From Desulfurispirillum indicum S5 (GTDB lineage: Bacteria > Chrysiogenota > Chrysiogenetes > Chrysiogenales > Chrysiogenaceae), in the NCBI RefSeq assembly GCF_000177635.2, contig NC_014836.1:2774001-2838000 (forward strand): a DNA stretch of 64,000 bases, read 5' to 3'. The notes beneath the pieces were generated by a model, which was not told the origin of the DNA, did no database searches, and saw nothing but the letters and a program-made list of their open reading frames with translations. Position numbers and translations under genes: made by a program. Below, piece by piece: positions 1 through 64,000 of the stretch. Position 1 is the first letter of the stretch. The number at the start of each line of letters is the position of its first letter.

Positions 1-767
1 CCATTCCCTGCGCCCAGGACAACTACGCCTACCTGATTCTCTGCGAGGAGACCGGAGAGTCAGCAGTGGTGGATCCATGCCAGTTCGCTCCCGTCGATCG
101 CGTCATCAGGCATCATGATATCCGCCCCACGGCCCTGCTGTGCACCCACCACCACGCCGACCATGTGGGTGGTGTGGAGGAGCTGCTGCAGGCGTATCCC
201 GGCCTGCGGGTGTGGGCTCACACTTCAGACCGTGGGCGCATCCCCGGTCAGAACGGCTTCGCCAATGACGGTGATACCCTCACCGTCGGCAAGATCCCGG
301 GGCGTGTCCTCCATACCCCCGGCCACACCAGGGGAAGTGTGGTGTATCACTTTGATGGCGCCGCCTTTACGGGGGACTCCCTGTTCAGCGCGGGCTGTGG
401 GCGACTCTTCGAGGGCAGTGCAGAGCAGATGTACCACTCACTGAACGTCAGGCTGGCCAGCCTGACGGATGATGTGGCCATCTACTTCGGCCACGAATAC
501 ACCGAAAGCAACCTGCGCTTTGCCCGCCATGTTGAGCCATCCAACCCGGCGCTGCTTGGCTACCACGACGAAGTACAGGCCCTGCGCCGCATGGGCAAAG
601 CCACCACGCCTTCCACCATGGGGCAGGAGCGACTGATAAACCCCTTCCTGCGCTGTCATACCGAAGACGTTCAGGATTACGCGCGGCGCTTTCTGGGTGA
701 AGTGGACCAGGATCTGGACCCCGCAGAGGTATTCGGCATACTGCGTGGGCACAAAGACCGCTTTTAA
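1..767 (+). CDS. gloB: Hydroxyacylglutathione hydrolase (glyoxalase II), 5' end outside window
   Basis: Metallo-beta-lactamase-fold thioesterase that hydrolyses S-D-lactoylglutathione to D-lactate and glutathione in the cytosol, the second step of methylglyoxal detoxification. The frame is open from base 3 (IPCAQDNYAYLI), so the start lies before the window; about ten residues are probably missing compared with the usual ~250. A GTG at 66 is not the true start because conserved family sequence precedes it. Metal ligands are visible in order: THHHADH (about 144-164), HTPGHT, TGDSLF and YFGHEYT. A C-terminal glyoxalase II domain follows, with NPFLRC near the end. The stop TAA at 765-767 is part of the 6 bp target repeat of the R1 element that follows. 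No glyoxalase I gene is in view. Confidence 0.93.
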   Translation, partial: IPCAQDNYAYLILCEETGESAVVDPCQFAPVDRVIRHHDIRPTALLCTHHHADHVGGVEELLQAYPGLRVWAHTSDRGRIPGQNGFANDGDTLTVGKIPGRVLHTPGHTRGSVVYHFDGAAFTGDSLFSAGCGRLFEGSAEQMYHSLNVRLASLTDDVAIYFGHEYTESNLRFARHVEPSNPALLGYHDEVQALRRMGKATTPSTMGQERLINPFLRCHTEDVQDYARRFLGEVDQDLDPAEVFGILRGHKDRF

Positions 768-770
768 TAA

Positions 771-1505
771 CTGAGGTTTCGCATCCTTGCCGCCTTGGCT
801 TCAGGCATTACTGTTCTGATGTTTGCACGCGAAAATAGTATTGATTTTGCATGCTTGACTCATCTGGTATTTCTCTTTTCGTTTGTGGATATTGTCCTTT
901 TTGACCGCGCAAAAAGGACGCAAAAACGCGCCCCCCGAACGCCCGTTTTTTCCGGCTCGTTTGCTCGCCTGTTCTGGAGATCCGGCAGCAGGCTGCTCAA
1001 AGAGGCCCATCTGCTGCGTTGCCGGGCACACGGGGGAACTGTCTGCTTCTGCCTCTCCCCCGTGTGCTGGTCCAGCCAGGGCGCGCCGACTGTCAGGCTG
1101 CTGAAAAGCCCTCATCTGCGGCGTTGCTCACAAGTGCTCGTCGCTGCGACGTACAGGAAGTACGCCTCACTCCTCACCTTGCTTGCGCCTTGCACCTGAG
1201 AACTTTTCAATTGCCTGCATAACGCTATGGACCCGCAGGGTTGCCGCCATGACGGCGGCAACCGCAAACCTAAAGCCACGGAGGGCGGTTGTTTGCGGTC
1301 CCCAGTTCCAGGCAAGCGGGCGGCTGAAAAGGACAGCACTGGGGGGCGCTTCCCAGCCACTTTTGGCGACCCAAAAGTGGCAAAAGAAACTCATAAACAG
1401 GGTGAGGGCAATGTTAAGCGACGCAGTCTGTGCAGAACCATTTCTGCCATTAGAACATAGCATCAGGGTCAGCGCAGACAATCGCCGCGGGGTGCGAAAG
1501 TTCAG
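771..1505 (+). mobile_element. R1 element copy A (full length, MITE-like, with nested R2 repeat)
   Basis: Full-length copy of the R1 family, 735 bp, between the convergent gloB and pcm genes. Ends are CTGAGGTTTCGCATC and, at the right, the complement of CTGAACTTTCGCACC. It is flanked by TAATAA (765-770) and TAAGAA (1506-1511), a 6 bp direct repeat with one mismatch. Internal hairpins include TCCTTTTTG/CAAAAAGGA, an 11 bp stem at 1026-1036/1057-1067, GGTTGCCGCC/GGCGGCAACC, and GCCACTTTTGG/CCAAAAGTGGC at 1356-1381. This copy has acquired R2 repeat sequence (about 986-1020 and 1093-1218), which makes it the longest. Open frames inside it are not conserved as protein between copies. Confidence 0.85.
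1093..1218 (+). repeat. R2 dispersed repeat nested inside R1 copy A
   Basis: About 125 bp that also occurs at 48393-48551 and, inverted, near 3881-4019. It starts CAGGCTGCTGAAAAG and ends ACTTTTCAATTGCCTGC, so the ends are complementary. The middle carries the conserved blocks CTCATCTGCGGCGTTGCTC, GTACGCCTCACTCC and CGCCTTGCACCTGAG. A second partial R2 left end (GCAGGCTGCTCAAAGAGG) lies at about 986-1020 in the same R1 copy. R2 resembles REP-like hairpin repeats common in Proteobacteria. No coding capacity. Confidence 0.7.
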
Positions 1506-1514
1506 TAAGAAGTG

Positions 1515-2135
1515 TTACAAAAGAGGTACAAAGGCGAAGCCGGGGTGCTCCCAGGACTGCAGAACGCCGTCTTCACCCTTGTGGAGATGCCAGATGGAGC
1601 CCGCCACCGGGATCACCAGGTTCCCGTTACAGGCCAGCTGCGGCAGAAGCTGCTGTATGGCTTTCTGACTGGCAGCGCCAGCGGAGACGAGAATGCGGTC
1701 GAACACCTGCCCCGGCTGCCCCAGCTCTCCGGGGGTTGCCTTGTCAATGGCTGCCTGGGGAAAATCCCACAGGCTCAGATTCTGCTGTCCCAGCTCCACC
1801 AATGCGTCAATCAGCTCCAATCCCTGCACGAAACCCTCGGCACCCACCACATGGGCCAGCAGAGCGGTGGTCCAGCCTGACCCCGAACCAATATCCAGCA
1901 CGCGATTGCCCGGCTGAGGCTGCAACCGTTCCAGCATGAAGGCCACGGTCCAGGGCTGGGAGATGGTCTGGCCATGACCGATGGGCAGGGGGTGATCCTC
2001 ATAGGCGTTGAAGAAAAATTCCTCGGGAACAAAGCTGCGACGATCAACAGCGCGGAAGGCTTCCACCAGGGCTGGAGTTTTCAGAACCCCCCGCTGTTTC
2101 AGATGCTCCACCAGTTGCAGATTGGAATCAGGCAC
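1515..2135 (-). CDS. pcm: Protein-L-isoaspartate O-methyltransferase
   Basis: SAM-dependent methyltransferase that methylates L-isoaspartyl residues in aged proteins so they can return to aspartate. The 206-residue length fits the family. The characteristic VPEEFF and AYEDHPLPIGHGQTISQP segments (residues about 36-60) precede the SAM motif VLDIGSGSGW (about 79-88). The start is a GTG 3 bp after the photolyase stop; its ribosome-binding site GAGGTGA overlaps that stop (frame AGG TGA), so translation is coupled. It is the last gene of cutA-phrB-pcm, all minus strand: protein repair beside DNA repair. R1 copy A and its target repeat lie directly after the stop. Confidence 0.95.
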   Translation of the reverse strand: MPDSNLQLVEHLKQRGVLKTPALVEAFRAVDRRSFVPEEFFFNAYEDHPLPIGHGQTISQPWTVAFMLERLQPQPGNRVLDIGSGSGWTTALLAHVVGAEGFVQGLELIDALVELGQQNLSLWDFPQAAIDKATPGELGQPGQVFDRILVSAGAASQKAIQQLLPQLACNGNLVIPVAGSIWHLHKGEDGVLQSWEHPGFAFVPLL

Positions 2136-2138
2136 AGG

Positions 2139-3548
2139 TCACCTCGGCTTCAGGTTGCGGGAGAATGCGTCAATGGCCCGCTGGCGGGCCACTTTATGGT
2201 CCACCATGGGCCGGGGATAATCGATGTTGGGCCTCAAAAGGCCGCTGCTGTCATGGGGTTCGTGGATGTATTTCTCGTCAAGCTCTGCCAGCTGAGGCAA
2301 AAAGTGGCGGATGAACTGCCCGTGGGGATCAAAGCGCTTTGACTGGGTGGTGGGATGGAAGACGCGGAAGTAGGGTACGGCATCGGTGCCGGTGGAAGCG
2401 GCCCACTGCCAGCCACCATTGTTGGCGGCCAGGTCGCCATCCACCAGGTGCTCCATGAAGTAGCGCTCGCCCCAGCGCCAGTCGATAAGCAGATCCTTGG
2501 TGAGAAACATGGCGCAGATCATGCGCAGGCGGTTGTGCATCCAGCCGGTGGAGTGCAGCTGTGCCATGGCGGCATCCACGATGGGGTAGCCGGTGCGCCC
2601 CTCACACCAGGCGGCGAACTCCCCTTCATCATAACGCCAGGCTACGGTTTCCGTATGCTCCTGAAAGGCGCGGTTTGTACTGACCCGTGGAAAAGCGCGC
2701 AGAATGTGCTGGAAGAACTCCCGCCAGATGAGTTCACTGAGCCACACCCGCGCCCCTTCACTGCCCCCGTTGGCCAGTTCCAGAGCCGCGCTGACACACT
2801 GGCGAATGGACAGCACCCCGCAGGCCAGGTAGGGCGAAAGGGCGCTGGTACCCTCTATGGCGGGGAAATCCCGATCCAGATGGTAGCGGCGGATGGGGCC
2901 GTCCAGAAAAGCCTGCAGGCGGCGCTGGGCCTCGGCCTCCCCGGCGGGCCACAGGTGGGCCAGCGGGTGGGGGATATCCGTGGGAAGTGCAGCGCCGTCG
3001 CCGGGGAAAGGGTGCGGCTGCGTATTTACGATGGGAGCAGGCGCAAGCAGGGCCGGATTTTCCACCACCAGCTTCAGCCAGGCCTTCTGGAAGGGGGTGA
3101 AGACCCGATAGCACTCCCCGCGACCACTGCGCAGCTGCCCGGCGGGAACCACCACGTGGTCACAGCAGCGCCGCACCTCCATGCCGTTTTCCCGGAAACA
3201 TCGCTCCACCGCCATATCGCGCCGCCACTCATCGATGGCGTACTCCTCGTTGAAAAAGAGCCTGCGCGCGCCGGTGGTGCGAGCAAGCTTCAGCAGTGCC
3301 TCTGGCACAGCGGCAAAGTCGTGGCAGTCCAGAACAAACAGGGGAATACCCACGGCCTGCAGCTGCAGGCGCAGGCACTCCAGATTGCGCAGCAGAAAAT
3401 CCCGGCGCACCGCAGCCATGTGGTGGCGCTGCCACTGTCGCTGGCAAAGACAAAAGACGGCCAGTACGGAACCGCCTTCCGCAGCAGCCGCGCCCAGGGC
3501 ACGCTGATCGCTTATGCGCAGATCATTGCGCAGCCAGACCAGGTTCAC
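2139..3548 (-). CDS. phrB: Deoxyribodipyrimidine photo-lyase (CPD photolyase, class I)
   Basis: Flavoenzyme that uses blue light to split cyclobutane pyrimidine dimers in DNA. The N-terminal Rossmann-like antenna domain starts NLVWLRNDLR. The C-terminal helical FAD domain contains WREFF (about two thirds along), GYPIVDAAMAQLHSTGWMHN and DLAANNGGWQWAASTGTDA, which hold the flavin pocket and electron-transfer tryptophans. About 469 residues, normal for the family. I chose the GTG at 3548, whose GTGA overlaps the cutA stop and which has GGCGAGAG upstream. A GTG at 3569 would add seven residues lying wholly inside cutA. The gene implies at least occasional light exposure of the host. Confidence 0.95.
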   Translation of the reverse strand: MNLVWLRNDLRISDQRALGAAAAEGGSVLAVFCLCQRQWQRHHMAAVRRDFLLRNLECLRLQLQAVGIPLFVLDCHDFAAVPEALLKLARTTGARRLFFNEEYAIDEWRRDMAVERCFRENGMEVRRCCDHVVVPAGQLRSGRGECYRVFTPFQKAWLKLVVENPALLAPAPIVNTQPHPFPGDGAALPTDIPHPLAHLWPAGEAEAQRRLQAFLDGPIRRYHLDRDFPAIEGTSALSPYLACGVLSIRQCVSAALELANGGSEGARVWLSELIWREFFQHILRAFPRVSTNRAFQEHTETVAWRYDEGEFAAWCEGRTGYPIVDAAMAQLHSTGWMHNRLRMICAMFLTKDLLIDWRWGERYFMEHLVDGDLAANNGGWQWAASTGTDAVPYFRVFHPTTQSKRFDPHGQFIRHFLPQLAELDEKYIHEPHDSSGLLRPNIDYPRPMVDHKVARQRAIDAFSRNLKPR

Positions 3549-3859
3549 CTGGTACTCTCGCCGATCCACTGCAGAAAAGCCGGATGACCACCAGCCACCG
3601 GCAGACTCACCACACAGGGGCAGTCGTAGGAGTGCAGCTGCACCACCCGCCGGGCAAGCTCATCCACCAGCTCTGGACGGGTTTTGGCCAGAAAAGCCAC
3701 CTCGCCCCCCTCCTGCACCGCCCCCTCCCACCAGTAGAGGGAAGTGATGCCACCCAGAATATTCACACAGGCAGCCAGCTTCTCCTCCACCAGGACATGG
3801 CCAATGCGGCGGGCCTCCTCCTCGCTTCCGGCGGTCATGTAGACGATAGTTGCGGACAT
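3545..3859 (-). CDS. cutA: CutA1 family divalent-cation tolerance protein
   Basis: Small trimeric ferredoxin-like-fold protein of 104 residues, linked in E. coli to copper tolerance but with no settled biochemical role. Family hallmarks are the opening TIVYMTAGSEEEARRIG, the LAACVNI segment (about 29-35), SLYWWEG, and the C-terminal LPVAGGHPAFLQWI. It starts with a strong ribosome-binding site (AAGGAGGGACC before ATG). Its stop TGA overlaps the GTG start of phrB, so it is the first gene of the coupled cutA-phrB-pcm unit. An R2 repeat separates it from the upstream mazG-like gene. Confidence 0.93.
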   Translation of the reverse strand: MSATIVYMTAGSEEEARRIGHVLVEEKLAACVNILGGITSLYWWEGAVQEGGEVAFLAKTRPELVDELARRVVQLHSYDCPCVVSLPVAGGHPAFLQWIGESTR

Positions 3860-3880
3860 GGTCCCTCCTTTTCACAGAGT

Positions 3881-4019
3881 GCTGAAAAACTCGTCACTCT
3901 CACAGTGACGCAGGTAATTGAAAAATCCACAGGTGCAAGGCGCCCGCAAAGCGAAGAGTGAAGCGTACTCCCCGTACATCGCAATGACGAGCGACAGTGG
4001 GCAACACCGCAGATGGGGG
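3881..4019 (-). repeat. R2 dispersed repeat
   Basis: Inverted relative to the copy at 48393-48551. Shared blocks on the minus strand include CCATCTGCGGTGTTGCC, GTACGGGGAGTACGCTTCA, GCGCCTTGCACCTG and ATTTTTCAATTACCTGCGT, followed by GAGTTTTTCAGCACTC. It fills the gap between the mazG-like gene and cutA. Exact ends are uncertain. Confidence 0.65.
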
Positions 4020-4035
4020 GGGGGACAGCAGCCTG

Positions 4036-4374
4036 TCAATACTCCGTATACTTCCGGGCACTCCCCTTTACCAGCTCCGCCGGGTATTTGGCGGCGCTGG
4101 CCTGCAGTTTTTCCATGGCGCAGGCCTGGGGGTCGAGACCCAGCTTGTCGCACAGGTTGACCAGAAAGATGAGCACGTCGCCCACCTCCTCACTGACCCG
4201 CTGCCGCTGCTCCGGGCTCAGGTTGCGACTCTGCTCCTCGCTGAGCCACTGGAATATTTCCAGCAGTTCGGCGGCTTCCACACTCAGGCCCATGGCCAGG
4301 TTCTTGGGGGAGTGAAACTGCTCCCAGTCGCGTTCGCGGCAGAACTGCCGAATGCTTTCTTTGAGGTGTTGCAT
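4036..4374 (-). CDS. MazG-like nucleotide pyrophosphohydrolase
   Basis: All-alpha NTP pyrophosphatase of the RS21-C6/MazG-like group, which hydrolyses (d)NTPs such as modified dCTP to the monophosphate and PPi and so cleans the nucleotide pool. The 112 residues begin MQHLKESIRQFCRERDW. Mg-binding acidic motifs are visible as SVEAAELLEIFQW (about 31-43) and EEVGDVLIFLVNLCD (about 61-75), the expected ExxE..ExxD pattern. I chose the internal ATG at 4374 because family similarity starts there; 11 upstream residues in frame look non-coding. It lies on the same strand as cobO and cutA. The exact nucleotide substrate cannot be read from sequence. Confidence 0.85.
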   Translation of the reverse strand: MQHLKESIRQFCRERDWEQFHSPKNLAMGLSVEAAELLEIFQWLSEEQSRNLSPEQRQRVSEEVGDVLIFLVNLCDKLGLDPQACAMEKLQASAAKYPAELVKGSARKYTEY

Positions 4375-4633
4375 GATGCCTCCGGTGCAGAGCGTATTGC
4401 ATGTCATTACTGAGTTTTTTGAATGCAGGAAAGTCCATTTCCTCTCGCGGAGCCGCTGAGAACACGGAGGAGATGGGCAGCCAGATCAATGTCCCTTGTA
4501 TTTGCTCAGCACGTCCCGAGTGAGCAAAGCGAACAGGCGTCAAATATTGCCTTTTCTCTTAATTGCCTTTCTTGGAGTGCTTTGTGAGCTTGGTGTGAGA
4601 CCCTCTTTTGTCTTCCGATGACACCGTGAAGCG
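4375..4633. other. Intergenic region with fragments of common dispersed repeats
   Basis: No gene is supported in these 259 bases. Short pieces resemble sequence debris widespread in bacterial genomes: CTCGCGGAGCCGCTGAGAA (about 4442-4460) and GTGCTTTGTGAGCTTGGTG (about 4578-4596). The latter resembles a stretch near 32590-32620. No terminator or riboswitch was recognised. Confidence 0.4.
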
Positions 4634-5158
4634 TTACATTTCAATGCCGGTTCGCGCGGGAACTCCGGCGTCAAAGTAGTGGCGCAGCGGGACCATTTCC
4701 GTGACCAGATCAGCCAGTTCCAGAATGGGCGCGGGCACATTGCGTCCGGTCAATACGAGCTCGACGGAATCAGGACGGTTGCGAATCAGCTGAACCACCT
4801 CTTCCACGGCCAGCACGCCGGCACCCATGGCGCCGATGATTTCGTCCAGGATCACCAGCCGATACTGTCCACTGTGCAGGGCCTCCCTGGCCCTCTGCAG
4901 GCCATTACGGGCGCGGGCCAACTCGTCTTCGTCCGGAGCGCCCATGATAAAGCGCCCACTGCCGAAGGTTTCATGGACAATGCCTCCCTGCAGCATGGCA
5001 ATGGCTTTGGCCTCCGAAGTATCCGCCGTCTTGATGAACTGCCCCAGGTAGACCCGGTATCCCGCCCCGACACAGCGCAGGGCCAGCCCGAGGGCGGCGG
5101 TGGTTTTGCCTTTGCCATTACCTGTATAGATCTGCACGTAGCCCCTGTCTTCGCCCAT
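4634..5158 (-). CDS. cobO: Cob(I)yrinic acid a,c-diamide adenosyltransferase
   Basis: ATP:corrinoid adenosyltransferase of the CobA/CobO/BtuR type, which attaches the upper adenosyl ligand during coenzyme B12 synthesis or salvage in the cytosol. The 174 residues contain the P-loop YTGNGKGKTTAALG (about 10-23), GQFIK, the Walker-B-like LVILDEI segment (about 96-102) and LTGRNVP. The start ATG at 5158 follows AGGAGGCACC. The longer frame to 5314 runs into the R1 fragment and is not coding. No other cobalamin genes and no cobalamin riboswitch are seen nearby. It is divergent from typA, and the shared upstream region holds R1 fragment B. Confidence 0.93.
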   Translation of the reverse strand: MGEDRGYVQIYTGNGKGKTTAALGLALRCVGAGYRVYLGQFIKTADTSEAKAIAMLQGGIVHETFGSGRFIMGAPDEDELARARNGLQRAREALHSGQYRLVILDEIIGAMGAGVLAVEEVVQLIRNRPDSVELVLTGRNVPAPILELADLVTEMVPLRHYFDAGVPARTGIEM

Positions 5159-5246
5159 GGTGCCTCCTGAGTTCTCGCAAGCTGTTGGTTTGCGGTTATT
5201 GTGCAGCAAAAGTGATTGCCATTCAAGGGTGAGGAGCCCTGAAGCA

Positions 5247-5453
5247 GCAGGCCGTTCCCCCCTGAGCCCGTCCGGTGAGTGCGACGCCTGGCTGGCAAGA
5301 CCCGAACGGGACACTCACAGGAAGTGAGTGGTCCGGCAGCACTGCAGGGATGCAGTGTCTGCAGGATCTCCAGGACAGGCGAGCCAACGATCCGGAAAAA
5401 CGGGCGTTCGGGGGGCGCGTTTTTGTGTCCTTTTTGCGCGGTCAAAAAGGGCA
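5247..5453 (-). repeat. R1 element fragment B (both ends lost)
   Basis: About 207 bp of the middle of R1, inverted relative to copy A, in the divergent cobO/typA promoter region. It keeps the hairpins ACTCAC-AGGAA-GTGAGT and CACTGC...GCAGTG region, the block GCGACGCCTGGCTGGCAAG, and TTTTTGCGCGGTCAAAAA. Neither terminal inverted repeat nor target duplication is present, so it is a decayed or recombined remnant. Promoters of cobO and typA must lie in or beside it. Confidence 0.8.
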
Positions 5454-5618
5454 AGAATTCGCTGATATGCCGTGGGGGATTCCCCATTTTCGCACTCTTC
5501 ACGCTTTCCTTTTTTTCAGGCCTATTTCATTTTGCCTGATGTTATGGTAAAGACTTGCCTTCCCGAATATCCGCGAAATACTTTACCAGATTCCAGACAC
5601 AACAGGAGAACGTCCCCC

Positions 5619-7457
5619 ATGTCCCAGCTCAGCACCAATGATTCCATCCGCAATATCGCCATTATCGCCCATGTCGACCACGGCAAGACCACGCTCGTTG
5701 ACCAGATTTTTCGCCAGAGTGGTCTCTTCCGTGACAACCAGTCCGTGGATGAGCGGGTGATGGACAGCATGGATCTGGAGCGGGAACGAGGTATTACCAT
5801 TGCCGCCAAGAACTGCTCGGTGCGATGGGAAGGCGTCAAGATCAATATTCTGGATACTCCCGGCCACGCCGATTTCGGCGGCGAGGTGGAGCGGGCCCTG
5901 GCCATGGTGGACGGTGCCATTCTGCTGGTGGACTCTTCGGAAGGCCCCCTGCCCCAGACGCGCTTTGTACTGAAAAAGGCTCTGGATCTGGGCCTGAACA
6001 TTGTGGTGGTCATCAACAAGATCGACCGTCCCGACAGCCGCATTGATGAAGTGCTGGAGGAGATTTACGATCTCTTTATCGATCTGGACGCCAATGACGA
6101 GCAGATCGACTTCCCCGTCCTCTACGCCATCGGCATTCAGGGCATCGCCAAGCACAAGCTCGAAGACGAATCCACGAACCTGAAACCCCTGATGGATACG
6201 ATCCTCCAGAAGATTCCCGGCCCCCGCCACAACCCCGTTGAACCCTTCCAGATGCTGGTGGCCGACCTGGGCTACTCCGATTACCTGGGCCGCCTGGCCA
6301 TCGGCCGCGTCGCCCACGGCACCATGGAACGCAACACCGCCCTGGTGTGCATTGGCGAAACGGGCGAGCAGCACTCCCTGAAAATCAAGAAGGTGCAGGT
6401 CTACGCTGGCCTGGAGATGGAAGAGGCCGAACAGGTGCAGGCTGGCGACATCCTTATTCTGGCTGGTGTGGAAGATGTGCATATCGGCGACACCATCTGC
6501 ACCAAGGAGCAACCCAAGGTCCTGCCCCGCCTGCGGGTTGACCGTCCCACGGTCTCCATGCGTTTCGCCCCCAACACCTCTCCCTTTGCCGGCCAGGAGG
6601 GCAAACTGGTGCAGTCCACCAAGATCCGCGAGCGCCTGCAGCGCGAAACCCTGCGCTCGGTGGCCATGGAAGTGGAAGAGACACCCAACTCCGATACCTT
6701 TATCGTGAAAGGCCGGGGCGAACTGCAGATGGCGATTCTCATTGAAACCATGCGCCGTGAAGGCTTTGAACTCATGGTGGGCAAACCGGAGGTCATCTAC
6801 CGCCGCGATGAAGGCGGAACCCTGCTGGAGCCCATCGAGGATGTCTATATCGACTGCGAGGAGATTTACCTGGGCGTTATCTCGGAGAAACTCTCCCACC
6901 GCAAGGGTCGCATGGTCAACCTGACCAATCGTGGCACCGGGCGAGTGCGGGTGCAGTTCAGCATCCCTTCGCGGGGCCTGATCGGCTATCGCAGCCAGTT
7001 CCTCACCGATACCCGTGGCACCGGCATCATGAATTCCATTTTCAGCGGCTACGAGCCCCATCGCGGCGATTTTGCCAGCCGCCTCAGCGGCTCCCTGGTT
7101 TCTGATCGCCAGGGCGAAGCCACCGGCTACTCCCTCTACAATATGGAGCCCCGTGGCGTGCTCTTCATTATTCCCGCCACCAAAGTCTATGAGGGCATGA
7201 TTATCGGCGAGCACAACCGGGACAACGACCTCAACGTCAACCCCTGCAAGGAGAAGAAGCTCTCCAACGTGCGCGCCAGCGGCAAGGACGACGCCATCGC
7301 CCTGACTCCCGTACTGCCCATGACCCTGGAACGCGCCATTGAGTTCATCCGTGAAGATGAGCTGGTGGAAGTGACCCCCAAGAACATCCGCCTGCGCAAG
7401 GCCATTCTGGACGGACAGGAGCGCCACCGCATGGAAGGCGCTTCCAAGAAGGGATAG
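5619..7457 (+). CDS. typA: Translational GTPase BipA/TypA
   Basis: Ribosome-associated GTPase of the EF-G/LepA class, involved in 50S assembly and stress or cold adaptation. The 612-residue length is typical. G1 is AHVDHGKTT (about 17-25), G2 includes ERGITI, G3 is [16 protein letters not shown], and G4 is NKIDR. The C-terminal BipA-specific region has [18 protein letters not shown] and [20 protein letters not shown]. The start ATG at 5619 follows AGGAG. The in-frame extension to 5472 lacks family similarity. A strong bidirectional terminator follows. The start of the upstream gap is R1 fragment B. Confidence 0.97.
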
Positions 7458-7517
7458 CAGACCGCCAGGGTGTGCCGAGCTGAACATGGCAGCCCCGAAG
7501 GAATCTGGGTTTTACAC

Positions 7518-7553
7518 AAAAAAGGCCGCGCAGGAAAACTGCGCGGCCTTTTT
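7518..7553. terminator. Bidirectional rho-independent terminator
   Basis: Ten base-pair perfect stem GGCCGCGCAG/CTGCGCGGCC (7524-7533 with 7539-7548), loop GAAAA, followed by TTTTT and preceded by a run of A. It serves typA on the plus strand and the acyP-ycaO operon on the minus strand. Confidence 0.92.
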
Positions 7554-7588
7554 GCATCTGCGCCAAATACTTCCTTCTGGGCAGATTT

Positions 7589-9313
7589 TCAAAAGCTTTC
7601 CCGGTTGGCCTGCTGAGCATCCACTATTTTCTGGTACGCGCTGAGCACTGCCTGGTGCGGGCTGTTGTTGTCGAGGGGGAGCTCCTCCAGGGCGCTCAGG
7701 TGCCCTGCGGCCAACTGTCGGGCCTGGCGCAGGATGTCGGGAGCGATGAGCTCTTCCAGGGGCAGTGGACACGCGCCATCATCCTGCTGGTTTTCCATCA
7801 GAACGGTGTGCAGGCAGTGCAGCAGGGCCTGGTTGCGGCCATGGTGGCAGGGGAGCTGGAGGCGCTGTTCCAGCCACTCCAGGGCTTCATCCCGCTCGCC
7901 CACGGCCAGGGCAATCAGCATCTTCACGTCACCGCTGAGCATATCCTGCCACAGCAGGCCTTCCTGGTTGGCGGGCATGGCGATTCCCAGGGCTTCCAGC
8001 ATGGGGCGCCATGGTTCGGGGTCCAGCTCATTCCACTGCTGCCACAACTGATGGATTTCCGGGTACTTCAGGCGGGGCAGGCGCAGTATACGTGGTCGCA
8101 GCGGGGCGGCCCGGTAGGTGTTGTTCCACACCAGCTCTTCGGGGGGATAGATTTCGGAAAATCCGGGGGCGATGATCTGGCAGGCGGGAAACCCCAGGTG
8201 AGACTGGTCGATGAGGTACAGGTCCTGCCCCATCTCCTGAAAGAGGGTGAGCAGGTCCTGCCACTGCTGATGGCTGTCCGCTGAGCCGTTCCAATGGGTA
8301 AAGGCATAATCGGCGGGCTGGCGCAGGCTGTCCATGTGTACCAGTCCGCTGGAGTCGATAAAGTGGGTTTCCAGGTTGCTGGTGCTGGCCACCGCTTCCC
8401 GATCCCAGCTGGGAAAGCGCAGGCCCTCGGCGCTGTAGAGGGGGCGTCCCTGGAGGAGTTCGGTGATGGTGCGCTCCAGGCTGACTTCCAGCAGGGGATG
8501 GGAGCCGAAGGACCACAGGCAGCGTCCACTGGTCTGTTCCATGAGGACGGCGGCGGTGGCGGGAAAGCGGCCACCCAGGGAGGCGTCCAGCAGCCGCAGG
8601 CCGTAACCCTTCTGCTGGAGCTGTTCCACGGCTGACTTCACGGCGGGAAATCCCTGCCATACTTCGGCAGGGATGACTGGCAGGCTGAGGCCCTGGCCGA
8701 TCATCTGGTACTTGACGGAGCGTTCGATGATTTCGCACAGGGCCTGGACGCGCGCTTCGGCGAGGCTGTTCCCGACGGCCATGCCATTGCTGGCGTACAG
8801 GTTGCCAAGCAGGCTGACGGGCAGCCACTGGCGGCTGCCATCGCTGGAGCGTTCAAAGGGCAGGCAGCAGATGTGCCCATCGCCCAGCGGGCCATTGTGG
8901 TCCAGCAGGTCGGTGGGTTCCAGTTCGCCGGTGGGGTCGTAGATTTCCCGCAGGTGGGGTGGAAAAATGGCTTCCAGGGAAGCTTCGCTGGCACTGAACC
9001 ACTGCTCGCGCGGGTCGTAAACCCATGGGGCGTCCTGGCGGGCCAGGTAATAATCGGCAAAGAAGTGGCGGCAGGCCAGGCGCTCGATCATTTCGCCCAG
9101 GGCGCTGGCGCGGGCCGCCAGCTCTGTGGTGCCTTTACCGTTGGAGGCCACGGCGGGGCAGTCCCGCTGGGAGAGGCGCACCGAGTAGACGGGGTCGATC
9201 TGATGCATCCAGGCCGATTCCTGCAGATCAAATCCCAGGTCTTTCAGAATGCGGGTCATGGCGGCAACGGATTCTTCCAGGGGGGCGTCTTTGCCCGTGA
9301 TCCAGTGTGACAT
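7589..9313 (-). CDS. ycaO: YcaO, ATP-dependent cyclodehydratase-fold protein (RimO accessory factor type)
   Basis: YcaO-superfamily protein. The close match in layout to E. coli YcaO (about 586 residues) suggests the role reported there, support of RimO methylthiolation of ribosomal protein S12. It begins MSHWITGKDAPLEESVAAM, and SNGKGTTELAARASALGEMIER (about 57-78) matches the hallmark ATP-binding start. A second acidic helix, EARVQALCEIIER, follows at about residue 185. The C-terminal helical, TPR-like tail is typical of stand-alone YcaO. No azole or thioamide precursor peptide or partner dehydrogenase is nearby, which argues against natural-product synthesis. The gene directly abuts ispD (TAGATG junction) and ends the acyP-aldolase-ispD-ycaO operon. 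Confidence 0.9.
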   Translation of the reverse strand: MSHWITGKDAPLEESVAAMTRILKDLGFDLQESAWMHQIDPVYSVRLSQRDCPAVASNGKGTTELAARASALGEMIERLACRHFFADYYLARQDAPWVYDPREQWFSASEASLEAIFPPHLREIYDPTGELEPTDLLDHNGPLGDGHICCLPFERSSDGSRQWLPVSLLGNLYASNGMAVGNSLAEARVQALCEIIERSVKYQMIGQGLSLPVIPAEVWQGFPAVKSAVEQLQQKGYGLRLLDASLGGRFPATAAVLMEQTSGRCLWSFGSHPLLEVSLERTITELLQGRPLYSAEGLRFPSWDREAVASTSNLETHFIDSSGLVHMDSLRQPADYAFTHWNGSADSHQQWQDLLTLFQEMGQDLYLIDQSHLGFPACQIIAPGFSEIYPPEELVWNNTYRAAPLRPRILRLPRLKYPEIHQLWQQWNELDPEPWRPMLEALGIAMPANQEGLLWQDMLSGDVKMLIALAVGERDEALEWLEQRLQLPCHHGRNQALLHCLHTVLMENQQDDGACPLPLEELIAPDILRQARQLAAGHLSALEELPLDNNSPHQAVLSAYQKIVDAQQANRESF

Positions 9314-9985
9314 CTAAAAGCCTTTCAGTATGGCTTCGGCGATGGCCATGTCTTCGGGAGTGGTGATCTTGATATTGCGCAGATCTCCCAGAACAACGGC
9401 CACGGGCAGTCCTTCGCGTTCCAGGGCGGAAGCGTCGTCGGTCAGGCCGGCAGTGCCTTTCTCCAGGGCGGTGCGAATGGTTTCGAGGACGAATGCCTGG
9501 GGGGTCTGGGCGTGGTAGATGGTGCGGCGATCGAAGGTTCCCTGAATCAGGGGAGGTTCGACGACGACCTTGATGGTGTCATGGGCTTCCACGGCCAGTA
9601 TGGCCCCGGCGTAGGTGCTGAGCATCTGCTCGAGCCGGACCACCTGCTCGCGGCGTACAAAGGGGCGCACGCCGTCATGGATAAAAACCCGAGCTCCGGC
9701 ATGGGGAATGGCGCGCAGGGCGGCCAGCACGGAGTCGGCCCGCTCGGCTCCTCCCTCCACCTGGGTGACGGGAACCGGTACCTGTGCCTGTTCCACTATG
9801 GAGGTGACCATGGGAGCGTCCTCAGGTCGGCGCACGAGAACATAGGCATCAAAAAAGCCGAAGCTGACGAAGGTTTCAAGGGTGTGCTGCAGAATCGGCT
9901 TGCCGGCAAGTTCAAGGTACTGCTTGGGGAGGGTGGCCCCCATCCGTCTGCCCTGGCCGCCGGCCAGGATGATGGCTATTCGCAT
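9314..9985 (-). CDS. ispD: 2-C-methyl-D-erythritol 4-phosphate cytidylyltransferase
   Basis: MEP-pathway enzyme that joins CTP and methylerythritol phosphate to CDP-ME for isoprenoid synthesis. The 223 residues start IAIILAGGQGRRMG (nucleotide-binding loop, about 3-16) followed by PKQYLEL. Later motifs are HDGVRPFV (about 103-110), AVEAHDTIK and the Q-T-P-Q-A-F segment. The ATG sits 10 bp inside the end of the aldolase gene, preceded by AAGGAGTCAGCC, so the two are coupled. IspF is not adjacent. Confidence 0.95.
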   Translation of the reverse strand: MRIAIILAGGQGRRMGATLPKQYLELAGKPILQHTLETFVSFGFFDAYVLVRRPEDAPMVTSIVEQAQVPVPVTQVEGGAERADSVLAALRAIPHAGARVFIHDGVRPFVRREQVVRLEQMLSTYAGAILAVEAHDTIKVVVEPPLIQGTFDRRTIYHAQTPQAFVLETIRTALEKGTAGLTDDASALEREGLPVAVVLGDLRNIKITTPEDMAIAEAILKGF

Positions 9986-10548
9986 GGCTGACTCCTTTGC
10001 TGATAGTGGGCGGTCATGTAGAGAATACGGCAGATGCTTTCGGTGCAGGAGGCGTACAGCAGCGCTTCGTCCAGATCACGGCCGGCGGCGAAGACGCCGT
10101 GGGAGCGCACGATGACGGCGTGCTGCTGCTGCAGTATGCTGGATACCCCTGCGGCCAGTTCGTCGGAGCCGATGGGGTTGGCGCACTCCAGCACGGGAAT
10201 GCGGGGCAGGTAGTAGCGCCCTTCGGCATCGGCCGGAAGGATCTCATCGTGAAAGGTGGAGAGCACAGTGGCGTGCAGGGCGTGTACGTGCACCACTGCC
10301 CCGACGGAGGGGTTGGCGTCGTAAATGGCGCGGTGCACCGGCAGTTCGCGGGAAGCCTGGGGGTGCTCCCCGCCTGCCTCCACCCGAATGACGTCCCCTT
10401 CGGTCAGAAAGCCCAGCATGGAGCCCCGGCGGGTAATATGGATGCTTCCATCGGAAGCTCGAAAAGAGATGTTTCCTGAATGTGACGAGTTGAGATCCTT
10501 GTCGTAGGTGATCCTGCCAACGCTCATCAGTCTGGCGATACTGTCCAT
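9976..10548 (-). CDS. Class II aldolase/adducin family protein
   Basis: Zinc-dependent class II aldolase fold, as in L-fuculose- or L-ribulose-phosphate enzymes and methylthioribulose dehydratase. The 190 residues contain SSHSGNISFR (substrate phosphate loop, about 21-30), the acidic catalytic region SRELPVHRAIY, the zinc pair HVHALH (about 89-94) and a third His in RSHGVFAAG (about 149-157). The substrate cannot be assigned; a role in 5-deoxypentose salvage or methionine salvage is possible but unproven. It lies 3 bp after acyP and overlaps ispD by 10 bp. Confidence 0.85.
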   Translation of the reverse strand: MDSIARLMSVGRITYDKDLNSSHSGNISFRASDGSIHITRRGSMLGFLTEGDVIRVEAGGEHPQASRELPVHRAIYDANPSVGAVVHVHALHATVLSTFHDEILPADAEGRYYLPRIPVLECANPIGSDELAAGVSSILQQQHAVIVRSHGVFAAGRDLDEALLYASCTESICRILYMTAHYQQRSQPCE

Positions 10549-10551
10549 GCT

Positions 10552-10821
10552 TTACCCCACAATGCGAAAGCCCTCAAAGGCATGGGCCTGCACTTTCCTT
10601 TCCTCGATTTCATCCACCCGCGACAGGGGTGGGCCGGCGGCAACCCTGGCCTTGAAGGTCGCCTGATCCGCTTCGTCCAGGCAGGCATAAATACGCACGG
10701 AACCATCGGGCAGATTCTCCACGGTTCCCGCGATGCCCATGGCCTGAGCCACGCCGTGAACAAAGTAGCGAAAACCCACGCCCTGAACCTTTCCGCGTAC
10801 GATATAACACAGAGTCTGCAT
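10552..10821 (-). CDS. acyP: Acylphosphatase
   Basis: Small alpha/beta enzyme of 89 residues that hydrolyses carboxyl-phosphate bonds such as acetyl phosphate or carbamoyl phosphate. The diagnostic VRGKVQGVGFRYFV loop at residues 8-21 contains the catalytic Arg, and the catalytic Asn is in the GTVENLPDGSV segment (about 32-42). The ATG at 10821 was chosen because the family start MxxxxYxVRGxVQGVGFR aligns there. It is the first gene of the minus-strand operon and divergent from the small exported protein gene. Confidence 0.94.
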   Translation of the reverse strand: MQTLCYIVRGKVQGVGFRYFVHGVAQAMGIAGTVENLPDGSVRIYACLDEADQATFKARVAAGPPLSRVDEIEERKVQAHAFEGFRIVG

Positions 10822-10906
10822 GGTACTCCTCGGTGACACAGTTGAAAAAGAACGTTTTTCGGTGTATGAACTTCCCCATGATAGTGACATTGAGGTGGTT
10901 TTTCAA

Positions 10907-11353
10907 ATGGTTCCGGGAAAAGTAATCGGGTGGAGTGGAATACTGCTGACGGGTCTTGGTCTGCTGGCGCTGGCCTCACAGGCGACGCCACTGCCTCAGC
11001 TGGTCGATGCTCAGGAGAGGCAGCTGCGCGAACCTTCCATCTCTGTGGAAAAATCCAACTCACCCAGCGCCTCCATGAAGCTGGATATCAATCTGGACGA
11101 ACTGGAGATCCGCCTTGATGATATGCCACTCTCCCTGACCCTGGGCTCGGATCGCCCCCCAAAAGACCTGGAATTCACCCTTTCCGGCGGAGACTTCAGC
11201 TTTATGTTCGATGACCTGCTCTACTTCGCCGAGCGCAAGAGCCCCTTTCAGATGGCCCAGCGCAATCTGTTTCCTCGGCCAGGGCAGTTGCGTGAACTCA
11301 ACCACAGCGATCAGCTGAGTTTTTATGAAAATCCATTTGTTTTTCTGAAGTGA
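10907..11353 (+). CDS. Hypothetical exported or membrane-anchored protein
   Basis: Not recognised. The 148-residue product starts MVPGKVIGWSGILLTGLG, a hydrophobic N-terminal segment ending near SQATP (about residue 24) that looks like a signal peptide or anchor. The rest is acidic and rich in Leu-Asp pairs (LDINLDELEIRLDDMPLS) with no known domain. I chose the ATG at 10907, which has GAGG upstream and precedes the hydrophobic segment; the frame extends to 10820. It is divergent from acyP and precedes tRNA-Arg on the same strand. A real gene seems likely because of the signal-like start, but there is no homology evidence. Confidence 0.5.
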   Translation: MVPGKVIGWSGILLTGLGLLALASQATPLPQLVDAQERQLREPSISVEKSNSPSASMKLDINLDELEIRLDDMPLSLTLGSDRPPKDLEFTLSGGDFSFMFDDLLYFAERKSPFQMAQRNLFPRPGQLRELNHSDQLSFYENPFVFLK

Positions 11354-11409
11354 GATTTTTACTTGCAATCTCACGGCGCTTTGGGTATGCTCCCCCAGCA
11401 GTTTGAGAG

Positions 11410-11486
11410 GCCCCCGTAGCTCAATTGGATAGAGTGCCGGACTACGAATCCGTAGGTTGCGTGTTCGAATCGCGCCGGGGGCGCCA
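11410..11486 (+). tRNA. tRNA-Arg (anticodon ACG)
   Basis: A 77 nt cloverleaf with acceptor GCCCCCG/CGGGGGC, D-arm GCTC...GAGT, anticodon loop CTACGAA, T-loop TTCGAAT closed by a GCGTG/CGCGC stem, discriminator G and encoded CCA. The ACG anticodon implies inosine editing by TadA to read CGU, CGC and CGA. One mismatch closes the anticodon stem. No integrase or duplicated tRNA 3' end is visible. Confidence 0.96.
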
Positions 11487-11496
11487 CACATACAAC

Positions 11497-11529
11497 AAGT
11501 CCCGCTGGAGTATTCCACCGGGACTTTTT
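11497..11529. terminator. Rho-independent terminator after tRNA-Arg
   Basis: Stem AGTCCCG-CTGGA paired with TCCAC-CGGGACT around a short loop, ending in TTTTT. It overlaps the stop codon region of the convergent kinase gene and probably serves both strands. Confidence 0.8.
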
Positions 11530-14197
11530 ACGTTTCCTCTCTTGTTTCTTCCTGGTGCAACGGCAGCCAGAAGGTGAAGCGCGCGCCGCCATCGGTATTG
11601 CGGGCAGTTATCCGCCCACCCATCTTCTCTTCTATAATGGTTCTGCACAGCGAGAGTCCGATGCCGGTTCCCTCCTCTCCCTTGGTGCTGGTAAAGGCAT
11701 TGAAAAGCTTGTCGGGCAGCAGCTCCGCAGAAATACCACCCCCGTTATCCTCGATGGCAATCATGACAAAGTCTCCCTCCACACCCAGCTCAATGGCGAT
11801 ATGGCCCTGTGGCACGGAGCGCTCCACCAGTACATCAATGGCATTATTGAGTACAGAGAGCACCGCCTGCCGGAACTCTCCGGAGTATCCCCAGGCAGGG
11901 GGGCCACCCTCTGTGTCCATATCCACTTCGATGCCATGGCGCGCCAGGCGATCCTGGAGCAGCTGGACTACCGCCCGGACATCATCGGCGGGGGAGAAGG
12001 CCGCCATTTCACGGGATGGCCGGTAAAAGCTGCGGAAGTCATCGACAGTCTGATTCATGAACTGAATGAGGTTCATCAGCTTACCCGTGTAGTCCACCAG
12101 GGTTTTTCGATCCAGCTCACCCGTTTCCTGCATGTCAGGCAATGACTGGGCAATAATGGCAATATTGTTGAGGGGCTGCTTCCATTGATGGGCAATGGCG
12201 CCGATCATGTGACCCAGATCCGCCAGCTTTGACTGCTGGATCAGCAGCGCCTGGTTCATCTCCCGCTCGCGCTCCAGACGTTTTTTCTCGGTGATGTCCC
12301 GCACGATACTGAACAGAATCTGGCGTCCGTTCATGGCATGCAGGCTGGAGGTGCGCTCAATGGTCAGAACTCTCCCGTCGGCCGTGCGCAAGGGCTGCTC
12401 CAGGAGAATGTGCTTCTTGCGAAGGAGCTCCTCCATGCGCACAGCCACCTGTTCGTGATACTCGGGAGGCAGAATGTCCATGGGCCTGAGCTTCAGCACC
12501 TCTTCCCGACTCAGACCCAGCAGGCGACACGCGCTTTCGTTCACCTCTTCAAAGACACCGGGCATATTGTTCTCGTCCAGGGGGTGAATAAAGATGGCGT
12601 CGGGAATGGTATTGAAAAGGTTCTGGTACTTGGCGTCGCTTTGCAGCCGCTCCCGTACCTCCAACTCCACCTGTTCGGAAAGGTGCTCGTTCAACAGGTG
12701 AAGGCGTCCCTCTATCATCTTGCGCTCGTCAATATCCGTAATGAAGCCATGCCAGAGCACAGAGCCATCGTCCTGCATTTCCGGCATGGCGTAGCCTTCG
12801 CGCCAGGACTCTCCCCGCCCGGGCAGGAGCACCCGGAACTCCGAACGCCAGGGGGTCAGGTTGCGGGCCGATTCGTCAATACTGCGCAGCACATCATCCA
12901 GCTCATCGGGGTGTATGCGCAGAAATACTGCCTGGACATCATCTTTGACATCTTCAAACTCCAGCTCGAAGATCTTCCGGATACCATGGCTGACATAGGG
13001 TGCCGTGAACTGCCCATCGGGCCCGAGGCGAAACTGGTACAGCACGCCGGGAATCTGGGAGGAGAGTTTGGCCAGCAATTCATCGCGGGCGCACAGCTCG
13101 CGGTGCTGCTGGCCAAGGGTTTCCAGCAGGACATTAAAGCTCTTGAGCAGTTCGCCGATTTCGTCATTCATCCGCACCTCAAGGAGCTGAGGAAAGAGGT
13201 CTGGCTCCCGGGCAGCGCTGCGGATGCTGTGAATGGCCTGGTAAAGAGGGCGGAAGTGACGACGCAGAACCCAGGCCATCAGCAGACCACTGACCAGAGT
13301 CAGACCCAGGGCCAGGAGCAGGATGCGCTTCTTCAGGAGGGCAATGGGTGCAAAGGCTTCACTGACAGGCAGTATCGACATCAGAAACCAGTCAGGAGTG
13401 GCTATGGAGTGGGCCGATGAGAGCTGGGCCACCCCCTTTGAGCTGACGGAAATCCCCGATCCCTCGTAACCCGACATGTAGCGATCAAACTGCGGATTGA
13501 TGCCGGATTCCGGCACTCTTGCCATAACATAATCGCTCTGGGTTCCCGTGACAAAAACCCCATCCCGGGGAGAGACGAGCAGATACCCGCCACTGTGTCC
13601 ATAAGCCTGGGCGGCAATATCGTCCAGGAAATTCGGCAAGGCAAGATTGGTAGCACCGCTGATGACGCCAACCACATTGCCGTCAACCAGGACTGGAGCA
13701 GCGATAACCACCAGGGGCCTCTGCAGGGCTCCCCCAATGAGGGGCGGACTGATGACGGTGCGCTTTTCCTGGAAAACCGTGGGCAGATAGGGGCTGCTGG
13801 CGTAGGTCAGACCGCGACGTCCCGGCTGCGGCGGAGCATCGGCTCGAACCGTAAAACCCTCATCCACAAAGAGAAGTCCGCCATTAAAGAGCTGATGCAG
13901 GGAAGTCCGGTACTCGAGCATGGACTGGATAGCCTCGGGATCATGGGCAATCCCCAGCTGTCCAACCCTGCCTGCCAACTCTTCGAGGGCCTGGACGCGA
14001 GCCTGAAAGCCCCGCTCAATCTGGTGGGCCATCAGGGATACCGTAGCGTACTGTTGGCTTGCCAGTAACCGCTCCATATCCTTCTGCAGGGAGTTGGTGA
14101 CAATAAATGACAAAAACCAGATACCCGCAAAAATTATCGCCAGCGTCGTTACCAGTACCCGGCGCTGAAAAGACTGTCTGCGAACCATAGCTTTCAT
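11528..14197 (-). CDS. Membrane sensor histidine kinase, dCache-HAMP-PAS-PAS-HisKA-HATPase
   Basis: Inner-membrane sensor kinase of 889 residues without an adjacent response regulator. TM1 is at about 14-38 and a periplasmic dCache-type ligand domain spans about 40-285, with repeated PxxG and YLLVSPRDG motifs. TM2 is at about 292-318 and is followed by HAMP and two PAS domains with PAC-like ends. The H-box is IAHQWKQPLN and the ATPase motifs are NNAID, DNGGG and GTGIGLSL. The H-box type is common in Campylobacterota and Desulfobacterota. R1 copy C is inserted exactly at the start codon, and the 6 bp target duplication TTTCAT recreates ATGAAA. The native upstream sequence is therefore now about 1.6 kb away and expression is doubtful. 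A second ATG lies three codons in. Confidence 0.9.
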   Translation of the reverse strand: MKAMVRRQSFQRRVLVTTLAIIFAGIWFLSFIVTNSLQKDMERLLASQQYATVSLMAHQIERGFQARVQALEELAGRVGQLGIAHDPEAIQSMLEYRTSLHQLFNGGLLFVDEGFTVRADAPPQPGRRGLTYASSPYLPTVFQEKRTVISPPLIGGALQRPLVVIAAPVLVDGNVVGVISGATNLALPNFLDDIAAQAYGHSGGYLLVSPRDGVFVTGTQSDYVMARVPESGINPQFDRYMSGYEGSGISVSSKGVAQLSSAHSIATPDWFLMSILPVSEAFAPIALLKKRILLLALGLTLVSGLLMAWVLRRHFRPLYQAIHSIRSAAREPDLFPQLLEVRMNDEIGELLKSFNVLLETLGQQHRELCARDELLAKLSSQIPGVLYQFRLGPDGQFTAPYVSHGIRKIFELEFEDVKDDVQAVFLRIHPDELDDVLRSIDESARNLTPWRSEFRVLLPGRGESWREGYAMPEMQDDGSVLWHGFITDIDERKMIEGRLHLLNEHLSEQVELEVRERLQSDAKYQNLFNTIPDAIFIHPLDENNMPGVFEEVNESACRLLGLSREEVLKLRPMDILPPEYHEQVAVRMEELLRKKHILLEQPLRTADGRVLTIERTSSLHAMNGRQILFSIVRDITEKKRLEREREMNQALLIQQSKLADLGHMIGAIAHQWKQPLNNIAIIAQSLPDMQETGELDRKTLVDYTGKLMNLIQFMNQTVDDFRSFYRPSREMAAFSPADDVRAVVQLLQDRLARHGIEVDMDTEGGPPAWGYSGEFRQAVLSVLNNAIDVLVERSVPQGHIAIELGVEGDFVMIAIEDNGGGISAELLPDKLFNAFTSTKGEEGTGIGLSLCRTIIEEKMGGRITARNTDGGARFTFWLPLHQEETREET

Positions 14198-14232
14198 CTT
14201 AACTTTTGCACCTTACTGCATCGACTTAGAAC

Positions 14233-14637
14233 TTATCCATAAATTACGCCGATTTTCCTGTATGTGATTATGGCTGCCGCAAGACACGTCAACCCGTAGT
14301 GAGTGACCTCAAGCTTCTCAAAGCGCACATGAATCTTCCTGAAACGGTTGAACCAGGAAATAGATGCTTCCACTATCCAGCGCCTCGCCTTCTTTGATGG
14401 GTCACGCTTCTTGTCCTCGATCTCTTCTTTTCGCTGCTTTACATGGGGTATGTATCCGCGCTGAAGAATGCTGCTGAGCGCCTGCTTTCCCTTGTAGCCA
14501 CAATCTGCGCAAAGATGCTGCTCCTGCTCTGCAGGCTTCTCGAAGACTACGCCATCAAGAACAGCTTCAAGCTGGCTCACATCATGCCGGTTCGCTCCGG
14601 TTACGACGATGGACAACGGGACGCCACGACCGTCCAC
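14233..14637 (-). CDS. IS5-family transposase, C-terminal part (orfB)
   Basis: Carries the second half of the DDE catalytic domain: GRGVPLSIVVTGANRHD, then CADCGYKGK with the second catalytic Asp, and VEASISWFNRFRK with the catalytic Glu. It is normally made as a fusion with orfA through frameshifting on a poly-A run. In this copy the run has seven A, so the in-frame link would need a +1 or -2 shift rather than the usual -1. Identical in protein sequence to the orfB of copy 2. The first ATG shown is unlikely to be a true start. Confidence 0.85.
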   Translation of the reverse strand: MDGRGVPLSIVVTGANRHDVSQLEAVLDGVVFEKPAEQEQHLCADCGYKGKQALSSILQRGYIPHVKQRKEEIEDKKRDPSKKARRWIVEASISWFNRFRKIHVRFEKLEVTHYGLTCLAAAIITYRKIGVIYG

Positions 14638-15070
14638 CAGGACATGACGCTTGCTCCCGTTTTTTTCCCCGATCCGTCGGGTTCTTCCCTACGGTTTCAA
14701 GAGCCATTGGTGCTTTGTACATTCCGCCATCTATGCTTTGCCACTCCCAGGCAATTCCCTCCATCTCGTCGTACTCAGCCAGCCCTTGACGCCAAATAGC
14801 TTCGAATACACCGGCCTTACTCCACTCAATGAAGTACTTGTGCACGGCACTGGCGCAACCAAACTGCTCCTTGGGTATCGCTTTCCACTGACAACCGGTG
14901 CGCAGAACATAGACAATGCCGGAAAACGCCTTCCTGGGGTTAAGTCGCTTGCGCCCACCACCAGGCTTGCGCTTGTAGACCTTGTCAAGATCTCTTTGCT
15001 GGATTGGCAGCAAAGGCTCAACTCTTTGCCAGAAAGCATCTGAGACTTCCCATGATTGCACTTTAGACAT
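14582..15070 (-). CDS. IS5-family transposase, N-terminal part (orfA)
   Basis: 162-residue frame with the N-terminal DUF4096-like helix-turn-helix region (WQRVEPLLPIQQRD, FSGIVYVLRTGCQW) and the first catalytic Asp in QSIDGGMYKAP. After the NPTDRGKK segment encoded by the A-run the frame goes off into a nonsense tail, as expected for a frameshifted IS. The product alone would be inactive. Same as copy 2 up to the run. Confidence 0.85.
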   Translation of the reverse strand: MSKVQSWEVSDAFWQRVEPLLPIQQRDLDKVYKRKPGGGRKRLNPRKAFSGIVYVLRTGCQWKAIPKEQFGCASAVHKYFIEWSKAGVFEAIWRQGLAEYDEMEGIAWEWQSIDGGMYKAPMALETVGKNPTDRGKKREQASCPGGRSWRPVVHRRNRSEPA

Positions 15071-15793
15071 AAATCACCGCCATGAATGATCTCTCACTGA
15101 ATCATTCTATAGCAAACTATCATGATGGTCAATGATTATTTATGGACAAGCTCTTAGTCAATTATTTCCCCAGCACTTACCACGCGGAAGCAATATTGAT
15201 TCTGCATGCTTGACTCATCTGGTGTTCCACTTTTCGCCTCCGGATATTGTCCTTTTTGACCGCCCAAAAAGGACCCAAAAACGCGCCCCCCGAACGCCCG
15301 TTTATCCGGATCGCCTGCTCGCCTGTTCTGGAGATCCGGCAGACACTGCTTCCCTGCAGTGCTGCCGGACCACTCACTTCCTGTGAGTGTCCCGTTCGGG
15401 TCTTGCCAGCCAGGCATCGCACTCACCGGACGGGCTCAGGGGGGAACGGCCTGTTTCTGTCTCTCCCCCGTGTGCTGGCCCAGCCAGGACGCGCCGACTG
15501 GAACGCTATGGACCCGCAGGGTTGCCGCCACGAGGGCGGCAACCGCAAACCAAAAGCCACGGAGGGCGGTTGTTTGCGGTCCCCAGTTCCAGGCAAGCGG
15601 GCGGCTGAAAAGGACAGCACTGGGGGCCGCTTTTGCGCCACTTTGGGCGGGTCCAAAGTGGCAAAGAAACTCATAGACAAGGCGAGGGCAATGTCAAGCG
15701 ACGCAGTTGTGCGGAACCATTCCGCCATTTCAGCATATCATCTGGAACACGCAGACAACCTGTCGTTTCGGGGGTGCGAAACTTCAGTTTCAT

Positions 15794-16182
15794 AAAGCTC
15801 TATCCGGAATTTTCAGTGCTGCTGAAGAAACTCACCTGCGGTGGATGAGATATTTCCGCACCCGACCTGTGGTTCATTATAATCAACTGCCACACCATAA
15901 CAATACCTTTTTCTTTTCGGAGCACCAGAGGACAAGGGCTCACGCAGGAGGGTTCCCTCCCCTTCAATTTTCCCGATTAAACAGCGTACCAGTCAATACT
16001 TAAACCATCTGTGGCGTACAATGTTCATGGACCCTGCGAAAATTTCCCATTACAGCACATGGCAATGGGAAGTATCGACGAAAAAATCAGCAGACAATAT
16101 CCGTTATCAATTGACTTTAATTTGTCATTCAGACTACAGTTTTCCTGTGTCATCGGAACGCCGCATACTCCAGGAGAGCATT
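15794..16182. other. Intergenic region upstream of the phosphorelay locus
   Basis: 389 bases without a credible gene. A piece near 15817-15850 (GTGCTGCTGAAGAAACTCA, CCTGCGG) looks like an eroded R2 left end. An AT-rich stretch with TATAAT at about 15887-15892 and TTGACT at about 16111-16116 could contain promoters for the downstream regulators, but neither has a convincing partner hexamer. A plus-strand open frame covers part of the region (16021 on) but lacks a ribosome-binding site. Confidence 0.4.
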
Positions 16183-16575
16183 ATGCCCGCAAAAGCCTCA
16201 CCAATGCGCATTCTGGTCGTCGAAGATGATGAAACCCTGCGCAATAACCTCACCACCATTCTCGCCCTTGAGGGATACAGCGTCGCCACTGCCGAAAATG
16301 GTCAACGTGGCATTGAGCGAGTATCCAAGGAAAAGTTTGATCTCATCATCACCGATATCTCTATGCCCAGGCTAGGTGGTGTTCAAATGATCGACAGCAT
16401 CCGCAAGCGCAGTTTTCTGAATGCAGATACTCCTATCATCGTTTTCAGCGGCACCATCAATATGGATGTAGCGCACGGGATCAAGGGTAAGGTCACCAAA
16501 GCCTTCTGCAAACCAGTTGAGTCCGTTGAAGTTCTCAACTACATTCGGATACACCTGGATCCGAATTTTTTGTAG
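16183..16575 (+). CDS. Single-domain response regulator (CheY-like receiver)
   Basis: 130-residue stand-alone receiver with no output domain. Acidic pocket VVEDDE (about 12-17), phospho-acceptor Asp in LIITDISMP (about 56), Ser/Thr-like switch in VFSGTI and conserved Lys in FCKPVE. The ATG at 16183 follows AGGAG. It is the first of four closely spaced regulator genes and probably acts as a phosphate carrier or sink in their phosphorelay. The frame extending back to 16021 is not supported. Confidence 0.92.
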   Translation: MPAKASPMRILVVEDDETLRNNLTTILALEGYSVATAENGQRGIERVSKEKFDLIITDISMPRLGGVQMIDSIRKRSFLNADTPIIVFSGTINMDVAHGIKGKVTKAFCKPVESVEVLNYIRIHLDPNFL

Positions 16576-16619
16576 CCATGCGATTCTCGCACGCGTCAAC
16601 CGGCACACAGGAGCACGCC

Positions 16620-18881
16620 ATGGCTGACACTTCCAAATCTCCGCCTCACATACTGTTTCTGCACGCATTTCATGCTTCTCCCTTTATTCAGCTGCTTTTC
16701 CGTGGCAATGGGGAGCTGGCGGAAGCCAGCGATGGAGCGCTGCGAGCGCTGAGATGCCAGCGGGAGAAGCTTCCCGAGCACCCATGGTTACGACAAACAG
16801 ACGCGCTTCAACTCAACAATGCCGTGAAAATGGTCGCCAGGACAGGCGAACCCGCTGTCACAGCAATCCAGTTGCCCCAAGGTGAAATTTTCCTGGAGTT
16901 GACGCAGGTATCCTTGACATCGCAGCAGACCTGCTGGGTTCTGGCAACACAGACTGAGCTCACAGACACCATTGCTTCGGGCAGCTCTCCAGGCTTGCAA
17001 AAGCGCAAAGAGGAGTTACTTGCCAACAGACAACGTTGGCAATTTGCGCTGGAAGGCACCAATATTGGCGTCTGGGACTGGAATATCCAGAGTTCAGAGG
17101 TCTATTTTTCTCCACGCTGGAAGGAAATTCTGGGTTACCGCGACCATGAACTTCCCAACTCCCTGGAACAGTGGCAACAGCGCATTCACCCTGATGACTA
17201 CCAGCGCGTCATGCAGGCCCACGAGCCTGCCTTCAGCAAGTCTGACCGGCTCTATCGATCGGAGTACAGACTGCGGCATCGCGACGGTAATTATCGCTGG
17301 ATCAGCTCCCAGGGAAAGGTCATGAGCTGGGCCAGAGACGGAACGCCCCTGCGCATGATCGGCACCCATGCCGATATCACGGAACGTAAAATCCTCGAAG
17401 AACAGCAGGAGCGCATGGTGCGCATCCTGGAAGCCACCACCGACAGCGTCAATATTGCCACCCCCGACGGCACCATGATCTTCTGGAATTCCCACGGACG
17501 CGCCATGGTCGGAGTTGAACCCGACGAAGACGTCACTGCCATCTCTTTTGACCTCTTCCACCCTCCAAAATCCCTGAAGATTCTCACCAGAGTTGCGATT
17601 CCCTCTGCCATCACCAATGGGATCTGGCAGGGCGAAAACGTCATAACCAACCGACACGGAAAAACCATTCCCGTTACACAGGTCATAATCGCCCATCGCG
17701 ACCAGCAGGGAAACCTGGAGTACCTTTCATCTATCATGCGCGACATGAGCCCCCAGAAAAAGGTTGAAGAAGCGTTGCGCAGCAGTGAACAACGGCTGTG
17801 GCGCCTGCTGGAGAGTACACCACTGGGAGTTGTGATCATAAACTCATGTGGCACCATTGAGTGGGTGAATCCGGCCATGTGTCACAAGGTGCATTATCAC
17901 TTTGAATCCCTGGCAGGGCACAGCCTGACAAAAATCCTGCCAGAAGAGAGCCGCATGGCCTGGCACCAGTGGTTCGAGCAGTTTGGCAACGCTCACACCA
18001 GCTCCAGCGAAGAGTGGAAATTCGTGCGACGTGGGGGCGAGAGCTTTCTGGCAGAGATTGTTTCAACGAGTTTTGCCGACACCAGCGGCCAGTGGCGCAT
18101 GGTCGCTTATGTCACAGACATAACAAAGCGCAAGCGCTTTGAAGATGAGCTGTTGCGCAGTCTGCGTCAACAGGAGGAACTCAATGAACTCAAAAGCACC
18201 TTTGTACAGATGGTCTCCCACGAGTTCCGCACTCCACTGGCTGGCATCATGGGCTCGGCGGAACTGTTGAAAAAATATTTGGAGCGCCTGAGCCCTGAGC
18301 GCCGGGATGAACATCTGGATACTATCCTCAGCGGGGTACAGCGAATGGTCTTCATGATGGAGGAGATCCTGGCTCTGGGCGCCATGGACTCCGGACAAAC
18401 GAACTTCAGCCCATCTCCTGTTGATCTGGTGGCCATGTGCCGCGCGATTCAGGATCAGCTGCACAGTATCTTCCCCGGCCAGCGCATCCAACTTGACTTC
18501 AGGGATATTCCGACTTGTGCCATGCTGGACGAATCCCTGCTGCACCACATCCTCACCAACCTGCTGAGTAATGCCCTGAAGTATTCGCCCGCCACATCAC
18601 CGGTACACTTTTCCATATTCAATACCACCAAAGAACTGTGTTTCCGCGTTACCGACTTCGGGATAGGTATTCCCGAAAGCGATCGCGGGCGCCTGTTTGA
18701 AGCTTTTTTTCGCGGCAGCAACGCCAGCCATATTCAGGGAACCGGCATCGGCATGATGATCGTCAAGCGCTGCCTCGACCTGCACAACGGCACCATCCAG
18801 ATACAGAGCAAACCGAACCAGGGCAGCACGTTCACCGTAACCATACCCCTATCCCAGTGTATTGCGGAGGAGAAATCATGA
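16620..18881 (+). CDS. Soluble multi-PAS sensor histidine kinase
   Basis: 753-residue cytosolic kinase without membrane segments. A divergent N-terminal region (1-125) is followed by about three PAS domains (about 135-255 with VWDWNIQSSEVYFSPRWKEILG, 265-385, 395-510). The HisKA H-box is VSHEFRTPLAGIMGSAELL and the HATPase motifs are LSNALKYSP, DFGIGIP and GTGIGM. I chose ATG 16620 with AGGAG upstream over the frame start at 16578. Its kinase core closely resembles that of the membrane kinase two genes downstream, suggesting duplication. Its stop overlaps the next start (ATGA). Confidence 0.92.
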   Translation: MADTSKSPPHILFLHAFHASPFIQLLFRGNGELAEASDGALRALRCQREKLPEHPWLRQTDALQLNNAVKMVARTGEPAVTAIQLPQGEIFLELTQVSLTSQQTCWVLATQTELTDTIASGSSPGLQKRKEELLANRQRWQFALEGTNIGVWDWNIQSSEVYFSPRWKEILGYRDHELPNSLEQWQQRIHPDDYQRVMQAHEPAFSKSDRLYRSEYRLRHRDGNYRWISSQGKVMSWARDGTPLRMIGTHADITERKILEEQQERMVRILEATTDSVNIATPDGTMIFWNSHGRAMVGVEPDEDVTAISFDLFHPPKSLKILTRVAIPSAITNGIWQGENVITNRHGKTIPVTQVIIAHRDQQGNLEYLSSIMRDMSPQKKVEEALRSSEQRLWRLLESTPLGVVIINSCGTIEWVNPAMCHKVHYHFESLAGHSLTKILPEESRMAWHQWFEQFGNAHTSSSEEWKFVRRGGESFLAEIVSTSFADTSGQWRMVAYVTDITKRKRFEDELLRSLRQQEELNELKSTFVQMVSHEFRTPLAGIMGSAELLKKYLERLSPERRDEHLDTILSGVQRMVFMMEEILALGAMDSGQTNFSPSPVDLVAMCRAIQDQLHSIFPGQRIQLDFRDIPTCAMLDESLLHHILTNLLSNALKYSPATSPVHFSIFNTTKELCFRVTDFGIGIPESDRGRLFEAFFRGSNASHIQGTGIGMMIVKRCLDLHNGTIQIQSKPNQGSTFTVTIPLSQCIAEEKS

Positions 18882-19978
18882 GACGAATTCTGCTGATCGA
18901 AGATGATCCGGTACTACGCCACAATATGGTAGAGCTGCTGACCCTGGAAAATTATGACGTCGATGACGCCCAGGACGGAGAGGAAGGGGTACGCAAGGCC
19001 CTCGAAAGCCATCATGATCTGGTTCTGTGCGATATCATGATGCCGAAAATGGATGGGTATCAGGTATTTGAAGCCCTCAAGAGCCATCCGCGCACCGCCA
19101 GCATTCCCTTCCTCTTCCTCACGGCCAAGGTTGACAAGGAAGACGTGCGACGAGGAATGGTGATGGGTGCCGATGACTATATCCAAAAACCCGCGCCTAT
19201 TGAGGAGCTGCTGCAGGCCATAGAGGTTCGTCTGCGGAAAAAACGCCTGCAGCTGGAGCAGGAGCAGCAACGTTCGGAGGCCCTGTGCTCAGAGCTGGCA
19301 TCGCGAATCCCCCATGAACTCATCACCCCTCTCAACAGTATCCTGGGATATGCAGAGCTGATTATTGAAGAAGAGCCGAGCAACCTCAGTCACCAGGAAA
19401 TCGTCCCCATGGCCTGCGCCATCCAAAGTGCTGCAGAACGCTTGATGGAAACCATCCACAAGTATCTGCTCTATAATGAGCTGCAGTTTCTGCGCTTCAC
19501 CGGCAACAGGAGCGGCTCCGGTGAGATACGAGACAACCTGTGCACTATAACCAGGCATATTGGCAGTGACGTTGCGAAAAAGTGGAAGCGCATCGAAGAC
19601 ATGGAAATTGCGCTTCCCGAATATCCCATTCACGCCTGCATTCCCTACTTTTCCCATGTGGTGCGACAGCTGACAGATAACGCCTGCAAGTTTTCTGCAG
19701 CAGGCAGCCCGATTACCTTGCAATGCCGCCTGACAGGTAATTCCATAACCCTGAGTGTCAGCGATCAGGGGCGAGGCATTCCCGCAGAAAACCTCGACCA
19801 ACTGGGAGCATTTCAGCAATTTGAACGCCATCATTACGAGCAGCAGGGTTCAGGACTGGGACTGGCAATTGTGAAACTTATTCTCCAGCACAGCCAGGGC
19901 TCTCTGGACATTCAGAGCATCCCTGACCAGGGGACAACCGTGACCCTGGGTTTTCCTGTCACTGTGGACGCACCATGA
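18878..19978 (+). CDS. Receiver-histidine kinase hybrid (REC-HisKA-HATPase)
   Basis: 366-residue cytosolic protein with an N-terminal receiver (IEDDP, phospho-Asp in LVLCDIMMPKMDGY, Lys in YIQKPAP) followed by a coiled segment rich in Gln/Glu. A kinase module follows: H-box RIPHELITPLNSILGYAELI, then N-box-like TDNACKFS, DQGRGIP and GSGLGLAIV. The receiver-first order means kinase activity may be controlled by phosphorylation from another kinase of the locus. The start ATG overlaps the previous stop and has GGAGGAG upstream; the end overlaps the next start by ATGA. All three genes are thus coupled. Confidence 0.92.
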   Translation: MRRILLIEDDPVLRHNMVELLTLENYDVDDAQDGEEGVRKALESHHDLVLCDIMMPKMDGYQVFEALKSHPRTASIPFLFLTAKVDKEDVRRGMVMGADDYIQKPAPIEELLQAIEVRLRKKRLQLEQEQQRSEALCSELASRIPHELITPLNSILGYAELIIEEEPSNLSHQEIVPMACAIQSAAERLMETIHKYLLYNELQFLRFTGNRSGSGEIRDNLCTITRHIGSDVAKKWKRIEDMEIALPEYPIHACIPYFSHVVRQLTDNACKFSAAGSPITLQCRLTGNSITLSVSDQGRGIPAENLDQLGAFQQFERHHYEQQGSGLGLAIVKLILQHSQGSLDIQSIPDQGTTVTLGFPVTVDAP

Positions 19979-22062
19979 AGCGCTCCATCGGGAACTCCCT
20001 GCCGCTCAAACTCATTATTATGGTTTTCTGCATCCTCAGCATTGCCATTCTGTGGGCAACTGGTCTGTGGCATATCACAAATTCCCGCTCCCAGAGCCTT
20101 CAGCAGGTCAAACAGAATCTCGACAACCTGACCTTTGCCCAGGAAAAATATGTCAAGCTGACCATCGGATCCATCGACATGATCATCCGGGAGACCCTGC
20201 ACGCCCTTTCAACAGAAGACCTTCTGGATAATACCGATTCTGGCAGGCAGCGCCTGCAGTCCGTCATTGAGCGTATACCCGAAGTATCCGGTATAAGTGT
20301 CATCGCCCCCTCAGGCCAGATAAGCCTCATCGCCTGGCGCAACCAGGAGCATCCCAGGCCGGATCTTGATGCCCTGGACCGAACGTACTTCACCATCCAC
20401 TCAGATCCCGGCCACGGCCTGTATATAGGCACACCCTTGCGGAGCAAGCTTTGCGGACAATGGTTCATTCCCATCAGTCGCGCTCAGCACACTGAAGATC
20501 ACCTGGATTTCGTAGTCATGGCTGCCATTGACTCCCAGGTATTCCAGCAGTACTTCGAGTCGCTGAACATCGGTCGCACCGGTACCATGGCACTCTGGCG
20601 CAAGCCACACGGCGAAGCCCTTCTGCACCATCCCTTTCGCGAAGAGCTTCAGGGTATCGCCATGGAAAACAACCCTGTCTTCCTTGACAATCGATGGTAT
20701 CACAATCCCCACGACAGCTTTCTGTGCCAGTTTCCAGACAGGCAGGACACCTGCTACGTCAGCTATCGCACGGTCGAACAGCTGCCCCTGGTGGTGAGCA
20801 CCACCATGCAGGCAGAGGAGTACCTGGCGCAGTGGCACCAGGACAGGCTGCTCACCATTGCGATCATGGTGCTCCTCTCAGCGGTACTCGGTGGCTTCGG
20901 ACTCTATATCCTGCGACAGCTTTCCCTGCAGGAAAAGACGGAAAAAGCTCTGCGCGCTTCGCGCAACAACTTCGAAATGCTGCTGGACAGCATGGACGCC
21001 ATTATTTATGTCTCCGACATACGCACCCATGAACTGATCTATCTCAACCAGATGGCCAGAAAACTCTATGGCGACGTCATCGGGGAAAAGTGCTGGAAGT
21101 ATATTCAGGAAAACCAGCAGCAACCCTGCCCATTCTGTCGCTATCACCTGCTGGTTGATGAAAATGGCCAACCCAATGGGGAAAATATTGTATGGGAAAA
21201 CCAGACACCTTCAACAGGACAATGGTTTCAGCGGCGGGATCGCTCCATTCACTGGAGTGATGGAAGAGTCGTGCACCTGCAGATTGCCAACGACATCACA
21301 GAACTCAAAGAAGCAGAAGCACAGATACGCGCCAACCTGGAAGAGGAGCGCAGTATAAATAAAATGAAAAACACCTTTATTCAGACCGTCTCCCATGAAT
21401 TCCGCACTCCATTGGCAGGCATCATGGGATCAGCTGAAATCCTGGAACGGTACTTTGAGCGCATCAGTGAGGAGCAGCGCGCACAGCATCTTCTCTCCAT
21501 CCGTAATGGAGTCAAGCGCATGGTTGCCATACTGGAAGATGTCCTGATCCTGGGCAGCCTGGATTCCGGGCAAACCGCCTTCAACCCCCAACCCCTCAAT
21601 CTGGTCAGCCTTTGTCATACCATCGTGACAGAAATGCAGCAGATCTACCGGGATCGTGAAATCCATATTGATGCCGGGCAGATTCCCAATAACATTGATG
21701 CCGACGCAAAACTTCTGCGCTACATCGTCACCAACCTGCTGAGCAATGCCCTGAAGTACTCACCCTTTGAGAAGCCGGTTCATCTGCAGATATCACAACA
21801 GCATGAGGAGTATATTATCGTCTGCGTCCGGGACGAAGGCATTGGCATACCGGAGGATGAACAAAAGAACATGTTTCAGTCCTTCTATCGCTGTTCCAAC
21901 ACCGAGGGCATCAAGGGAACCGGGCTGGGGCTGATCATCGTGCAGAAATGTGTCTTTCTTCATGGAGGAACCATAGAGTTCACCAGCAAGGCAGGGCAGG
22001 GAACCTCATTCTACTTCTACCTTCCCATCCATTCCCGCTGCCATATTCCCGCCACGCCCTGA
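19975..22062 (+). CDS. Membrane sensor histidine kinase with periplasmic Cache-like domain and PAS
   Basis: 695 residues. TM1 at about 11-31, a large periplasmic region (about 32-287) with Cache-like features (VSGISVIAPSGQISLIAWR, LDRTYFTIH), TM2 at about 290-312, PAS (about 330-445, with CPFCRYHL), HisKA with VSHEFRTPLAGIMGSAEIL, and HATPase with LSNALKYSPF, DEGIGIP and GTGLGLIIV. The H-box region is almost the same as in the PAS kinase at 16620, so both may phosphorylate the same receivers. It is the last gene of the coupled locus and is followed by a hairpin terminator. Confidence 0.9.
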   Translation: MKRSIGNSLPLKLIIMVFCILSIAILWATGLWHITNSRSQSLQQVKQNLDNLTFAQEKYVKLTIGSIDMIIRETLHALSTEDLLDNTDSGRQRLQSVIERIPEVSGISVIAPSGQISLIAWRNQEHPRPDLDALDRTYFTIHSDPGHGLYIGTPLRSKLCGQWFIPISRAQHTEDHLDFVVMAAIDSQVFQQYFESLNIGRTGTMALWRKPHGEALLHHPFREELQGIAMENNPVFLDNRWYHNPHDSFLCQFPDRQDTCYVSYRTVEQLPLVVSTTMQAEEYLAQWHQDRLLTIAIMVLLSAVLGGFGLYILRQLSLQEKTEKALRASRNNFEMLLDSMDAIIYVSDIRTHELIYLNQMARKLYGDVIGEKCWKYIQENQQQPCPFCRYHLLVDENGQPNGENIVWENQTPSTGQWFQRRDRSIHWSDGRVVHLQIANDITELKEAEAQIRANLEEERSINKMKNTFIQTVSHEFRTPLAGIMGSAEILERYFERISEEQRAQHLLSIRNGVKRMVAILEDVLILGSLDSGQTAFNPQPLNLVSLCHTIVTEMQQIYRDREIHIDAGQIPNNIDADAKLLRYIVTNLLSNALKYSPFEKPVHLQISQQHEEYIIVCVRDEGIGIPEDEQKNMFQSFYRCSNTEGIKGTGLGLIIVQKCVFLHGGTIEFTSKAGQGTSFYFYLPIHSRCHIPATP

Positions 22063-22082
22063 CATGAAACCCTGAACGCGAA

Positions 22083-22123
22083 CCGGCCCCGCACACGTGC
22101 AGGGCCGGCCGACGATATTTTTC
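22083..22123 (+). terminator. Probable terminator of the phosphorelay locus
   Basis: Stem CCGGCCC-CGCA/TGCA-GGGCCGG (22083-22108) with a four-base loop, followed after 11 bases by ATTTTTCC. The T-run is displaced, so efficiency is uncertain. Confidence 0.55.
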
Positions 22124-22150
22124 CACAAACCACAAATGGTGAGGGCAGAA

Positions 22151-22807
22151 TCAGAAGCTGTAGGTCCAGCTCAGCTCGAGAACACTGTTGTCGCTGTCGT
22201 CATGGTCAACGGTGTAGAACAGGCCAAACTCATGGCTTGGAATAAATTCTTTGCTGATACCGATTTCCGAGGTTTTTTCGTCATTGTCGCCAATACCCAT
22301 AGTGTAGAGGTAGCTGGCAACCGCTACGCCCAGATCGTACTCAGCTCCCAGCTCCACATAGTCAGCATCAAGATCCGAGTCAAGGTTCATGTAGTAGTAG
22401 GCGCTCAGACCCAGCTCTTCTGTAGGAGCGAAGAGAACACCAGCATACACTTCATCGTTATCGTCAATATCGCTGTCCATGGGCATGGTCTTCAGGAAAC
22501 CCAGGTCGTAACCGATAGCTCCAGCTTCGCCTTCGTAACCAAAGGTAATTTCAAAATATGAATAATCAGAGAAATCCCAGTCGTCGTCCAGCAGATCATT
22601 GGTGAAATAGGTGGCACCAGCGTAAAATCCGGATTCATGGGAATACAGGGTGCCGACTTCCAGCTCAAGGCCGTTGTCGCCTTCGCTGGGAATACCGTAC
22701 GTGGCGCCTACATGGCTTTCCAGGGGCAGGGCAGAGGCAGAGGCTGCCAGAACAAGACTTCCGGCGAGAACTCCACCGATGATTCCAAGACGTTTTGCTT
22801 TCAACAT
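22151..22807 (-). CDS. Outer-membrane beta-barrel protein (TorF-like putative porin)
   Basis: 218-residue exported protein. A signal peptide (GGVLAGSLVLAASASA, cleavage near residue 28) is followed by repeated amphipathic strands with alternating aromatic residues and acidic turns (for example DDDWDFSDYSYFEI and DSDIDDNDE). It ends in WTYSF, the C-terminal Phe signature of barrels inserted by BamA. The pattern YVELGAEYDLG resembles the TorF putative porin group, but that is a weak assignment. The start ATG has AAGGAGAAGG upstream; the frame start six residues earlier lacks a signal. The many acidic loops suggest cation preference, which is inference. Confidence 0.75.
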   Translation of the reverse strand: MLKAKRLGIIGGVLAGSLVLAASASALPLESHVGATYGIPSEGDNGLELEVGTLYSHESGFYAGATYFTNDLLDDDWDFSDYSYFEITFGYEGEAGAIGYDLGFLKTMPMDSDIDDNDEVYAGVLFAPTEELGLSAYYYMNLDSDLDADYVELGAEYDLGVAVASYLYTMGIGDNDEKTSEIGISKEFIPSHEFGLFYTVDHDDSDNSVLELSWTYSF

Positions 22808-23075
22808 AACCTTCTCCTTTTGCAAAATGGGCTGTTACCGGGCGTATTGCCTTTCCCTATGGCATACAGCAATAAGCATGCCAGAAAAGAACAGGGGGCC
22901 CTTTGCCGTGGCTAAGATTATGCGCCTAACCTACGCCTTGTCAAGGAAATGTTGCGTTATTGCAAGAGGGAGGAAAAGAAATCCCAGGCTTCGCCAGCCC
23001 CGAGGAGAAAAATGACTTTGACGACAGCGCACAGCGGGTGCGCAAAAAATGTGCACAACTTTAGTCGGACGACCA

Positions 23076-23100
23076 GGGCAGGACTGAAGCTGCCCTTTTT
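23076..23100 (+). other. Terminator-like hairpin at the end of cydC
   Basis: GGGCAG/CTGCCC stem with an eight-base loop and TTTTT on the plus strand, directly after the cydC stop on the minus strand. In the cydC direction the T-run is upstream, so it would stop plus-strand (antisense) rather than cydC transcription. Confidence 0.35.
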
Positions 23101-24840
23101 CTAGTCACCCGCGCAATTCGTAAAAACCCGATACCGCTCACTGGTACGCAACAACTGTCGATGGCTGCCACTGCAGATCAGCTGCCCGTCCTCCATGAAA
23201 TAAACGGTGTCCATGGCTTCCAGCCCTGCCGTGATATGGGTAATCAGGATCAGGGTCTGCCCTGCCAGGCTGTCCAGCAGCGTTGCCATAAACTGCTGCT
23301 GGGTCACGGCATCCAGGCCCTCGGTGGGCTCATCCAGCACCCAGATGGAGACGTTCTTCAAAAGCGCCCGCGCCAGCACCAGACGGCGAGCCTGGCCGCC
23401 GGAAAGGCGCGCCCCCCCTTCGCCGGCCCAGGTATCCAGGCCCTCCGGCAACCCCCTGACAAAATCAGCCAGCTGCGCCTGCTCCAGAGCCTGCCACAGC
23501 TGCTGTTCGTCAGCATGGGGCGCGGCAATAAGCAGATTCTCCCGCATGGTGGCGCAGAAGATATGGGACTTCTGAGAGACCAGGGTGATGGTGTTGCGCA
23601 GCTGCTCCTCGCTGAGCTGACGCAGATCGCTGTCGCCAAGGGTTATCTGTCCGCTGCGTGGATCCCAGAAGCGCACCAGCAGGTGAGCCAGGGTCGACTT
23701 TCCACTGCCCGATGGCCCAACGATTGCCACTTTGGCTCCGTCGGCTACACTCAGGGAAACATCCCGCAGGGCCTCGGCTCCACTGCCCCCTGCGTAGGCA
23801 AAGCTGACGCTTTTCAGACACAGCGCCCCGGCAGCCTCCCGGCAGGGGTTTTCAGGGAAAGTGACGGCGGGCTCTACCTCTGTCACTTCCAGCAGGCGGC
23901 GGGCCGCTTCCCGCGTCTTGCCCAGGAACTGAAAGGCGTGGGGAATGGGGAGCACAGCCTCAAAGGTCGCCAGAATACCGAAGGTGATCAGGGCCAGCAT
24001 GGCTCCGTCAAAGACGCTCTGCTGAGCCAGGGGAATCGCCGCGAAGAGGGCGCTCACAGCCGCCAGGCCCGCCAGGAGCGTCATCAAGGCACTGCTGAGG
24101 CCACTGACCCGCGCCATGCGCTCCTGCTGCATCAGCAGGCGTTCACTCTCCTCCAGCAGCCGGGCGCGATGCCTGGTATCGGCTCCGTACACCATCAGGT
24201 CGGCCATACCCTGCATATCCTCTACCGCTGCGGTGCGCAGACGCGCGCCGCACTGCTGCATGGTCCGACCAATCTGATTGCCCATGTGCCTGACCAGCAG
24301 GGGAACCAGCAGCCCGGCCAGGGCGAAGAAAAACCAGAATATCAATGCAAGCACCGGGGAGAGCCACCACAGAAAGGTTCCGGCTATGGCTGCCAGGCCC
24401 AGGGCGATCAGCAGCGGTGATATGACCCGGAGAAAGAGGCCGTCCAGGGTATCTATATCGGTGACAATGCGGCTGAGCAGATCGCCACTGCGATGGCGGA
24501 GCAGCCCTGCCGGCGCCAGGGGCTCAATGCGCTGGTAAAACCAGACACGCAGCGAGGCCAGCAGACGGAAGGTGGCTTCGTGGGAGAGGATACGCTCGGC
24601 ATAGCGGCCACCGGTACGCAGGATGGCAAACCCCCGCACTCCGGCACTGGGGGTAAAGAAATTGAACTCCCTGGCACTGATGACACTGAGGCCGGCAAAG
24701 GCCGCCGCACTGAGAAACCAGCCCGAAAGGGCCAGCAGACCGACGCTTGCCACCATGGTGGCAAGTCCGAAAAAGGCTCCCCAGAATATCCACAGGCGGC
24801 TGGGCCAGAAGAGGCGCACAAAGGGCAGCAGTTCCCTCAT
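23101..24840 (-). CDS. cydC: Thiol-reductant ABC exporter subunit CydC
   Basis: Half-transporter (six TM helices in residues 1-310, then an ATPase domain) that with CydD exports cysteine/glutathione to the periplasm, needed for cytochrome bd assembly. Family start ELLPFVRLFWPSRLW and the AREFNFFTPSAGVRGFAILRT segment match CydC. Walker A GPSGSGKST (about 370-378), signature LSGGQARRL and Walker B VLDEPTEGLD are intact. 579 residues. Its start overlaps the cydD stop by 4 bp. No cydAB is in the window. Confidence 0.94.
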   Translation of the reverse strand: MRELLPFVRLFWPSRLWIFWGAFFGLATMVASVGLLALSGWFLSAAAFAGLSVISAREFNFFTPSAGVRGFAILRTGGRYAERILSHEATFRLLASLRVWFYQRIEPLAPAGLLRHRSGDLLSRIVTDIDTLDGLFLRVISPLLIALGLAAIAGTFLWWLSPVLALIFWFFFALAGLLVPLLVRHMGNQIGRTMQQCGARLRTAAVEDMQGMADLMVYGADTRHRARLLEESERLLMQQERMARVSGLSSALMTLLAGLAAVSALFAAIPLAQQSVFDGAMLALITFGILATFEAVLPIPHAFQFLGKTREAARRLLEVTEVEPAVTFPENPCREAAGALCLKSVSFAYAGGSGAEALRDVSLSVADGAKVAIVGPSGSGKSTLAHLLVRFWDPRSGQITLGDSDLRQLSEEQLRNTITLVSQKSHIFCATMRENLLIAAPHADEQQLWQALEQAQLADFVRGLPEGLDTWAGEGGARLSGGQARRLVLARALLKNVSIWVLDEPTEGLDAVTQQQFMATLLDSLAGQTLILITHITAGLEAMDTVYFMEDGQLICSGSHRQLLRTSERYRVFTNCAGD

Positions 24841-26603
24841 GGGAGCACCTCCGCGCGTCCACTGCGCACCAGAGCAGCATAGGTCCCCTCCAGGGCCATC
24901 AGCTCAGCGTGGCTGCCCGCTTCCACAATCCGTCCACGATCCATGACCACAATACGATCCGCCAGGCGAGCGGTATCCAGGCGGTGGGTCAGCATCATCA
25001 TGGTACGCCCCGCAGCCAGGCCCTTCAGGCCTTCCATGATCAGACGCTCATTTTCACCATCCAGACCAGCCGTGGGTTCATCCAGCACCACCAGGGGAGC
25101 GTCCTTGGCAAAGGCCCGCGCCAGGGCCACCCGGCGGGCCTGACCACCGGAAAGCAGGTTCCCCTGCTCGCCCACAGGCGCGTCAAGGCCACCGCGCAGA
25201 GCATCACTGAAGTCGAGCACCCGTCCGCGTCGCGCCGCTTCAATGACACGGGAACGGGTCATGGCCTCTGAGCCCAGGGCGATATTGTCGGCAATGCTGC
25301 CATAAAAAAGCGTCGGCGACTGGGGAACCCAGGCCACATGCCGACGCCAGTGTTCCATGTTCAGGCTGCCCAGATCCTGACCGTTGACCAGGATCTGCCC
25401 CTGCTGCAGGGACAGAAAGCCCAGCAGCAGATTCAGCATGGTGGTCTTGCCGGCGCCGCTGGCACCCACCACGGCCACCCACTGCCCCGCCTCGATGGAC
25501 AGGCAGAGATTCTCCAGAGCCACGCGCTCCGTGCCAAAACAGTGATGGACAGATCGAAAGTCGATGGCGATGTTGCCGACGGGGCCAAAGGGCTCCCCGT
25601 CGCGAGGAGCGGCCTGAGCCGGTGCCCTGAGAATGGCCTGGATACCTTCGGCCGCGCCAACGGCTTCGGCCCGGGCGTGATAGTGAGTGCCCAGCTCCCG
25701 CAGGGGCTGGTAGAACTCCGGTGCCAGCAGCAGCAGGAAAAGCCCCATCTTCAGGGTCAGCTCCCGGCCATAGAGGCCGAAGTCGAGATAGTGCAGGAAG
25801 TGCATCCCCAGATAGACCGCCGTCATGGCAATGGCCACGGCAGTGAGGAATTCCAGTACCGCCGAGGAGAGAAAGGCCACCCGCAGCACCGCCATGGTTC
25901 CCTGACGGTACTCCTCTGAAGATTTGGCAATACGCTGGGCCTCATCACGGGAGCGGAAAAAAATCTTGAGGGTCGCCAGACCCTGCAGGGTATCCAGAAA
26001 GTGGGCGCTCATGCGGGAGAGGGCCTGGAAGTTCTTCTGGTTCAATGTCGCCGCCCCGCGGCCGATCATGACCATGAAGAAGGGAATCAGCGGCGCCGTG
26101 ACCAGAAAGATCGTCCCCACCACCCAGCTGACGGGGAAGACCGCCAGGCCGATAGTGGCGGGAATGACTATGGCCAGCATCTTCTGGGGCAGATAGTGGG
26201 AAAAGTAGCCGTGCAGGGCCTCCACCCGCTCCAGCAGAGCACTGGAGAGAGACGCGGCACGCTGCTCGCTGGCATAGACCGGCCCCAGACGTCCGATATG
26301 CTCCAGCAGCTGCTGACGAACCACCCGACGCACCTGCGTCGAGGCGCGCTGCCCCAGGAGCTCGCGCCCCCAGGCGATCAGTGCCCGCAAAGCAATCACC
26401 AGCACCAGGAAACCAAAAAACGGCAACAAGGCCGCGCGGGAAATTCCCTCCATGAACGCTTCATGGATAACGTGGGCCAGCAGCCCCGCCTGCAGGATGA
26501 TCAGCACCCCGCCAAGACCACCCAATACAACACCCCAGAGCACCCATCGCCGGGAGTGACAGGCAATAGCGTCAAGCCACTGGACAGAAGCCGTTTTCTG
26601 CAT
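24837..26603 (-). CDS. cydD: Thiol-reductant ABC exporter subunit CydD
   Basis: 588-residue partner of CydC, with an N-terminal six-helix exporter domain and a C-terminal ATPase. Motifs seen: Walker A GASGAGKTT (about 376-384), signature LSGGQARRVALARA and Walker B LVVLDEPTAGLD. The domain arrangement and position before cydC identify the subunit. Its presence suggests the organism uses cytochrome bd or needs periplasmic thiol homeostasis. It is preceded at 7 bp by the phnA gene on the same strand, so the three may be co-transcribed. Confidence 0.94.
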   Translation of the reverse strand: MQKTASVQWLDAIACHSRRWVLWGVVLGGLGGVLIILQAGLLAHVIHEAFMEGISRAALLPFFGFLVLVIALRALIAWGRELLGQRASTQVRRVVRQQLLEHIGRLGPVYASEQRAASLSSALLERVEALHGYFSHYLPQKMLAIVIPATIGLAVFPVSWVVGTIFLVTAPLIPFFMVMIGRGAATLNQKNFQALSRMSAHFLDTLQGLATLKIFFRSRDEAQRIAKSSEEYRQGTMAVLRVAFLSSAVLEFLTAVAIAMTAVYLGMHFLHYLDFGLYGRELTLKMGLFLLLLAPEFYQPLRELGTHYHARAEAVGAAEGIQAILRAPAQAAPRDGEPFGPVGNIAIDFRSVHHCFGTERVALENLCLSIEAGQWVAVVGASGAGKTTMLNLLLGFLSLQQGQILVNGQDLGSLNMEHWRRHVAWVPQSPTLFYGSIADNIALGSEAMTRSRVIEAARRGRVLDFSDALRGGLDAPVGEQGNLLSGGQARRVALARAFAKDAPLVVLDEPTAGLDGENERLIMEGLKGLAAGRTMMMLTHRLDTARLADRIVVMDRGRIVEAGSHAELMALEGTYAALVRSGRAEVLP

Positions 26604-26609
26604 GTGCGC

Positions 26610-26948
26610 CTAAACCTTTCTGACAAACTCTGATTTCAGTTTCATGGCGCCAATACCGTCAATTTTGCAGTCGATGTCATGATCCCCTTCCACAAGGCGG
26701 ATCTGCTTCACTTTGGTGCCGACCTTCACCACCGCCGAAGAGCCTTTGACCTTGAGATCCTTGATCACCGTCACCGTGTCTCCATCAGCCAGGGGAGTGC
26801 CGTGGGCATCGCGTACCACCTTGTCCTGCGCTGGGGCAACGGCAGCATTCTTCGGCCACTCGTGGGCGCACTCGGGGCAGACATACAGACTCTGATCTTC
26901 ATAGGTATAGGATGATTGGCACCGGGGACACGGGGGCAATGTATTCAT
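26610..26948 (-). CDS. yjdM: PhnA/YjdM family zinc-ribbon protein
   Basis: 112-residue protein with an N-terminal zinc ribbon ([21 protein letters not shown], Cys at about 7, 10, 24 and 27) and a C-terminal SH3-like barrel ([42 protein letters not shown]). This is the family historically named PhnA. It is not phosphonoacetate hydrolase, and no phosphonate genes are nearby. Function is unknown. It is upstream of cydD with 6-7 bp spacing. Confidence 0.92.
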
Positions 26949-27032
26949 AGAAACCTTTCCACGGGAAAATTCAAGACCAGGCTCTGGCCGCGATCGTACT
27001 CTGCATGCTTGTATACCCGAACCAGTCCTTTT

Positions 27033-28055
27033 TCAATCAAAAGAACCCTTCAGCGTTATCGTCTCACCGTACTCCCGGACCTCTTCCCTGGTGAAAGCAG
27101 CAAACTCCGCCTGCCCCTGGAGAACCTGGGCATTGACCAGCAGCACGGGCATGCCCTCCAGAAAGCCACGGGCGTGGGGAGGGCGCACCGCCAGCTCCAG
27201 CCCGTACTGCTCCATGAAGTATGCCTTGATCTGGTGGCGACGGTTCACCCCCGGCGGCAATATAAAGGGCACAAAGCGATCGGGGTCCACAGAGAAATAG
27301 TGACGATGCGCCCGGTGCAGCCACAGGTGAACCTGGGCACTGCCCATGGGAAAGGGGGGCGTGGCGCCTGCCTTGACCGCGACAGTTTCCTGCCGGCCTT
27401 CTTCGGCGAAATAGCGACAGTGGGTGCGGACCGGGCAGCTTGCACAGAGGGGCACCTTGCGGCAGACCGCCCCGGCAAAATCCATAACCGCTCCATTGAA
27501 CCAGCCCATGGGACGCTGCCGGAACAGATCCACCAATGAACCTTCCAGGGCTTCTTTGTCCACCACCGCCTTGCGGCTGCCCTGCAGAAAGCGTCCGAAA
27601 ACCTTCTGCATATTGGTGTCAAAAGCCAGCACTGGCTCGCCATAGCCAAAACTGAGGATGGCGCTGGCCGTGTAATCGCCAATGCCCGGCAAGGCCTTAA
27701 GCTGCTTCCTGTCGCGGGGAAAGACCCCGTCATGCTGCTCCACCACCAGCCGGGCGCAGGCCAGCATATTCTCCCCCCGACGGTAGTAGCCAAGCCCACG
27801 GTACAGTGGCAGGAAGTCATCCCAGCTGGCTGCCGCCAGAGAAAAGACATGGGGGAAGCGCTCCATGAAAGCCTGAAAATAGGGAATCACCCGCATTACC
27901 TGGGTCTGCTGCAGCATCACCTCGCTGACCCAGATACCATAGGGCGTCATGCCCGGCTGACGCCACGGCAGCTCATCGCGCCCATGGGCGCGGCTGAAGG
28001 CCTCCATGGCGCAGATGAATGTGGAAAGGGTGGAAAAACTGTTGTTGGGTGTCAT
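27033..28055 (-). CDS. mutY: A/G-specific adenine glycosylase
   Basis: Base-excision repair enzyme removing adenine mispaired with 8-oxoguanine. 340 residues: HhH-GPD domain with PWRQPG, EVMLQQTQV (catalytic Glu, about 45), LPGIGDYTASAI (helix-hairpin-helix, about 118-129) and catalytic Asp in LAFDTNMQKV. [4Fe-4S] Cys pattern C-x6-C-x2-C-x5-C is in CRKVPLCASCPVRTHC. A short NUDIX-like C-terminal domain for 8-oxoG recognition follows. ATG 28055 was chosen; the 69 residues upstream in frame overlap an unlikely spacer. The gene lies 173 bp downstream of the addA-like gene on the same strand. Confidence 0.93.
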   Translation of the reverse strand: MTPNNSFSTLSTFICAMEAFSRAHGRDELPWRQPGMTPYGIWVSEVMLQQTQVMRVIPYFQAFMERFPHVFSLAAASWDDFLPLYRGLGYYRRGENMLACARLVVEQHDGVFPRDRKQLKALPGIGDYTASAILSFGYGEPVLAFDTNMQKVFGRFLQGSRKAVVDKEALEGSLVDLFRQRPMGWFNGAVMDFAGAVCRKVPLCASCPVRTHCRYFAEEGRQETVAVKAGATPPFPMGSAQVHLWLHRAHRHYFSVDPDRFVPFILPPGVNRRHQIKAYFMEQYGLELAVRPPHARGFLEGMPVLLVNAQVLQGQAEFAAFTREEVREYGETITLKGSFD

Positions 28056-28228
28056 TGGCCTGCCTGTATTTTGGTATTCAGACGCGCATGTTGCGCCAGT
28101 TGTCTCCTCAGCGTGGCATTCAGCACTTCGAGAGCGAGCCCGGATGGCGAGCGGCAGGCCCTTGAGCCAGGAAGACAAGCGAGCGGGTCTGGGAGTGCAG
28201 AATGCCTGCCTTGTGCATGGCACGGTTT

Positions 28229-31200
28229 TTATGAACTTCCATACCCTTCCCCCACTCCCCATTCCACAAAGCGCTGGTGAAAGGGGAAGTACAACCCCAG
28301 GCGCACGGGCTGCGGCCCGAGCTTGCCTGCCAGAAAGCCATAGCGTTCCAGCTGGGGTGCATAGCGCTGCTGCTCTTCGCGCAGGAAGTGCTCCAGCCCC
28401 CCTCCTTCGTGCTGGCCGGTTTTATAGTCGATAATCCAGCGGGTTCCCTGGTCATCGATAAACATGCGATCGATGATGATATTGACGATGTGACCACGCT
28501 GGTCTGTGCCGGTCAACGGGTACTCCCAGCGGGAGTCCTGATGGGAGGAGGAGAGAATCCAGCGGCCCCGCTGATCGACGCCCATATTCCCGAGGGCGGT
28601 GATGGTGCGCTCCACCACGCTGGCTCGCAGTTCATGGGGAACGCCAAGCTGATAGGTGCTCCAGCGAAGGTTTTTGCGCAGTTCTTCCATATCACCGCTC
28701 AGGCTCTCTCTCTCATTCTTTTCTCCCAGGCGACGCACCCACTGGTGAAAGAGCACCCCCACCAGGCGGGCCATTTCACCTGCCCACTGGAACTCGGGCT
28801 GTGGTTCCCCTTCGTCATGCTGAGCCGGGGTAATGGCCAGATTCGGCAGTATGCGGGGAGCCACACGGGGGATCTGCCAGTCACTGTGCACCCGCTTCAG
28901 GGGAACAGGGGGCTGCGCCTGCTGCTGTTCCTCTGCTTCCGGCGCATCGGGCAGCGGTGGTGCCAGTGGCTGCAGCTGCTCCCAGATATGGCGCAGCAGG
29001 CTGCCGCTGCGAGGCGAAGCCCAGTCTTCGCCACTGCGATCGGGCCGCAGGCGGGCAAACAGGTGCAGTCCCTTTCTGGCGCGGGTACAGGCGACGTACA
29101 GCAGGCGTTTCTGCTCGTTCTCCATACAGCGCTGGTGCATCTGGCGGATATACTCGTAGAGGCTGCTCTCCTTCTGGTCGCGCCCCCGCCGGGCAATGGC
29201 CAGCAGCAGCTCCATATCCGCGCTGCGGTGCGGCCCTTCATGCCAGGCCAGCAGGGGCTTGCTCTCGCTGCGGCTGCCGCCGCAGAGGCCGGGAATGATG
29301 ACGTGATCGAACTCCAGGCCCTTGGCCTTGTGGATGGTCATCAGCTGCAAAGAACTGTCGGCGGACGGGTCTTCGCTGCAGTAGACACTGGCGAGGGCTT
29401 CCTCCATATGCTGAATTTCCGGAAAGGGTTCCTCTTCCAGGGAGTGGAGAATGTGCAGAAAGACGCGGGCGTCCTCCAACTGTGCTGGCCGCTCCAGAAA
29501 GGCGGGGCCACCCAGCTGCCGCCAGGTTCCCTCCACCCAGCGCGCCAGCCCCTGGCGGCCACGCTCTTCCATGGCCTGGATCAGGGCTGGCCGGATACGC
29601 AGCAGGCGCGCCTGTCCATCGGCACTGAGCGGTTCCACACAGGTAGCCTCCTGCAGGCACTGCCAGAGAGTGCGTCCATCGGCACCGGCAGTGAGGAGTT
29701 GCAGATCCGCGAGGGTCAGCCCGCACCAGGGTGCCCGCAACAGAGCCAGCCAGGCGATGCTGTCACCGGGATGGCACAGGGCACGGGTGATGATCTGCAG
29801 GTCGCGCACGGCGCCACTGTGGGCCAGGGGCGCTATATCTATGGCACTGAAGGAGGTGGCACCCCCTTTGAGCAGGGAAATGATCTCGTCCAGGTGGGTA
29901 CGGTTGCGGGCCAGGATGGCAATGGTCTCACCGGGATGGCGGGAGCGGATGTCCTCAATACACGCCAGTATAGCCCGCGCCTCTTCCTGCGCCTTTGCGG
30001 TTGGCAGCAGGTGAGCCTGCACGGCGCAGTCAGGCCCTTCTGCCTCCCCATGGAAAGCGCTGCTGGCGCTGTAGGCTATGGCTCCGCTGGATATCTCCTC
30101 CACAGCGGGAAAGACACGGGAGAATATCTGATTGTTCCAGTGCACGATGGCTGCGGTGGAGCGAAAGTTCACACTCAGGGACAGGGGTTCCAGCTGCACA
30201 TTGCCAATTCCCTGCTGGCGCGCCTGCAGGAAAAGACCCACTTCGGCCTGGCGAAAGCGGTAGATGGACTGCATGGGGTCACCCACCACAAAGAGGGTGC
30301 GCCCGTCACCGGGCTGCCACCCGGCAGTCAGCTTCCTGAGCAGTCGGTACTGGCTGGCACTGGTATCCTGAAACTCGTCCACCAGGATGTGGTTGAGTCG
30401 ATAATCAAGCTTCAGGGCAAGGTCAGTGGGCTCGTCATCACTGCCCAGACCTTCCACAGCGGCAAGGCTCATCTGGGAGAAATCCACGCAGCCGCTGCGC
30501 CCAAAAACCAGCCACAGATGTCCAACGGCTTTCAGAAGCAGCTCATTGATGGCGTGGAGTACCGGCCACTGGTCATCGTCATAGGTGGCAGGAATCAGGG
30601 CCAGAGCCTGCAGGGCCCAGCACAGGTTCTCCGCCTGGGGACTGGCGGCCAGTTCCTGGAGCAGAGCCTTTATGGCAGGGATCAAGGCATTCTTGGGAGG
30701 GGGAAATCCATCATTTTTGGTGAAACTGCGCCGCCAGGTGCCCTTCTGGGTCAGCAGCAGGCTGCTCAGGGCAATCCAGGCCCCGGTGTACGCCGCCTCG
30801 AAGCCCAGCCCCTGACTCCAGTCGATACGGGCCAGGGGATGATTTTCATCCAGATTGGAAGCGGCATAGGCGGCCAGTTCGGCCAGAGACGCCACCGTGG
30901 CTTCATCAAGGCCCGCCTGCAGCTCCAGCAGGTAGGAGCTTCGCACATGGGCCAGGGAACGCTCCAGCGCGGCACGATCGGCCTTCCGGGCAGCCACAAT
31001 GTGGTGCAGCCACTGCTCGCGCCGCTGCAGCATTTCCATCAGAAGGGCGCAGGCCCGCTCCATATCGTTGTGCAGGTGGGTCAGTACCGTGCGCACATGG
31101 GGGCACTCCAGCTCCTCCAGGGTCTGCATCGCCGCCTGGCGGTAAAGCCGGGCAGGCTCATCGCTGATGGCCATCTGTCCCCCCAGGCGGGAAAAGTAGG

Positions 31201-31600
31201 GGATCTGGCGCACGATGGAAGCACAGAGGGCGTCAATGGTCTGGATGCGCAGCCGGGTGGGATGCTCCAGCAGATTCCACTCCTGACGGCGGGCATTGGC
31301 CAGCGCAGCGCGGGCCAGCTCCCAGGTGGTGCGCAGGTGTGGGGCCGCGGGAGGCTCCGCATCAAGGGCCATGCGCAGACTGCCCAGCACCCGTTCGCGC
31401 ATCTCGCCCACCGCCTTGCGGGTGAAGGTGATGGCCAGAATCTCCTCGGGCTCGGATACCTGGCCCAGCAGCGCCAGAAAGCGCTGGGTCAGGAGTTCGG
31501 TTTTCCCGGAGCCCGCCGGGGCCTGCACGATAAAGGACGTTGATATATCCAGCGCCCGCGTGCGGGCAGCTTCATCGGCAATGGAGGGGAAGTCACGCAT
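28229..31600 (-). CDS. AddA/RecB-like UvrD-family helicase-exonuclease
   Basis: 1123-residue superfamily 1A helicase with C-terminal nuclease, forming a double-strand-break end-resection complex with the AddB-like protein encoded upstream. Helicase motifs in order: Walker A QAPAGSGKTELL (about 27-38), Ia TFTRKAVGEM, II DEFQDTSASQ, III VGDPMQSIYRFRQ, V TIHKAKGLEFDHV and VI YVACTRARKGL. The PD-(D/E)xK nuclease signature WIIDYKTG lies near the C-terminus. ATG 31600 has AAGAGG upstream. It is normally in one operon with addB; here 1.1 kb containing R1 copy D separates them. Confidence 0.92.
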   Translation of the reverse strand: MRDFPSIADEAARTRALDISTSFIVQAPAGSGKTELLTQRFLALLGQVSEPEEILAITFTRKAVGEMRERVLGSLRMALDAEPPAAPHLRTTWELARAALANARRQEWNLLEHPTRLRIQTIDALCASIVRQIPYFSRLGGQMAISDEPARLYRQAAMQTLEELECPHVRTVLTHLHNDMERACALLMEMLQRREQWLHHIVAARKADRAALERSLAHVRSSYLLELQAGLDEATVASLAELAAYAASNLDENHPLARIDWSQGLGFEAAYTGAWIALSSLLLTQKGTWRRSFTKNDGFPPPKNALIPAIKALLQELAASPQAENLCWALQALALIPATYDDDQWPVLHAINELLLKAVGHLWLVFGRSGCVDFSQMSLAAVEGLGSDDEPTDLALKLDYRLNHILVDEFQDTSASQYRLLRKLTAGWQPGDGRTLFVVGDPMQSIYRFRQAEVGLFLQARQQGIGNVQLEPLSLSVNFRSTAAIVHWNNQIFSRVFPAVEEISSGAIAYSASSAFHGEAEGPDCAVQAHLLPTAKAQEEARAILACIEDIRSRHPGETIAILARNRTHLDEIISLLKGGATSFSAIDIAPLAHSGAVRDLQIITRALCHPGDSIAWLALLRAPWCGLTLADLQLLTAGADGRTLWQCLQEATCVEPLSADGQARLLRIRPALIQAMEERGRQGLARWVEGTWRQLGGPAFLERPAQLEDARVFLHILHSLEEEPFPEIQHMEEALASVYCSEDPSADSSLQLMTIHKAKGLEFDHVIIPGLCGGSRSESKPLLAWHEGPHRSADMELLLAIARRGRDQKESSLYEYIRQMHQRCMENEQKRLLYVACTRARKGLHLFARLRPDRSGEDWASPRSGSLLRHIWEQLQPLAPPLPDAPEAEEQQQAQPPVPLKRVHSDWQIPRVAPRILPNLAITPAQHDEGEPQPEFQWAGEMARLVGVLFHQWVRRLGEKNERESLSGDMEELRKNLRWSTYQLGVPHELRASVVERTITALGNMGVDQRGRWILSSSHQDSRWEYPLTGTDQRGHIVNIIIDRMFIDDQGTRWIIDYKTGQHEGGGLEHFLREEQQRYAPQLERYGFLAGKLGPQPVRLGLYFPFHQRFVEWGVGEGYGSS

Positions 31601-31769
31601 GCACAAATACCTCTTCCTTTTCGTATATTTCGAGGAATTACTCAGGGGGCACAAAGGGTTTTTCCGGAAAATCTGCGCTCATCTGCCCAAAACAGCCAAA
31701 GAATTTATCCGCAGATTTCACAGATTTCCGCAGATAAAGGCAAATTCCAGCAGGGTAATCCATGGCAAG
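31601..31769. other. Non-coding spacer with palindromic repeat debris
   Basis: Contains an imperfect palindrome around TTATCCGCAGATTTCACAG and ATTTCCGCAGATAAA (about 31707-31740) and a related piece AATCTGCGCTCATCTGC. This resembles a short dispersed motif found in many bacterial genomes. No gene seen. It holds the immediate upstream region of the addA-like gene. Confidence 0.45.
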
Positions 31770-31775
31770 TGAATA

Positions 31776-32439
31776 CTGAAGTTTCGCATCCCCGAAACGG
31801 CAGGTTGTCGGCGCTGACCCTGATGTCACGCTGCAATGGCCAAAATGGTTCTACACAGACTGGGTTGCTTGACATTGCCCTCACCCTGTTTATGAGTTTA
31901 TTTTGCCACTTTTTACCCGCAAAAAGTGGCGCAAAAGCGGCCCCCAGTGCTGTCCTTTTCAGCCGTCCGCTTGCCTGGAACTGGGGACCGCAAACAACCG
32001 CCTTCCCTGGCTTTTGGTTTGCGGTTGCCGCCCTCGTGGCGGCAACCCTGCGGGTCCATAGCGTTCCAGTCAGCGCGTCCTGGCTGGGCCAGCACACGGG
32101 GGAGAAACAGAAACAGGCCGTTCCCCCCTGAGCCCGTCCGGTGAGTGCGACGCCTGGCTGGCAAGACCCGAACGGGACACCTGCAGGAAGCAGGTGGTCC
32201 GGCAGCACTGCAGGGATGCAGTGTCTGTCGGATCTCCAGAACAGGCGAGCAGGCGATCCGGAAAAACGGGCGTTCGGGGGCGCGTTTTTGTGTCCTTTTG
32301 CGCGGTCAAAAAGGACAATATCCGGAAACAAAAAGTGGAATACCAGATAAGTCAAGCATTCAAAATCAATACGGTTTCCGCGAGATAAACGCCCGTATAA
32401 TAACAGCTTAACTCAAGACAGCAAGGTGCGCAAGTTGAG
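31776..32439 (-). mobile_element. R1 element copy D (full length)
   Basis: 664 bp, inverted relative to copy A. Plus-strand ends are CTGAAGTTTCGCATC at 31776 and the complement of CTCAACTTGCGCACC at 32439. Perfect 6 bp direct repeats TGAATA flank it (31770-31775, 32440-32445). The hairpin at 31905-31930 is GCCACTTTTT/AAAAAGTGGC and that at 32179-32195 is ACCTGC-AGGAA-GCAGGT; both stems differ from other copies by compensating changes. It separates addB from addA. Confidence 0.88.
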
Positions 32440-32445
32440 TGAATA

Positions 32446-32694
32446 GTTCCCGGGTCTTACCTTGGCAGCTTTGCGACCCCCGTGAGCACAGCAAACAGGT
32501 GAGAGACCTGCATTATTCTTCAAGATTAACGTTTATTCGTGTTCATTCGCGGTAAATCCGGCTGCTACTCCCTCCCACTGCCTTTTCTGGTGCCTTGGCG
32601 GGCTTTGTGTGAGGCCTTTCTTTTCTGTTCCGGCTCACCGCACTTCGAGTACAGGCTCAATTCCAGCAAAACCTTCAGTTGCTTCATCAATCCC
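32446..32694. other. Non-coding spacer after addB
   Basis: 249 bases without a supported gene. Fragments TTTATTCGTGTTCATTCGCGG (part, about 32530-32549) and GCCTTGGCGGGCTTTGTGTG (about 32590-32609) resemble debris repeats common across bacteria, the latter similar to 4578-4596. No clear terminator for addB was found. Confidence 0.4.
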
Positions 32695-35442
32695 TCACCT
32701 CTCCTCATCCCCCTCATTTCCATCAATGCGGCACAGCAGGGGCAGGGGGCAATAGCGACAGCTGGTGTCATCGCGGGGGCTGATGGCGCCATAGCCGCTG
32801 GTGATTTCGCCTGCCAGGTTCTCCAATGCCGCTTTCCAGTTTTGCAGCATGGTCTGCCAGCTTTGCTGGTCGGGCAGAGCGCCAAGCTCCGGCAGCATGC
32901 CTTCCTCCATGGCCAGCCCCCGGAAGTGGCAGGCTTCGCGGTTGATCAAGGCGTAGGCGACGGCACCTATGGAGGTGTCCTGCAGGGTGACGGCGTAGAG
33001 GGGGAGCTGGGGATCGGCGGGGCGCTCGCCTTCCCAGTCCCTGGCGCTGGCCTGGCCGGTTTTATAGTCGATGAGCACATGCTGGCCATTTTCCAGCTGG
33101 TCAATGCGGTCTACTTTCAGTTTCAGCTGCAGCCCTCCCAGGCTGATGTGGTGATAGCGTTCCAGGCTGGCCACGGTGAAGGGCGGGCGTGTTTTTTCGT
33201 ATTCCAGCCAGTCATCAATCCACTGGGCCTGCATCTGCACTTCCATCTGGGCCAGGGCGGGCGCTATGGTGATATTGAGTTCGTGCTGCAGGCGCTGGAT
33301 GGCTCTGCCGAGGGAGTCCTCAATGAACTGGCGGCGCTTGCGCGCTTCCATCTTCTGCAGTCCGCGGGAACTCTCCAGCTTGTTCCAGATATCCTCCAGG
33401 GCGCTGTGGAGCAGAATACCCCGCACCATGGGGTTGACGCCGGCCAGGGCGCCACAGGGTGCGGTGGCACCAAGAATATGCAGGCCAATGCCCCGAAATG
33501 GGCAGAGGGCCTGGTCTTTCAGCACCGAGGCTCCACCGCGCAGCAGGGTATCCGCTGGCAGGCCATGGGCGTGGGTATCCTCCAGTGTCTGAAGGCTGGC
33601 GGTGGCAAGAAGCTGACCCAGGGGCGACGTCGCGGTGGCCTCTTCCAGCCGGAGTTCCCGAAGGCTCAGTTCCCTGCGACCGGTAATCAGTGGACTGGGG
33701 CGCAGATGACGATCTCCTTCACTGGCAGGATAGCTGAAGATCACTTCGTCGGCGCTTTCCAGGAAACGATGGGTCAGGGCGCTGGCGTACTCCCACTCCC
33801 GCCGGGGGCTGGAACGGGGAAGCTGATGCAGGCGCTGGACAGCACCGGGGATCAGAGGATTGGGACGGGGCTCGGCGGGCCAGGCTTCGTCGTGAAGCCC
33901 CATGATCCACATGGCGTCAAAGTGGGCTCCTCCCGCCTCCAGCATGCCCATCACCTGCACGGGGGCTTCGCCGTAACTGTGGGGCTGGTGAATGGTCTGG
34001 TGGGCCATGGTGCTGATCAGCTTCAGGGCGTCGCCCAGGGGCAGCTCTGCCACTATGGGATCGCAGTGGGAGAAGGTGTACAGCATGGTATTCCACGCTT
34101 CCAGTGCCTGATACTCGTCGCTGTTGAGGCGACGATCCCCTGGCCAACCCGCACGGGTCAGGAGCTGGGAGAGGCGTTCGCTCCACTGGCCGGGCCGCGC
34201 TTTCCGGGAGCGCAGTTCCTGCATGCCTGCGCCAAGCTCCCGCAGAAACTTCACCAGTCGCGGGCAGTGGCGGCTGGCTGCCAGCCGGATCACGGTCGCC
34301 AGGGGCAGGCTGACCTGCTGCCGCTGGCGCAGCTGCAGATCAAGGAGAACGCGATGGTTAAACTCTTCCCCATAACCAGGCAGAAAGGGGCTCAGGAGAA
34401 TGCCACTGATCTCGGCCTGGGTCAGCTCCACATTCCGGTGGAGGCGGTCAAGCAGGAGCAGGGCGATGTCCACCATGGGCACGCTGGCGAGAGTGCGTCC
34501 GGCGGTAATATTGTAGGCCGTGCGCAGGCGGCTTTCCGGGGAAAAGTCCCACTGGGGATAGAAAACGGCGTCGAACACGGATTCCACCTGGTGGCGGACC
34601 TGTTCCAGCTGGGGAATGACAATGGCAATGCGGGCGGCGGGGTTCACTTGCAGGCGCGCCAACGCCCAGTGGGCTGCCGACCAGTATTCGCTTTCACTGT
34701 CCGCCATGGCCACATGACCGCCCAGGGCGCAGTGATCCTGGGCGATCACCTGTATCACGGTGCACCCCCGCGCCATAACCGCTTCCAGCAGCCGTATCTG
34801 CACCGGTGAAAGTTCGTCGAATCCCATCAGAAAAAGACGCGAAGGCTGGGGAAGCGCAACCTTGCGGATCATGCGCTCCACCAGATGGGGCAGACGCGCC
34901 TGATCAATCCAGCGATTCTCCTTCAGGGTACTCTCGAAAATGGTGGCCCAGCGCAGAAACGCCTGCAGTTCGGGGATATGCCCGCAGTCAAGCCCCAGGC
35001 GGTTTGTGGTGGCACTCAGGTATTTTTCCAGGGGGACATTCCACTGGTGCATCAGGCGCCAGGCGTCCATGGCAGCACTGGCCGCCAGAGTGGTCGAGAG
35101 CAGAAAGCCCTCGGATTCCAGGTTTTCAATCTGCTGCTCCCACAGCAACCGCTCCTGGAAGTCACTGAGCACCAGCCGGGGGACTTCCGCCGCCGGGCAG
35201 CTGCCGGACAGCACTCCATCCTCCACAAGCTGCTGCAGCCAGGTGCCCCAGGGCAGGATGCGGGGCGTCTGCCAGACCTCCCGCTGCTGTGACTCCATAA
35301 AGCCACTGTGCCGGGAGAGGGCCGAGCGCCCCATGCGGCGGTTGGCCGTCAGCAGCAGGCACTGCTCATCCCATTCGCGCCAGAGATCATCGTCGCGAAT
35401 CCACTGGAACTGGTCGTGCAGTAAGCCAAAGGGAAGGGTCAT
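32695..35442 (-). CDS. AddB-like PD-(D/E)xK nuclease, partner of the AddA/RecB-like helicase
   Basis: 915-residue protein of the group annotated as probable DNA repair protein (TIGR03623 type), paired with RecB/AddA-like helicases. The N-terminal part is a degenerate helicase domain (LLTANRRMGRSALSR at about 30-44). The C-terminal nuclease has VLIDYKTGQ with an upstream acidic residue. Cysteines in LCPFRG and CRYCPLPLLC probably hold a 4Fe-4S cluster as in AddB. ATG 35442 follows GGAG; family-like sequence starts there. The frame stays open to 35961 only because it runs through R1 copy E. The gene is upstream of addA, separated by R1 copy D. Confidence 0.85.
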   Translation of the reverse strand: MTLPFGLLHDQFQWIRDDDLWREWDEQCLLLTANRRMGRSALSRHSGFMESQQREVWQTPRILPWGTWLQQLVEDGVLSGSCPAAEVPRLVLSDFQERLLWEQQIENLESEGFLLSTTLAASAAMDAWRLMHQWNVPLEKYLSATTNRLGLDCGHIPELQAFLRWATIFESTLKENRWIDQARLPHLVERMIRKVALPQPSRLFLMGFDELSPVQIRLLEAVMARGCTVIQVIAQDHCALGGHVAMADSESEYWSAAHWALARLQVNPAARIAIVIPQLEQVRHQVESVFDAVFYPQWDFSPESRLRTAYNITAGRTLASVPMVDIALLLLDRLHRNVELTQAEISGILLSPFLPGYGEEFNHRVLLDLQLRQRQQVSLPLATVIRLAASRHCPRLVKFLRELGAGMQELRSRKARPGQWSERLSQLLTRAGWPGDRRLNSDEYQALEAWNTMLYTFSHCDPIVAELPLGDALKLISTMAHQTIHQPHSYGEAPVQVMGMLEAGGAHFDAMWIMGLHDEAWPAEPRPNPLIPGAVQRLHQLPRSSPRREWEYASALTHRFLESADEVIFSYPASEGDRHLRPSPLITGRRELSLRELRLEEATATSPLGQLLATASLQTLEDTHAHGLPADTLLRGGASVLKDQALCPFRGIGLHILGATAPCGALAGVNPMVRGILLHSALEDIWNKLESSRGLQKMEARKRRQFIEDSLGRAIQRLQHELNITIAPALAQMEVQMQAQWIDDWLEYEKTRPPFTVASLERYHHISLGGLQLKLKVDRIDQLENGQHVLIDYKTGQASARDWEGERPADPQLPLYAVTLQDTSIGAVAYALINREACHFRGLAMEEGMLPELGALPDQQSWQTMLQNWKAALENLAGEITSGYGAISPRDDTSCRYCPLPLLCRIDGNEGDEER

Positions 35443-35509
35443 GCCATATCTCCATTCGCACCCCGATGTGCCGGTGGCGCCTGTGAGAAGTTTTCCGGAA
35501 AGAGTCTGA

Positions 35510-35549
35510 TATTGAGCCTGTTCACGGAAAATGTACCGCGAAACGCCCC
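35510..35549. repeat. 40 bp direct repeat, left copy
   Basis: Identical to 36046-36085 (starts TATTGAGCCTGTTCACGG, ends GCCCC). It flanks R1 copy E. The right copy begins exactly at the R1 terminal repeat, while the left copy joins the truncated R1 end through shared GCCCC. It looks like an unusually long target duplication. Confidence 0.9.
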
Positions 35550-36045
35550 CCAGTGCTGTCCTTTTCAGCCGTCCGCTTGCCTGGAACTGGGAACCGTAAA
35601 CAGCCGCCCTCCGTGGCTTTTGGTTTGCGGTTGCCGCCCTCGTGGCGGCAACCCTGCGGGTCCATCGCGTTCCAGTCTTCGCGTCCTGGCTGGGCCAGCA
35701 CACGGGGGAGAGGCAGAGGAAAGCCGTTCCCCCCTGAGCCCGTCCGGTGAGTGCGACGCCTGGCTGGCAAGACCCGAACGGGACACTCACAGGAAGTGAG
35801 TGGTCCGGCAGCACTGCAGGGAAGCAGTGTCTGTCGGATCTCCAGAACAGGCGAGCAGGCGAGCCGGAAAAACGGGCGTTCGGGGGGCGCGTTTTGCGTC
35901 CTTTTGCGCGGTCAAAAAGGACAATATCCGGAAACAAAAAGTGGAATACCAGATAAGTCAAGCATTCAAAATCAATACAGTTTCCGCGCGATAAATGTCA
36001 GAATAATAACACCTTAACCTAAGACAACAAGATGCGAAACTTGAG
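35550..36045 (-). mobile_element. R1 element copy E (one end truncated, 40 bp target duplication)
   Basis: About 496 bp, same orientation as copy D. The right end is intact and is the complement of CTCAAGTTTCGCATC. The plus-strand left part (terminal repeat, GCCACTTTTT hairpin region) is absent; similarity to copies A and D begins at CCAGTGCTGTCC. Hairpins ACTCAC-AGGAA-GTGAGT and CACTGC-AGGGAA-GCAGTG are kept. It sits between addB and the phospholipase D gene. Confidence 0.85.
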
Positions 36046-36085
36046 TATTGAGCCTGTTCACGGAAAATGTACCGCGAAACGCCCC
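36046..36085. repeat. 40 bp direct repeat, right copy
   Basis: Perfect match to 35510-35549. The first six bases (TATTGA) are what a normal 6 bp R1 target duplication would be; the identity continues 34 bp further. Confidence 0.9.
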
Positions 36086-37421
36086 GAACCCGCAAGGCAC
36101 AAGACCTGAATCAGAGCTGTGACTCAATGGGCAGCAGCCGGGCAAAACCGGCCAGGAAGCGTCGCCAGAACCCGGCCTTGGGCTCACGGGTGTGAATCTG
36201 CCCCTCATGGTCGATCCAGCGCACGCTTCCACGCTCATCAAGATACAGCTGATAGGCAAAGAGCGGGTGGACGCTGTGGTGAAAAAACTCCGTCAGGGAT
36301 TCGACCAGCTGTTCATCGCGCACAAAGGCGCCAAGCTCCGTGTTGATGTGGGCAGAGCGTGGGTCCAGATTAAAGGAGCCCAGAAAGACCTCGCGGCGAT
36401 CCACCACCAGCGCCTTGGTGTGCAGGCTGGCCCGTGAGGAGCCAAGGCCAAAGCTGTTGTGGTTTTCCGCCGCGGCATGGGCGCTGGGCCGCAGCTCGTA
36501 CAGCTCGACCCCTGCCTCCAGCAAGGCTTGGCGACGACGGGCATAGCCACTGTGGGCAATGGCCACATCATTGGTGGCCAGGGAGTTGGTCAGGACGGCG
36601 ACCCGGATACCGCGCGCGGCCATGTCTGCCAGCATGCGAGTGCCTTCCGCACCGGGAATAAAGTAGGGAGATATGAGCAGAAGCTCCTCTTCCACCATGG
36701 CAAAGCGCTCTGCCAGAGCTTCCAGCACACCGGGCTCCAGCTCTTCCTGGTTCAGCGCCTTGGCCGGATCATCGACGGCCAGTGTGGCCTGATCCGTCCA
36801 CTGGTAGGAAGAGGGGCAGAGGAGCATTTCGCGACTGACAAAGGGGGGCTGCCCATAGACCATGGACATGAGCGGGTGGTCGAGGTACGAGGTGAACCAC
36901 TCGTCCATGGCATCGCGGTGCCTGCTCAGCCAGTTGACATCGTCACGAACGCGACGCAGCTGACTGATGGGAATGGCCAGGGGGCTGTTCCAGTAATCGG
37001 TGAAGGAGATATCAGCCCCATGGGCCAGGGGACCCACGATGACCAGATCAATGTCGGAGAAGTTGAAGGCGCTGCCGGCACTGAAATACTCATCGCCGAT
37101 ATTGCGACCACCGATAATGGCCAGATGACCGTCGGCTATCCACGCCTTGTTGTGCATACGGTGGTTCAGATCACTGCCCCGCAGCACCAGCTCCACCCCG
37201 GTACGCAGGATACCCCAGCGGCTTCGAAAGGGGTTGAAGACCCGCACTTCGATATGGGGGTGCTGATCCAGTATGGCCAGGGCGCGGTCACTGCCGCGCA
37301 CGTCCATGTCATCCAGCAGCAGGGAGATGCGCACACCAGTATCGGCCACCTGCAGCAGCTCGGCAATCAGCAGACGACCCGCCACATCATCCTGCCAGAT
37401 GTAGTACTGAATATTAAGAAC

Positions 37422-37826
37422 TTATCCATAAATTACGCCGATTTTCCTGTATGTGATTATGGCTGCCGCAAGACACGTCAACCCGTAGTGAGTGACCTCA
37501 AGCTTCTCAAAGCGCACATGAATCTTCCTGAAACGGTTGAACCAGGAAATAGATGCTTCCACTATCCAGCGCCTCGCCTTCTTTGATGGGTCACGCTTCT
37601 TGTCCTCGATCTCTTCTTTTCGCTGCTTTACATGGGGTATGTATCCGCGCTGAAGAATGCTGCTGAGCGCCTGCTTTCCCTTGTAGCCACAATCTGCGCA
37701 AAGATGCTGCTCCTGCTCTGCAGGCTTCTCGAAGACTACGCCATCAAGAACAGCTTCAAGCTGGCTCACATCATGCCGGTTCGCTCCGGTTACGACGATG
37801 GACAACGGGACGCCACGACCGTCCAC
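37422..37826 (-). CDS. IS5-family transposase, C-terminal part (orfB)
   Basis: Second half of the DDE domain with catalytic Asp in CADCGYKGK and Glu in VEASISWFNR. It is joined to orfA by -1 programmed frameshifting on GGA-AAA-AAA-ACG, giving the in-frame continuation NGSKRHVLVDGRGVPL. This copy is the better candidate for an active transposase. Confidence 0.88.
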   Translation of the reverse strand: MDGRGVPLSIVVTGANRHDVSQLEAVLDGVVFEKPAEQEQHLCADCGYKGKQALSSILQRGYIPHVKQRKEEIEDKKRDPSKKARRWIVEASISWFNRFRKIHVRFEKLEVTHYGLTCLAAAIITYRKIGVIYG

Positions 37827-38260
37827 CAGGACATGACGCTTGCTCCCGTTTTTTTTCCCCGATCCGTCGGGTTCTTCCCTACGGTTTCAAGAGCCATTGG
37901 TGCTTTGTACATTCCGCCATCTATGCTTTGCCACTCCCAGGCAATTCCCTCCATCTCGTCGTACTCAGCCAGCCCTTGACGCCAAATAGCTTCGAATACA
38001 CCGGCCTTACTCCACTCAATGAAGTACTTGTGCACGGCACTGGCGCAACCAAACTGCTCCTTGGGTATCGCTTTCCACTGACAACCGGTGCGCAGAACAT
38101 AGACAATGCCGGAAAACGCCTTCCTGGGGTTAAGTCGCTTGCGCCCACCACCAGGCTTGCGCTTGTAGACCTTGTCAAGATCTCTTTGCTGGATTGGCAG
38201 CAAAGGCTCAACTCTTTGCCAGAAAGCATCTGAGACTTCCCATGATTGCACTTTAGACAT
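37790..38260 (-). CDS. IS5-family transposase, N-terminal part (orfA)
   Basis: 156-residue frame with the DUF4096-like N-terminal region and the first catalytic Asp (SIDGGMYKAP). It ends in a short out-of-frame tail after the A-run (GKKTGASVMSWW). The ATG lies about 80 bp inside the IS end. Together with orfB the fusion would be about 275 residues, usual for this IS group. Confidence 0.88.
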   Translation of the reverse strand: MSKVQSWEVSDAFWQRVEPLLPIQQRDLDKVYKRKPGGGRKRLNPRKAFSGIVYVLRTGCQWKAIPKEQFGCASAVHKYFIEWSKAGVFEAIWRQGLAEYDEMEGIAWEWQSIDGGMYKAPMALETVGKNPTDRGKKTGASVMSWWTVVASRCPSS

Positions 38261-38597
38261 AAATCACCGCCATGAATGATCTCTCACTGAATCATTCTAT
38301 AGCAAACTATCATGATGGTCAATGATTATTTATGGACAAGCTCTAAGGCGCTCATGGGCTGCCCTGGCACTGGCCACCCGCCACTGGTAGGCCTCGGGAC
38401 CACCGTAGAGTATCCGAAAACCCGATGGGCCACTCAGGGGCATCTGTGCCGCCAGCTCCCCTGCGGCAGCCGGAGGTTCATGGGGCCGCTGGTCACGATC
38501 GGAAAGGGGCTCCACAGAAGCGCAACCCACAGTCAGCAGAGTGACGCACAGCAAAAGCAGAAGGCGCAGGCAAGAGTGTTTCGGAGGTATCATCATC

Positions 38598-38727
38598 TGC
38601 CTCTCCTTCGTGTGCTGTTTCCGCCAGGAGGCGCCGACGGTCAGGCTGCTGAAAAGCCATGGAGGACGCTTGTTTGCGGCCTCCGGTTTCAGGAAGCGGA
38701 CGACTGTAAAGGGCAGCACCGGGAAAA
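38598..38727 (+). repeat. R1 element fragment G (diverged)
   Basis: About 130 bp matching R1 copy F from CTGCCTCTC through GACGGTCAGGCTGCTGAAAAG to GGGCAGCACCGGG, with many substitutions. It fills the whole gap between the beta-barrel gene and the phospholipase D start codon, so that gene's ribosome-binding site lies in R1-derived sequence. No termini or target repeats remain. Confidence 0.7.
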
Positions 38728-38728
38728 C

Positions 38729-39640
38729 TCAGAACACCTGTCGCCACACCAGGGATGTGCTGATACCATTTTCCAGATCAACCCGCCCCTGCCGGCTGCC
38801 GTCGGCATCGTAGATTTTCCAGTGACGCTCCACAAAGGTGCTGGCCTCAAGACTGAGAAGGGTTCCGGCTGCCAGGCGGTACTCGGCGAAGCCCACGGCC
38901 TGGTAACCTTTCAGTTCCACAAAGCCTGCCGGCTGCAGGGGGCTGTCATCGCGCAGGCGAAAGTGTCCCTGTCCAAAGGCGGCACGGGTGCCGACGCTGA
39001 ACTGGGGATGGGTTCGATAACGCAGCTCTGTGCGGGGGAAGCCCAGACTGCCGGAAAGGCCCATCTGGTGTGGCGCCCGGTAGCGCACAAAGACCATGGG
39101 CAACACATACTCCTTGAGGCTGCTGTAGGAAACGGCCACTCCCAGCCCACTCTCCCAGTCAGGAGAATGGTTGTAGCCCCGCATGAAATAAGAAAAGACA
39201 CTGACAGAGTCATCCAGCTCCTGCTCGTAGCTCGCGCTGATGCCAACACCGTAGTAGGTGTTCCACTGCGGGCCCGCCAGGCGGTCACGGTATCCAAGGC
39301 TGAGGCGCTGCAGTTTCTCCCAGGGGTCACGCCCATCGGCAGTTGCCAGGGCCGGAGGCAGACTGGCGGGATCGCTCCAGGAGTAGCGGCTGTGGGAGTA
39401 GCCCAGTTGAAAGTTACCATGGCCGACCTGCACGCTGCTGGTGCCGGACTGCACCTCAGCGGAACTGCTGCCGATGCGGGAATCCGGCAGAGCCTCAAAC
39501 TGGAAGCTGAGGGTGGTGCGGGCCGCAGCGCTCAGCGGCAGCACTATCGCCACAGCAAGCAGGGCTGTCAGCAGGTGAGCCAGGCCCGGCAGGCGCGTGC
39601 TGTGATGTTCATGGGATTGCATTGTCGAAACTTCCTGCAT
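38729..39640 (-). CDS. Hypothetical outer-membrane beta-barrel protein
   Basis: 303-residue exported protein with an uncleaved-looking N-terminal extension (MQEVSTMQSHEHH), then a hydrophobic signal (LLTALLAVAIVLPLSAAA, cleavage near 40). The mature part has alternating-residue strands (NFQLGYSHSRYSW, LRYRTHPQFSVGTRAAFG) and a C-terminal WRQVF, fitting a barrel of perhaps 10-14 strands. The ribosome-binding site GGAGTAAGAG overlaps the stop of the LpxR-like gene 5 bp upstream, so the two are coupled. Ligand and role unknown; the setting suggests envelope remodelling. Confidence 0.7.
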   Translation of the reverse strand: MQEVSTMQSHEHHSTRLPGLAHLLTALLAVAIVLPLSAAARTTLSFQFEALPDSRIGSSSAEVQSGTSSVQVGHGNFQLGYSHSRYSWSDPASLPPALATADGRDPWEKLQRLSLGYRDRLAGPQWNTYYGVGISASYEQELDDSVSVFSYFMRGYNHSPDWESGLGVAVSYSSLKEYVLPMVFVRYRAPHQMGLSGSLGFPRTELRYRTHPQFSVGTRAAFGQGHFRLRDDSPLQPAGFVELKGYQAVGFAEYRLAAGTLLSLEASTFVERHWKIYDADGSRQGRVDLENGISTSLVWRQVF

Positions 39641-39645
39641 TGCTC

Positions 39646-40665
39646 TTACTCCAGTACCCGGGAAACACTCAGAGACCCAAAGGTTTCAGTGCCCTTCTGG
39701 GTGGTGAATTCATTGGTGCGGAACATGCGACCGTAGGAAATTTTCCAGGGTCCTTTGGAGAAGCCGTAGCCTATGCCCCCCTCCACCACCGTGTGTTCCT
39801 TTTCCACACGGTGGCTGTCGCGGAAGGTATTGCCGTCCAGGAAGATGTCATGCACCTGCAGGCGCAGATTCAGGCCGGTGAACAGATGCCAGCGCCAGCG
39901 ATCGTTATGACGGTAGGCGTAGTCCAGGGGAGCATTGGTTTCAGCAAACCCGCTGATGGGGCTGGAGCCGAAATCGCGGGGCAGATCACGCCCCCAGCGC
40001 AGGAAAAAACCCGCATTGGCCCGTGTGGCCACATTGCCCAGCTGCAGGGTAACATGGGGAATAAAGTCCAGCTCGCTGGAGTGCTCGGGAAAATCCCCAT
40101 GGTAACGCCACTTCTGGCCTGCCAGCACCGAAACTCCCACCTCGTTTTCCAGCTGATGCTCCCACCCCTCAGGGCGCGTTGCCCCAAAGGCTTCATGCAG
40201 ACGGGTCTGCATACTGCGGGCACCGGACCACTCGCCGATCAGCCCCAATTCCACCTTCAGGAAGCGCATGATATGGTGGTTGCGCCCCACCAGAGAGAAG
40301 CCTCCATAGGTCCAGCCCGCGTAGGGCCGGTCGTCCTTCTGCAGCTCGGCAGTTTCAATATTGGCTGGCGTGAAGATCTGCTGACCTATATCAAATCCCC
40401 ACTGATACGCCAGGTCGGGGTGCCCCAGGAAGGGCCACTGGCGCAGGCGACACAGGGCGCTGCCATCCCCGCTGCCAGGCACACAGGTCGCTGGGGAAAG
40501 ATAGGAAAAGCGCATGCCGCCGGTGTAGTACCGGTCAGTCTGGGCGACAATATCGTTTTCCAGGTAGAAGGAAAAGATCCCCGGCCCTTCCGTTGCACCA
40601 GCACCGGAAACGCAGAAGGCGAACACACAGAAGATGGTGACGAGGACGCGGGGGCAGGAGCGCAT
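39646..40665 (-). CDS. lpxR: LpxR family outer-membrane lipid A deacylase
   Basis: 339-residue protein of the LpxR/DUF2219 family. LpxR removes the 3'-acyloxyacyl chain of lipid A in the outer membrane and so lowers immune recognition. A signal peptide (VLVTIFCVFAFCVSGAGA, cleavage near 25) is followed by the family start FSFYLENDIVAQTDRYYTGG (residues about 30-49), which includes the Ca-binding Asn/Asp, and DRPYAGW (about 112-118). A C-terminal barrel ends SVSRVLE. Family membership is firm; lipid A specificity in this organism is inference. It heads the cluster with the beta-barrel and phospholipase D genes. Confidence 0.85.
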   Translation of the reverse strand: MRSCPRVLVTIFCVFAFCVSGAGATEGPGIFSFYLENDIVAQTDRYYTGGMRFSYLSPATCVPGSGDGSALCRLRQWPFLGHPDLAYQWGFDIGQQIFTPANIETAELQKDDRPYAGWTYGGFSLVGRNHHIMRFLKVELGLIGEWSGARSMQTRLHEAFGATRPEGWEHQLENEVGVSVLAGQKWRYHGDFPEHSSELDFIPHVTLQLGNVATRANAGFFLRWGRDLPRDFGSSPISGFAETNAPLDYAYRHNDRWRWHLFTGLNLRLQVHDIFLDGNTFRDSHRVEKEHTVVEGGIGYGFSKGPWKISYGRMFRTNEFTTQKGTETFGSLSVSRVLE

Positions 40666-40798
40666 GTTTTTTCCCGGGAGCCTTTTTCGTGGTCAAAAAG
40701 TGCAAGCAAACTGCTCGCATGTACTTGCATCATTTACCATGCCAGTACAGGTGAAAAGCGAAAGTTTCGTTATCAGGGTTTGAGCAGGAAGTCTGTGT

Positions 40799-42253
40799 TC
40801 AGGTTTCCAGCTCAATACCGCGCCGCTGCAGCAGCGAACCGTCCAGGCGATACAACTCCACCAGGGCACGGCGGTAGTCGGCAATGGAGCGAGCCTGCTG
40901 AATACGGGCCGCCAGCAGGTCGCGCTGGGCCTGGGCTACCAGCAGCGCCGTGGAGGTGCCCGCTTCAAATTTTTCCATTTCCGCCCGCAACACTTCCTCC
41001 TGCAGCTCCAGGGTAGCCGCGCTGGCCTCTATCTGCTCGCGGCTGCGATCCACTTCCAGGTACGCCTTGCGGACATCAGCGGCCACCAGCTGATTCAGGT
41101 TTTCCAGGCTCAGGTCAACCTGATGCTGACTGATGGTGGCAGCGCGATGCTGGGCCGAGGAGCTGCGATTTCCCAGGGGATAACTCAGGCGCAGGCCGAT
41201 GGTGGCGTCGTAATCGTCACCTCCCATTTCATCAAGGGCACTGCCAAAGGAGTCAGCGTAGCCGCTCTTGCCAAGGGTGACAAAGAGGTCAAGTCGTGGC
41301 AGCAGGCCATTGCGGGTGCGGGTCACTTCCAGCTCGCCGCGCTGCTGGCGCAGACGGGCTTCGCGTATTTCGGGGCGCTGCTGCAGGCCAAAGGTAATGT
41401 GCTCTTCCAGGGTATCGAGGTAAACAGCGGGGAGCGTGGGCTGCTGCGGAAGCGGAGGCTCAGCCGTGTGTTCAAGGCCCATGAGCCGCGTCAGGTCTGT
41501 GGCCAGAACGCGCATGCGGCTGCGGGCATCGATGAGTTCCTGCTGGCGTCGCGCCACTTCGGCTTTGGCAGCTGCCAGTTCGGTGCGGGCCATGGCACCC
41601 ACTTCCACCCGATCGGTGGTCTGCCGCAGCTGTACGCGGGCAACTTCCAGGGATTGCTCATAGATTTCCACCTGACGCGATGCCAGGGCGTACTCCCAGT
41701 AGAGGGACTCTATATTGGCCACCAGGGCCTGGGTGTATCCGCGCAGTTCATTGCGGGAAATATCGGTATCAAGGCGGGCCTGTTCCACCCGCACCAGATT
41801 TACCTGGCTGCCGCGCCCCTGCAGCAGGGCCTGATTGATGCCGATGCCGGCACGCCACTGGTGCAGGTTATCGGGGTTATCGATATCCCGTTGATTGTGA
41901 GAGAGGATGGCCTCGAAGGTGGTGCCGGTGGCGAATTCCTGGCGGAGGCCACCCTGCAGGTACCACTGGCTGGTGTCACTCTCCACCAGGCCGGCAACAC
42001 CGGGAGACAGGGTCTGGCCCTGCTCCGCGCCATAGCCGGCTTCCGCAAAGAGGCGGGCGTCGAAAAGGGACTGTTCAACTTCCTCGAAGGTCTGGCGCAG
42101 CTGAGGCTGCAACTGCTGCATGCGCAGTTCACGGTTGCTTCGCAGGGACATGAGGACGGCTTCTTCCAGTGACAGCTCCTGGGCGGCTGTGCCGGTTAGC
42201 GGCGTTGCCAGCAGCAGGCCGCACAGGGCGATGATAAGGGGTCGTGGTGTCAT
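40799..42253 (-). CDS. TolC family outer-membrane efflux protein
   Basis: 484-residue outer-membrane channel of the tripartite pump. Signal peptide (LIIALCGLLLATPLTGTAA, cleavage near 24), then two outer-membrane efflux repeats of long amphipathic helices: SLEEAVLMSLRSNREL at the start and the second repeat near RPEIREARLRQQRGELEV. The start overlaps the RND gene stop by ATGA. Third structural gene of the MFP-RND-TolC operon, so its partner is fixed by context. Confidence 0.93.
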   Translation of the reverse strand: MTPRPLIIALCGLLLATPLTGTAAQELSLEEAVLMSLRSNRELRMQQLQPQLRQTFEEVEQSLFDARLFAEAGYGAEQGQTLSPGVAGLVESDTSQWYLQGGLRQEFATGTTFEAILSHNQRDIDNPDNLHQWRAGIGINQALLQGRGSQVNLVRVEQARLDTDISRNELRGYTQALVANIESLYWEYALASRQVEIYEQSLEVARVQLRQTTDRVEVGAMARTELAAAKAEVARRQQELIDARSRMRVLATDLTRLMGLEHTAEPPLPQQPTLPAVYLDTLEEHITFGLQQRPEIREARLRQQRGELEVTRTRNGLLPRLDLFVTLGKSGYADSFGSALDEMGGDDYDATIGLRLSYPLGNRSSSAQHRAATISQHQVDLSLENLNQLVAADVRKAYLEVDRSREQIEASAATLELQEEVLRAEMEKFEAGTSTALLVAQAQRDLLAARIQQARSIADYRRALVELYRLDGSLLQRRGIELET

Positions 42254-45200
42254 GGCTGTTTCTCCGGGTTCCTTTCCACGAGTTCTTCAAAGACGGCTTC
42301 ACTGTCGGAGCGTCGGCGATAGCGGTCAAACCAGCCGGAGAGGTTTTCCAGCAGCATGTAGAACAGCGGCACAAAGACCAGGGCCAGGGAGCTGGCCAGG
42401 ATCATTCCGCCCACAACCACTGTGCCGATTTCCTGACGGCTGACGGCTCCGGCGCCCGAGGCAAAGACCAGGGGCAGGGTGCCGATGATAAAGGTCATGG
42501 CCGTCATGACAATGGCGCGAAAGCGTTGCTGTGCCGCAGCCAGTGCCGATTCAAAGGCACTCATTCCCGTCTTGCGGTTCTGGGCGGCAAACTCCACGAT
42601 GAGGATGGCGTTTTTGGCGGCCAGGCCAATCAGCACCAGCAGACCCACCTGGAAGTAGATGTCGTTGGGAAAACCGCGCATCGCGGCTGCCAGCGCGGCA
42701 CCCAAGACCCCAAAGGGAACGGCGGTGGCTACGGCCATGGGCAGTGTCCAGCGCTCGTACTGGGCTGCCAGGATGAGAAAGACCATCAGCAGCCCGAGGC
42801 CAAAGGCCAGGCCTCCGGCACCGGCAGCGGCATCCAGCTGGAAAGCTTCGCCAATCCAGCCGATGCTGAGACTGCCATTGCGGCTGAGCACTTCGGCGGC
42901 CACGGCCTCCATGGCCTCTTTGGCCTGGCCGGTGGTGTAGCCGGGCGCGGCATCGGCCATGATCTTGGCGGCACTGTTGACGTTATAGCGATTGATGATA
43001 TCGGGTCCCGAGGTGCGTTCCAGGGTTACCAGCGAACTCAGGGGCAGCATCTCGCCACGGTCGGAGCGCACAAAAACCTTGTTCAGATCTTCGGGCTGAC
43101 TGCGGAAATCCTTTTCCGACTGGAGGTTCACCTGCCAGTTGCGGCCAAACATGGTGAAGTCATTGACATAGAGGGAGCCAAAGGTGCTCTGCATGGTGCC
43201 AAAGACCTGACTGATGGAGACTCCCACATCACGGGCCTTTTCCCGATCCACATGGGCCTGGAAGCGGGGCAGGTTGGTATCCAGGGTGGTGCGGGCGTTC
43301 ATCAGCTCAGGACGGGCATTGGCCGCCGCCATCAGTTCATTGGCCATGGCTTCGATCTGCTGGGCCGTGTAGTCACCCCGAACTTCCAGGTAACCCTCCA
43401 CTCCGCCGGTCAGGGAGAGGCCCATGATCGGTGGCGGGGTAAAGGCAAAGACATTGGCTTCGGGAATGCCAAGGCCCATGCCCATGATCTTGCGGGCAAC
43501 GGACTGGGCATCCTGGCCCGGTCCCTGGCGGTCTTTCCAGTCGGTCAGGTCGATGAAGCCGATACCGGCGTTGGTGCGCAGGGCACCGGCAATGATATCG
43601 TACCCGGCAATGCCGGTGAACTTCCGGGTCTCCTCCAGGTGGCCCAGCATACCGGTGATGGTATCACGTACCTGCTCCGTGCGGGGCAGCGCCGATGTGG
43701 CGGGCAGCTGGAAGACCACCATGGCAACGCCCTGGTCCTCCTGGGGCACCAGTCCGGGTGCCATGCGTCCCACCAGCACGGAAGTCAGGCCAATGATGGC
43801 CACAAAGAGCAGGCAGCCGAGGAGGGGACGACGCAGAAGCTTCTCCACGCACCAGACGAACAGGTTGGTCAGCTTTTCAAATACGCGGTTAAACAGGGTA
43901 AAGAAGCTCCAGACCCGGTGGCTCTGCTTATCCAGCAACATGGCACACATGGCGGGAGTCAGGGTCAGGGCCACCACACCCGAGACCACCACGGAGACGG
44001 CAATGGTGACGGCGAACTGGCGATAGAGCTCGCCGGACATGCCACCCAGAAAGGTTACGGGAGCAAACACCGCCACCAGCACCAGGGTGGAGGAGATAAC
44101 AGCACCGGAGACCTGTTTCATGGTCTCGATGGAGGCTTCGCGGGCCCGGATATTGCGCTCCCGCATCAGTCGATCCACGTTTTCCATGACGATAATGGCG
44201 TTGTCCACCACAATGCCGATGGCCAGCACCAGGCCAAAGAGGGTCAGCAGGTTCACCGAGAAACCGAAGACCAGCATGCCGGCGAAAGTACCGATCAGAG
44301 AGACGGGAATGGCCGCCACGGGAATCAGGGTCGCCCGCAGGTGCTGCAGGAACATGAAGGTCACCAGCACCACCAGGGCTACGGCAATCATCAGCGTGAT
44401 GACCACCTCCTGGATGGATATGCGCACAAATTCCGTGGTGTCATAGGCAATGGTGTAGGCCACGTCGTCGGGAAAGTTCTGTGCGAGCCGATCCAGTGTT
44501 TCGTATACCCGGTCCGCGGTATCCAGGGCATTGGCTCCGGGCTGCAGGTAGATGCCCAGGGGCGTGGCTGACTGGCCATCGTATTTCGCCGAGAAGGCGT
44601 AGCTGCGGGAGCCAAGTTCCACGCGGGCCACATCGCCCAGGCGCAGGGTACTGCCATCCGCCCCTGAACGCAGGATAATTTGTTCAAACTCCTCGGGGCT
44701 GCTCATCTGTCCACGGGTCGCCACCGTAAAGGTAAAGGCCTGCCCCTCCGGTGAAGGCTCGGCCCCCAGTCGTCCAGCGGCAAACTGGGCGCTCTGTTCG
44801 CGAATGGCGGCCGCCACATCGGTGGGGGTAAGCTGGTACTGGGCCAGCTTGTCGGGGCTGAGCCACACCCGCATGGAGTAATCTTCCGCCGCGAACAGGG
44901 ACGCGTTGCCCACACCGGGCAGACGCACCAGTTCATCCAGAACATTGAGCAGGGCGTAGTTGCTGAGAAAGACGCTGTCTTTGCTGGCCTCAGGGGAGTA
45001 GAGCAGTGGCACCATGAGAATACTGGTGGACCTGGCCTCCACCCGTACCCCCAGATCGCGCACGGCCTGGGGCAGCCGCGAAAGCGCTGCCTGCACACGG
45101 TTATTGACGTTAATGGCGGCCTGGTCAGGGTCCGTTCCAAAGGCGAAGGTAATGGCGATATTGAGGTAGCCGTCGTCCATGGCGGTGGATTCCATGTAGA

Positions 45201-45426
45201 TCATGTTCTCCACCCCGTTGATCTCCTGCTCCAGGGCAGCGGCCACGGAGTCGGCCATGACATCGGCGCTGGCGCCGGGATAGACGGCACTGACCATGAC
45301 CTGGGGCGGCACCACATCGGGATACTGCTCCACTGGCAGCACACGCAGGGCGGCGGCCCCCGCCAGAATGATCACAATGGAGACCACCGAAGCGAAAATC
45401 GGCCGGTCGATAAAAAATCTGAGCAT
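42250..45426 (-). CDS. RND multidrug efflux permease (HAE1 family)
   Basis: 1058-residue inner-membrane proton-driven drug exporter, AcrB/MexB type: MLRFFIDRPIFASVVSIVI start, two large periplasmic loops and twelve TM helices. In TM4 the usual Asp-Asp proton relay reads VVDNAIIVMENV, that is Asp-Asn. The TM10 Lys is kept in LAAKNAILIVEFA. The start shares one base with the MFP stop (TAATG) and the end overlaps the TolC start. Substrates cannot be read from sequence. Confidence 0.95.
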   Translation of the reverse strand: MLRFFIDRPIFASVVSIVIILAGAAALRVLPVEQYPDVVPPQVMVSAVYPGASADVMADSVAAALEQEINGVENMIYMESTAMDDGYLNIAITFAFGTDPDQAAINVNNRVQAALSRLPQAVRDLGVRVEARSTSILMVPLLYSPEASKDSVFLSNYALLNVLDELVRLPGVGNASLFAAEDYSMRVWLSPDKLAQYQLTPTDVAAAIREQSAQFAAGRLGAEPSPEGQAFTFTVATRGQMSSPEEFEQIILRSGADGSTLRLGDVARVELGSRSYAFSAKYDGQSATPLGIYLQPGANALDTADRVYETLDRLAQNFPDDVAYTIAYDTTEFVRISIQEVVITLMIAVALVVLVTFMFLQHLRATLIPVAAIPVSLIGTFAGMLVFGFSVNLLTLFGLVLAIGIVVDNAIIVMENVDRLMRERNIRAREASIETMKQVSGAVISSTLVLVAVFAPVTFLGGMSGELYRQFAVTIAVSVVVSGVVALTLTPAMCAMLLDKQSHRVWSFFTLFNRVFEKLTNLFVWCVEKLLRRPLLGCLLFVAIIGLTSVLVGRMAPGLVPQEDQGVAMVVFQLPATSALPRTEQVRDTITGMLGHLEETRKFTGIAGYDIIAGALRTNAGIGFIDLTDWKDRQGPGQDAQSVARKIMGMGLGIPEANVFAFTPPPIMGLSLTGGVEGYLEVRGDYTAQQIEAMANELMAAANARPELMNARTTLDTNLPRFQAHVDREKARDVGVSISQVFGTMQSTFGSLYVNDFTMFGRNWQVNLQSEKDFRSQPEDLNKVFVRSDRGEMLPLSSLVTLERTSGPDIINRYNVNSAAKIMADAAPGYTTGQAKEAMEAVAAEVLSRNGSLSIGWIGEAFQLDAAAGAGGLAFGLGLLMVFLILAAQYERWTLPMAVATAVPFGVLGAALAAAMRGFPNDIYFQVGLLVLIGLAAKNAILIVEFAAQNRKTGMSAFESALAAAQQRFRAIVMTAMTFIIGTLPLVFASGAGAVSRQEIGTVVVGGMILASSLALVFVPLFYMLLENLSGWFDRYRRRSDSEAVFEELVERNPEKQP

Positions 45427-46553
45427 TATTGCATCTCCTCGGCAGCCACGTTCACCGGAGCCTGATGGCGCAGGGAGACATGGCCATTGGTCACCACCCG
45501 GTCTCCGGACTCAAGGCCGCCAAGAATCACCTGACCCTGCTCCGTCACCGGGCCAAGGCGAACGGGACGAGCCTGCGCCTTGTTTTCACTGTTCACCACA
45601 AAGACCTGCGGCCCCTGGGCACTCTGGCTGACCGCCTGCTCGGGAATGGTGAATACGCCACTCAGGCTCTGCAGCAGGACGCGTATGCGGACGAACTGCC
45701 CCGGTAGCAGCTGGTGGTCGGGGTTGGGAAAAACCGCCCTGACGGAAACCGTGCCAGTGGCGGGATCAATGGTACTGGCAACAAAGTCGATGGCTCCCCC
45801 GTGGGAGTATTCGTGGGCACCGGGCAGGATCAACGCGGCCTGGCTGCTGTCTTCTGTCTGTCCACGCCTGATCAGCGCATCGTTTTCCGGCATGGAAAAG
45901 CGTACGTGCACCGGATCATTCTGGGTGATGGTGGTCAGCAGCCCTCCGGTGCTGATGAGGTTGCCCTCCGAGACATCCTCCATACCGGTCACACCGGCAA
46001 TGGGAGAACGTACTTCCGTGTAGCCCAGGTTGCGCCGGGCATCATCCAGTACAGCTTCGGCCATATTCAGGCGCGCACGGGCCTGATCCACCTGGGTTCT
46101 GGCCTGATCGCGCTCGCGCTCGCTGACGGTATTGCGCTCGAAGAGACGGGAAATACGCTCCCACTCCCTTTGAGCATGGGCAAGGTCGGCCCGGGCGGCG
46201 TCACGCTCGGCTTCGGCGCGGCGCTGGGCTATCTGAAAGGGCTCCGGATCAATCAGAAAGAGCACTTCATCGCTGGCCACCACCTGCCCCTCCTGGTAGC
46301 GTTTCTCCTGCAGGATGCCGCTGACCTGGGCGCGCACCTGAACCTGGCGTGACCCATGGATCCGTGCGGGATACTCGCGGTAGACACCCACATCGGTTGG
46401 TTGAACTTTTAAGACACTGACCTGGGCTGGTGGCATCTGAAAGCCGCCTTGCTGGGAGGGATCCTGGCCGCAGCCGGCGAGTCCCACCAGGGAAAAAAGC
46501 AGTAAGGAACCGGCAATCCGGGGAAGTCGGCGCAAAGAGAGCAAAGAAATCAT
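45426..46553 (-). CDS. RND efflux periplasmic adaptor lipoprotein (MFP)
   Basis: 375-residue membrane-fusion protein of the AcrA/MexA type. The lipobox SLVGLAGC is at about residues 21-28, after a short signal. A barrel-sandwich lipoyl domain (QVSGILQEKRYQEGQVV), a helical hairpin (ARADLAHAQREWERISRL, VSERERDQARTQVDQAR) and a beta-barrel follow. ATG 46553 has AGGAG upstream; the frame start at 46601 would place the signal internally. First structural gene of the pump operon, 158 bp after the TetR gene. Confidence 0.94.
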   Translation of the reverse strand: MISLLSLRRLPRIAGSLLLFSLVGLAGCGQDPSQQGGFQMPPAQVSVLKVQPTDVGVYREYPARIHGSRQVQVRAQVSGILQEKRYQEGQVVASDEVLFLIDPEPFQIAQRRAEAERDAARADLAHAQREWERISRLFERNTVSERERDQARTQVDQARARLNMAEAVLDDARRNLGYTEVRSPIAGVTGMEDVSEGNLISTGGLLTTITQNDPVHVRFSMPENDALIRRGQTEDSSQAALILPGAHEYSHGGAIDFVASTIDPATGTVSVRAVFPNPDHQLLPGQFVRIRVLLQSLSGVFTIPEQAVSQSAQGPQVFVVNSENKAQARPVRLGPVTEQGQVILGGLESGDRVVTNGHVSLRHQAPVNVAAEEMQ

Positions 46554-46711
46554 GGTCGTTCTCCTGATAAGGATGGATTGGTGAAGCAGAACGTGCGGCA
46601 TTTGATGGCAATACCCCCTCTTCGTGGGCGATGTCCGGTCATAGGGAAGACTCTGCCACGCAAAGTTTGCGCACGTTTTTCGCCAGCATGAAGAAGTGTT
46701 AAGCTGTGCTG

Positions 46712-47347
46712 TCAGTTTTCCTGATTCTGTTTGAGTGTTCCGTAACAGATAATGTCGAAGATATCGGCCGCCTGTTCGCGAAAAGACGCGTAGTGCGGAG
46801 AGAAGCGGCTGGTGAAGACGATGCCGTACACCATGTTCTCGACGGCACGGTGCATCTTCTCGCGGTCTGCGGGAGAGCGCAGCCGCCCCTCCTGCTCCAG
46901 CTCATCCATCAGCTGATCCCAGTGGTCATGGTCCCGCGACTCGTGGTCGAAGAAGAGGGACTTGCCCCGTTCGCAGAACTCGGCCCGCTCCTGGATCAGC
47001 AGCTCGGCGATATCCGGATTCTGGTCAAAAAAGTCAAAGTAGCCGAAGCAGGCGTCGCGCATGCGCTCCATGACGGGTTTTTCCTGCTCAAGCAACCCGC
47101 AGGTATACTCGGAGAGCTGGTCCAGTCCCCGTTCGACGGCAGCCAGAAAGAGCTTCTGCTTGGTGGAAAAATAGCGGTAGATGGTTCCCTTGCCGATGCC
47201 CAGTTTATAGGCGATCAGCTGCACATCGGTCTGGTGGTAGCCGTGGCGCGCGAAAGCGGACGTGGCTGCCGCCAGAATTTCCTCGCAACGGCGGGCCTGG
47301 AGCTCTTCATCTTTGGGACGTCCCGGGGCGCGGCTCTCTTCAGACAT
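46712..47347 (-). CDS. TetR/AcrR family transcriptional regulator of the efflux operon
   Basis: 211-residue repressor. The N-terminal helix-turn-helix is AYKLGIGKGTIYRYFSTKQKLF (about residues 45-66); the C-terminal ligand domain is variable and helical. It lies directly upstream of the MFP-RND-TolC genes in the same direction, and a perfect inverted repeat lies 26 bp before its start. This suggests autoregulation and control of the whole operon, with drug binding relieving repression. Confidence 0.93.
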   Translation of the reverse strand: MSEESRAPGRPKDEELQARRCEEILAAATSAFARHGYHQTDVQLIAYKLGIGKGTIYRYFSTKQKLFLAAVERGLDQLSEYTCGLLEQEKPVMERMRDACFGYFDFFDQNPDIAELLIQERAEFCERGKSLFFDHESRDHDHWDQLMDELEQEGRLRSPADREKMHRAVENMVYGIVFTSRFSPHYASFREQAADIFDIICYGTLKQNQEN

Positions 47348-47372
47348 GGAGTTGCCTCCTTGTGGAATGCAG

Positions 47373-47404
47373 AATTAGATGACGGACGAGTCAGTCATCT
47401 AATT
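47373..47404. promoter_or_regulatory. TetR operator (perfect 11 bp inverted repeat) with overlapping promoter
   Basis: AATTAGATGAC and GTCATCTAATT are perfect complements separated by 10 bp. The inner TGACGGACGAGTCAGTCA is itself near-palindromic, a common TetR half-site layout. On the minus strand a TTGACA (47423-47428) precedes TCTAAT or TAATTA at the operator edge with 15 or 17 bp spacing, so bound repressor would block the promoter. Confidence 0.8.
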
Positions 47405-47537
47405 AGAGCGATCGCCGGTTAATGTCAACAGAAAAGTAACCATCCAGTCAATTTTTTCTGCGAGCCCTTGCACCTTTACTTGCCGGGCAATATCCGGTAG
47501 AAGCTATGCAATCACTCCAACAACTGGTGCTCCACCC

Positions 47538-48353
47538 ATGCAGAACAGATTTCTCTCTCCGCCCCAGGCCGTGGCGGCTATCATGGAAAACGGTCGCCGC
47601 GTCCTGACACAATCCCCGGGACGTACCTTCGTGCTCAGCCTGCTGGCAGGATTTTACATCGCATTTGGGGCTCAGCTCTCCATCGTGGTCACCCAGGGGG
47701 TGGCGGAAACCATGGGTGTCGGAATGGCCCGTTTTCTGGGCGGCAGTGTCTTTTCCATCGGCCTGATGCTGGTGGTGGTCTGCGGCGCAGAGCTCTTTAC
47801 GGGCAACACCCTGCTGGCCAAAGCGGCGCTGCAGCGGCAGATTCCCTGGCTGAAGGTATGGGAGAACTGGGCTTTGGTGATTGTGGGAAACTTCATCGGC
47901 GCCATTGCGCTGGCATGGCTGATGGTGGCCAGCCTGCTGTGGCAGGATACCCAGGCGGCGCTCCAGGCTCTGGATATCGCCGTGCGCAAAAGCACCCTGA
48001 GTTTCGAGGCGGCGTTTATCCGGGGTATTCTCTGTAACTGGCTGGTGTGCCTGGCGGTGGTCATGGCGGTGGCGGCCCGCGATATCGCGGGCAAGATTCT
48101 GGCGTGCTATGTACCCATCATGGCCTTTGTGGCCAGTGGTTTTGAGCACTCGGTGGCGAACATGTTCTTCATACCGGCAGCCATTTTTCTGGCCAGCTCC
48201 AGCGGAATCCACATGCCTGATCTGAACTGGTGGAATTTCTTTGTCACCAACCTCATTCCCGTGACCCTGGGGAATATTGTGGGTGGTGTGGTCTTTGTGG
48301 CCATGGCCTACTGGTTTCTCTACCTGCGCGGATCAGCCGCTTCTGCGGAATAG
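47538..48353 (+). CDS. Formate/nitrite transporter family channel (FocA/NirC)
   Basis: 271-residue pentameric inner-membrane channel with six TM helices. Family features: FYIAFGAQLS near TM1-TM2 (about 40-49), GAELFTGNTL (about 93-102), GNFIGA, the ILCNWLVCLAV segment in TM4 and FEHSVANMF (about 203-211), which holds the central His that gates the pore. Formate versus nitrite cannot be decided by sequence alone. Divergent from the efflux regulator. The region before the ATG has no strong ribosome-binding site. Confidence 0.9.
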   Translation: MQNRFLSPPQAVAAIMENGRRVLTQSPGRTFVLSLLAGFYIAFGAQLSIVVTQGVAETMGVGMARFLGGSVFSIGLMLVVVCGAELFTGNTLLAKAALQRQIPWLKVWENWALVIVGNFIGAIALAWLMVASLLWQDTQAALQALDIAVRKSTLSFEAAFIRGILCNWLVCLAVVMAVAARDIAGKILACYVPIMAFVASGFEHSVANMFFIPAAIFLASSSGIHMPDLNWWNFFVTNLIPVTLGNIVGGVVFVAMAYWFLYLRGSAASAE

Positions 48354-48392
48354 AAACTTCCAGACGCGCGCAACGCTCTTGCGGACCAGAAT

Positions 48393-48551
48393 CTAGCAGG
48401 CTGCCGAAAAACTCTCATCTGCGGCGTTGCTCGCCGTCGCTCGTCACTGCAACGTACGGGGAGTACGCTTCATTCCTCGCTTTGCTCGCGCCTTGCACCT
48501 GAGTATTTTTCAATTGCCTGCGTGTTTTGAGGTATTTCAGCAAGCTGTTAG
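48393..48551 (+). repeat. R2 dispersed repeat (best copy)
   Basis: About 159 bp bounded by CTAGCAGGCTGCCGAAAAAC and its imperfect complement TTTCAGCAAGCTGTTAG. Internally CTCATCTGCGGCGTTGCTC, GTACGGGGAGTACGCTTCA, CGCCTTGCACCTGAG and TTTTTCAATTGCCTGCGT are shared with the other copies. Its right end overlaps the stop codon of the convergent kinase gene. Confidence 0.75.
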
Positions 48552-51163
48552 GCCCGTGGCAGGCTTACCTCAAAACGGGCTCCGTGGTCCGTGTTGCTGG
48601 CACTGATCCACCCCCCCATCTGGCCCTCTATGGCCAGCTTCGCCATGTACAGTCCGGTGCCCGTTCCACTGATAAGGCCTTCGCCACGGGTCACCTCCCG
48701 AGTGGTGAAGAAGGGGTCGAAGATACGCCCCACGATGCTTTCGTCAATGCCGGTGCCGGAATCTTCGATGACGATGCGTATGTGATCGGCACTGGTGTCG
48801 ATGAAAATATCCACACGATCTTCTGCCCCGCCACGGTGACTCTCCTCCTCCAGGCGATTGCGTTTGACGAGGATGGCATCGCGGGCATTGATCATCAGGT
48901 TGAAAATACTCTGTTTGAAGGCTGCCGGGTAGATGGAGGCCAGAACATCCCGCGTTCCCTGCTGTGGCTCGCTGCAGCTGAAGTGGATCTCTATTTCGTG
49001 AGCCCTGAACTGGGGGCGTAACATGTCAATCACGATCTGTACCTGGCCGCGGATATCGACGGTGCGAGCGGCCTCATGGCGCTGGCTGAAGCCGTAGAGG
49101 TTGTCGATGGTGGTGGAGAGCTCCTGCACCCGGGCGATAACCTGGCGGGTGATGGCCTCCACCTCGTCCATGTCGTCGATGCCAGCCTCGCGGCACAACT
49201 GCTGCAGGAATTCCACCTGCAGGGCGATGGCCCCCAGGGGCTGCCGCCAGTGGTGGGCAATGGCGCTTACCATCTCGCCCATGGCCGCTGTGCGCGACTG
49301 CTGCAGCATGGCCTGTTCACTTTGCCTGCGGTGCTGCACTTCCTCTTCCACCCGCTGCTCCAGCATCTGGTTCATCTTCTCCAGGGTCTCCTGGGACTGG
49401 CGCTGCTCCATATAGACACCGATAAGCTCGGCACTGGTCTGCAGCAGACGCGTATCGTTCACATCCCAGGTGCGGGGTTGTGACACATCATCAAAGCCGA
49501 TGAACCCACTCCAGTGTCCACCGACAAAGAGTGGCAGGATGAGAATGCTGACAATTCCCTGGGCCTCCAGGATCTCCCTGGCGGGAGGCGGAAAGTCCTT
49601 CACAATACCATAGATAATCTCCCCCCGCACCAGCTGCTGACGCAGACCTTCCAGGCCCTCTGAATAGGGAATATTCTGCAGCAGGGGATTGTGCAGCTCC
49701 GAAGCGACTCCGGGCAGGCAGACTTCATGGGTCTGGCTGGCGCACAGGCCGGCACCTTCCACCAAGGAGTTCTGGAAAATATAGACCCGATCCACCCGGG
49801 CGGCTTCCAGCAGGTGCTCCAGTGCCCTGGGGAGTGGATCTTCCTGGCGGCTGGTAAGCAGCACGTTGGAGAGGCCGGCAATGGACTTTTCGTAGCGCAG
49901 GCGTCGGGCCAGGGCCTCTTCTGTGCGCTTGCGCTCGGTGATATCGTGGTGGGTGCTGATAAACTGGCACAGCTGATTGCGGGCGTCACATACGGGAGTT
50001 ATGGTGAGTTCGTTCCAGAAGGGCATGCCATCGCTGCGGTAGTGCAGCACTTCGCCGGCAAAAGCGTCGCCCCGGTCAAAGGCGCTCTGAATCTCCTGCT
50101 CCATGGCAGGGCTGGTGTGAACACCCCGCAGCAGGTGCAGGGTCTGACCCAGGATATCCGCACGCTGCCAACCGGTGATACGACTGAAGGCATCATTGAC
50201 ATAGGTGATCTTCTGTTGGGCGTCGCTGATGAGCACCCCCTGGGAAATGGAGTCCAGAGCGTGCCGGTTGAGGCCAAGGGCGGATTCACGTTCATGGAGC
50301 GCGCTGATTGTCCCCAGCATGCGCTGAAGCAGCAGCAGGAAGAGGCCGACTATGGCGGCAAAGCCCAGCATACCGGGAAGAATGGCCTGGCGGAAAAGGG
50401 CCACCCCTGGCGTTCTGGCCTGCCAGCGCAGCAAACCAAGCAGTTCCCCATCATTATCCCAGAGTGGAACTGCCACCAGTCGCTCAGTCCGGTGATCATG
50501 GTGCACGATGGCAAAATCATGGAGGCGCAGACTGCGGGCAACGGCATGCAACGCTTCATTGTCCAGTACCCGCTGCAGCAGAAGCAGGGTGGTGGGTGGC
50601 CAGTCCGGCACGCTGTATTCGTCCCAGTTGGTCGGCACCACCGGTGCCGCCACGGCGGCATACACCTCACCATTCATCTGCACATATCCGGAAAGAGCAC
50701 GGGGTTCATGGCCATGGGAGTCGCGTATTCGCTCGTGCAGCCGCAGAATCTGCTCAGCCAGATCGTCCTGCTCCAGAGTCTGCCGCCCGCCATCCAGGTA
50801 GGCGTAGGTCACCCGCCCATTCTGGTCAAGTACCAGGGAGCCGGATATGCCAAATCCGGAAACCAGCCACTGGCCGATGTTTTCATCGGCCCAGGCAATA
50901 TCCGGGCTGTGGGCCAGCGCATCGCAGGCTTCACTCCAGACGGCGTAGTCGAGGGCAATCTCCCGCAGCCGCTGCAGCGAGATTTCCAGGGCATTTTCCA
51001 CCATGGCACGCCCGCTTTCCAGTATCAGGCGATCCTGATGCCGGACGCCCACAAACATGAAGCCGGCAATCAGCATGGCCAGGGCCAGGATCAGCACCAG
51101 AATCAGCAGTATGCTGCGGCGGCGTATCTGACGAATGTTCAGCAGCGAAGTATGGGTCACCAT
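48548..51163 (-). CDS. Membrane sensor histidine kinase, CHASE4-PAS-GAF-HisKA-HATPase
   Basis: 871-residue orphan kinase. TM1 at about 15-38, a periplasmic CHASE4-type domain with LDYAVWSEACDAL (about 67-79), TM2 at about 245-270, PAS with ITYVNDAFSRITGWQ, then GAF with an RVDRVYIFQN region. The H-box is IAHHWRQPLGAIALQVEFL; ATPase motifs are NARDAI, DSGTGID and GTGLYMAK. ATG 51163 has AGGAG upstream; the frame continues to 51223. No response regulator adjoins. Its stop lies in the right end of an R2 repeat. Confidence 0.9.
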   Translation of the reverse strand: MVTHTSLLNIRQIRRRSILLILVLILALAMLIAGFMFVGVRHQDRLILESGRAMVENALEISLQRLREIALDYAVWSEACDALAHSPDIAWADENIGQWLVSGFGISGSLVLDQNGRVTYAYLDGGRQTLEQDDLAEQILRLHERIRDSHGHEPRALSGYVQMNGEVYAAVAAPVVPTNWDEYSVPDWPPTTLLLLQRVLDNEALHAVARSLRLHDFAIVHHDHRTERLVAVPLWDNDGELLGLLRWQARTPGVALFRQAILPGMLGFAAIVGLFLLLLQRMLGTISALHERESALGLNRHALDSISQGVLISDAQQKITYVNDAFSRITGWQRADILGQTLHLLRGVHTSPAMEQEIQSAFDRGDAFAGEVLHYRSDGMPFWNELTITPVCDARNQLCQFISTHHDITERKRTEEALARRLRYEKSIAGLSNVLLTSRQEDPLPRALEHLLEAARVDRVYIFQNSLVEGAGLCASQTHEVCLPGVASELHNPLLQNIPYSEGLEGLRQQLVRGEIIYGIVKDFPPPAREILEAQGIVSILILPLFVGGHWSGFIGFDDVSQPRTWDVNDTRLLQTSAELIGVYMEQRQSQETLEKMNQMLEQRVEEEVQHRRQSEQAMLQQSRTAAMGEMVSAIAHHWRQPLGAIALQVEFLQQLCREAGIDDMDEVEAITRQVIARVQELSTTIDNLYGFSQRHEAARTVDIRGQVQIVIDMLRPQFRAHEIEIHFSCSEPQQGTRDVLASIYPAAFKQSIFNLMINARDAILVKRNRLEEESHRGGAEDRVDIFIDTSADHIRIVIEDSGTGIDESIVGRIFDPFFTTREVTRGEGLISGTGTGLYMAKLAIEGQMGGWISASNTDHGARFEVSLPRA

Positions 51164-51292
51164 ATTCTCCTGCGGGGATAGTGAGCAAGCAGTTAGAATA
51201 AAGCGAAAGTCGCTTACGGTCAATCGACAACGTTACGGTTGGAATCAATGCATGGAAAGCGATACGAACAGGCCCCACCGGTGGCAATTCAA

Positions 51293-53086
51293 CTACGAAC
51301 GCCAGGGGCTTCCAGAAGGCTTTTTGCGACGGCCTCCGGCAGGACGGCTGCGGACGGTCTCCTTGCGCATTTCCCTGCCTGCGCGCAGGGTATCCTTCTG
51401 GGCCTGCTTCCCCACGCTGCTCTTTTCACTCCAGACCACCTCACCGCTGAGGGGATGGCGACCACAGTGGTACATGGCCGTGGAAACCGTGGATGGCGTC
51501 GGAGTAAATATCTGCACCTGCTCCGGCATGAACTGCAGGTTGCTGCGGGCAAAGCGGACAAACTCCTCCATGTGCTGTTTGGTACTTCCGGGATGAGCCG
51601 CAATGACATAACAGCTCAGGTGGATATGCTGATTTTCCGCCGCGGCCATCTCGCGGTAAAGGCGGGCAAAGCGGGCAGTCACCGCTGCGGAAGGTTTGTT
51701 CATCAGCCGCAGCACGGCATCCGCGCAGTGCTCGGGGGCGATTTTCAACTGGCCGCTGACATGGTGGGCAACCATCTGGCGCAGATAGGCGCGACCATGC
51801 TTCCCGTCGGCCAGAATCAGGTCATAGCGGATACCGGAAGCGATGAAAATCCGCTTTACGCCAGGCAAAGCCCGCAGACGGGCCAGCAGCTCCACCTGCT
51901 CCCCATGGCCGTGAACCAGCTTCGGACAAATGCCCTCGTAGCCAATGCAGTGGCGATGCTGGCAGGGAGTGCCCCGGGAGAGCAGTTCACAGCCGGAGGC
52001 GTACATATTGGCGGTTGGGCCACCCAGGTCGCGAATGGTACCGCTGAAGCCCTTTTGGCTCGCCATGTGCTTCACTTCCGAGAGGATGCTTTCCATGGAA
52101 CGGCTGATAATGCTGCGGCCCTGATGAACCGTGATGGCACAGAAGGAGCAGTCGCCATAACAGCCCCGATGGGTAGTCACGGAGTTTCTGATGGTGGCGA
52201 GGGCGCGGATTTCACCATCGGCCCTGCACTTCGGGTGGGCGTCGTGCTGAAAGGGGAGCCCGTGAACGCGGTCGAGCTCCGCACTGCTCAGCATGGGTGC
52301 GGGGGGGTGGTGGATCAGAAAGCGCGCTCCGTGCTGCTGGAAAAATCCAGGCGCGCCCTGGTGCAGGGCTGTTTTATGAAAAGTCGCGAACATTTCGCCA
52401 AAGGCGTCGGCATCACTTTGCACCGCTTCATAGGACGCCAGCTCCCGATAACCCGCCGGAGCCTCTGCCGCCAGAACGCAGGTACCGGAGATACTCTTGA
52501 TATCCCGCTGCTCGCGCAGGCTGTGGGCAATCTGCAGTACAGCGTGCTCGCCCATGCCGTACACCAGGATATCGGCCTTGGCGTCCAGCAGAATGCTGCG
52601 GCGGATGGCGCTGCTCTGGAGATCATAGTGGGCAATGCGGCGCAGGCTGGCCTCAATACCTCCGATCACCAGGGGAACAGTGTTCTTGAAATAGCGGCGC
52701 ACAAGGTTACAGTACATGATGGTGGCGCGATCCGGGCGGCGATTGTTGACAGTACCCGGGGTAAAGTCGCAGGACTTGCGGGGCTTGCCCAGGGCGGTAC
52801 GATTGGCCACTGCTGAGTCCACGCAACCGGCGCTGATACCCCAGAACAGGCGCGGCTCCCCCAGGGCGGTGATATCATCGGGGGTGTCCAGGGATGGCTG
52901 GGCAATCACGGCAACACAGTAGCCGGCACTTTCCAGCACTCGGCCAATAACCGCTATACCGCAGTAGGGGCTATCGATATAGGCATCACCGCTGACCAGG
53001 ATAACATCGGGGCGATCGACTCCTCGCTGGCGCAGTTCGCGGGGAGTCATGGGCAGGAATGTGGAAGTATCAGGGGAAGGGTGCAA
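51293..53086 (-). CDS. ygiQ: YgiQ family radical SAM protein
   Basis: 597-residue radical SAM protein of unknown substrate, conserved in many bacteria. The N-terminal segment FLPMTPRELRQRG and LVSGDAYIDSPYCG is diagnostic. The [4Fe-4S] motif RGCYGDCSFCAI (CxxxCxxC) lies near residue 310 and a C-terminal DUF3362-like region follows. Start uncertain: TTG at 53086 directly follows the cheX stop (TGATTG) and keeps the conserved FLPM; ATG 53050 is the alternative. It is probably translated with the upstream zinc-ribbon and cheX genes. Confidence 0.93.
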   Translation of the reverse strand: MHPSPDTSTFLPMTPRELRQRGVDRPDVILVSGDAYIDSPYCGIAVIGRVLESAGYCVAVIAQPSLDTPDDITALGEPRLFWGISAGCVDSAVANRTALGKPRKSCDFTPGTVNNRRPDRATIMYCNLVRRYFKNTVPLVIGGIEASLRRIAHYDLQSSAIRRSILLDAKADILVYGMGEHAVLQIAHSLREQRDIKSISGTCVLAAEAPAGYRELASYEAVQSDADAFGEMFATFHKTALHQGAPGFFQQHGARFLIHHPPAPMLSSAELDRVHGLPFQHDAHPKCRADGEIRALATIRNSVTTHRGCYGDCSFCAITVHQGRSIISRSMESILSEVKHMASQKGFSGTIRDLGGPTANMYASGCELLSRGTPCQHRHCIGYEGICPKLVHGHGEQVELLARLRALPGVKRIFIASGIRYDLILADGKHGRAYLRQMVAHHVSGQLKIAPEHCADAVLRLMNKPSAAVTARFARLYREMAAAENQHIHLSCYVIAAHPGSTKQHMEEFVRFARSNLQFMPEQVQIFTPTPSTVSTAMYHCGRHPLSGEVVWSEKSSVGKQAQKDTLRAGREMRKETVRSRPAGGRRKKPSGSPWRS

Positions 53087-53557
53087 TCAGACCAGCTCTT
53101 TGATGGAAACTTCGACGGAAAATTTGCCGACGCCTTCAATGGCGAAGGGAAGTACGATACAGGGAACGTTACGCGGTCGGGATATGGTATGGCCCCGGCC
53201 AACGATAACACTGGGGATGGAGAGCTTGAAGCGCACGCCCATGGCGCTGAGGTTTTTCTTGGCACCACCGGTGATCATATTGACAAATTCGCCCACGGCG
53301 TCCTGCACATCCTCGTCAATGGCGTTTTTCTGCTCACCGATAAAGGCGCTGACCAGCTTCAGAACCACTTCGCGGGGAAAGCTGATGACCACCGAACCAT
53401 GGACATCACCGGCGATACCGATGATGGCGGAAATGTCGAAAGTGGGAGAGATTCCCTGCTTCACAAAGAGTTTTCCCCGCTGGGGAGTAACGCCAGTCAT
53501 GGTGGCAAGCACATTTACCGTGGACTCAACAAAAGGATTTATGTAACTAGCGTTCAT
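53087..53557 (-). CDS. CheX-like chemotaxis protein / CheY-P phosphatase
   Basis: 156-residue CheX/CheC-fold protein that dephosphorylates CheY-type receivers. The catalytic Glu-x-x-Asn motif is in DAVGEFVNMITGGAKK (about residues 86-101), and the SVVISFPREVV strand region is typical. Start ATG 53557 lies 11 bp inside the zinc-ribbon gene end. No chemotaxis operon is present, so it may act on receivers encoded elsewhere, possibly those at 16183-19978, which is speculation. Confidence 0.88.
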   Translation of the reverse strand: MNASYINPFVESTVNVLATMTGVTPQRGKLFVKQGISPTFDISAIIGIAGDVHGSVVISFPREVVLKLVSAFIGEQKNAIDEDVQDAVGEFVNMITGGAKKNLSAMGVRFKLSIPSVIVGRGHTISRPRNVPCIVLPFAIEGVGKFSVEVSIKELV

Positions 53558-53735
53558 GGGCTTTCTCCCTGGTGAAAACTATGGAGCGCAGGCAATTTGG
53601 GCAGATAACTCGACAGTGCCCTGTGCTTGTATCGGCAAAGCTGCGAGGATCCTTGAGGTGCGCCTTGCAGCAGGGGCAGTACTGCCTTGCTGCAGGGTCT
53701 TGCAACCCAGAAGATACACAAGTTAACCCAGCCAT
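53547..53735 (-). CDS. Small zinc-ribbon-like protein
   Basis: 62 residues from MAGLTCVSSGLQDP with CPCC (about 20-23) and CPNC (about 48-51), two Cys pairs spaced as in a zinc ribbon. A GGGGGGGTG purine run precedes the ATG at 53735. The end overlaps the cheX start, which supports a real coupled gene. No family recognised. Might be an adaptor or a nucleic-acid-binding protein. Confidence 0.6.
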   Translation of the reverse strand: MAGLTCVSSGLQDPAARQYCPCCKAHLKDPRSFADTSTGHCRVICPNCLRSIVFTREKAHER

Positions 53736-53833
53736 ACTACACCCCCCCCAGGAAAAACTCAAGGCTGTCAGTTTCAAAAGGACCATTACCAGCAGTTTCC
53801 CTGACTGTCAACAAAATGCAGCCTGCCCTGGCC

Positions 53834-53861
53834 TGCCGGGCTGCGGCGCAACAGCCCGGCA
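53834..53861. other. Stable inverted repeat in the divergent promoter region
   Basis: TGCCGGGCTG and CAGCCCGGCA form a perfect 10 bp stem with an 8 base loop, about 100 bp upstream of the zinc-ribbon gene. No T-run follows on either strand, so it is not an obvious terminator. It could be a leader structure or a protein site. Confidence 0.5.
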
Positions 53862-54017
53862 AAGCACAGGAAAACATTGACGTAGCGACGAAATAATCCA
53901 TAATGCCTTTATGCTGAATGAATCTGAATGGCGGCGTAAAGGCGCTTTCCTGTAGCAGGCAGGGCAGCGGTTGCCGCCGGGCAGGTATAGCGAGCATCCT
54001 GCTGGAGAGGAGCTTCT

Positions 54018-55436
54018 GTGGAGACAAGAAAACGAGCTACCATTATCGCCCTGCGGATTGTCATCCTGTACGCCGTCATTGCCGCCCTGTGGATCGTGCT
54101 CTCGGATCGCGCCCTGATGGTGCTCTTTGAGGTTCCCCAGACACTGACCCGCATGCAGACCTATAAGGGGTGGTTCTTTGTCCTGGCCACTGCCACGCTT
54201 CTTTTTGTGGTGCTCTACGCACAGGTACGCTCCCTGCTGGACGAAGAGCGCAGGCGCCAGGAGGCTCAACAGGAAGCCCGCGAATGGTCCGAGCGGCTGC
54301 AGCACTACCTCCACGTCAGCCCCGTCATAACCTATGCCCTCAGTGGCAATGACAGGGAACTCACGCCCGTATGGGTCAGTGAAAATATCCATAATGTACT
54401 GGGCTTCGGCTCCGATGAGGTACTCCGACCAGACTGGTGGCGCGATCATATTCACCCGGAGGATATGGGTCAGGTGCTGAAGAATCAGCAGAAACTGCTG
54501 AGCGAAGGGGCTATCAGCCAGGAGTTCCGCGTGATGCACCGGGATGGTTCCTATATCTGGATTCACGACCAGGCTCGCAGTGCCGGGCGCAGCGGATTCG
54601 CCCAGGAGATTATCGGCACCTGGGCAGATGTCAGTACGCGCAAGTCTGCTGAGCTGGCCCTGCAGGAAACTCTTTGCGGGTTGGAGCAGCAGATTGCTGC
54701 TGCCGTCGAGAAAGCTCGCCAGCAGGACAGCATTATCTTCGACCAGATGCGGCGCCAGGCCCTCAACACTCTACTGATCAATATCGCGCACCAGTGGCGG
54801 CAGCCCCTCAACGGCATCGGACTGATCATCCAGGATATGGGCGACCAGCTGGATAGCGATAACCCGCAGAAGCAGCTGATTCACTCCACGATTGTCGAAG
54901 CCATGGCGGAGGTCAACCATCTCTCGGACACCATCAGTACCTTCACCGATCTCTACCAGGCCAGCAACACGGCTCCGGAGAAAATCAGCCTCCACGCCAC
55001 TTTCCAGCAGGCGCTCTTCTACCTTCAGGCCAAGCCGCTGTTCAGCAGAGTCACCCTGTTGAAAAATATCCCCGATACCCTCCAGGTCAAAGGGGTGGAA
55101 ATCGAGATCATAGAACTCTTCATGGAAATCATCCAGAATGCCATGACCGTTGCCGCTGCCCGCGAGCGCGACCGTGTGGACATACGGATCGAGGCCGCCC
55201 GCACTCCCCATAATACCATCACCATTACCATCGCCGATAACGCCGGTGGCATCGACAGCAGCATCCTGCCATCCATGTTTGAGCCTTACACCACCACCCA
55301 GTTCAAAAGTCGCGACAAAGGCCTTGGCCTCTATATGATGAAACGCCTTATCGAAGAACGTTACCAGGGCAGCATTGCTGCCACCAATGGTCCTGACGGG
55401 GCGATTTTCACCATCACCCTGCCTGTGGCCGATTGA
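54018..55436 (+). CDS. Membrane PAS sensor histidine kinase
   Basis: 472-residue orphan kinase starting at GTG 54018 with GAGGAG upstream. Two TM helices (about 8-30 and 50-70) flank a short loop with WIVLSDRALMVLF, a two-helix anchor often found in PAS/GGDEF proteins of anaerobes. PAS (about 90-200, ending IIGTWADVSTRK), then H-box IAHQWRQPLNGIGLIIQDM and ATPase motifs IQNAMTVA, DNAGGID and DKGLGLYMMK. Without a large periplasmic domain it may sense an intracellular or membrane cue through PAS. The methyltransferase gene follows on the same strand. Confidence 0.9.
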   Translation: METRKRATIIALRIVILYAVIAALWIVLSDRALMVLFEVPQTLTRMQTYKGWFFVLATATLLFVVLYAQVRSLLDEERRRQEAQQEAREWSERLQHYLHVSPVITYALSGNDRELTPVWVSENIHNVLGFGSDEVLRPDWWRDHIHPEDMGQVLKNQQKLLSEGAISQEFRVMHRDGSYIWIHDQARSAGRSGFAQEIIGTWADVSTRKSAELALQETLCGLEQQIAAAVEKARQQDSIIFDQMRRQALNTLLINIAHQWRQPLNGIGLIIQDMGDQLDSDNPQKQLIHSTIVEAMAEVNHLSDTISTFTDLYQASNTAPEKISLHATFQQALFYLQAKPLFSRVTLLKNIPDTLQVKGVEIEIIELFMEIIQNAMTVAAARERDRVDIRIEAARTPHNTITITIADNAGGIDSSILPSMFEPYTTTQFKSRDKGLGLYMMKRLIEERYQGSIAATNGPDGAIFTITLPVAD

Positions 55437-55458
55437 TCAGAGATATTGCGAGGAACCC

Positions 55459-56031
55459 ATGGAGCAGGATCGCGAAAAATGGAATCAGCGTTATCGGGAT
55501 AATCCACCAGGCCAGGAGCCGCTGGAGCTGGTGGAAAGCTACGCCAGACAACTTTCTCCCGGCCGGGCACTGGATATCGCCTGCGGCCTGGGCCGCCACA
55601 GCCGAGTGCTGGCAGCTCTGGGCTTTACGGTGGATGCGGTGGATATTTCCGATGTGGCCATAAAACACCTGCAGGAACTTGAACTTCCCGGTATCCATGC
55701 GCGCTGCGTCGATCTCGATCAGCACACCATAGCTCCAGACAGCTACCAGCTGATTCTCAATATCAATTTCCTGCACCGACCTCTCTTCCCCTCTCTTTTT
55801 CAAGGGCTGCAACCCGGAGGCATGCTGATCTTCCGCACCTTCATGGACGGCCCCGAAAACCAGGGCACCCCCATGACCAAAGAGCACCTGCTCCAGCCCA
55901 ATGAACTGCTCCACCAGTGCGTTCCCCATCTGCGTATCCTGCACTACCGCGAATATATCTCCACCCGCCAGCAGTGGGGCCAGGCCTGGGCCGCCGAACT
56001 GGTTGGCAGACGACCGGAAAAGGAAGGGTAA
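55459..56031 (+). CDS. Class I SAM-dependent methyltransferase (TehB-like)
   Basis: 190-residue methyltransferase. N-terminal DREKWNQRYRDN, SAM motif I ALDIACGLGRHSRVLA (about 37-52), acidic motif VDAVDISDVAI and motif for LNINFLHRPLFP. This layout resembles TehB and small-molecule methyltransferases; the true substrate is unknown. ATG 55459 has GAGG upstream. It is followed after 1 bp by a membrane protein gene. Confidence 0.85.
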   Translation: MEQDREKWNQRYRDNPPGQEPLELVESYARQLSPGRALDIACGLGRHSRVLAALGFTVDAVDISDVAIKHLQELELPGIHARCVDLDQHTIAPDSYQLILNINFLHRPLFPSLFQGLQPGGMLIFRTFMDGPENQGTPMTKEHLLQPNELLHQCVPHLRILHYREYISTRQQWGQAWAAELVGRRPEKEG

Positions 56032-56032
56032 G

Positions 56033-56896
56033 ATGGCCGTTTTGCGCTCCAAGCCAAAAAAATACAGCTGGATAGGGAAAATTCTTCTGGTGCTGCTGCT
56101 GGCGACAGCTGCTGCACTCTTTACCACCCAACACCACGAACTGGCTCTGCAGTACAGTGGATTGCAGCAGGTCTCTCAGCACAACCAGGAGTACCTGCAG
56201 AGTGCCTTTGAGCGCTCACTGAAAACCTTTGCCGTTCTCTCAACCATCAAGGTGGGACTCTCCATCGTGGAGGGATCGACCATCGGCGTGGGTTTTGGCC
56301 TGCAGGTAGGTGACGTGGTCCAGGCGGCCTACGACTATGTGGACATTGCCTGGAAAACCGTACTGGCGGGAGGGATCATCCTGCTGGCCCTGCAGTATCT
56401 GCTGGCCATGGCGGAAGCAGCCGCTCCCTGGCTGCTCAGCATCACCTTTGCCCTGCTGAGCCTCACCGTTATCTGCCGGTGGCTGGCTCCCCACAGCGCG
56501 GCACTCGGGCGCATCATGCACGCCGTCAGCGCCTTTATGGTCGTGCTGAGTATCAGCATGGCCCTGATCCTGCCCCTGTCAGTCACAGGCGCATCCATGC
56601 TTTCCAGTCATATTACCGCACCGAGTCTGAACAGTGCGCAAGGGGTCTTCGACACCATCGAGCAGGATCTGTTCCGGGATTCCGCCGAGGAGAAGAGCAT
56701 CTGGTCACGCTGGAACGACACCCGCGAGCGGCTCAACAAGGTCAGCGTTTACCTGGAGCAGAAGACCGGCGAGCTGGTGACTTCCGGCATGATGCTCATG
56801 GCAGCCTATCTCTTTGACTGCATCGTCTTCCCCCTGCTGCTGTTTTTTCTATTGCTGTGGTTTACCCGCGCGGTGACCAGCGCATTTCTGCCGTAA
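56033..56896 (+). CDS. Conserved-looking multi-pass membrane protein, unknown function
   Basis: 287 residues with about five hydrophobic segments (about 14-32, 105-130, 132-150, 160-185, 255-282). A soluble, charged stretch (about 205-250, NDTRERLNKVSVYLEQKTGE) lies before the last helix. The GSTIGVGFGLQVGD segment is glycine-rich. Not recognised. Starts 1 bp after the methyltransferase stop with GGAAGGG before it, so the two are co-translated. A strong terminator follows. Confidence 0.7.
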   Translation: MAVLRSKPKKYSWIGKILLVLLLATAAALFTTQHHELALQYSGLQQVSQHNQEYLQSAFERSLKTFAVLSTIKVGLSIVEGSTIGVGFGLQVGDVVQAAYDYVDIAWKTVLAGGIILLALQYLLAMAEAAAPWLLSITFALLSLTVICRWLAPHSAALGRIMHAVSAFMVVLSISMALILPLSVTGASMLSSHITAPSLNSAQGVFDTIEQDLFRDSAEEKSIWSRWNDTRERLNKVSVYLEQKTGELVTSGMMLMAAYLFDCIVFPLLLFFLLLWFTRAVTSAFLP

Positions 56897-56905
56897 CCCC
56901 GCAAC

Positions 56906-56943
56906 CGAAAAAGCCCTCGCATATCCTTGCGAGGGCTTTTTCG
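56906..56943. terminator. Bidirectional rho-independent terminator
   Basis: CGAAAAAGCCCTCGCA paired with TGCGAGGGCTTTTTCG around a six-base loop; T-run on both strands. It ends the plus-strand membrane protein unit and the minus-strand beta-barrel gene. Confidence 0.93.
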
Positions 56944-56967
56944 GTCTTTTGTATCGGTGTTTTTCTG

Positions 56968-57444
56968 TCAGAAAATAAAGCGCGCCCCAAGCATCACCTG
57001 CCCGGAAAAATCCGTCTCGGGATTGAGGTCCATGGCTGGCGCGATGTCACCATAGATACTCAGGGGCATATTTGGGATAAAGTACTCGATGCCAAAGGGA
57101 ACCCGTATGCCGAAAACATCATCGGGCTCATCGTCGTCGCTGTGGCCGTAAAGACCAAGGCCGTAGTACACGAAAACGCGACCTTCTTTCACCTGGATAA
57201 CTCCGTGCTCGTGGAACAGGTAGTCCAGTTTCACCTTGGTCTCAGTGTCTGACCAGCCGGCAGCGAAGTCAAAGGCCCGCTCATTGTCCTGCCAGTACTT
57301 GATGCTGAGCCCGGTAATTTCCCCCAGGGCGAAACCGGCAGCAATCCTTCCCGCAGCTGCCGAAGACGGAATCATCAACATCCACGTCAGGGCCAGAAGA
57401 AACAGTGCGAGAACAGAGAATCTCGTGCAGTGGGCAATTTTCAT
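56968..57444 (-). CDS. Small outer-membrane beta-barrel protein (DUF3996-like)
   Basis: 158-residue exported protein: signal peptide to about residue 32 (LALFLLALTWMLMIPSSAAA), then eight or so short strands with GEITGLSIKYW near the start and GARFIF at the end. This resembles the BAPKO_0422/DUF3996 family of small barrels, moderate confidence. ATG 57444 chosen. It lies 97 bp downstream of the ABC ATPase gene of the unusual cluster, same strand, with a terminator after it, so it could be read through from that cluster. Confidence 0.7.
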   Translation of the reverse strand: MKIAHCTRFSVLALFLLALTWMLMIPSSAAAGRIAAGFALGEITGLSIKYWQDNERAFDFAAGWSDTETKVKLDYLFHEHGVIQVKEGRVFVYYGLGLYGHSDDDEPDDVFGIRVPFGIEYFIPNMPLSIYGDIAPAMDLNPETDFSGQVMLGARFIF

Positions 57445-57541
57445 AACCTTCCCCGTAAGCAAAGTGGTGGCAAGCCTTTGGCATGTGTGAAAATCATACC
57501 AAAGAATTTTTCAGATTGCACCACAGAATACGGTTGCCGCC

Positions 57542-58552
57542 CTACCACTGCCCTGGAGTGTCTTCAATTCTCCCACCGGTGCGAATGCGGTTGCGCAGGG
57601 CCAGTACCTTGCGATCGAGCTCCTGCAGGTGTTTCAGGTTATCCTGCTCCTGGACTGAGGTCTGCAGGACAGCGGCAATGCCACCGTTGCGAATGACGAT
57701 ACGCCGGGGCGCCATCAGGGCCAGGATGGGATCGTGGGTGGCGATGAGTACGATTTTTTCCTCGCGCACCAGCAGATCCAGGGCCCGCTGCCGGTCGATG
57801 CCCGCGTTTTCGATTTCGTCGATCAGAATAATGGGCGAACGGCTGAGAAAGGCCGTGTCAGCAATCATCAGCGCCCGTGACTGCCCTCCGCTGAGGGACG
57901 TGATGGGCGTATCCGCCTCGAAGGGCTCTCCGGCCAGAGAGTTGGCTTCGCGGATGATGGTGGCAGTAACTTCATCGCGGTTCGCCGTCAGGCGACTTTC
58001 GGCGTGCATATCCACGAACTCCTTGACACTGAGGTCCATGACGAAGTTCATATTCTGGGAGAGCTGGGCCACCAGCTTGCGCTCAATGGAAAAGCGCCAG
58101 GAAGCGTCGGGCTGCTGGCCATTGACCAGAACGCGCCGTTTGGTGGGCGTGTCTCCACAGGCCATCCACTCAATATCCCCCAGCAGGCGGCTCTTGCCTG
58201 AACCGGTGGGACCGACAATACTGACGATATCACCGCGCCGCAGCTCCAGGGTCACCTCCTCGGGCTCACCGCGTTTGTTCTGCCCGCCAATGACGGTCAG
58301 GCTCTCCACGCTGAAGCTTTGTTCACTGGCCAGATCGGCCATACCCTGCAGAAAGGCTTCGAAGTTCTCCAGGACACTTTCCGCCGAAGCACCCAGATCC
58401 TCCCAGCGCTCCTCATCAATGGAGTCGAGATACTGGGCCAAGGTGCGGGAGTCCTCGGCTGGCAGCTGCAGGCCATAGGAATCAAAGAAATCGTTGACAT
58501 AGGGATGCTGCGCAAGCAGCTCGGTAATGGTCATGGAATCTCTGGTATGCAT
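57542..58552 (-). CDS. Stand-alone ABC ATPase with N-terminal DUF1858-like domain
   Basis: 336-residue soluble ABC-type ATPase without any membrane segment. Residues 7-65 form a small helical domain (MTITELLAQHPYVNDFF) resembling DUF1858/ScdA-N and matching the start of the solute-binding-like protein at 59929. The ATPase has Walker A GPTGSGKSRLLGD (about 112-124), signature SLSGGQSRALM (about 217-227), Walker B IILIDEIENAG and a His switch in IATHDP. No permease gene exists nearby. The family is not one I can name by function. R1 copy F separates it from the GTPase gene upstream in the same direction. ATG 58552 has GAGG upstream. Confidence 0.8.
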   Translation of the reverse strand: MHTRDSMTITELLAQHPYVNDFFDSYGLQLPAEDSRTLAQYLDSIDEERWEDLGASAESVLENFEAFLQGMADLASEQSFSVESLTVIGGQNKRGEPEEVTLELRRGDIVSIVGPTGSGKSRLLGDIEWMACGDTPTKRRVLVNGQQPDASWRFSIERKLVAQLSQNMNFVMDLSVKEFVDMHAESRLTANRDEVTATIIREANSLAGEPFEADTPITSLSGGQSRALMIADTAFLSRSPIILIDEIENAGIDRQRALDLLVREEKIVLIATHDPILALMAPRRIVIRNGGIAAVLQTSVQEQDNLKHLQELDRKVLALRNRIRTGGRIEDTPGQW

Positions 58553-58567
58553 GGGAATATCCTCGCT

Positions 58568-59198
58568 CTGAAGTTTCGCATCTTGTTGTCTTGAATTAAG
58601 ACATTATTACTCTGATGTTTACCACGCGGAAACAGTATTGAAGTATTGACTTTTCATGCTTGACTCATCTGGTATCTTTTTTCGCTTCCGGATATTGTCC
58701 TTTTTGACCGCGCAAAAAGGACTCAAAAACGCGCCCCCCGAACACCCGTTCTTCCGGCTCGCCTGCTCGCCTGTTCTGGAGATCCGGCAGACACTGCTTC
58801 CCTGCAGTGCTGCCGAACCACTCACTTCCTGTGAGTGTCCCTTCGGGTCTTACCAGCCAGGCGTCGCACTCACCGGACGGGCTCAGGGGGGAACGGCCTG
58901 CTTCTGCCTCTCCCCCGTGTGCTTTCCCAGCCAGGACGCGCCGACTGTCAGGTTGCTGAAAAGCCAGGGAAGGCGGTTGTTTGCGGCCCCCAGTTCCAGG
59001 CAAGCGGACGGCTGAAAAGGACAGCACCGGGGGTCGCTTCCCAGCCACTTTGGGCGGATCCAAAGTGGTAAAATAAACTCATAAACAAAGTGAGGGTAAT
59101 GTCAAACGACGCCGTCTGCGAAAAACCATTTCCGCCATTCCAGCATGGCATCAGTGTCAGCGCAGACAACCTGCCGTTTCAGGGGCGCGAAAGTTGAG
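58568..59198 (+). mobile_element. R1 element copy F (full length)
   Basis: 631 bp with ends CTGAAGTTTCGCATC and the complement of CTCAACTTTCGCGCC, flanked by perfect 6 bp repeats CTCGCT (58562-58567, 59199-59204). It lacks the GGTTGCCGCC hairpin and has instead GTCAGGTTGCTGAAAAG, a subtype shared with fragment G. Hairpins TCCTTTTTG/CAAAAAGGA, CACTGC/GCAGTG, ACTCAC/GTGAGT and GCCACTTTGG/CCAAAGTGG are kept. It splits the GTPase and ATPase genes of one apparent operon. Confidence 0.88.
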
Positions 59199-59242
59199 CT
59201 CGCTGTTATTGCATTTGCACGGCGATGCTCTGCTTGAACCCG

Positions 59243-59932
59243 CTACTGATCCAGGTTCTCCATCTTTCTCACGTTGCCCATCTGGTACGACTCGCCGATT
59301 TTGGTTTCGCCCAGGCAGTAGGAGCACAGGGCCGATGGCATGGAGAAGCGCAGGGAACAGCCCTGTACGGTGCTGATATCCGGCGACTGGGCAAAGAGGG
59401 TCGCCAGCTCGTAGGCTCCCTGGCCGGTAATGCCGTTCACGTTCAGGATGCGCCCTTTGGGGTTGACCTGCTGGGTGCGGAAGGCAAAAACCTCCCGCTC
59501 GGCCTGGGAGACAATATCGCCCTTGGTGATGGCCACAATATCAGCGGATTTCAGCATGGGGCCGATCTTGCGGGGGGTATGCACGCCGCTGAGGTTATCC
59601 ACCACGCAGACCGAGGTGACTCCCTTGATATGGGGGGAGCAGCGGTTGCACAGACCGGCGCTCTCGCTGATGAGCATACTCAGCCCCTCGCGGATTCCCC
59701 ACTGCACGCACTCCTCGATATTACTGACAAAAAAGTGGTCGGGACACATGGAGCCCGAGAGGCCCTTTTTCACCTTCAGTCCCTTTTTTTCATAGAGGGT
59801 ATCGTCATCGGTGGCCAGGCAGTCGAATTTCACCACGCCGATGGTCTCCTGGCCCGCCAGGGCTTCCGCCACTTTCAGAATAACGGCCGTCTTGCCCGCC
59901 GAGGGGGGGCCCGCCACAATCACCAGTTTCAT
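59243..59932 (-). CDS. HypB/UreG/CobW-like P-loop GTPase
   Basis: 229-residue SIMIBI-class GTPase. Walker A GPPSAGKTAVI (residues 8-18), switch-like KFDCLATDDD, SESAGLCNRCSPH (about 90-102) with a Cys-x-x-Cys, the CVVDNLSG strand, and base specificity motif TKGD (about 136-139). The C-terminus has another Cys cluster (CSLRFSMPSALCSYC), suggesting metal binding. HypB, UreG and CobW relatives deliver nickel or cobalt to enzymes, so a metal-chaperone or cofactor-insertion role is plausible. The start overlaps the end of the next gene by ATGA. Confidence 0.85.
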   Translation of the reverse strand: MKLVIVAGPPSAGKTAVILKVAEALAGQETIGVVKFDCLATDDDTLYEKKGLKVKKGLSGSMCPDHFFVSNIEECVQWGIREGLSMLISESAGLCNRCSPHIKGVTSVCVVDNLSGVHTPRKIGPMLKSADIVAITKGDIVSQAEREVFAFRTQQVNPKGRILNVNGITGQGAYELATLFAQSPDISTVQGCSLRFSMPSALCSYCLGETKIGESYQMGNVRKMENLDQ

Positions 59933-61137
59933 TGGCTCACCCCCACCGTATCTTCAAATATTTTCAGCGCGTGTTTCAGCAGAGCCGCCACATCGTTGTC
60001 GTGCAGGTAGTCCCAGCCAATCCACTTCCAGCGGGGATTTTCCGGCAGGACATTCTTCACGTCCGGGTGCAGGGAGGGAAAGAGCCCCTGATTGGTGAGA
60101 ATACTGCCCATCTCCGGGCTGGCCAGGAAATCGGCCACGGGCCGGGTCAGCTCCAGACGCTCCTTTTTCACCAGCATGAACACCGGGCTGATAATGGCAC
60201 CGTCCTCGGGCCAGATACTGCGGGCCGAACTGTTCTGGCGCAGCATCCTGGTGAAGAAGTAGGGCATCACCGTCACAAAGGGTTTATGGGCCGACGCCCG
60301 GTTGGAAGCGCGCACCATCTGGGCAGGGTGCAAATTGACATCCATGCTGCGGCCAAGGCGCACAATACCTTCGTCGCCGAATTCCTTGTGCAGGTTCAGG
60401 AGAATGCCGTTAAACAGGTCAAAGTCGGAAACGGGCAGGGCCACTTTCTTTTCGTAGCGGGGGTGCAAAAGCTCTTCCCAGGTGCGGGGAGCCTCCAGGT
60501 CAGGGTAGTTGTCCTGGTGAATGACAAAGACCGCCGGCACCACGGAGAACATGCCGTAGTCACCCCGTGGGTCGCGGATGTCCACACCGCGGAAGGCCTC
60601 GTTCACTCCCAGTCCGGCCGTGGTGTCGCAGAAGACGCCCTCCTGCTTCCAGGCTCCGATCAGCTTGGGGTCGAAGAATGTATCAAAACCCGCGCTCACC
60701 AGAATATCCGGCAGCTCCTCATGGTTGGACAGGGTGCGGATGTGCTCCTCGATCCACTTGGCGCCCACCGCCGCCGCCTCCAGGGTCGTCTTGACCTCCA
60801 CCCCCGTCTGGGCGGTGAACTCTTCGCTGAAGCGGCCGAACGCTTCACTCAGGGGCAGGCGCACGGGGCAGGGCAGCAGCCCCTCCACCCGTACGGGAAC
60901 CCTGGAGCTGGCGGAAAGCGCTTCGCCGCCAGTGGCCTCTTCCAGCAGACCGATCAGGGCGTCCAGGTCGTAATTTCCCTGTTTCGCCAGGGACTGCAGT
61001 TTCAGAAACCGGCCGATGGTCTGCACTTTGGCCGGGTCGGAGAACTGTTCAAAACCCCGCGCCTGGAACACCGCCAGTGTGCCGGGATATTGAGTGAGAA
61101 TCTGCTCTATGGTCATGGAACCGGTAATTTTTGGTTG
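59929..61137 (-). CDS. Solute-binding-protein-like protein without signal peptide, DUF1858-like N-terminus
   Basis: 402 residues. The N-terminal helical domain (MTIEQILTQYPGTLAVF, about residues 8-65) matches that of the ABC ATPase. The rest (about 95-400) looks like a type II periplasmic binding protein of iron/molybdate ABC systems: LPLSEAFGRFSEEFTAQTG, DILVSAGFDTFF, PRTWEELLHPRY, VMPYFFTRM and FLASPEMGSILTNQGLFPS. No signal peptide or TM helix is present, so it should be cytosolic. I chose GTG 61137 because AAGGAGGTGCCCC lies directly before it. First gene of the cluster, with an FNR-like palindrome upstream. What it binds is unknown. Confidence 0.8.
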   Translation of the reverse strand, partial: QPKITGSMTIEQILTQYPGTLAVFQARGFEQFSDPAKVQTIGRFLKLQSLAKQGNYDLDALIGLLEEATGGEALSASSRVPVRVEGLLPCPVRLPLSEAFGRFSEEFTAQTGVEVKTTLEAAAVGAKWIEEHIRTLSNHEELPDILVSAGFDTFFDPKLIGAWKQEGVFCDTTAGLGVNEAFRGVDIRDPRGDYGMFSVVPAVFVIHQDNYPDLEAPRTWEELLHPRYEKKVALPVSDFDLFNGILLNLHKEFGDEGIVRLGRSMDVNLHPAQMVRASNRASAHKPFVTVMPYFFTRMLRQNSSARSIWPEDGAIISPVFMLVKKERLELTRPVADFLASPEMGSILTNQGLFPSLHPDVKNVLPENPRWKWIGWDYLHDNDVAALLKHALKIFEDTVGVSQ

Positions 61138-61229
61138 CACGGGGCACCTCCTTGCCTGTGGAAAATGTATCATGGGTTTTTCCGTAATCTGTTACTGGCG
61201 GAAGGGTAGCACAAAGTGCGAGGAGGGAA

Positions 61230-61243
61230 TTGACCGAAGTCAA
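61230..61243. promoter_or_regulatory. Candidate Crp/Fnr-family site upstream of the SBP-GTPase-ATPase cluster
   Basis: TTGACCGAAGTCAA, a perfect TTGAC-N4-GTCAA palindrome, 93-107 bp before the GTG start. FNR itself prefers TTGAT-N4-ATCAA; related regulators such as DNR or NarR types accept variants. No convincing -10 was pinned down. Confidence 0.5.
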
Positions 61244-61310
61244 AATGAAGGAATAATTTGCAGTACAAGGTTATCCTGCTATGGAAAAAGAGGCACACTG
61301 GGCCCGCCAG

Positions 61311-63290
61311 CTAGCTGACGGGCCTTTCCACAGGAATCTCAATGCAGAAGCACGCCCCTTCCGTGGCGCTGCCCAGGATCAGATGGCCATGGAATTTCTC
61401 TTCGATGATGCGGCGGCTCATGTGCAGGCCGATACCCATGCCCGCCTCTCCCTTGGTGCTGCAGTAGGGGGAGAAGATGCCTTCGCGTACATGTGCCGGG
61501 ATGCCGATGCCATTGTCGCGAAACTCCACCTGCACCAGGCCGGACTGCTGCGTCAGGGTGACGGTTATGCTGGCCTGAAATGGCCCCTGGGCTTTCCGCC
61601 GTTCTTCAAGCGCATCACAGGCGTTTGAGAAGAGGTTCAGAATCACCTGCTTGAACTCGTTGTGGTAGCCGTGCAGGGTGGCGCTGCGTTCCGGCAGCTG
61701 CAGCAGAATTTCGCTCTGACGCAGACGCGGCTTTAGTATGGCGGCTGCCGACTCCAGGGTCTGCTTCAGGTCGAACTCCACGGGGTGGAGGTCCGGCTTG
61801 AAGTAGTTCTTGAAACTGTTCACCGTGTCGGACATGTGGGCAATCAGGCGGTTGCAGGATTCCACGTGTTCACTTACCGCCTGCGCGCCTACAGACCCCA
61901 TCTGGCTCTGGTCCTCGATATCCTGCATATGCAGGGAAAGGGCGTTGAGGGGTTGAGTCCACTGGTGGGCAATCAGTCCAATCATATTTCCCATCTCGGC
62001 CATCTTGGTCTGCTGAATCAGCAGGCGCTCCTGCTCCATACACCTGCGGGTCTCTTCGGCAACCCGTTCTTCCAGCTCGCAGTTCATGCGCCGAAGCTGC
62101 CCATGGTACGTATCAATCTGCTGCCCCATGGCACCAAACAGATCACGGATACGCCGGTTGGTGAAAATGGCCAGCAGGGTTGCTGCGGAGATGATGAGGA
62201 GAACCACGGCTCCGATGGTCATGATATTGAGCCAGGTGCGCTTCCACAGGTCGGCTTCCCGGTAGGCGATGAACTGCTCAATGTCGGTGAGGTAGGCCCC
62301 CGTGCCGATTTTCCAGTCCCAGTCGGGAATCAGGCGCACAAAAGAGAGATGTGGCATATCACGGCCCAGGGATTTTTCGTGCCACACATAGGAGAGAAAG
62401 CCTCCCTCCGGGTTTTCCCGGGCGACCCGCAACTGCTCCTGCAGAATTTTGGTACCCTGGGCATCTTCCAGCTCCCATGAGTAACGGGGTGGATCCTGCA
62501 GCTCGCCGTTCATGAGGATGGCATGGCCATCCACGGTATCAATAAAGATATAGTTGTCACCGTAGCGCAGCTCGGCCAGGGTCAGGAGGATCTCCTGCTG
62601 CAGCTCATCGCGGAAGCGATCCAGGAACTCAGCACTGCCGATATACCAGTCCCAGAGCCCGAGATCGCGGACATAGCTGATCTGGGCATGGAAAGTTTCC
62701 GGGTCTTCTGGTTTAAAGAAGGCATCCACATTAAAACCTGAGCCCTCTTCCCGGGCAGTCCTGGCCTGCTGACGCACCACATAGTTTCCGCTGGGGTCAG
62801 TAATATCGGCCAGGCTCTGCCCTTCCTGGCCGGGATTGCGGGGCAGCAGCACCGACTGCAGATCGTACCGGTTGATCCAGATATAGGAGTCACCCTCCCG
62901 CCAGCTCATGGCGCGCAGGGCTTCCACGATCATCTGCTGCAGCTCCTCGTCACTGATGGTGCCGTGGTAGCGCTGATAAAGCGCATGGGCAACCGTGTAC
63001 GCCTGATCCACCCGCTCGCGAACCGTTTCTCCCAGACGCGCCTGGGCCTGCTCCCGGTGCTTGCTGATCACCTGCACCGCGTTATCCACCCGCTCCTGCA
63101 GCATGGACTGCTGGCTTTCCATATGGGACTGGCGAATCCAGTGTTTCTCTTCCTCAAAACGGCTGTAGGTTTCCCGCAGAAAAAGGGTGGAAGAGAGGAT
63201 GGCTACCAGCAGCAGGCTTACGAGAGAGAAAAGCAGAATCCAGCGACGAATGGAGTGCTCGGTACGGCGAAAATCAAGGGATTCCGGCAT
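61311..63290 (-). CDS. Membrane sensor histidine kinase with double Cache domain
   Basis: 659-residue orphan kinase. TM1 at about 16-38, a periplasmic region (about 40-360) containing two Cache_2-like repeats each ending in a WDW motif (LWDWYIGSAEFL and DWDWKIGTGAYL), TM2 at about 372-396 and a coiled linker without an obvious HAMP. The H-box is IAHQWTQPLNALSLHMQDI; ATPase motifs are FSNACDAL, DNGIGIP and GMGIGLHM. Tandem Cache domains of this type bind small carboxylates in known cases, but the ligand here is unknown. A lipoprotein gene lies 40 bp upstream in the same direction. Confidence 0.9.
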   Translation of the reverse strand: MPESLDFRRTEHSIRRWILLFSLVSLLLVAILSSTLFLRETYSRFEEEKHWIRQSHMESQQSMLQERVDNAVQVISKHREQAQARLGETVRERVDQAYTVAHALYQRYHGTISDEELQQMIVEALRAMSWREGDSYIWINRYDLQSVLLPRNPGQEGQSLADITDPSGNYVVRQQARTAREEGSGFNVDAFFKPEDPETFHAQISYVRDLGLWDWYIGSAEFLDRFRDELQQEILLTLAELRYGDNYIFIDTVDGHAILMNGELQDPPRYSWELEDAQGTKILQEQLRVARENPEGGFLSYVWHEKSLGRDMPHLSFVRLIPDWDWKIGTGAYLTDIEQFIAYREADLWKRTWLNIMTIGAVVLLIISAATLLAIFTNRRIRDLFGAMGQQIDTYHGQLRRMNCELEERVAEETRRCMEQERLLIQQTKMAEMGNMIGLIAHQWTQPLNALSLHMQDIEDQSQMGSVGAQAVSEHVESCNRLIAHMSDTVNSFKNYFKPDLHPVEFDLKQTLESAAAILKPRLRQSEILLQLPERSATLHGYHNEFKQVILNLFSNACDALEERRKAQGPFQASITVTLTQQSGLVQVEFRDNGIGIPAHVREGIFSPYCSTKGEAGMGIGLHMSRRIIEEKFHGHLILGSATEGACFCIEIPVERPVS

Positions 63291-63330
63291 GGAAGAGTCT
63301 CATTTCTTTTTCCGGGAGCTCTTTCCGCGA

Positions 63331-63963
63331 TCAGGGAACGCGGAAAATCAGCTCATCCGATGGTGGTGAAACGGTGAAACGGTCAAGACGCAGATAGACC
63401 CGATACCGGTAGGTGCGACCCCGCACCACCCGCTCGTCGCGGTACTGGCTCTGGCTGGTGGTGGCAATGCGCTCATAGGCCCGCTCTTCGCTGGAGCGCA
63501 TGATTTCAAAAACACCCTGTTCGGGAGCGTTGATATTCAGCAGAACGGCTCCCCCATGCCAGACAGCTTCCATCCGGGGCGCGGCGGGCAGGGCGCGGAA
63601 ATCCACATTCAGCACCGCCGAGGACAGGCGCTCACTGGAGCGAACCCCGGCGCAACCGTAGCGGTAGCTGTCACCAGGGATCACGTCAGTATCCAGGTGG
63701 GCAAAACTGACCTTCTCGTGGCGCAGGATAACGTGGTCAGGCCCATAGACACTCTGCCCCTGAGGACGTCGCGCCCGCACCAGGCCGGTTTCACCGCGAA
63801 AAAAAGGAGGGAACTTGCAGGTAACCAACACGCCTTCGCCAGTATTCACCGCTTCTATAACCACATCGGCGGTCTCTTCTTCCAGGATGATGGGTGTCTT
63901 CACCCCGCAGCCCGCCAGGGCGACGAGGAGGAGCAGAAACAGGACGCCATAAACAGATTTCAT
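63331..63963 (-). CDS. Hypothetical lipoprotein
   Basis: 210 residues. Lipobox LVALAGC at about residues 13-19 (MKSVYGVLFLLLL start). The body has beta-rich, fibronectin-like segments (APRMEAVWHGGAVLLNINAPEQGVF in part, RGRTYRYRVYLRLDRFTVSPPSDE). ATG 63963 has AGGAG upstream; seven in-frame codons before it lack a signal context. No family recognised. Its position just before the double-Cache kinase suggests co-transcription and a possible periplasmic accessory role. Confidence 0.75.
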   Translation of the reverse strand: MKSVYGVLFLLLLVALAGCGVKTPIILEEETADVVIEAVNTGEGVLVTCKFPPFFRGETGLVRARRPQGQSVYGPDHVILRHEKVSFAHLDTDVIPGDSYRYGCAGVRSSERLSSAVLNVDFRALPAAPRMEAVWHGGAVLLNINAPEQGVFEIMRSSEERAYERIATTSQSQYRDERVVRGRTYRYRVYLRLDRFTVSPPSDELIFRVP

Positions 63964-64000
63964 AGGTATCTCCTGGTTATTCAAGGGCTCGCAGGAGCCT

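Follow-up and report, generated by a model that had tools for sequence, protein, structure and literature searches.

A four-gene receiver and histidine kinase locus in Desulfurispirillum indicum S5: an apparent variant of a recurring PAS kinase and receiver-kinase module with a doubled kinase

The window analysed here, a stretch of 64,000 nucleotides, came from the genome of the sediment bacterium D. indicum S5. The locus at positions 16183-22062 comprised four open reading frames on the forward strand, REC1, A, C and D, and the ORF check and Pfam confirmed the order and positions given for them in the first-pass annotation. The features of the locus were as follows:

16183..16575, + strand: REC1, single-domain receiver, 130 aa (Pfam Response_reg, 4.5e-23)
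16620..18881, + strand: kinase A, soluble, three PAS domains followed by HisKA and HATPase, 753 aa (Pfam, hydropathy)
18213-18263, + strand: H box of A, VSHEFRTPLAGIMGSAE
18878-18881, + strand: ATGA overlap of the A stop and the C start
18878..19978, + strand: kinase C, N-terminal REC followed by HisKA and HATPase, 366 aa (Pfam)
19031-19033, + strand: Asp52 of the C receiver, numbered from the translation, role by analogy
19313-19315, + strand: His146 of C, numbered from the translation, role by analogy
19975-19978, + strand: ATGA overlap of the C stop and the D start
19975..22062, + strand: kinase D, transmembrane segment, dCache-like periplasmic domain, transmembrane segment, PAS-like region, HisKA and HATPase, 695 aa
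21388-21438, + strand: H box of D, VSHEFRTPLAGIMGSAE, the same as in A

The two ATGA overlaps linked A, C and D, in agreement with the earlier remark that three of the genes were joined in this way. The start of A at 16620 was favoured over 16578 by the sister genome. Asp58 of REC1 (codon 16354-16356) was taken to be the expected phosphoacceptor from its place in the fold. Two membrane-like stretches were found by hydropathy in D only among the four proteins (windows from residues 13 and 295). Pfam called dCache_1_like, HisKA and HATPase in D, and its PAS-like region had no Pfam call. The periplasmic fold of D was represented by a single-sequence model with a mean pLDDT of 34.6, which was set aside.

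With HisKA, HATPase and a phosphoacceptor His, the proteins A, C and D all qualify as ordinary histidine kinases. The receiver of C is N-terminal, so that C is not a hybrid histidine kinase in the classical sense, in which the receiver lies C-terminal to the kinase. No HPt domain was matched by Pfam in REC1, A, C or D. These four proteins thus lack the HPt step of a classical His-Asp-His-Asp phosphorelay, and the name "phosphorelay" that the locus had been given was not supported in the strict sense.

The shared H-box region previously noticed in the first and last kinases was identical at all 17 positions of VSHEFRTPLAGIMGSAE in A, in D and in both orthologues (A' and D') from G001, the genome of a sister genus in the same family. 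The best other kinase of the same genome matched at 11 of 17 positions (28 alignable cores from 40 kinase stretches), which ruled out chance or generic H-box similarity as the source of the full identity. Recent gene conversion was also ruled out, because A and D use different codons at 7 of the 17 H-box positions. All seven differences are synonymous; an H box identical in protein whose codons have changed silently indicates that purifying selection has acted on the docking helix, and not that the copy is fresh. However, a clade-wide signature covers much of the motif (for example SHEFRTPLTTILGSAE in the cyanobacterial locus L257), and the motif by itself is thus no proof of duplication, which is provided by the tree.

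A and D were 38% identical over 395 aligned columns, and their kinase cores were 49% identical. When D was used as a query against its own genome, A matched at 5.8e-77, compared with 1.5e-35 for the kinase ranked after it. The phylogeny of 126 kinase cores joined A and D with the sister-genus orthologues in one clade (100/97), in which each kinase paired with its own orthologue, A' or D'. The result was the same in a further tree, of 40 rows (96), and in both trees A and D were each other's closest kinases. The trees supported the duplication that had been proposed earlier and indicated that A and D arose in this way, and the pairing of each kinase with its orthologue placed the event before the split of the two genera. 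A shared partner of A and D is plausible, since helix 1 shows no variation around the His. The A/D clade adjoined cyanobacterial kinases in the tree, and the kinases of the loci L053, L054 and L060 fell within the same larger clade.

The genome G001 keeps the gene order REC1, A and C through the receiver of C, with identities of 88% for REC1, 73% for A, 88% for the C receiver and 76% for the fragment of D. Its C gene continues, at the end of a contig, into a transposase-like frame, which was read as IS256-like from the sequence. Its D is present from residue 109 onward and adjoins an IstB gene of the IS21 type at the end of a different contig. Residues 146-366 of C and 1-108 of D were not found in the G001 assembly. 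The interruption of this locus by two insertion sequences suggests that the full circuit may be dispensable. In the third genome of the family, G002, there was no close relative of D (best match 33%). The broken copy in G001, with its middle part missing, and an IS5-like element lying upstream of the locus within the window would fit an explanation by decay, with loss of the output gene and little function left in the kinases that persist. However, the four frames in the window are open, their catalytic motifs are present and the H box has undergone only synonymous change, and we consider decay very unlikely.

Kinase C scored 392 bits with a subfamily profile of 13 training sequences, from which C and the sequences of L053, L054 and L060 had been excluded. 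With this profile, L054 scored 396, L060 356, L053 258 and one protein of the genome G057 275 bits; the other nine REC-HKs scored 194 bits or less, save L102a (490), which was itself part of the training set via locus L172. A profile made of C and the L053, L054 and L060 sequences had 17 matches scoring 270 bits or more over eight genomes, all but a few of them full length, and the next match scored 193. These scores place C in a distinct REC-HK subfamily. C has an Ile three residues past the His, where most sequences have an Arg, and the nucleotide-binding motif, as read from the alignment, is degenerate in some relatives, so the activity of the kinase half of C is not assured.

Loci of a Deferribacterota type, containing REC-HK, dCache kinases and pilus genes (L033 by Pfam), were ruled out as homologous modules, because the three scored REC-HKs (two of L033 and one of L034) reached just 176-193 bits. 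L030, L034 and L035 resemble L033; the label Deferribacterota is tentative and comes from kinship, and the REC-HKs of L030 and L035 were outside the scored set. The REC-HK of G057, whose 275 bits are intermediate, adjoins a leucyl-tRNA synthetase-like gene and has no kinase neighbour.

A kinase-core pattern scan of 84,980 genomes, which required exact peptide patterns and may omit entries from this genome or from very close ones, kept 80 of 101 loci, and no orthologue of the locus was found among these 80. The same gene order, for which the first-pass annotation suggested a search in other genomes, was found in G001 through the C receiver. A C-like receiver-kinase adjoins the kinase in L053, L054 and L060. 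The kinases of L051, L052 and L055 share the larger A/D clade, and no C-like neighbour was seen there; receiver-kinases are present in L102 and L126, but the kinases of these loci lie outside that clade.

The C-type subfamily was detected (E 1e-75 or better) in 36 of 146 genomes sampled from a cyanobacterial phylum, the one to which G063, the genome holding L055, belongs. Forty of the 48 listed C-type copies were inspected, five from previously sampled genomes and three others being left out. A kinase of the A/D clade, defined by a score of at least 180 bits against the A/D profile within the extracted stretch around the copy, was found within about 5 kb of the C-type gene in 24 of the 40; one of these kinases was at 4.5 kb and the others were within about 2.1 kb. 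The locus L282, in which the receiver-kinase frame was lost to the ORF filter, was counted as negative. The background, taken at E 1e-50 (about 172 bits), was 98 A/D-type kinases in 20 of the 146 genomes, which together span about 112 Mb. At this density of ~0.9 per Mb, chance alone would account for about 0.5 of the 40 loci, compared with the 24 observed. The remaining 16 copies had no A/D-type kinase detected nearby, which indicated that C-type kinases can stand alone. A REC-GGDEF-EAL or REC-EAL protein was encoded within 3 kb of the C-type gene in 10 of the 40 copies. The domain labels of these 40 loci came from BLAST with few query domains, with a Pfam check on three REC-GGDEF-EAL or REC-EAL proteins and two REC-HisKA proteins.

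The cyanobacterial loci L165, L257, L249 and L254 contain a PAS kinase of the SHEFRTPL..S.E type beside a C-type kinase, often together with REC-GGDEF-EAL or REC-EAL, and belong to the same kinase clade and receiver-kinase subfamily as the window. In L165, the genes for REC, PAS kinase, REC-GGDEF-EAL and REC-HK stand in a row in one direction; this locus has a single A/D-type kinase and an output protein, whereas the window has two such kinases and no output protein. The Sericytochromatia locus L053 comprises REC, PAS kinase, REC, REC-HK and, at its end, a LuxR-type regulator. It resembles the window in the succession of REC, a kinase of the same clade and REC-HK. However, it differs in the extra receiver, the LuxR-type DNA-binding regulator and the absence of a second kinase, and its REC-HK had no Pfam HATPase call. 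An AraC-type regulator is found at the start of L054.

The window thus contains a C-subfamily member flanked by two A/D-clade kinases, A and D; an adjacent output protein, which is a feature of part of the loci only and not strictly defining, is absent. On its gene content, the locus is a Chrysiogenota variant of the recurring module, which is seen mainly in cyanobacteria; here the kinase is doubled and no output gene is adjacent. The description as an unusual closed circuit in the first-pass annotation was only partly right, in view of the 36 of 146 genomes with the C-type subfamily and the A/D-clade kinase near 24 of 40 inspected copies. A more fitting description is a module that has lost its output partner or has it encoded elsewhere. 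No gene for an output protein or a DNA-binding regulator adjoined the locus in the window or in G001 (neighbouring genes, Pfam), as had been stated of DNA-binding output, but this is not intrinsic, as homologous loci carry LuxR, AraC and GGDEF-EAL or EAL proteins. Orthologous loci with a DNA-binding regulator, alongside a deletion in the window, had been named beforehand as evidence against the circuit. Distant homologues do have one, whereas the one orthologue, G001, has none, and loss of an output regulator in the window is possible.

The receiver of C was 44-51% identical to the receivers of REC-HK proteins in related loci (51% for L165) and 45-50% identical to those of REC-GGDEF-EAL, REC-EAL and single-REC proteins in cyanobacterial loci (50% for the GGDEF-EAL protein of L257). 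This closeness to the receivers of the module suggests one shared kinase surface. However, it was only 26-30% identical to the two single RECs and the LuxR regulator receiver of L053, which is at odds with a single shared surface there. The identity between the receivers of C and REC1 was 31%.

The gene and domain content, the duplication, the H-box conservation, the subfamily membership of C and the co-occurrence of the two kinase types are results of the analysis, whereas the phosphotransfer steps, the gating of C and the route of output that follow are inferences. The PAS kinase of a module locus would phosphorylate the neighbouring receivers, which resemble one another, and one of these would gate the C-type kinase. 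In this lineage, the PAS kinase was doubled, giving a soluble A, which would respond to a cytoplasmic signal, and a membrane-bound D, which would respond to a periplasmic signal through dCache. Both would offer the same helix-1 docking surface and would phosphorylate (or dephosphorylate) the C receiver and possibly REC1, and the phosphorylation state of the C receiver would gate the kinase half of C. The signal would leave by way of REC1, or of a receiver whose gene lies elsewhere, and would probably be passed on by contact between proteins and not by direct DNA binding. That A and D act on the C receiver, REC1 or both, and so integrate cytoplasmic and periplasmic signals, is the most likely role on present sequence evidence. 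The whole reading, in which a module copy with a duplicated input kinase has A and D converging on the C receiver, which gates C, and an output via REC1 or an unlinked receiver, has in our judgement about an even chance of being correct.

Another possibility, which we regard as rather doubtful, is a self-contained circuit, in which A, D and C would all feed REC1, and REC1 would act by protein binding like the single-domain receivers CheY and DivK. REC1 is the first gene and keeps its Asp and Lys residues; its 88% identity between the genera is above that of the kinases (73% and 76%), and REC1 and A are intact in G001 though C and D are broken. Protein contact is also the mode of action given for single-domain receivers in the accessible text of a review (PMC12471899). 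However, REC1 was just 24-33% identical to the receivers of related modules, and slow evolution is typical of receiver domains generally.

A phosphate sink was also considered, in which REC1 or the C receiver would set the kinase tone toward an unlinked regulator as the true output. The genome of D. indicum has 83 receiver matches, so unlinked partners exist, and outputs by DNA binding or c-di-GMP occur in related loci. However, no receiver of this genome stood out, the best match to the C receiver being 40% among the matches listed, and a sink seems unlikely. The comparison for a missing output covered two REC-GGDEF-EAL proteins of the same genome, whose GGDEF-EAL parts were read from EAL matches and the sequence:

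L289, 2470-4203: REC-GGDEF-EAL protein, stands alone
L290, 3465-5102: REC-GGDEF-EAL protein, adjoins its own kinase

Their receivers were 29-35% identical to the C receiver, and their candidacy as the missing output was unsupported.

Within the reading of a module copy with a duplicated input kinase, a more speculative extension, of low probability, is that a widespread module lost its dedicated output protein in the Chrysiogenaceae and had its input kinase doubled, while the docking helix was strictly conserved. This would have produced a two-input integrator whose only exportable state lies in a stand-alone receiver.

We take Hik41 of Synechocystis to be a receiver-kinase of the C type. The nearest described system, so far as the accessible part of the source goes, is that in which the membrane kinase Hik16 and the soluble kinase Hik41 cooperate upstream of Rre17 in salt and H2O2 responses (PMC3264485). 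It shares with the window the pair of a membrane and a soluble kinase; unlike the window it has a regulator present, Rre17, and it serves here as an analogy. Spo0F hands phosphate via Spo0B to Spo0A, whereas no Spo0B-like phosphotransferase or DNA-binding regulator was visible in the window. The proposed logic of several kinases acting on one receiver is nevertheless similar to that of KinA-KinE and Spo0F, where many kinases feed into one receiver according to the accessible text of the review (PMC12471899). A description of the PAS kinase and the small receiver-kinase as one unit was not found in the accessible open-licence PubMed Central literature, which is weak evidence. The biological pay-off is modest for now. 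The locus is a real and slightly uncommon variation on a well-known type of signalling system. It offers a compact case of whether duplicated sensor kinases retain a docking surface while changing the sensed input, and it brings to attention a recurrent module of PAS kinase and small receiver-kinase, often with c-di-GMP enzymes.

Besides the IS5-like element, the 5′ neighbour of the locus in the window is a dCache kinase gene on the opposite strand, and the 3′ neighbours, also on the opposite strand, are first a gene that Pfam did not match and, after it, CydC. The 5′ neighbours in G001, on the opposite strand, are a NIT-HAMP-GGDEF gene and a protoglobin-EAL gene. The latter has an 81% relative in the window's genome that sits elsewhere, at 1970214, which indicated that the upstream neighbourhood of G001 is not conserved. 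The GC content of the locus was 0.536, compared with 0.588 (SD 0.034) over 1-kb stretches of the window, a difference that is suggestive only of a foreign origin.

The IS5-like transposase upstream of the receiver gene REC1 was found in two overlapping frames, one carrying the DUF4096 part and the other the catalytic part; it is possibly a product of frameshifting or broken. Immediately downstream of this element were a copy of a ~615 bp repeat and the REC gene. The repeat was dispersed through the genome of D. indicum S5, and the window contained the following copies.

Transposase and repeat copies in the window
14233-15070, minus strand, IS5-like transposase
826-1506, partial repeat
5248-5454, partial repeat
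15174-15790, repeat copy
31770-32388, minus strand, repeat copy
35537-35997, minus strand, repeat copy
58619-59198, repeat copy

At least 58 matched pieces of the repeat were detected genome-wide, with identities mostly of 82-96% (40 of 112 candidates were scored), and some copies appeared to be split by inserts of ~130 bp. The family's two other genomes contained almost none of it (1 and 4 pieces, respectively, all short and weak), and it was not found in the eight further relatives searched. The predicted RNA fold was strong (-277.8 kcal/mol; z of -4.88, 20 shuffles), and the Rfam search returned no match.

The orthologous operon in the sister genus was broken by two elements, an IS256-like one in gene C (the receiver-kinase) and an IS21-type one in gene D (the membrane kinase). 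Its pieces were located at 13767-15241 of locus L029 and 14395-17108 of locus L048; the part between the two elements was not found in the sister-genus assembly.

The PAS-like region of kinase D contained a cysteine cluster, C-W-K-Y...PCPFC (window ~21091-21138), which the sister-genus D retained as CWMY...PCPFC. It is possibly a metal or redox site. Downstream of kinase D, the gene at 22151-22825 (minus strand) had no Pfam or NCBIfam match; judged by its sequence, it appears to encode a signal peptide and then an outer-membrane beta-barrel.

Beside the cyanobacterial modules, which pair a PAS kinase with a C-type receiver-kinase, proteins with a receiver and a HisKA domain were encoded at 5054-5767 of L253 and 5470-6183 of L256. 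No ATPase domain was called in either, and these proteins could act in phosphotransfer.
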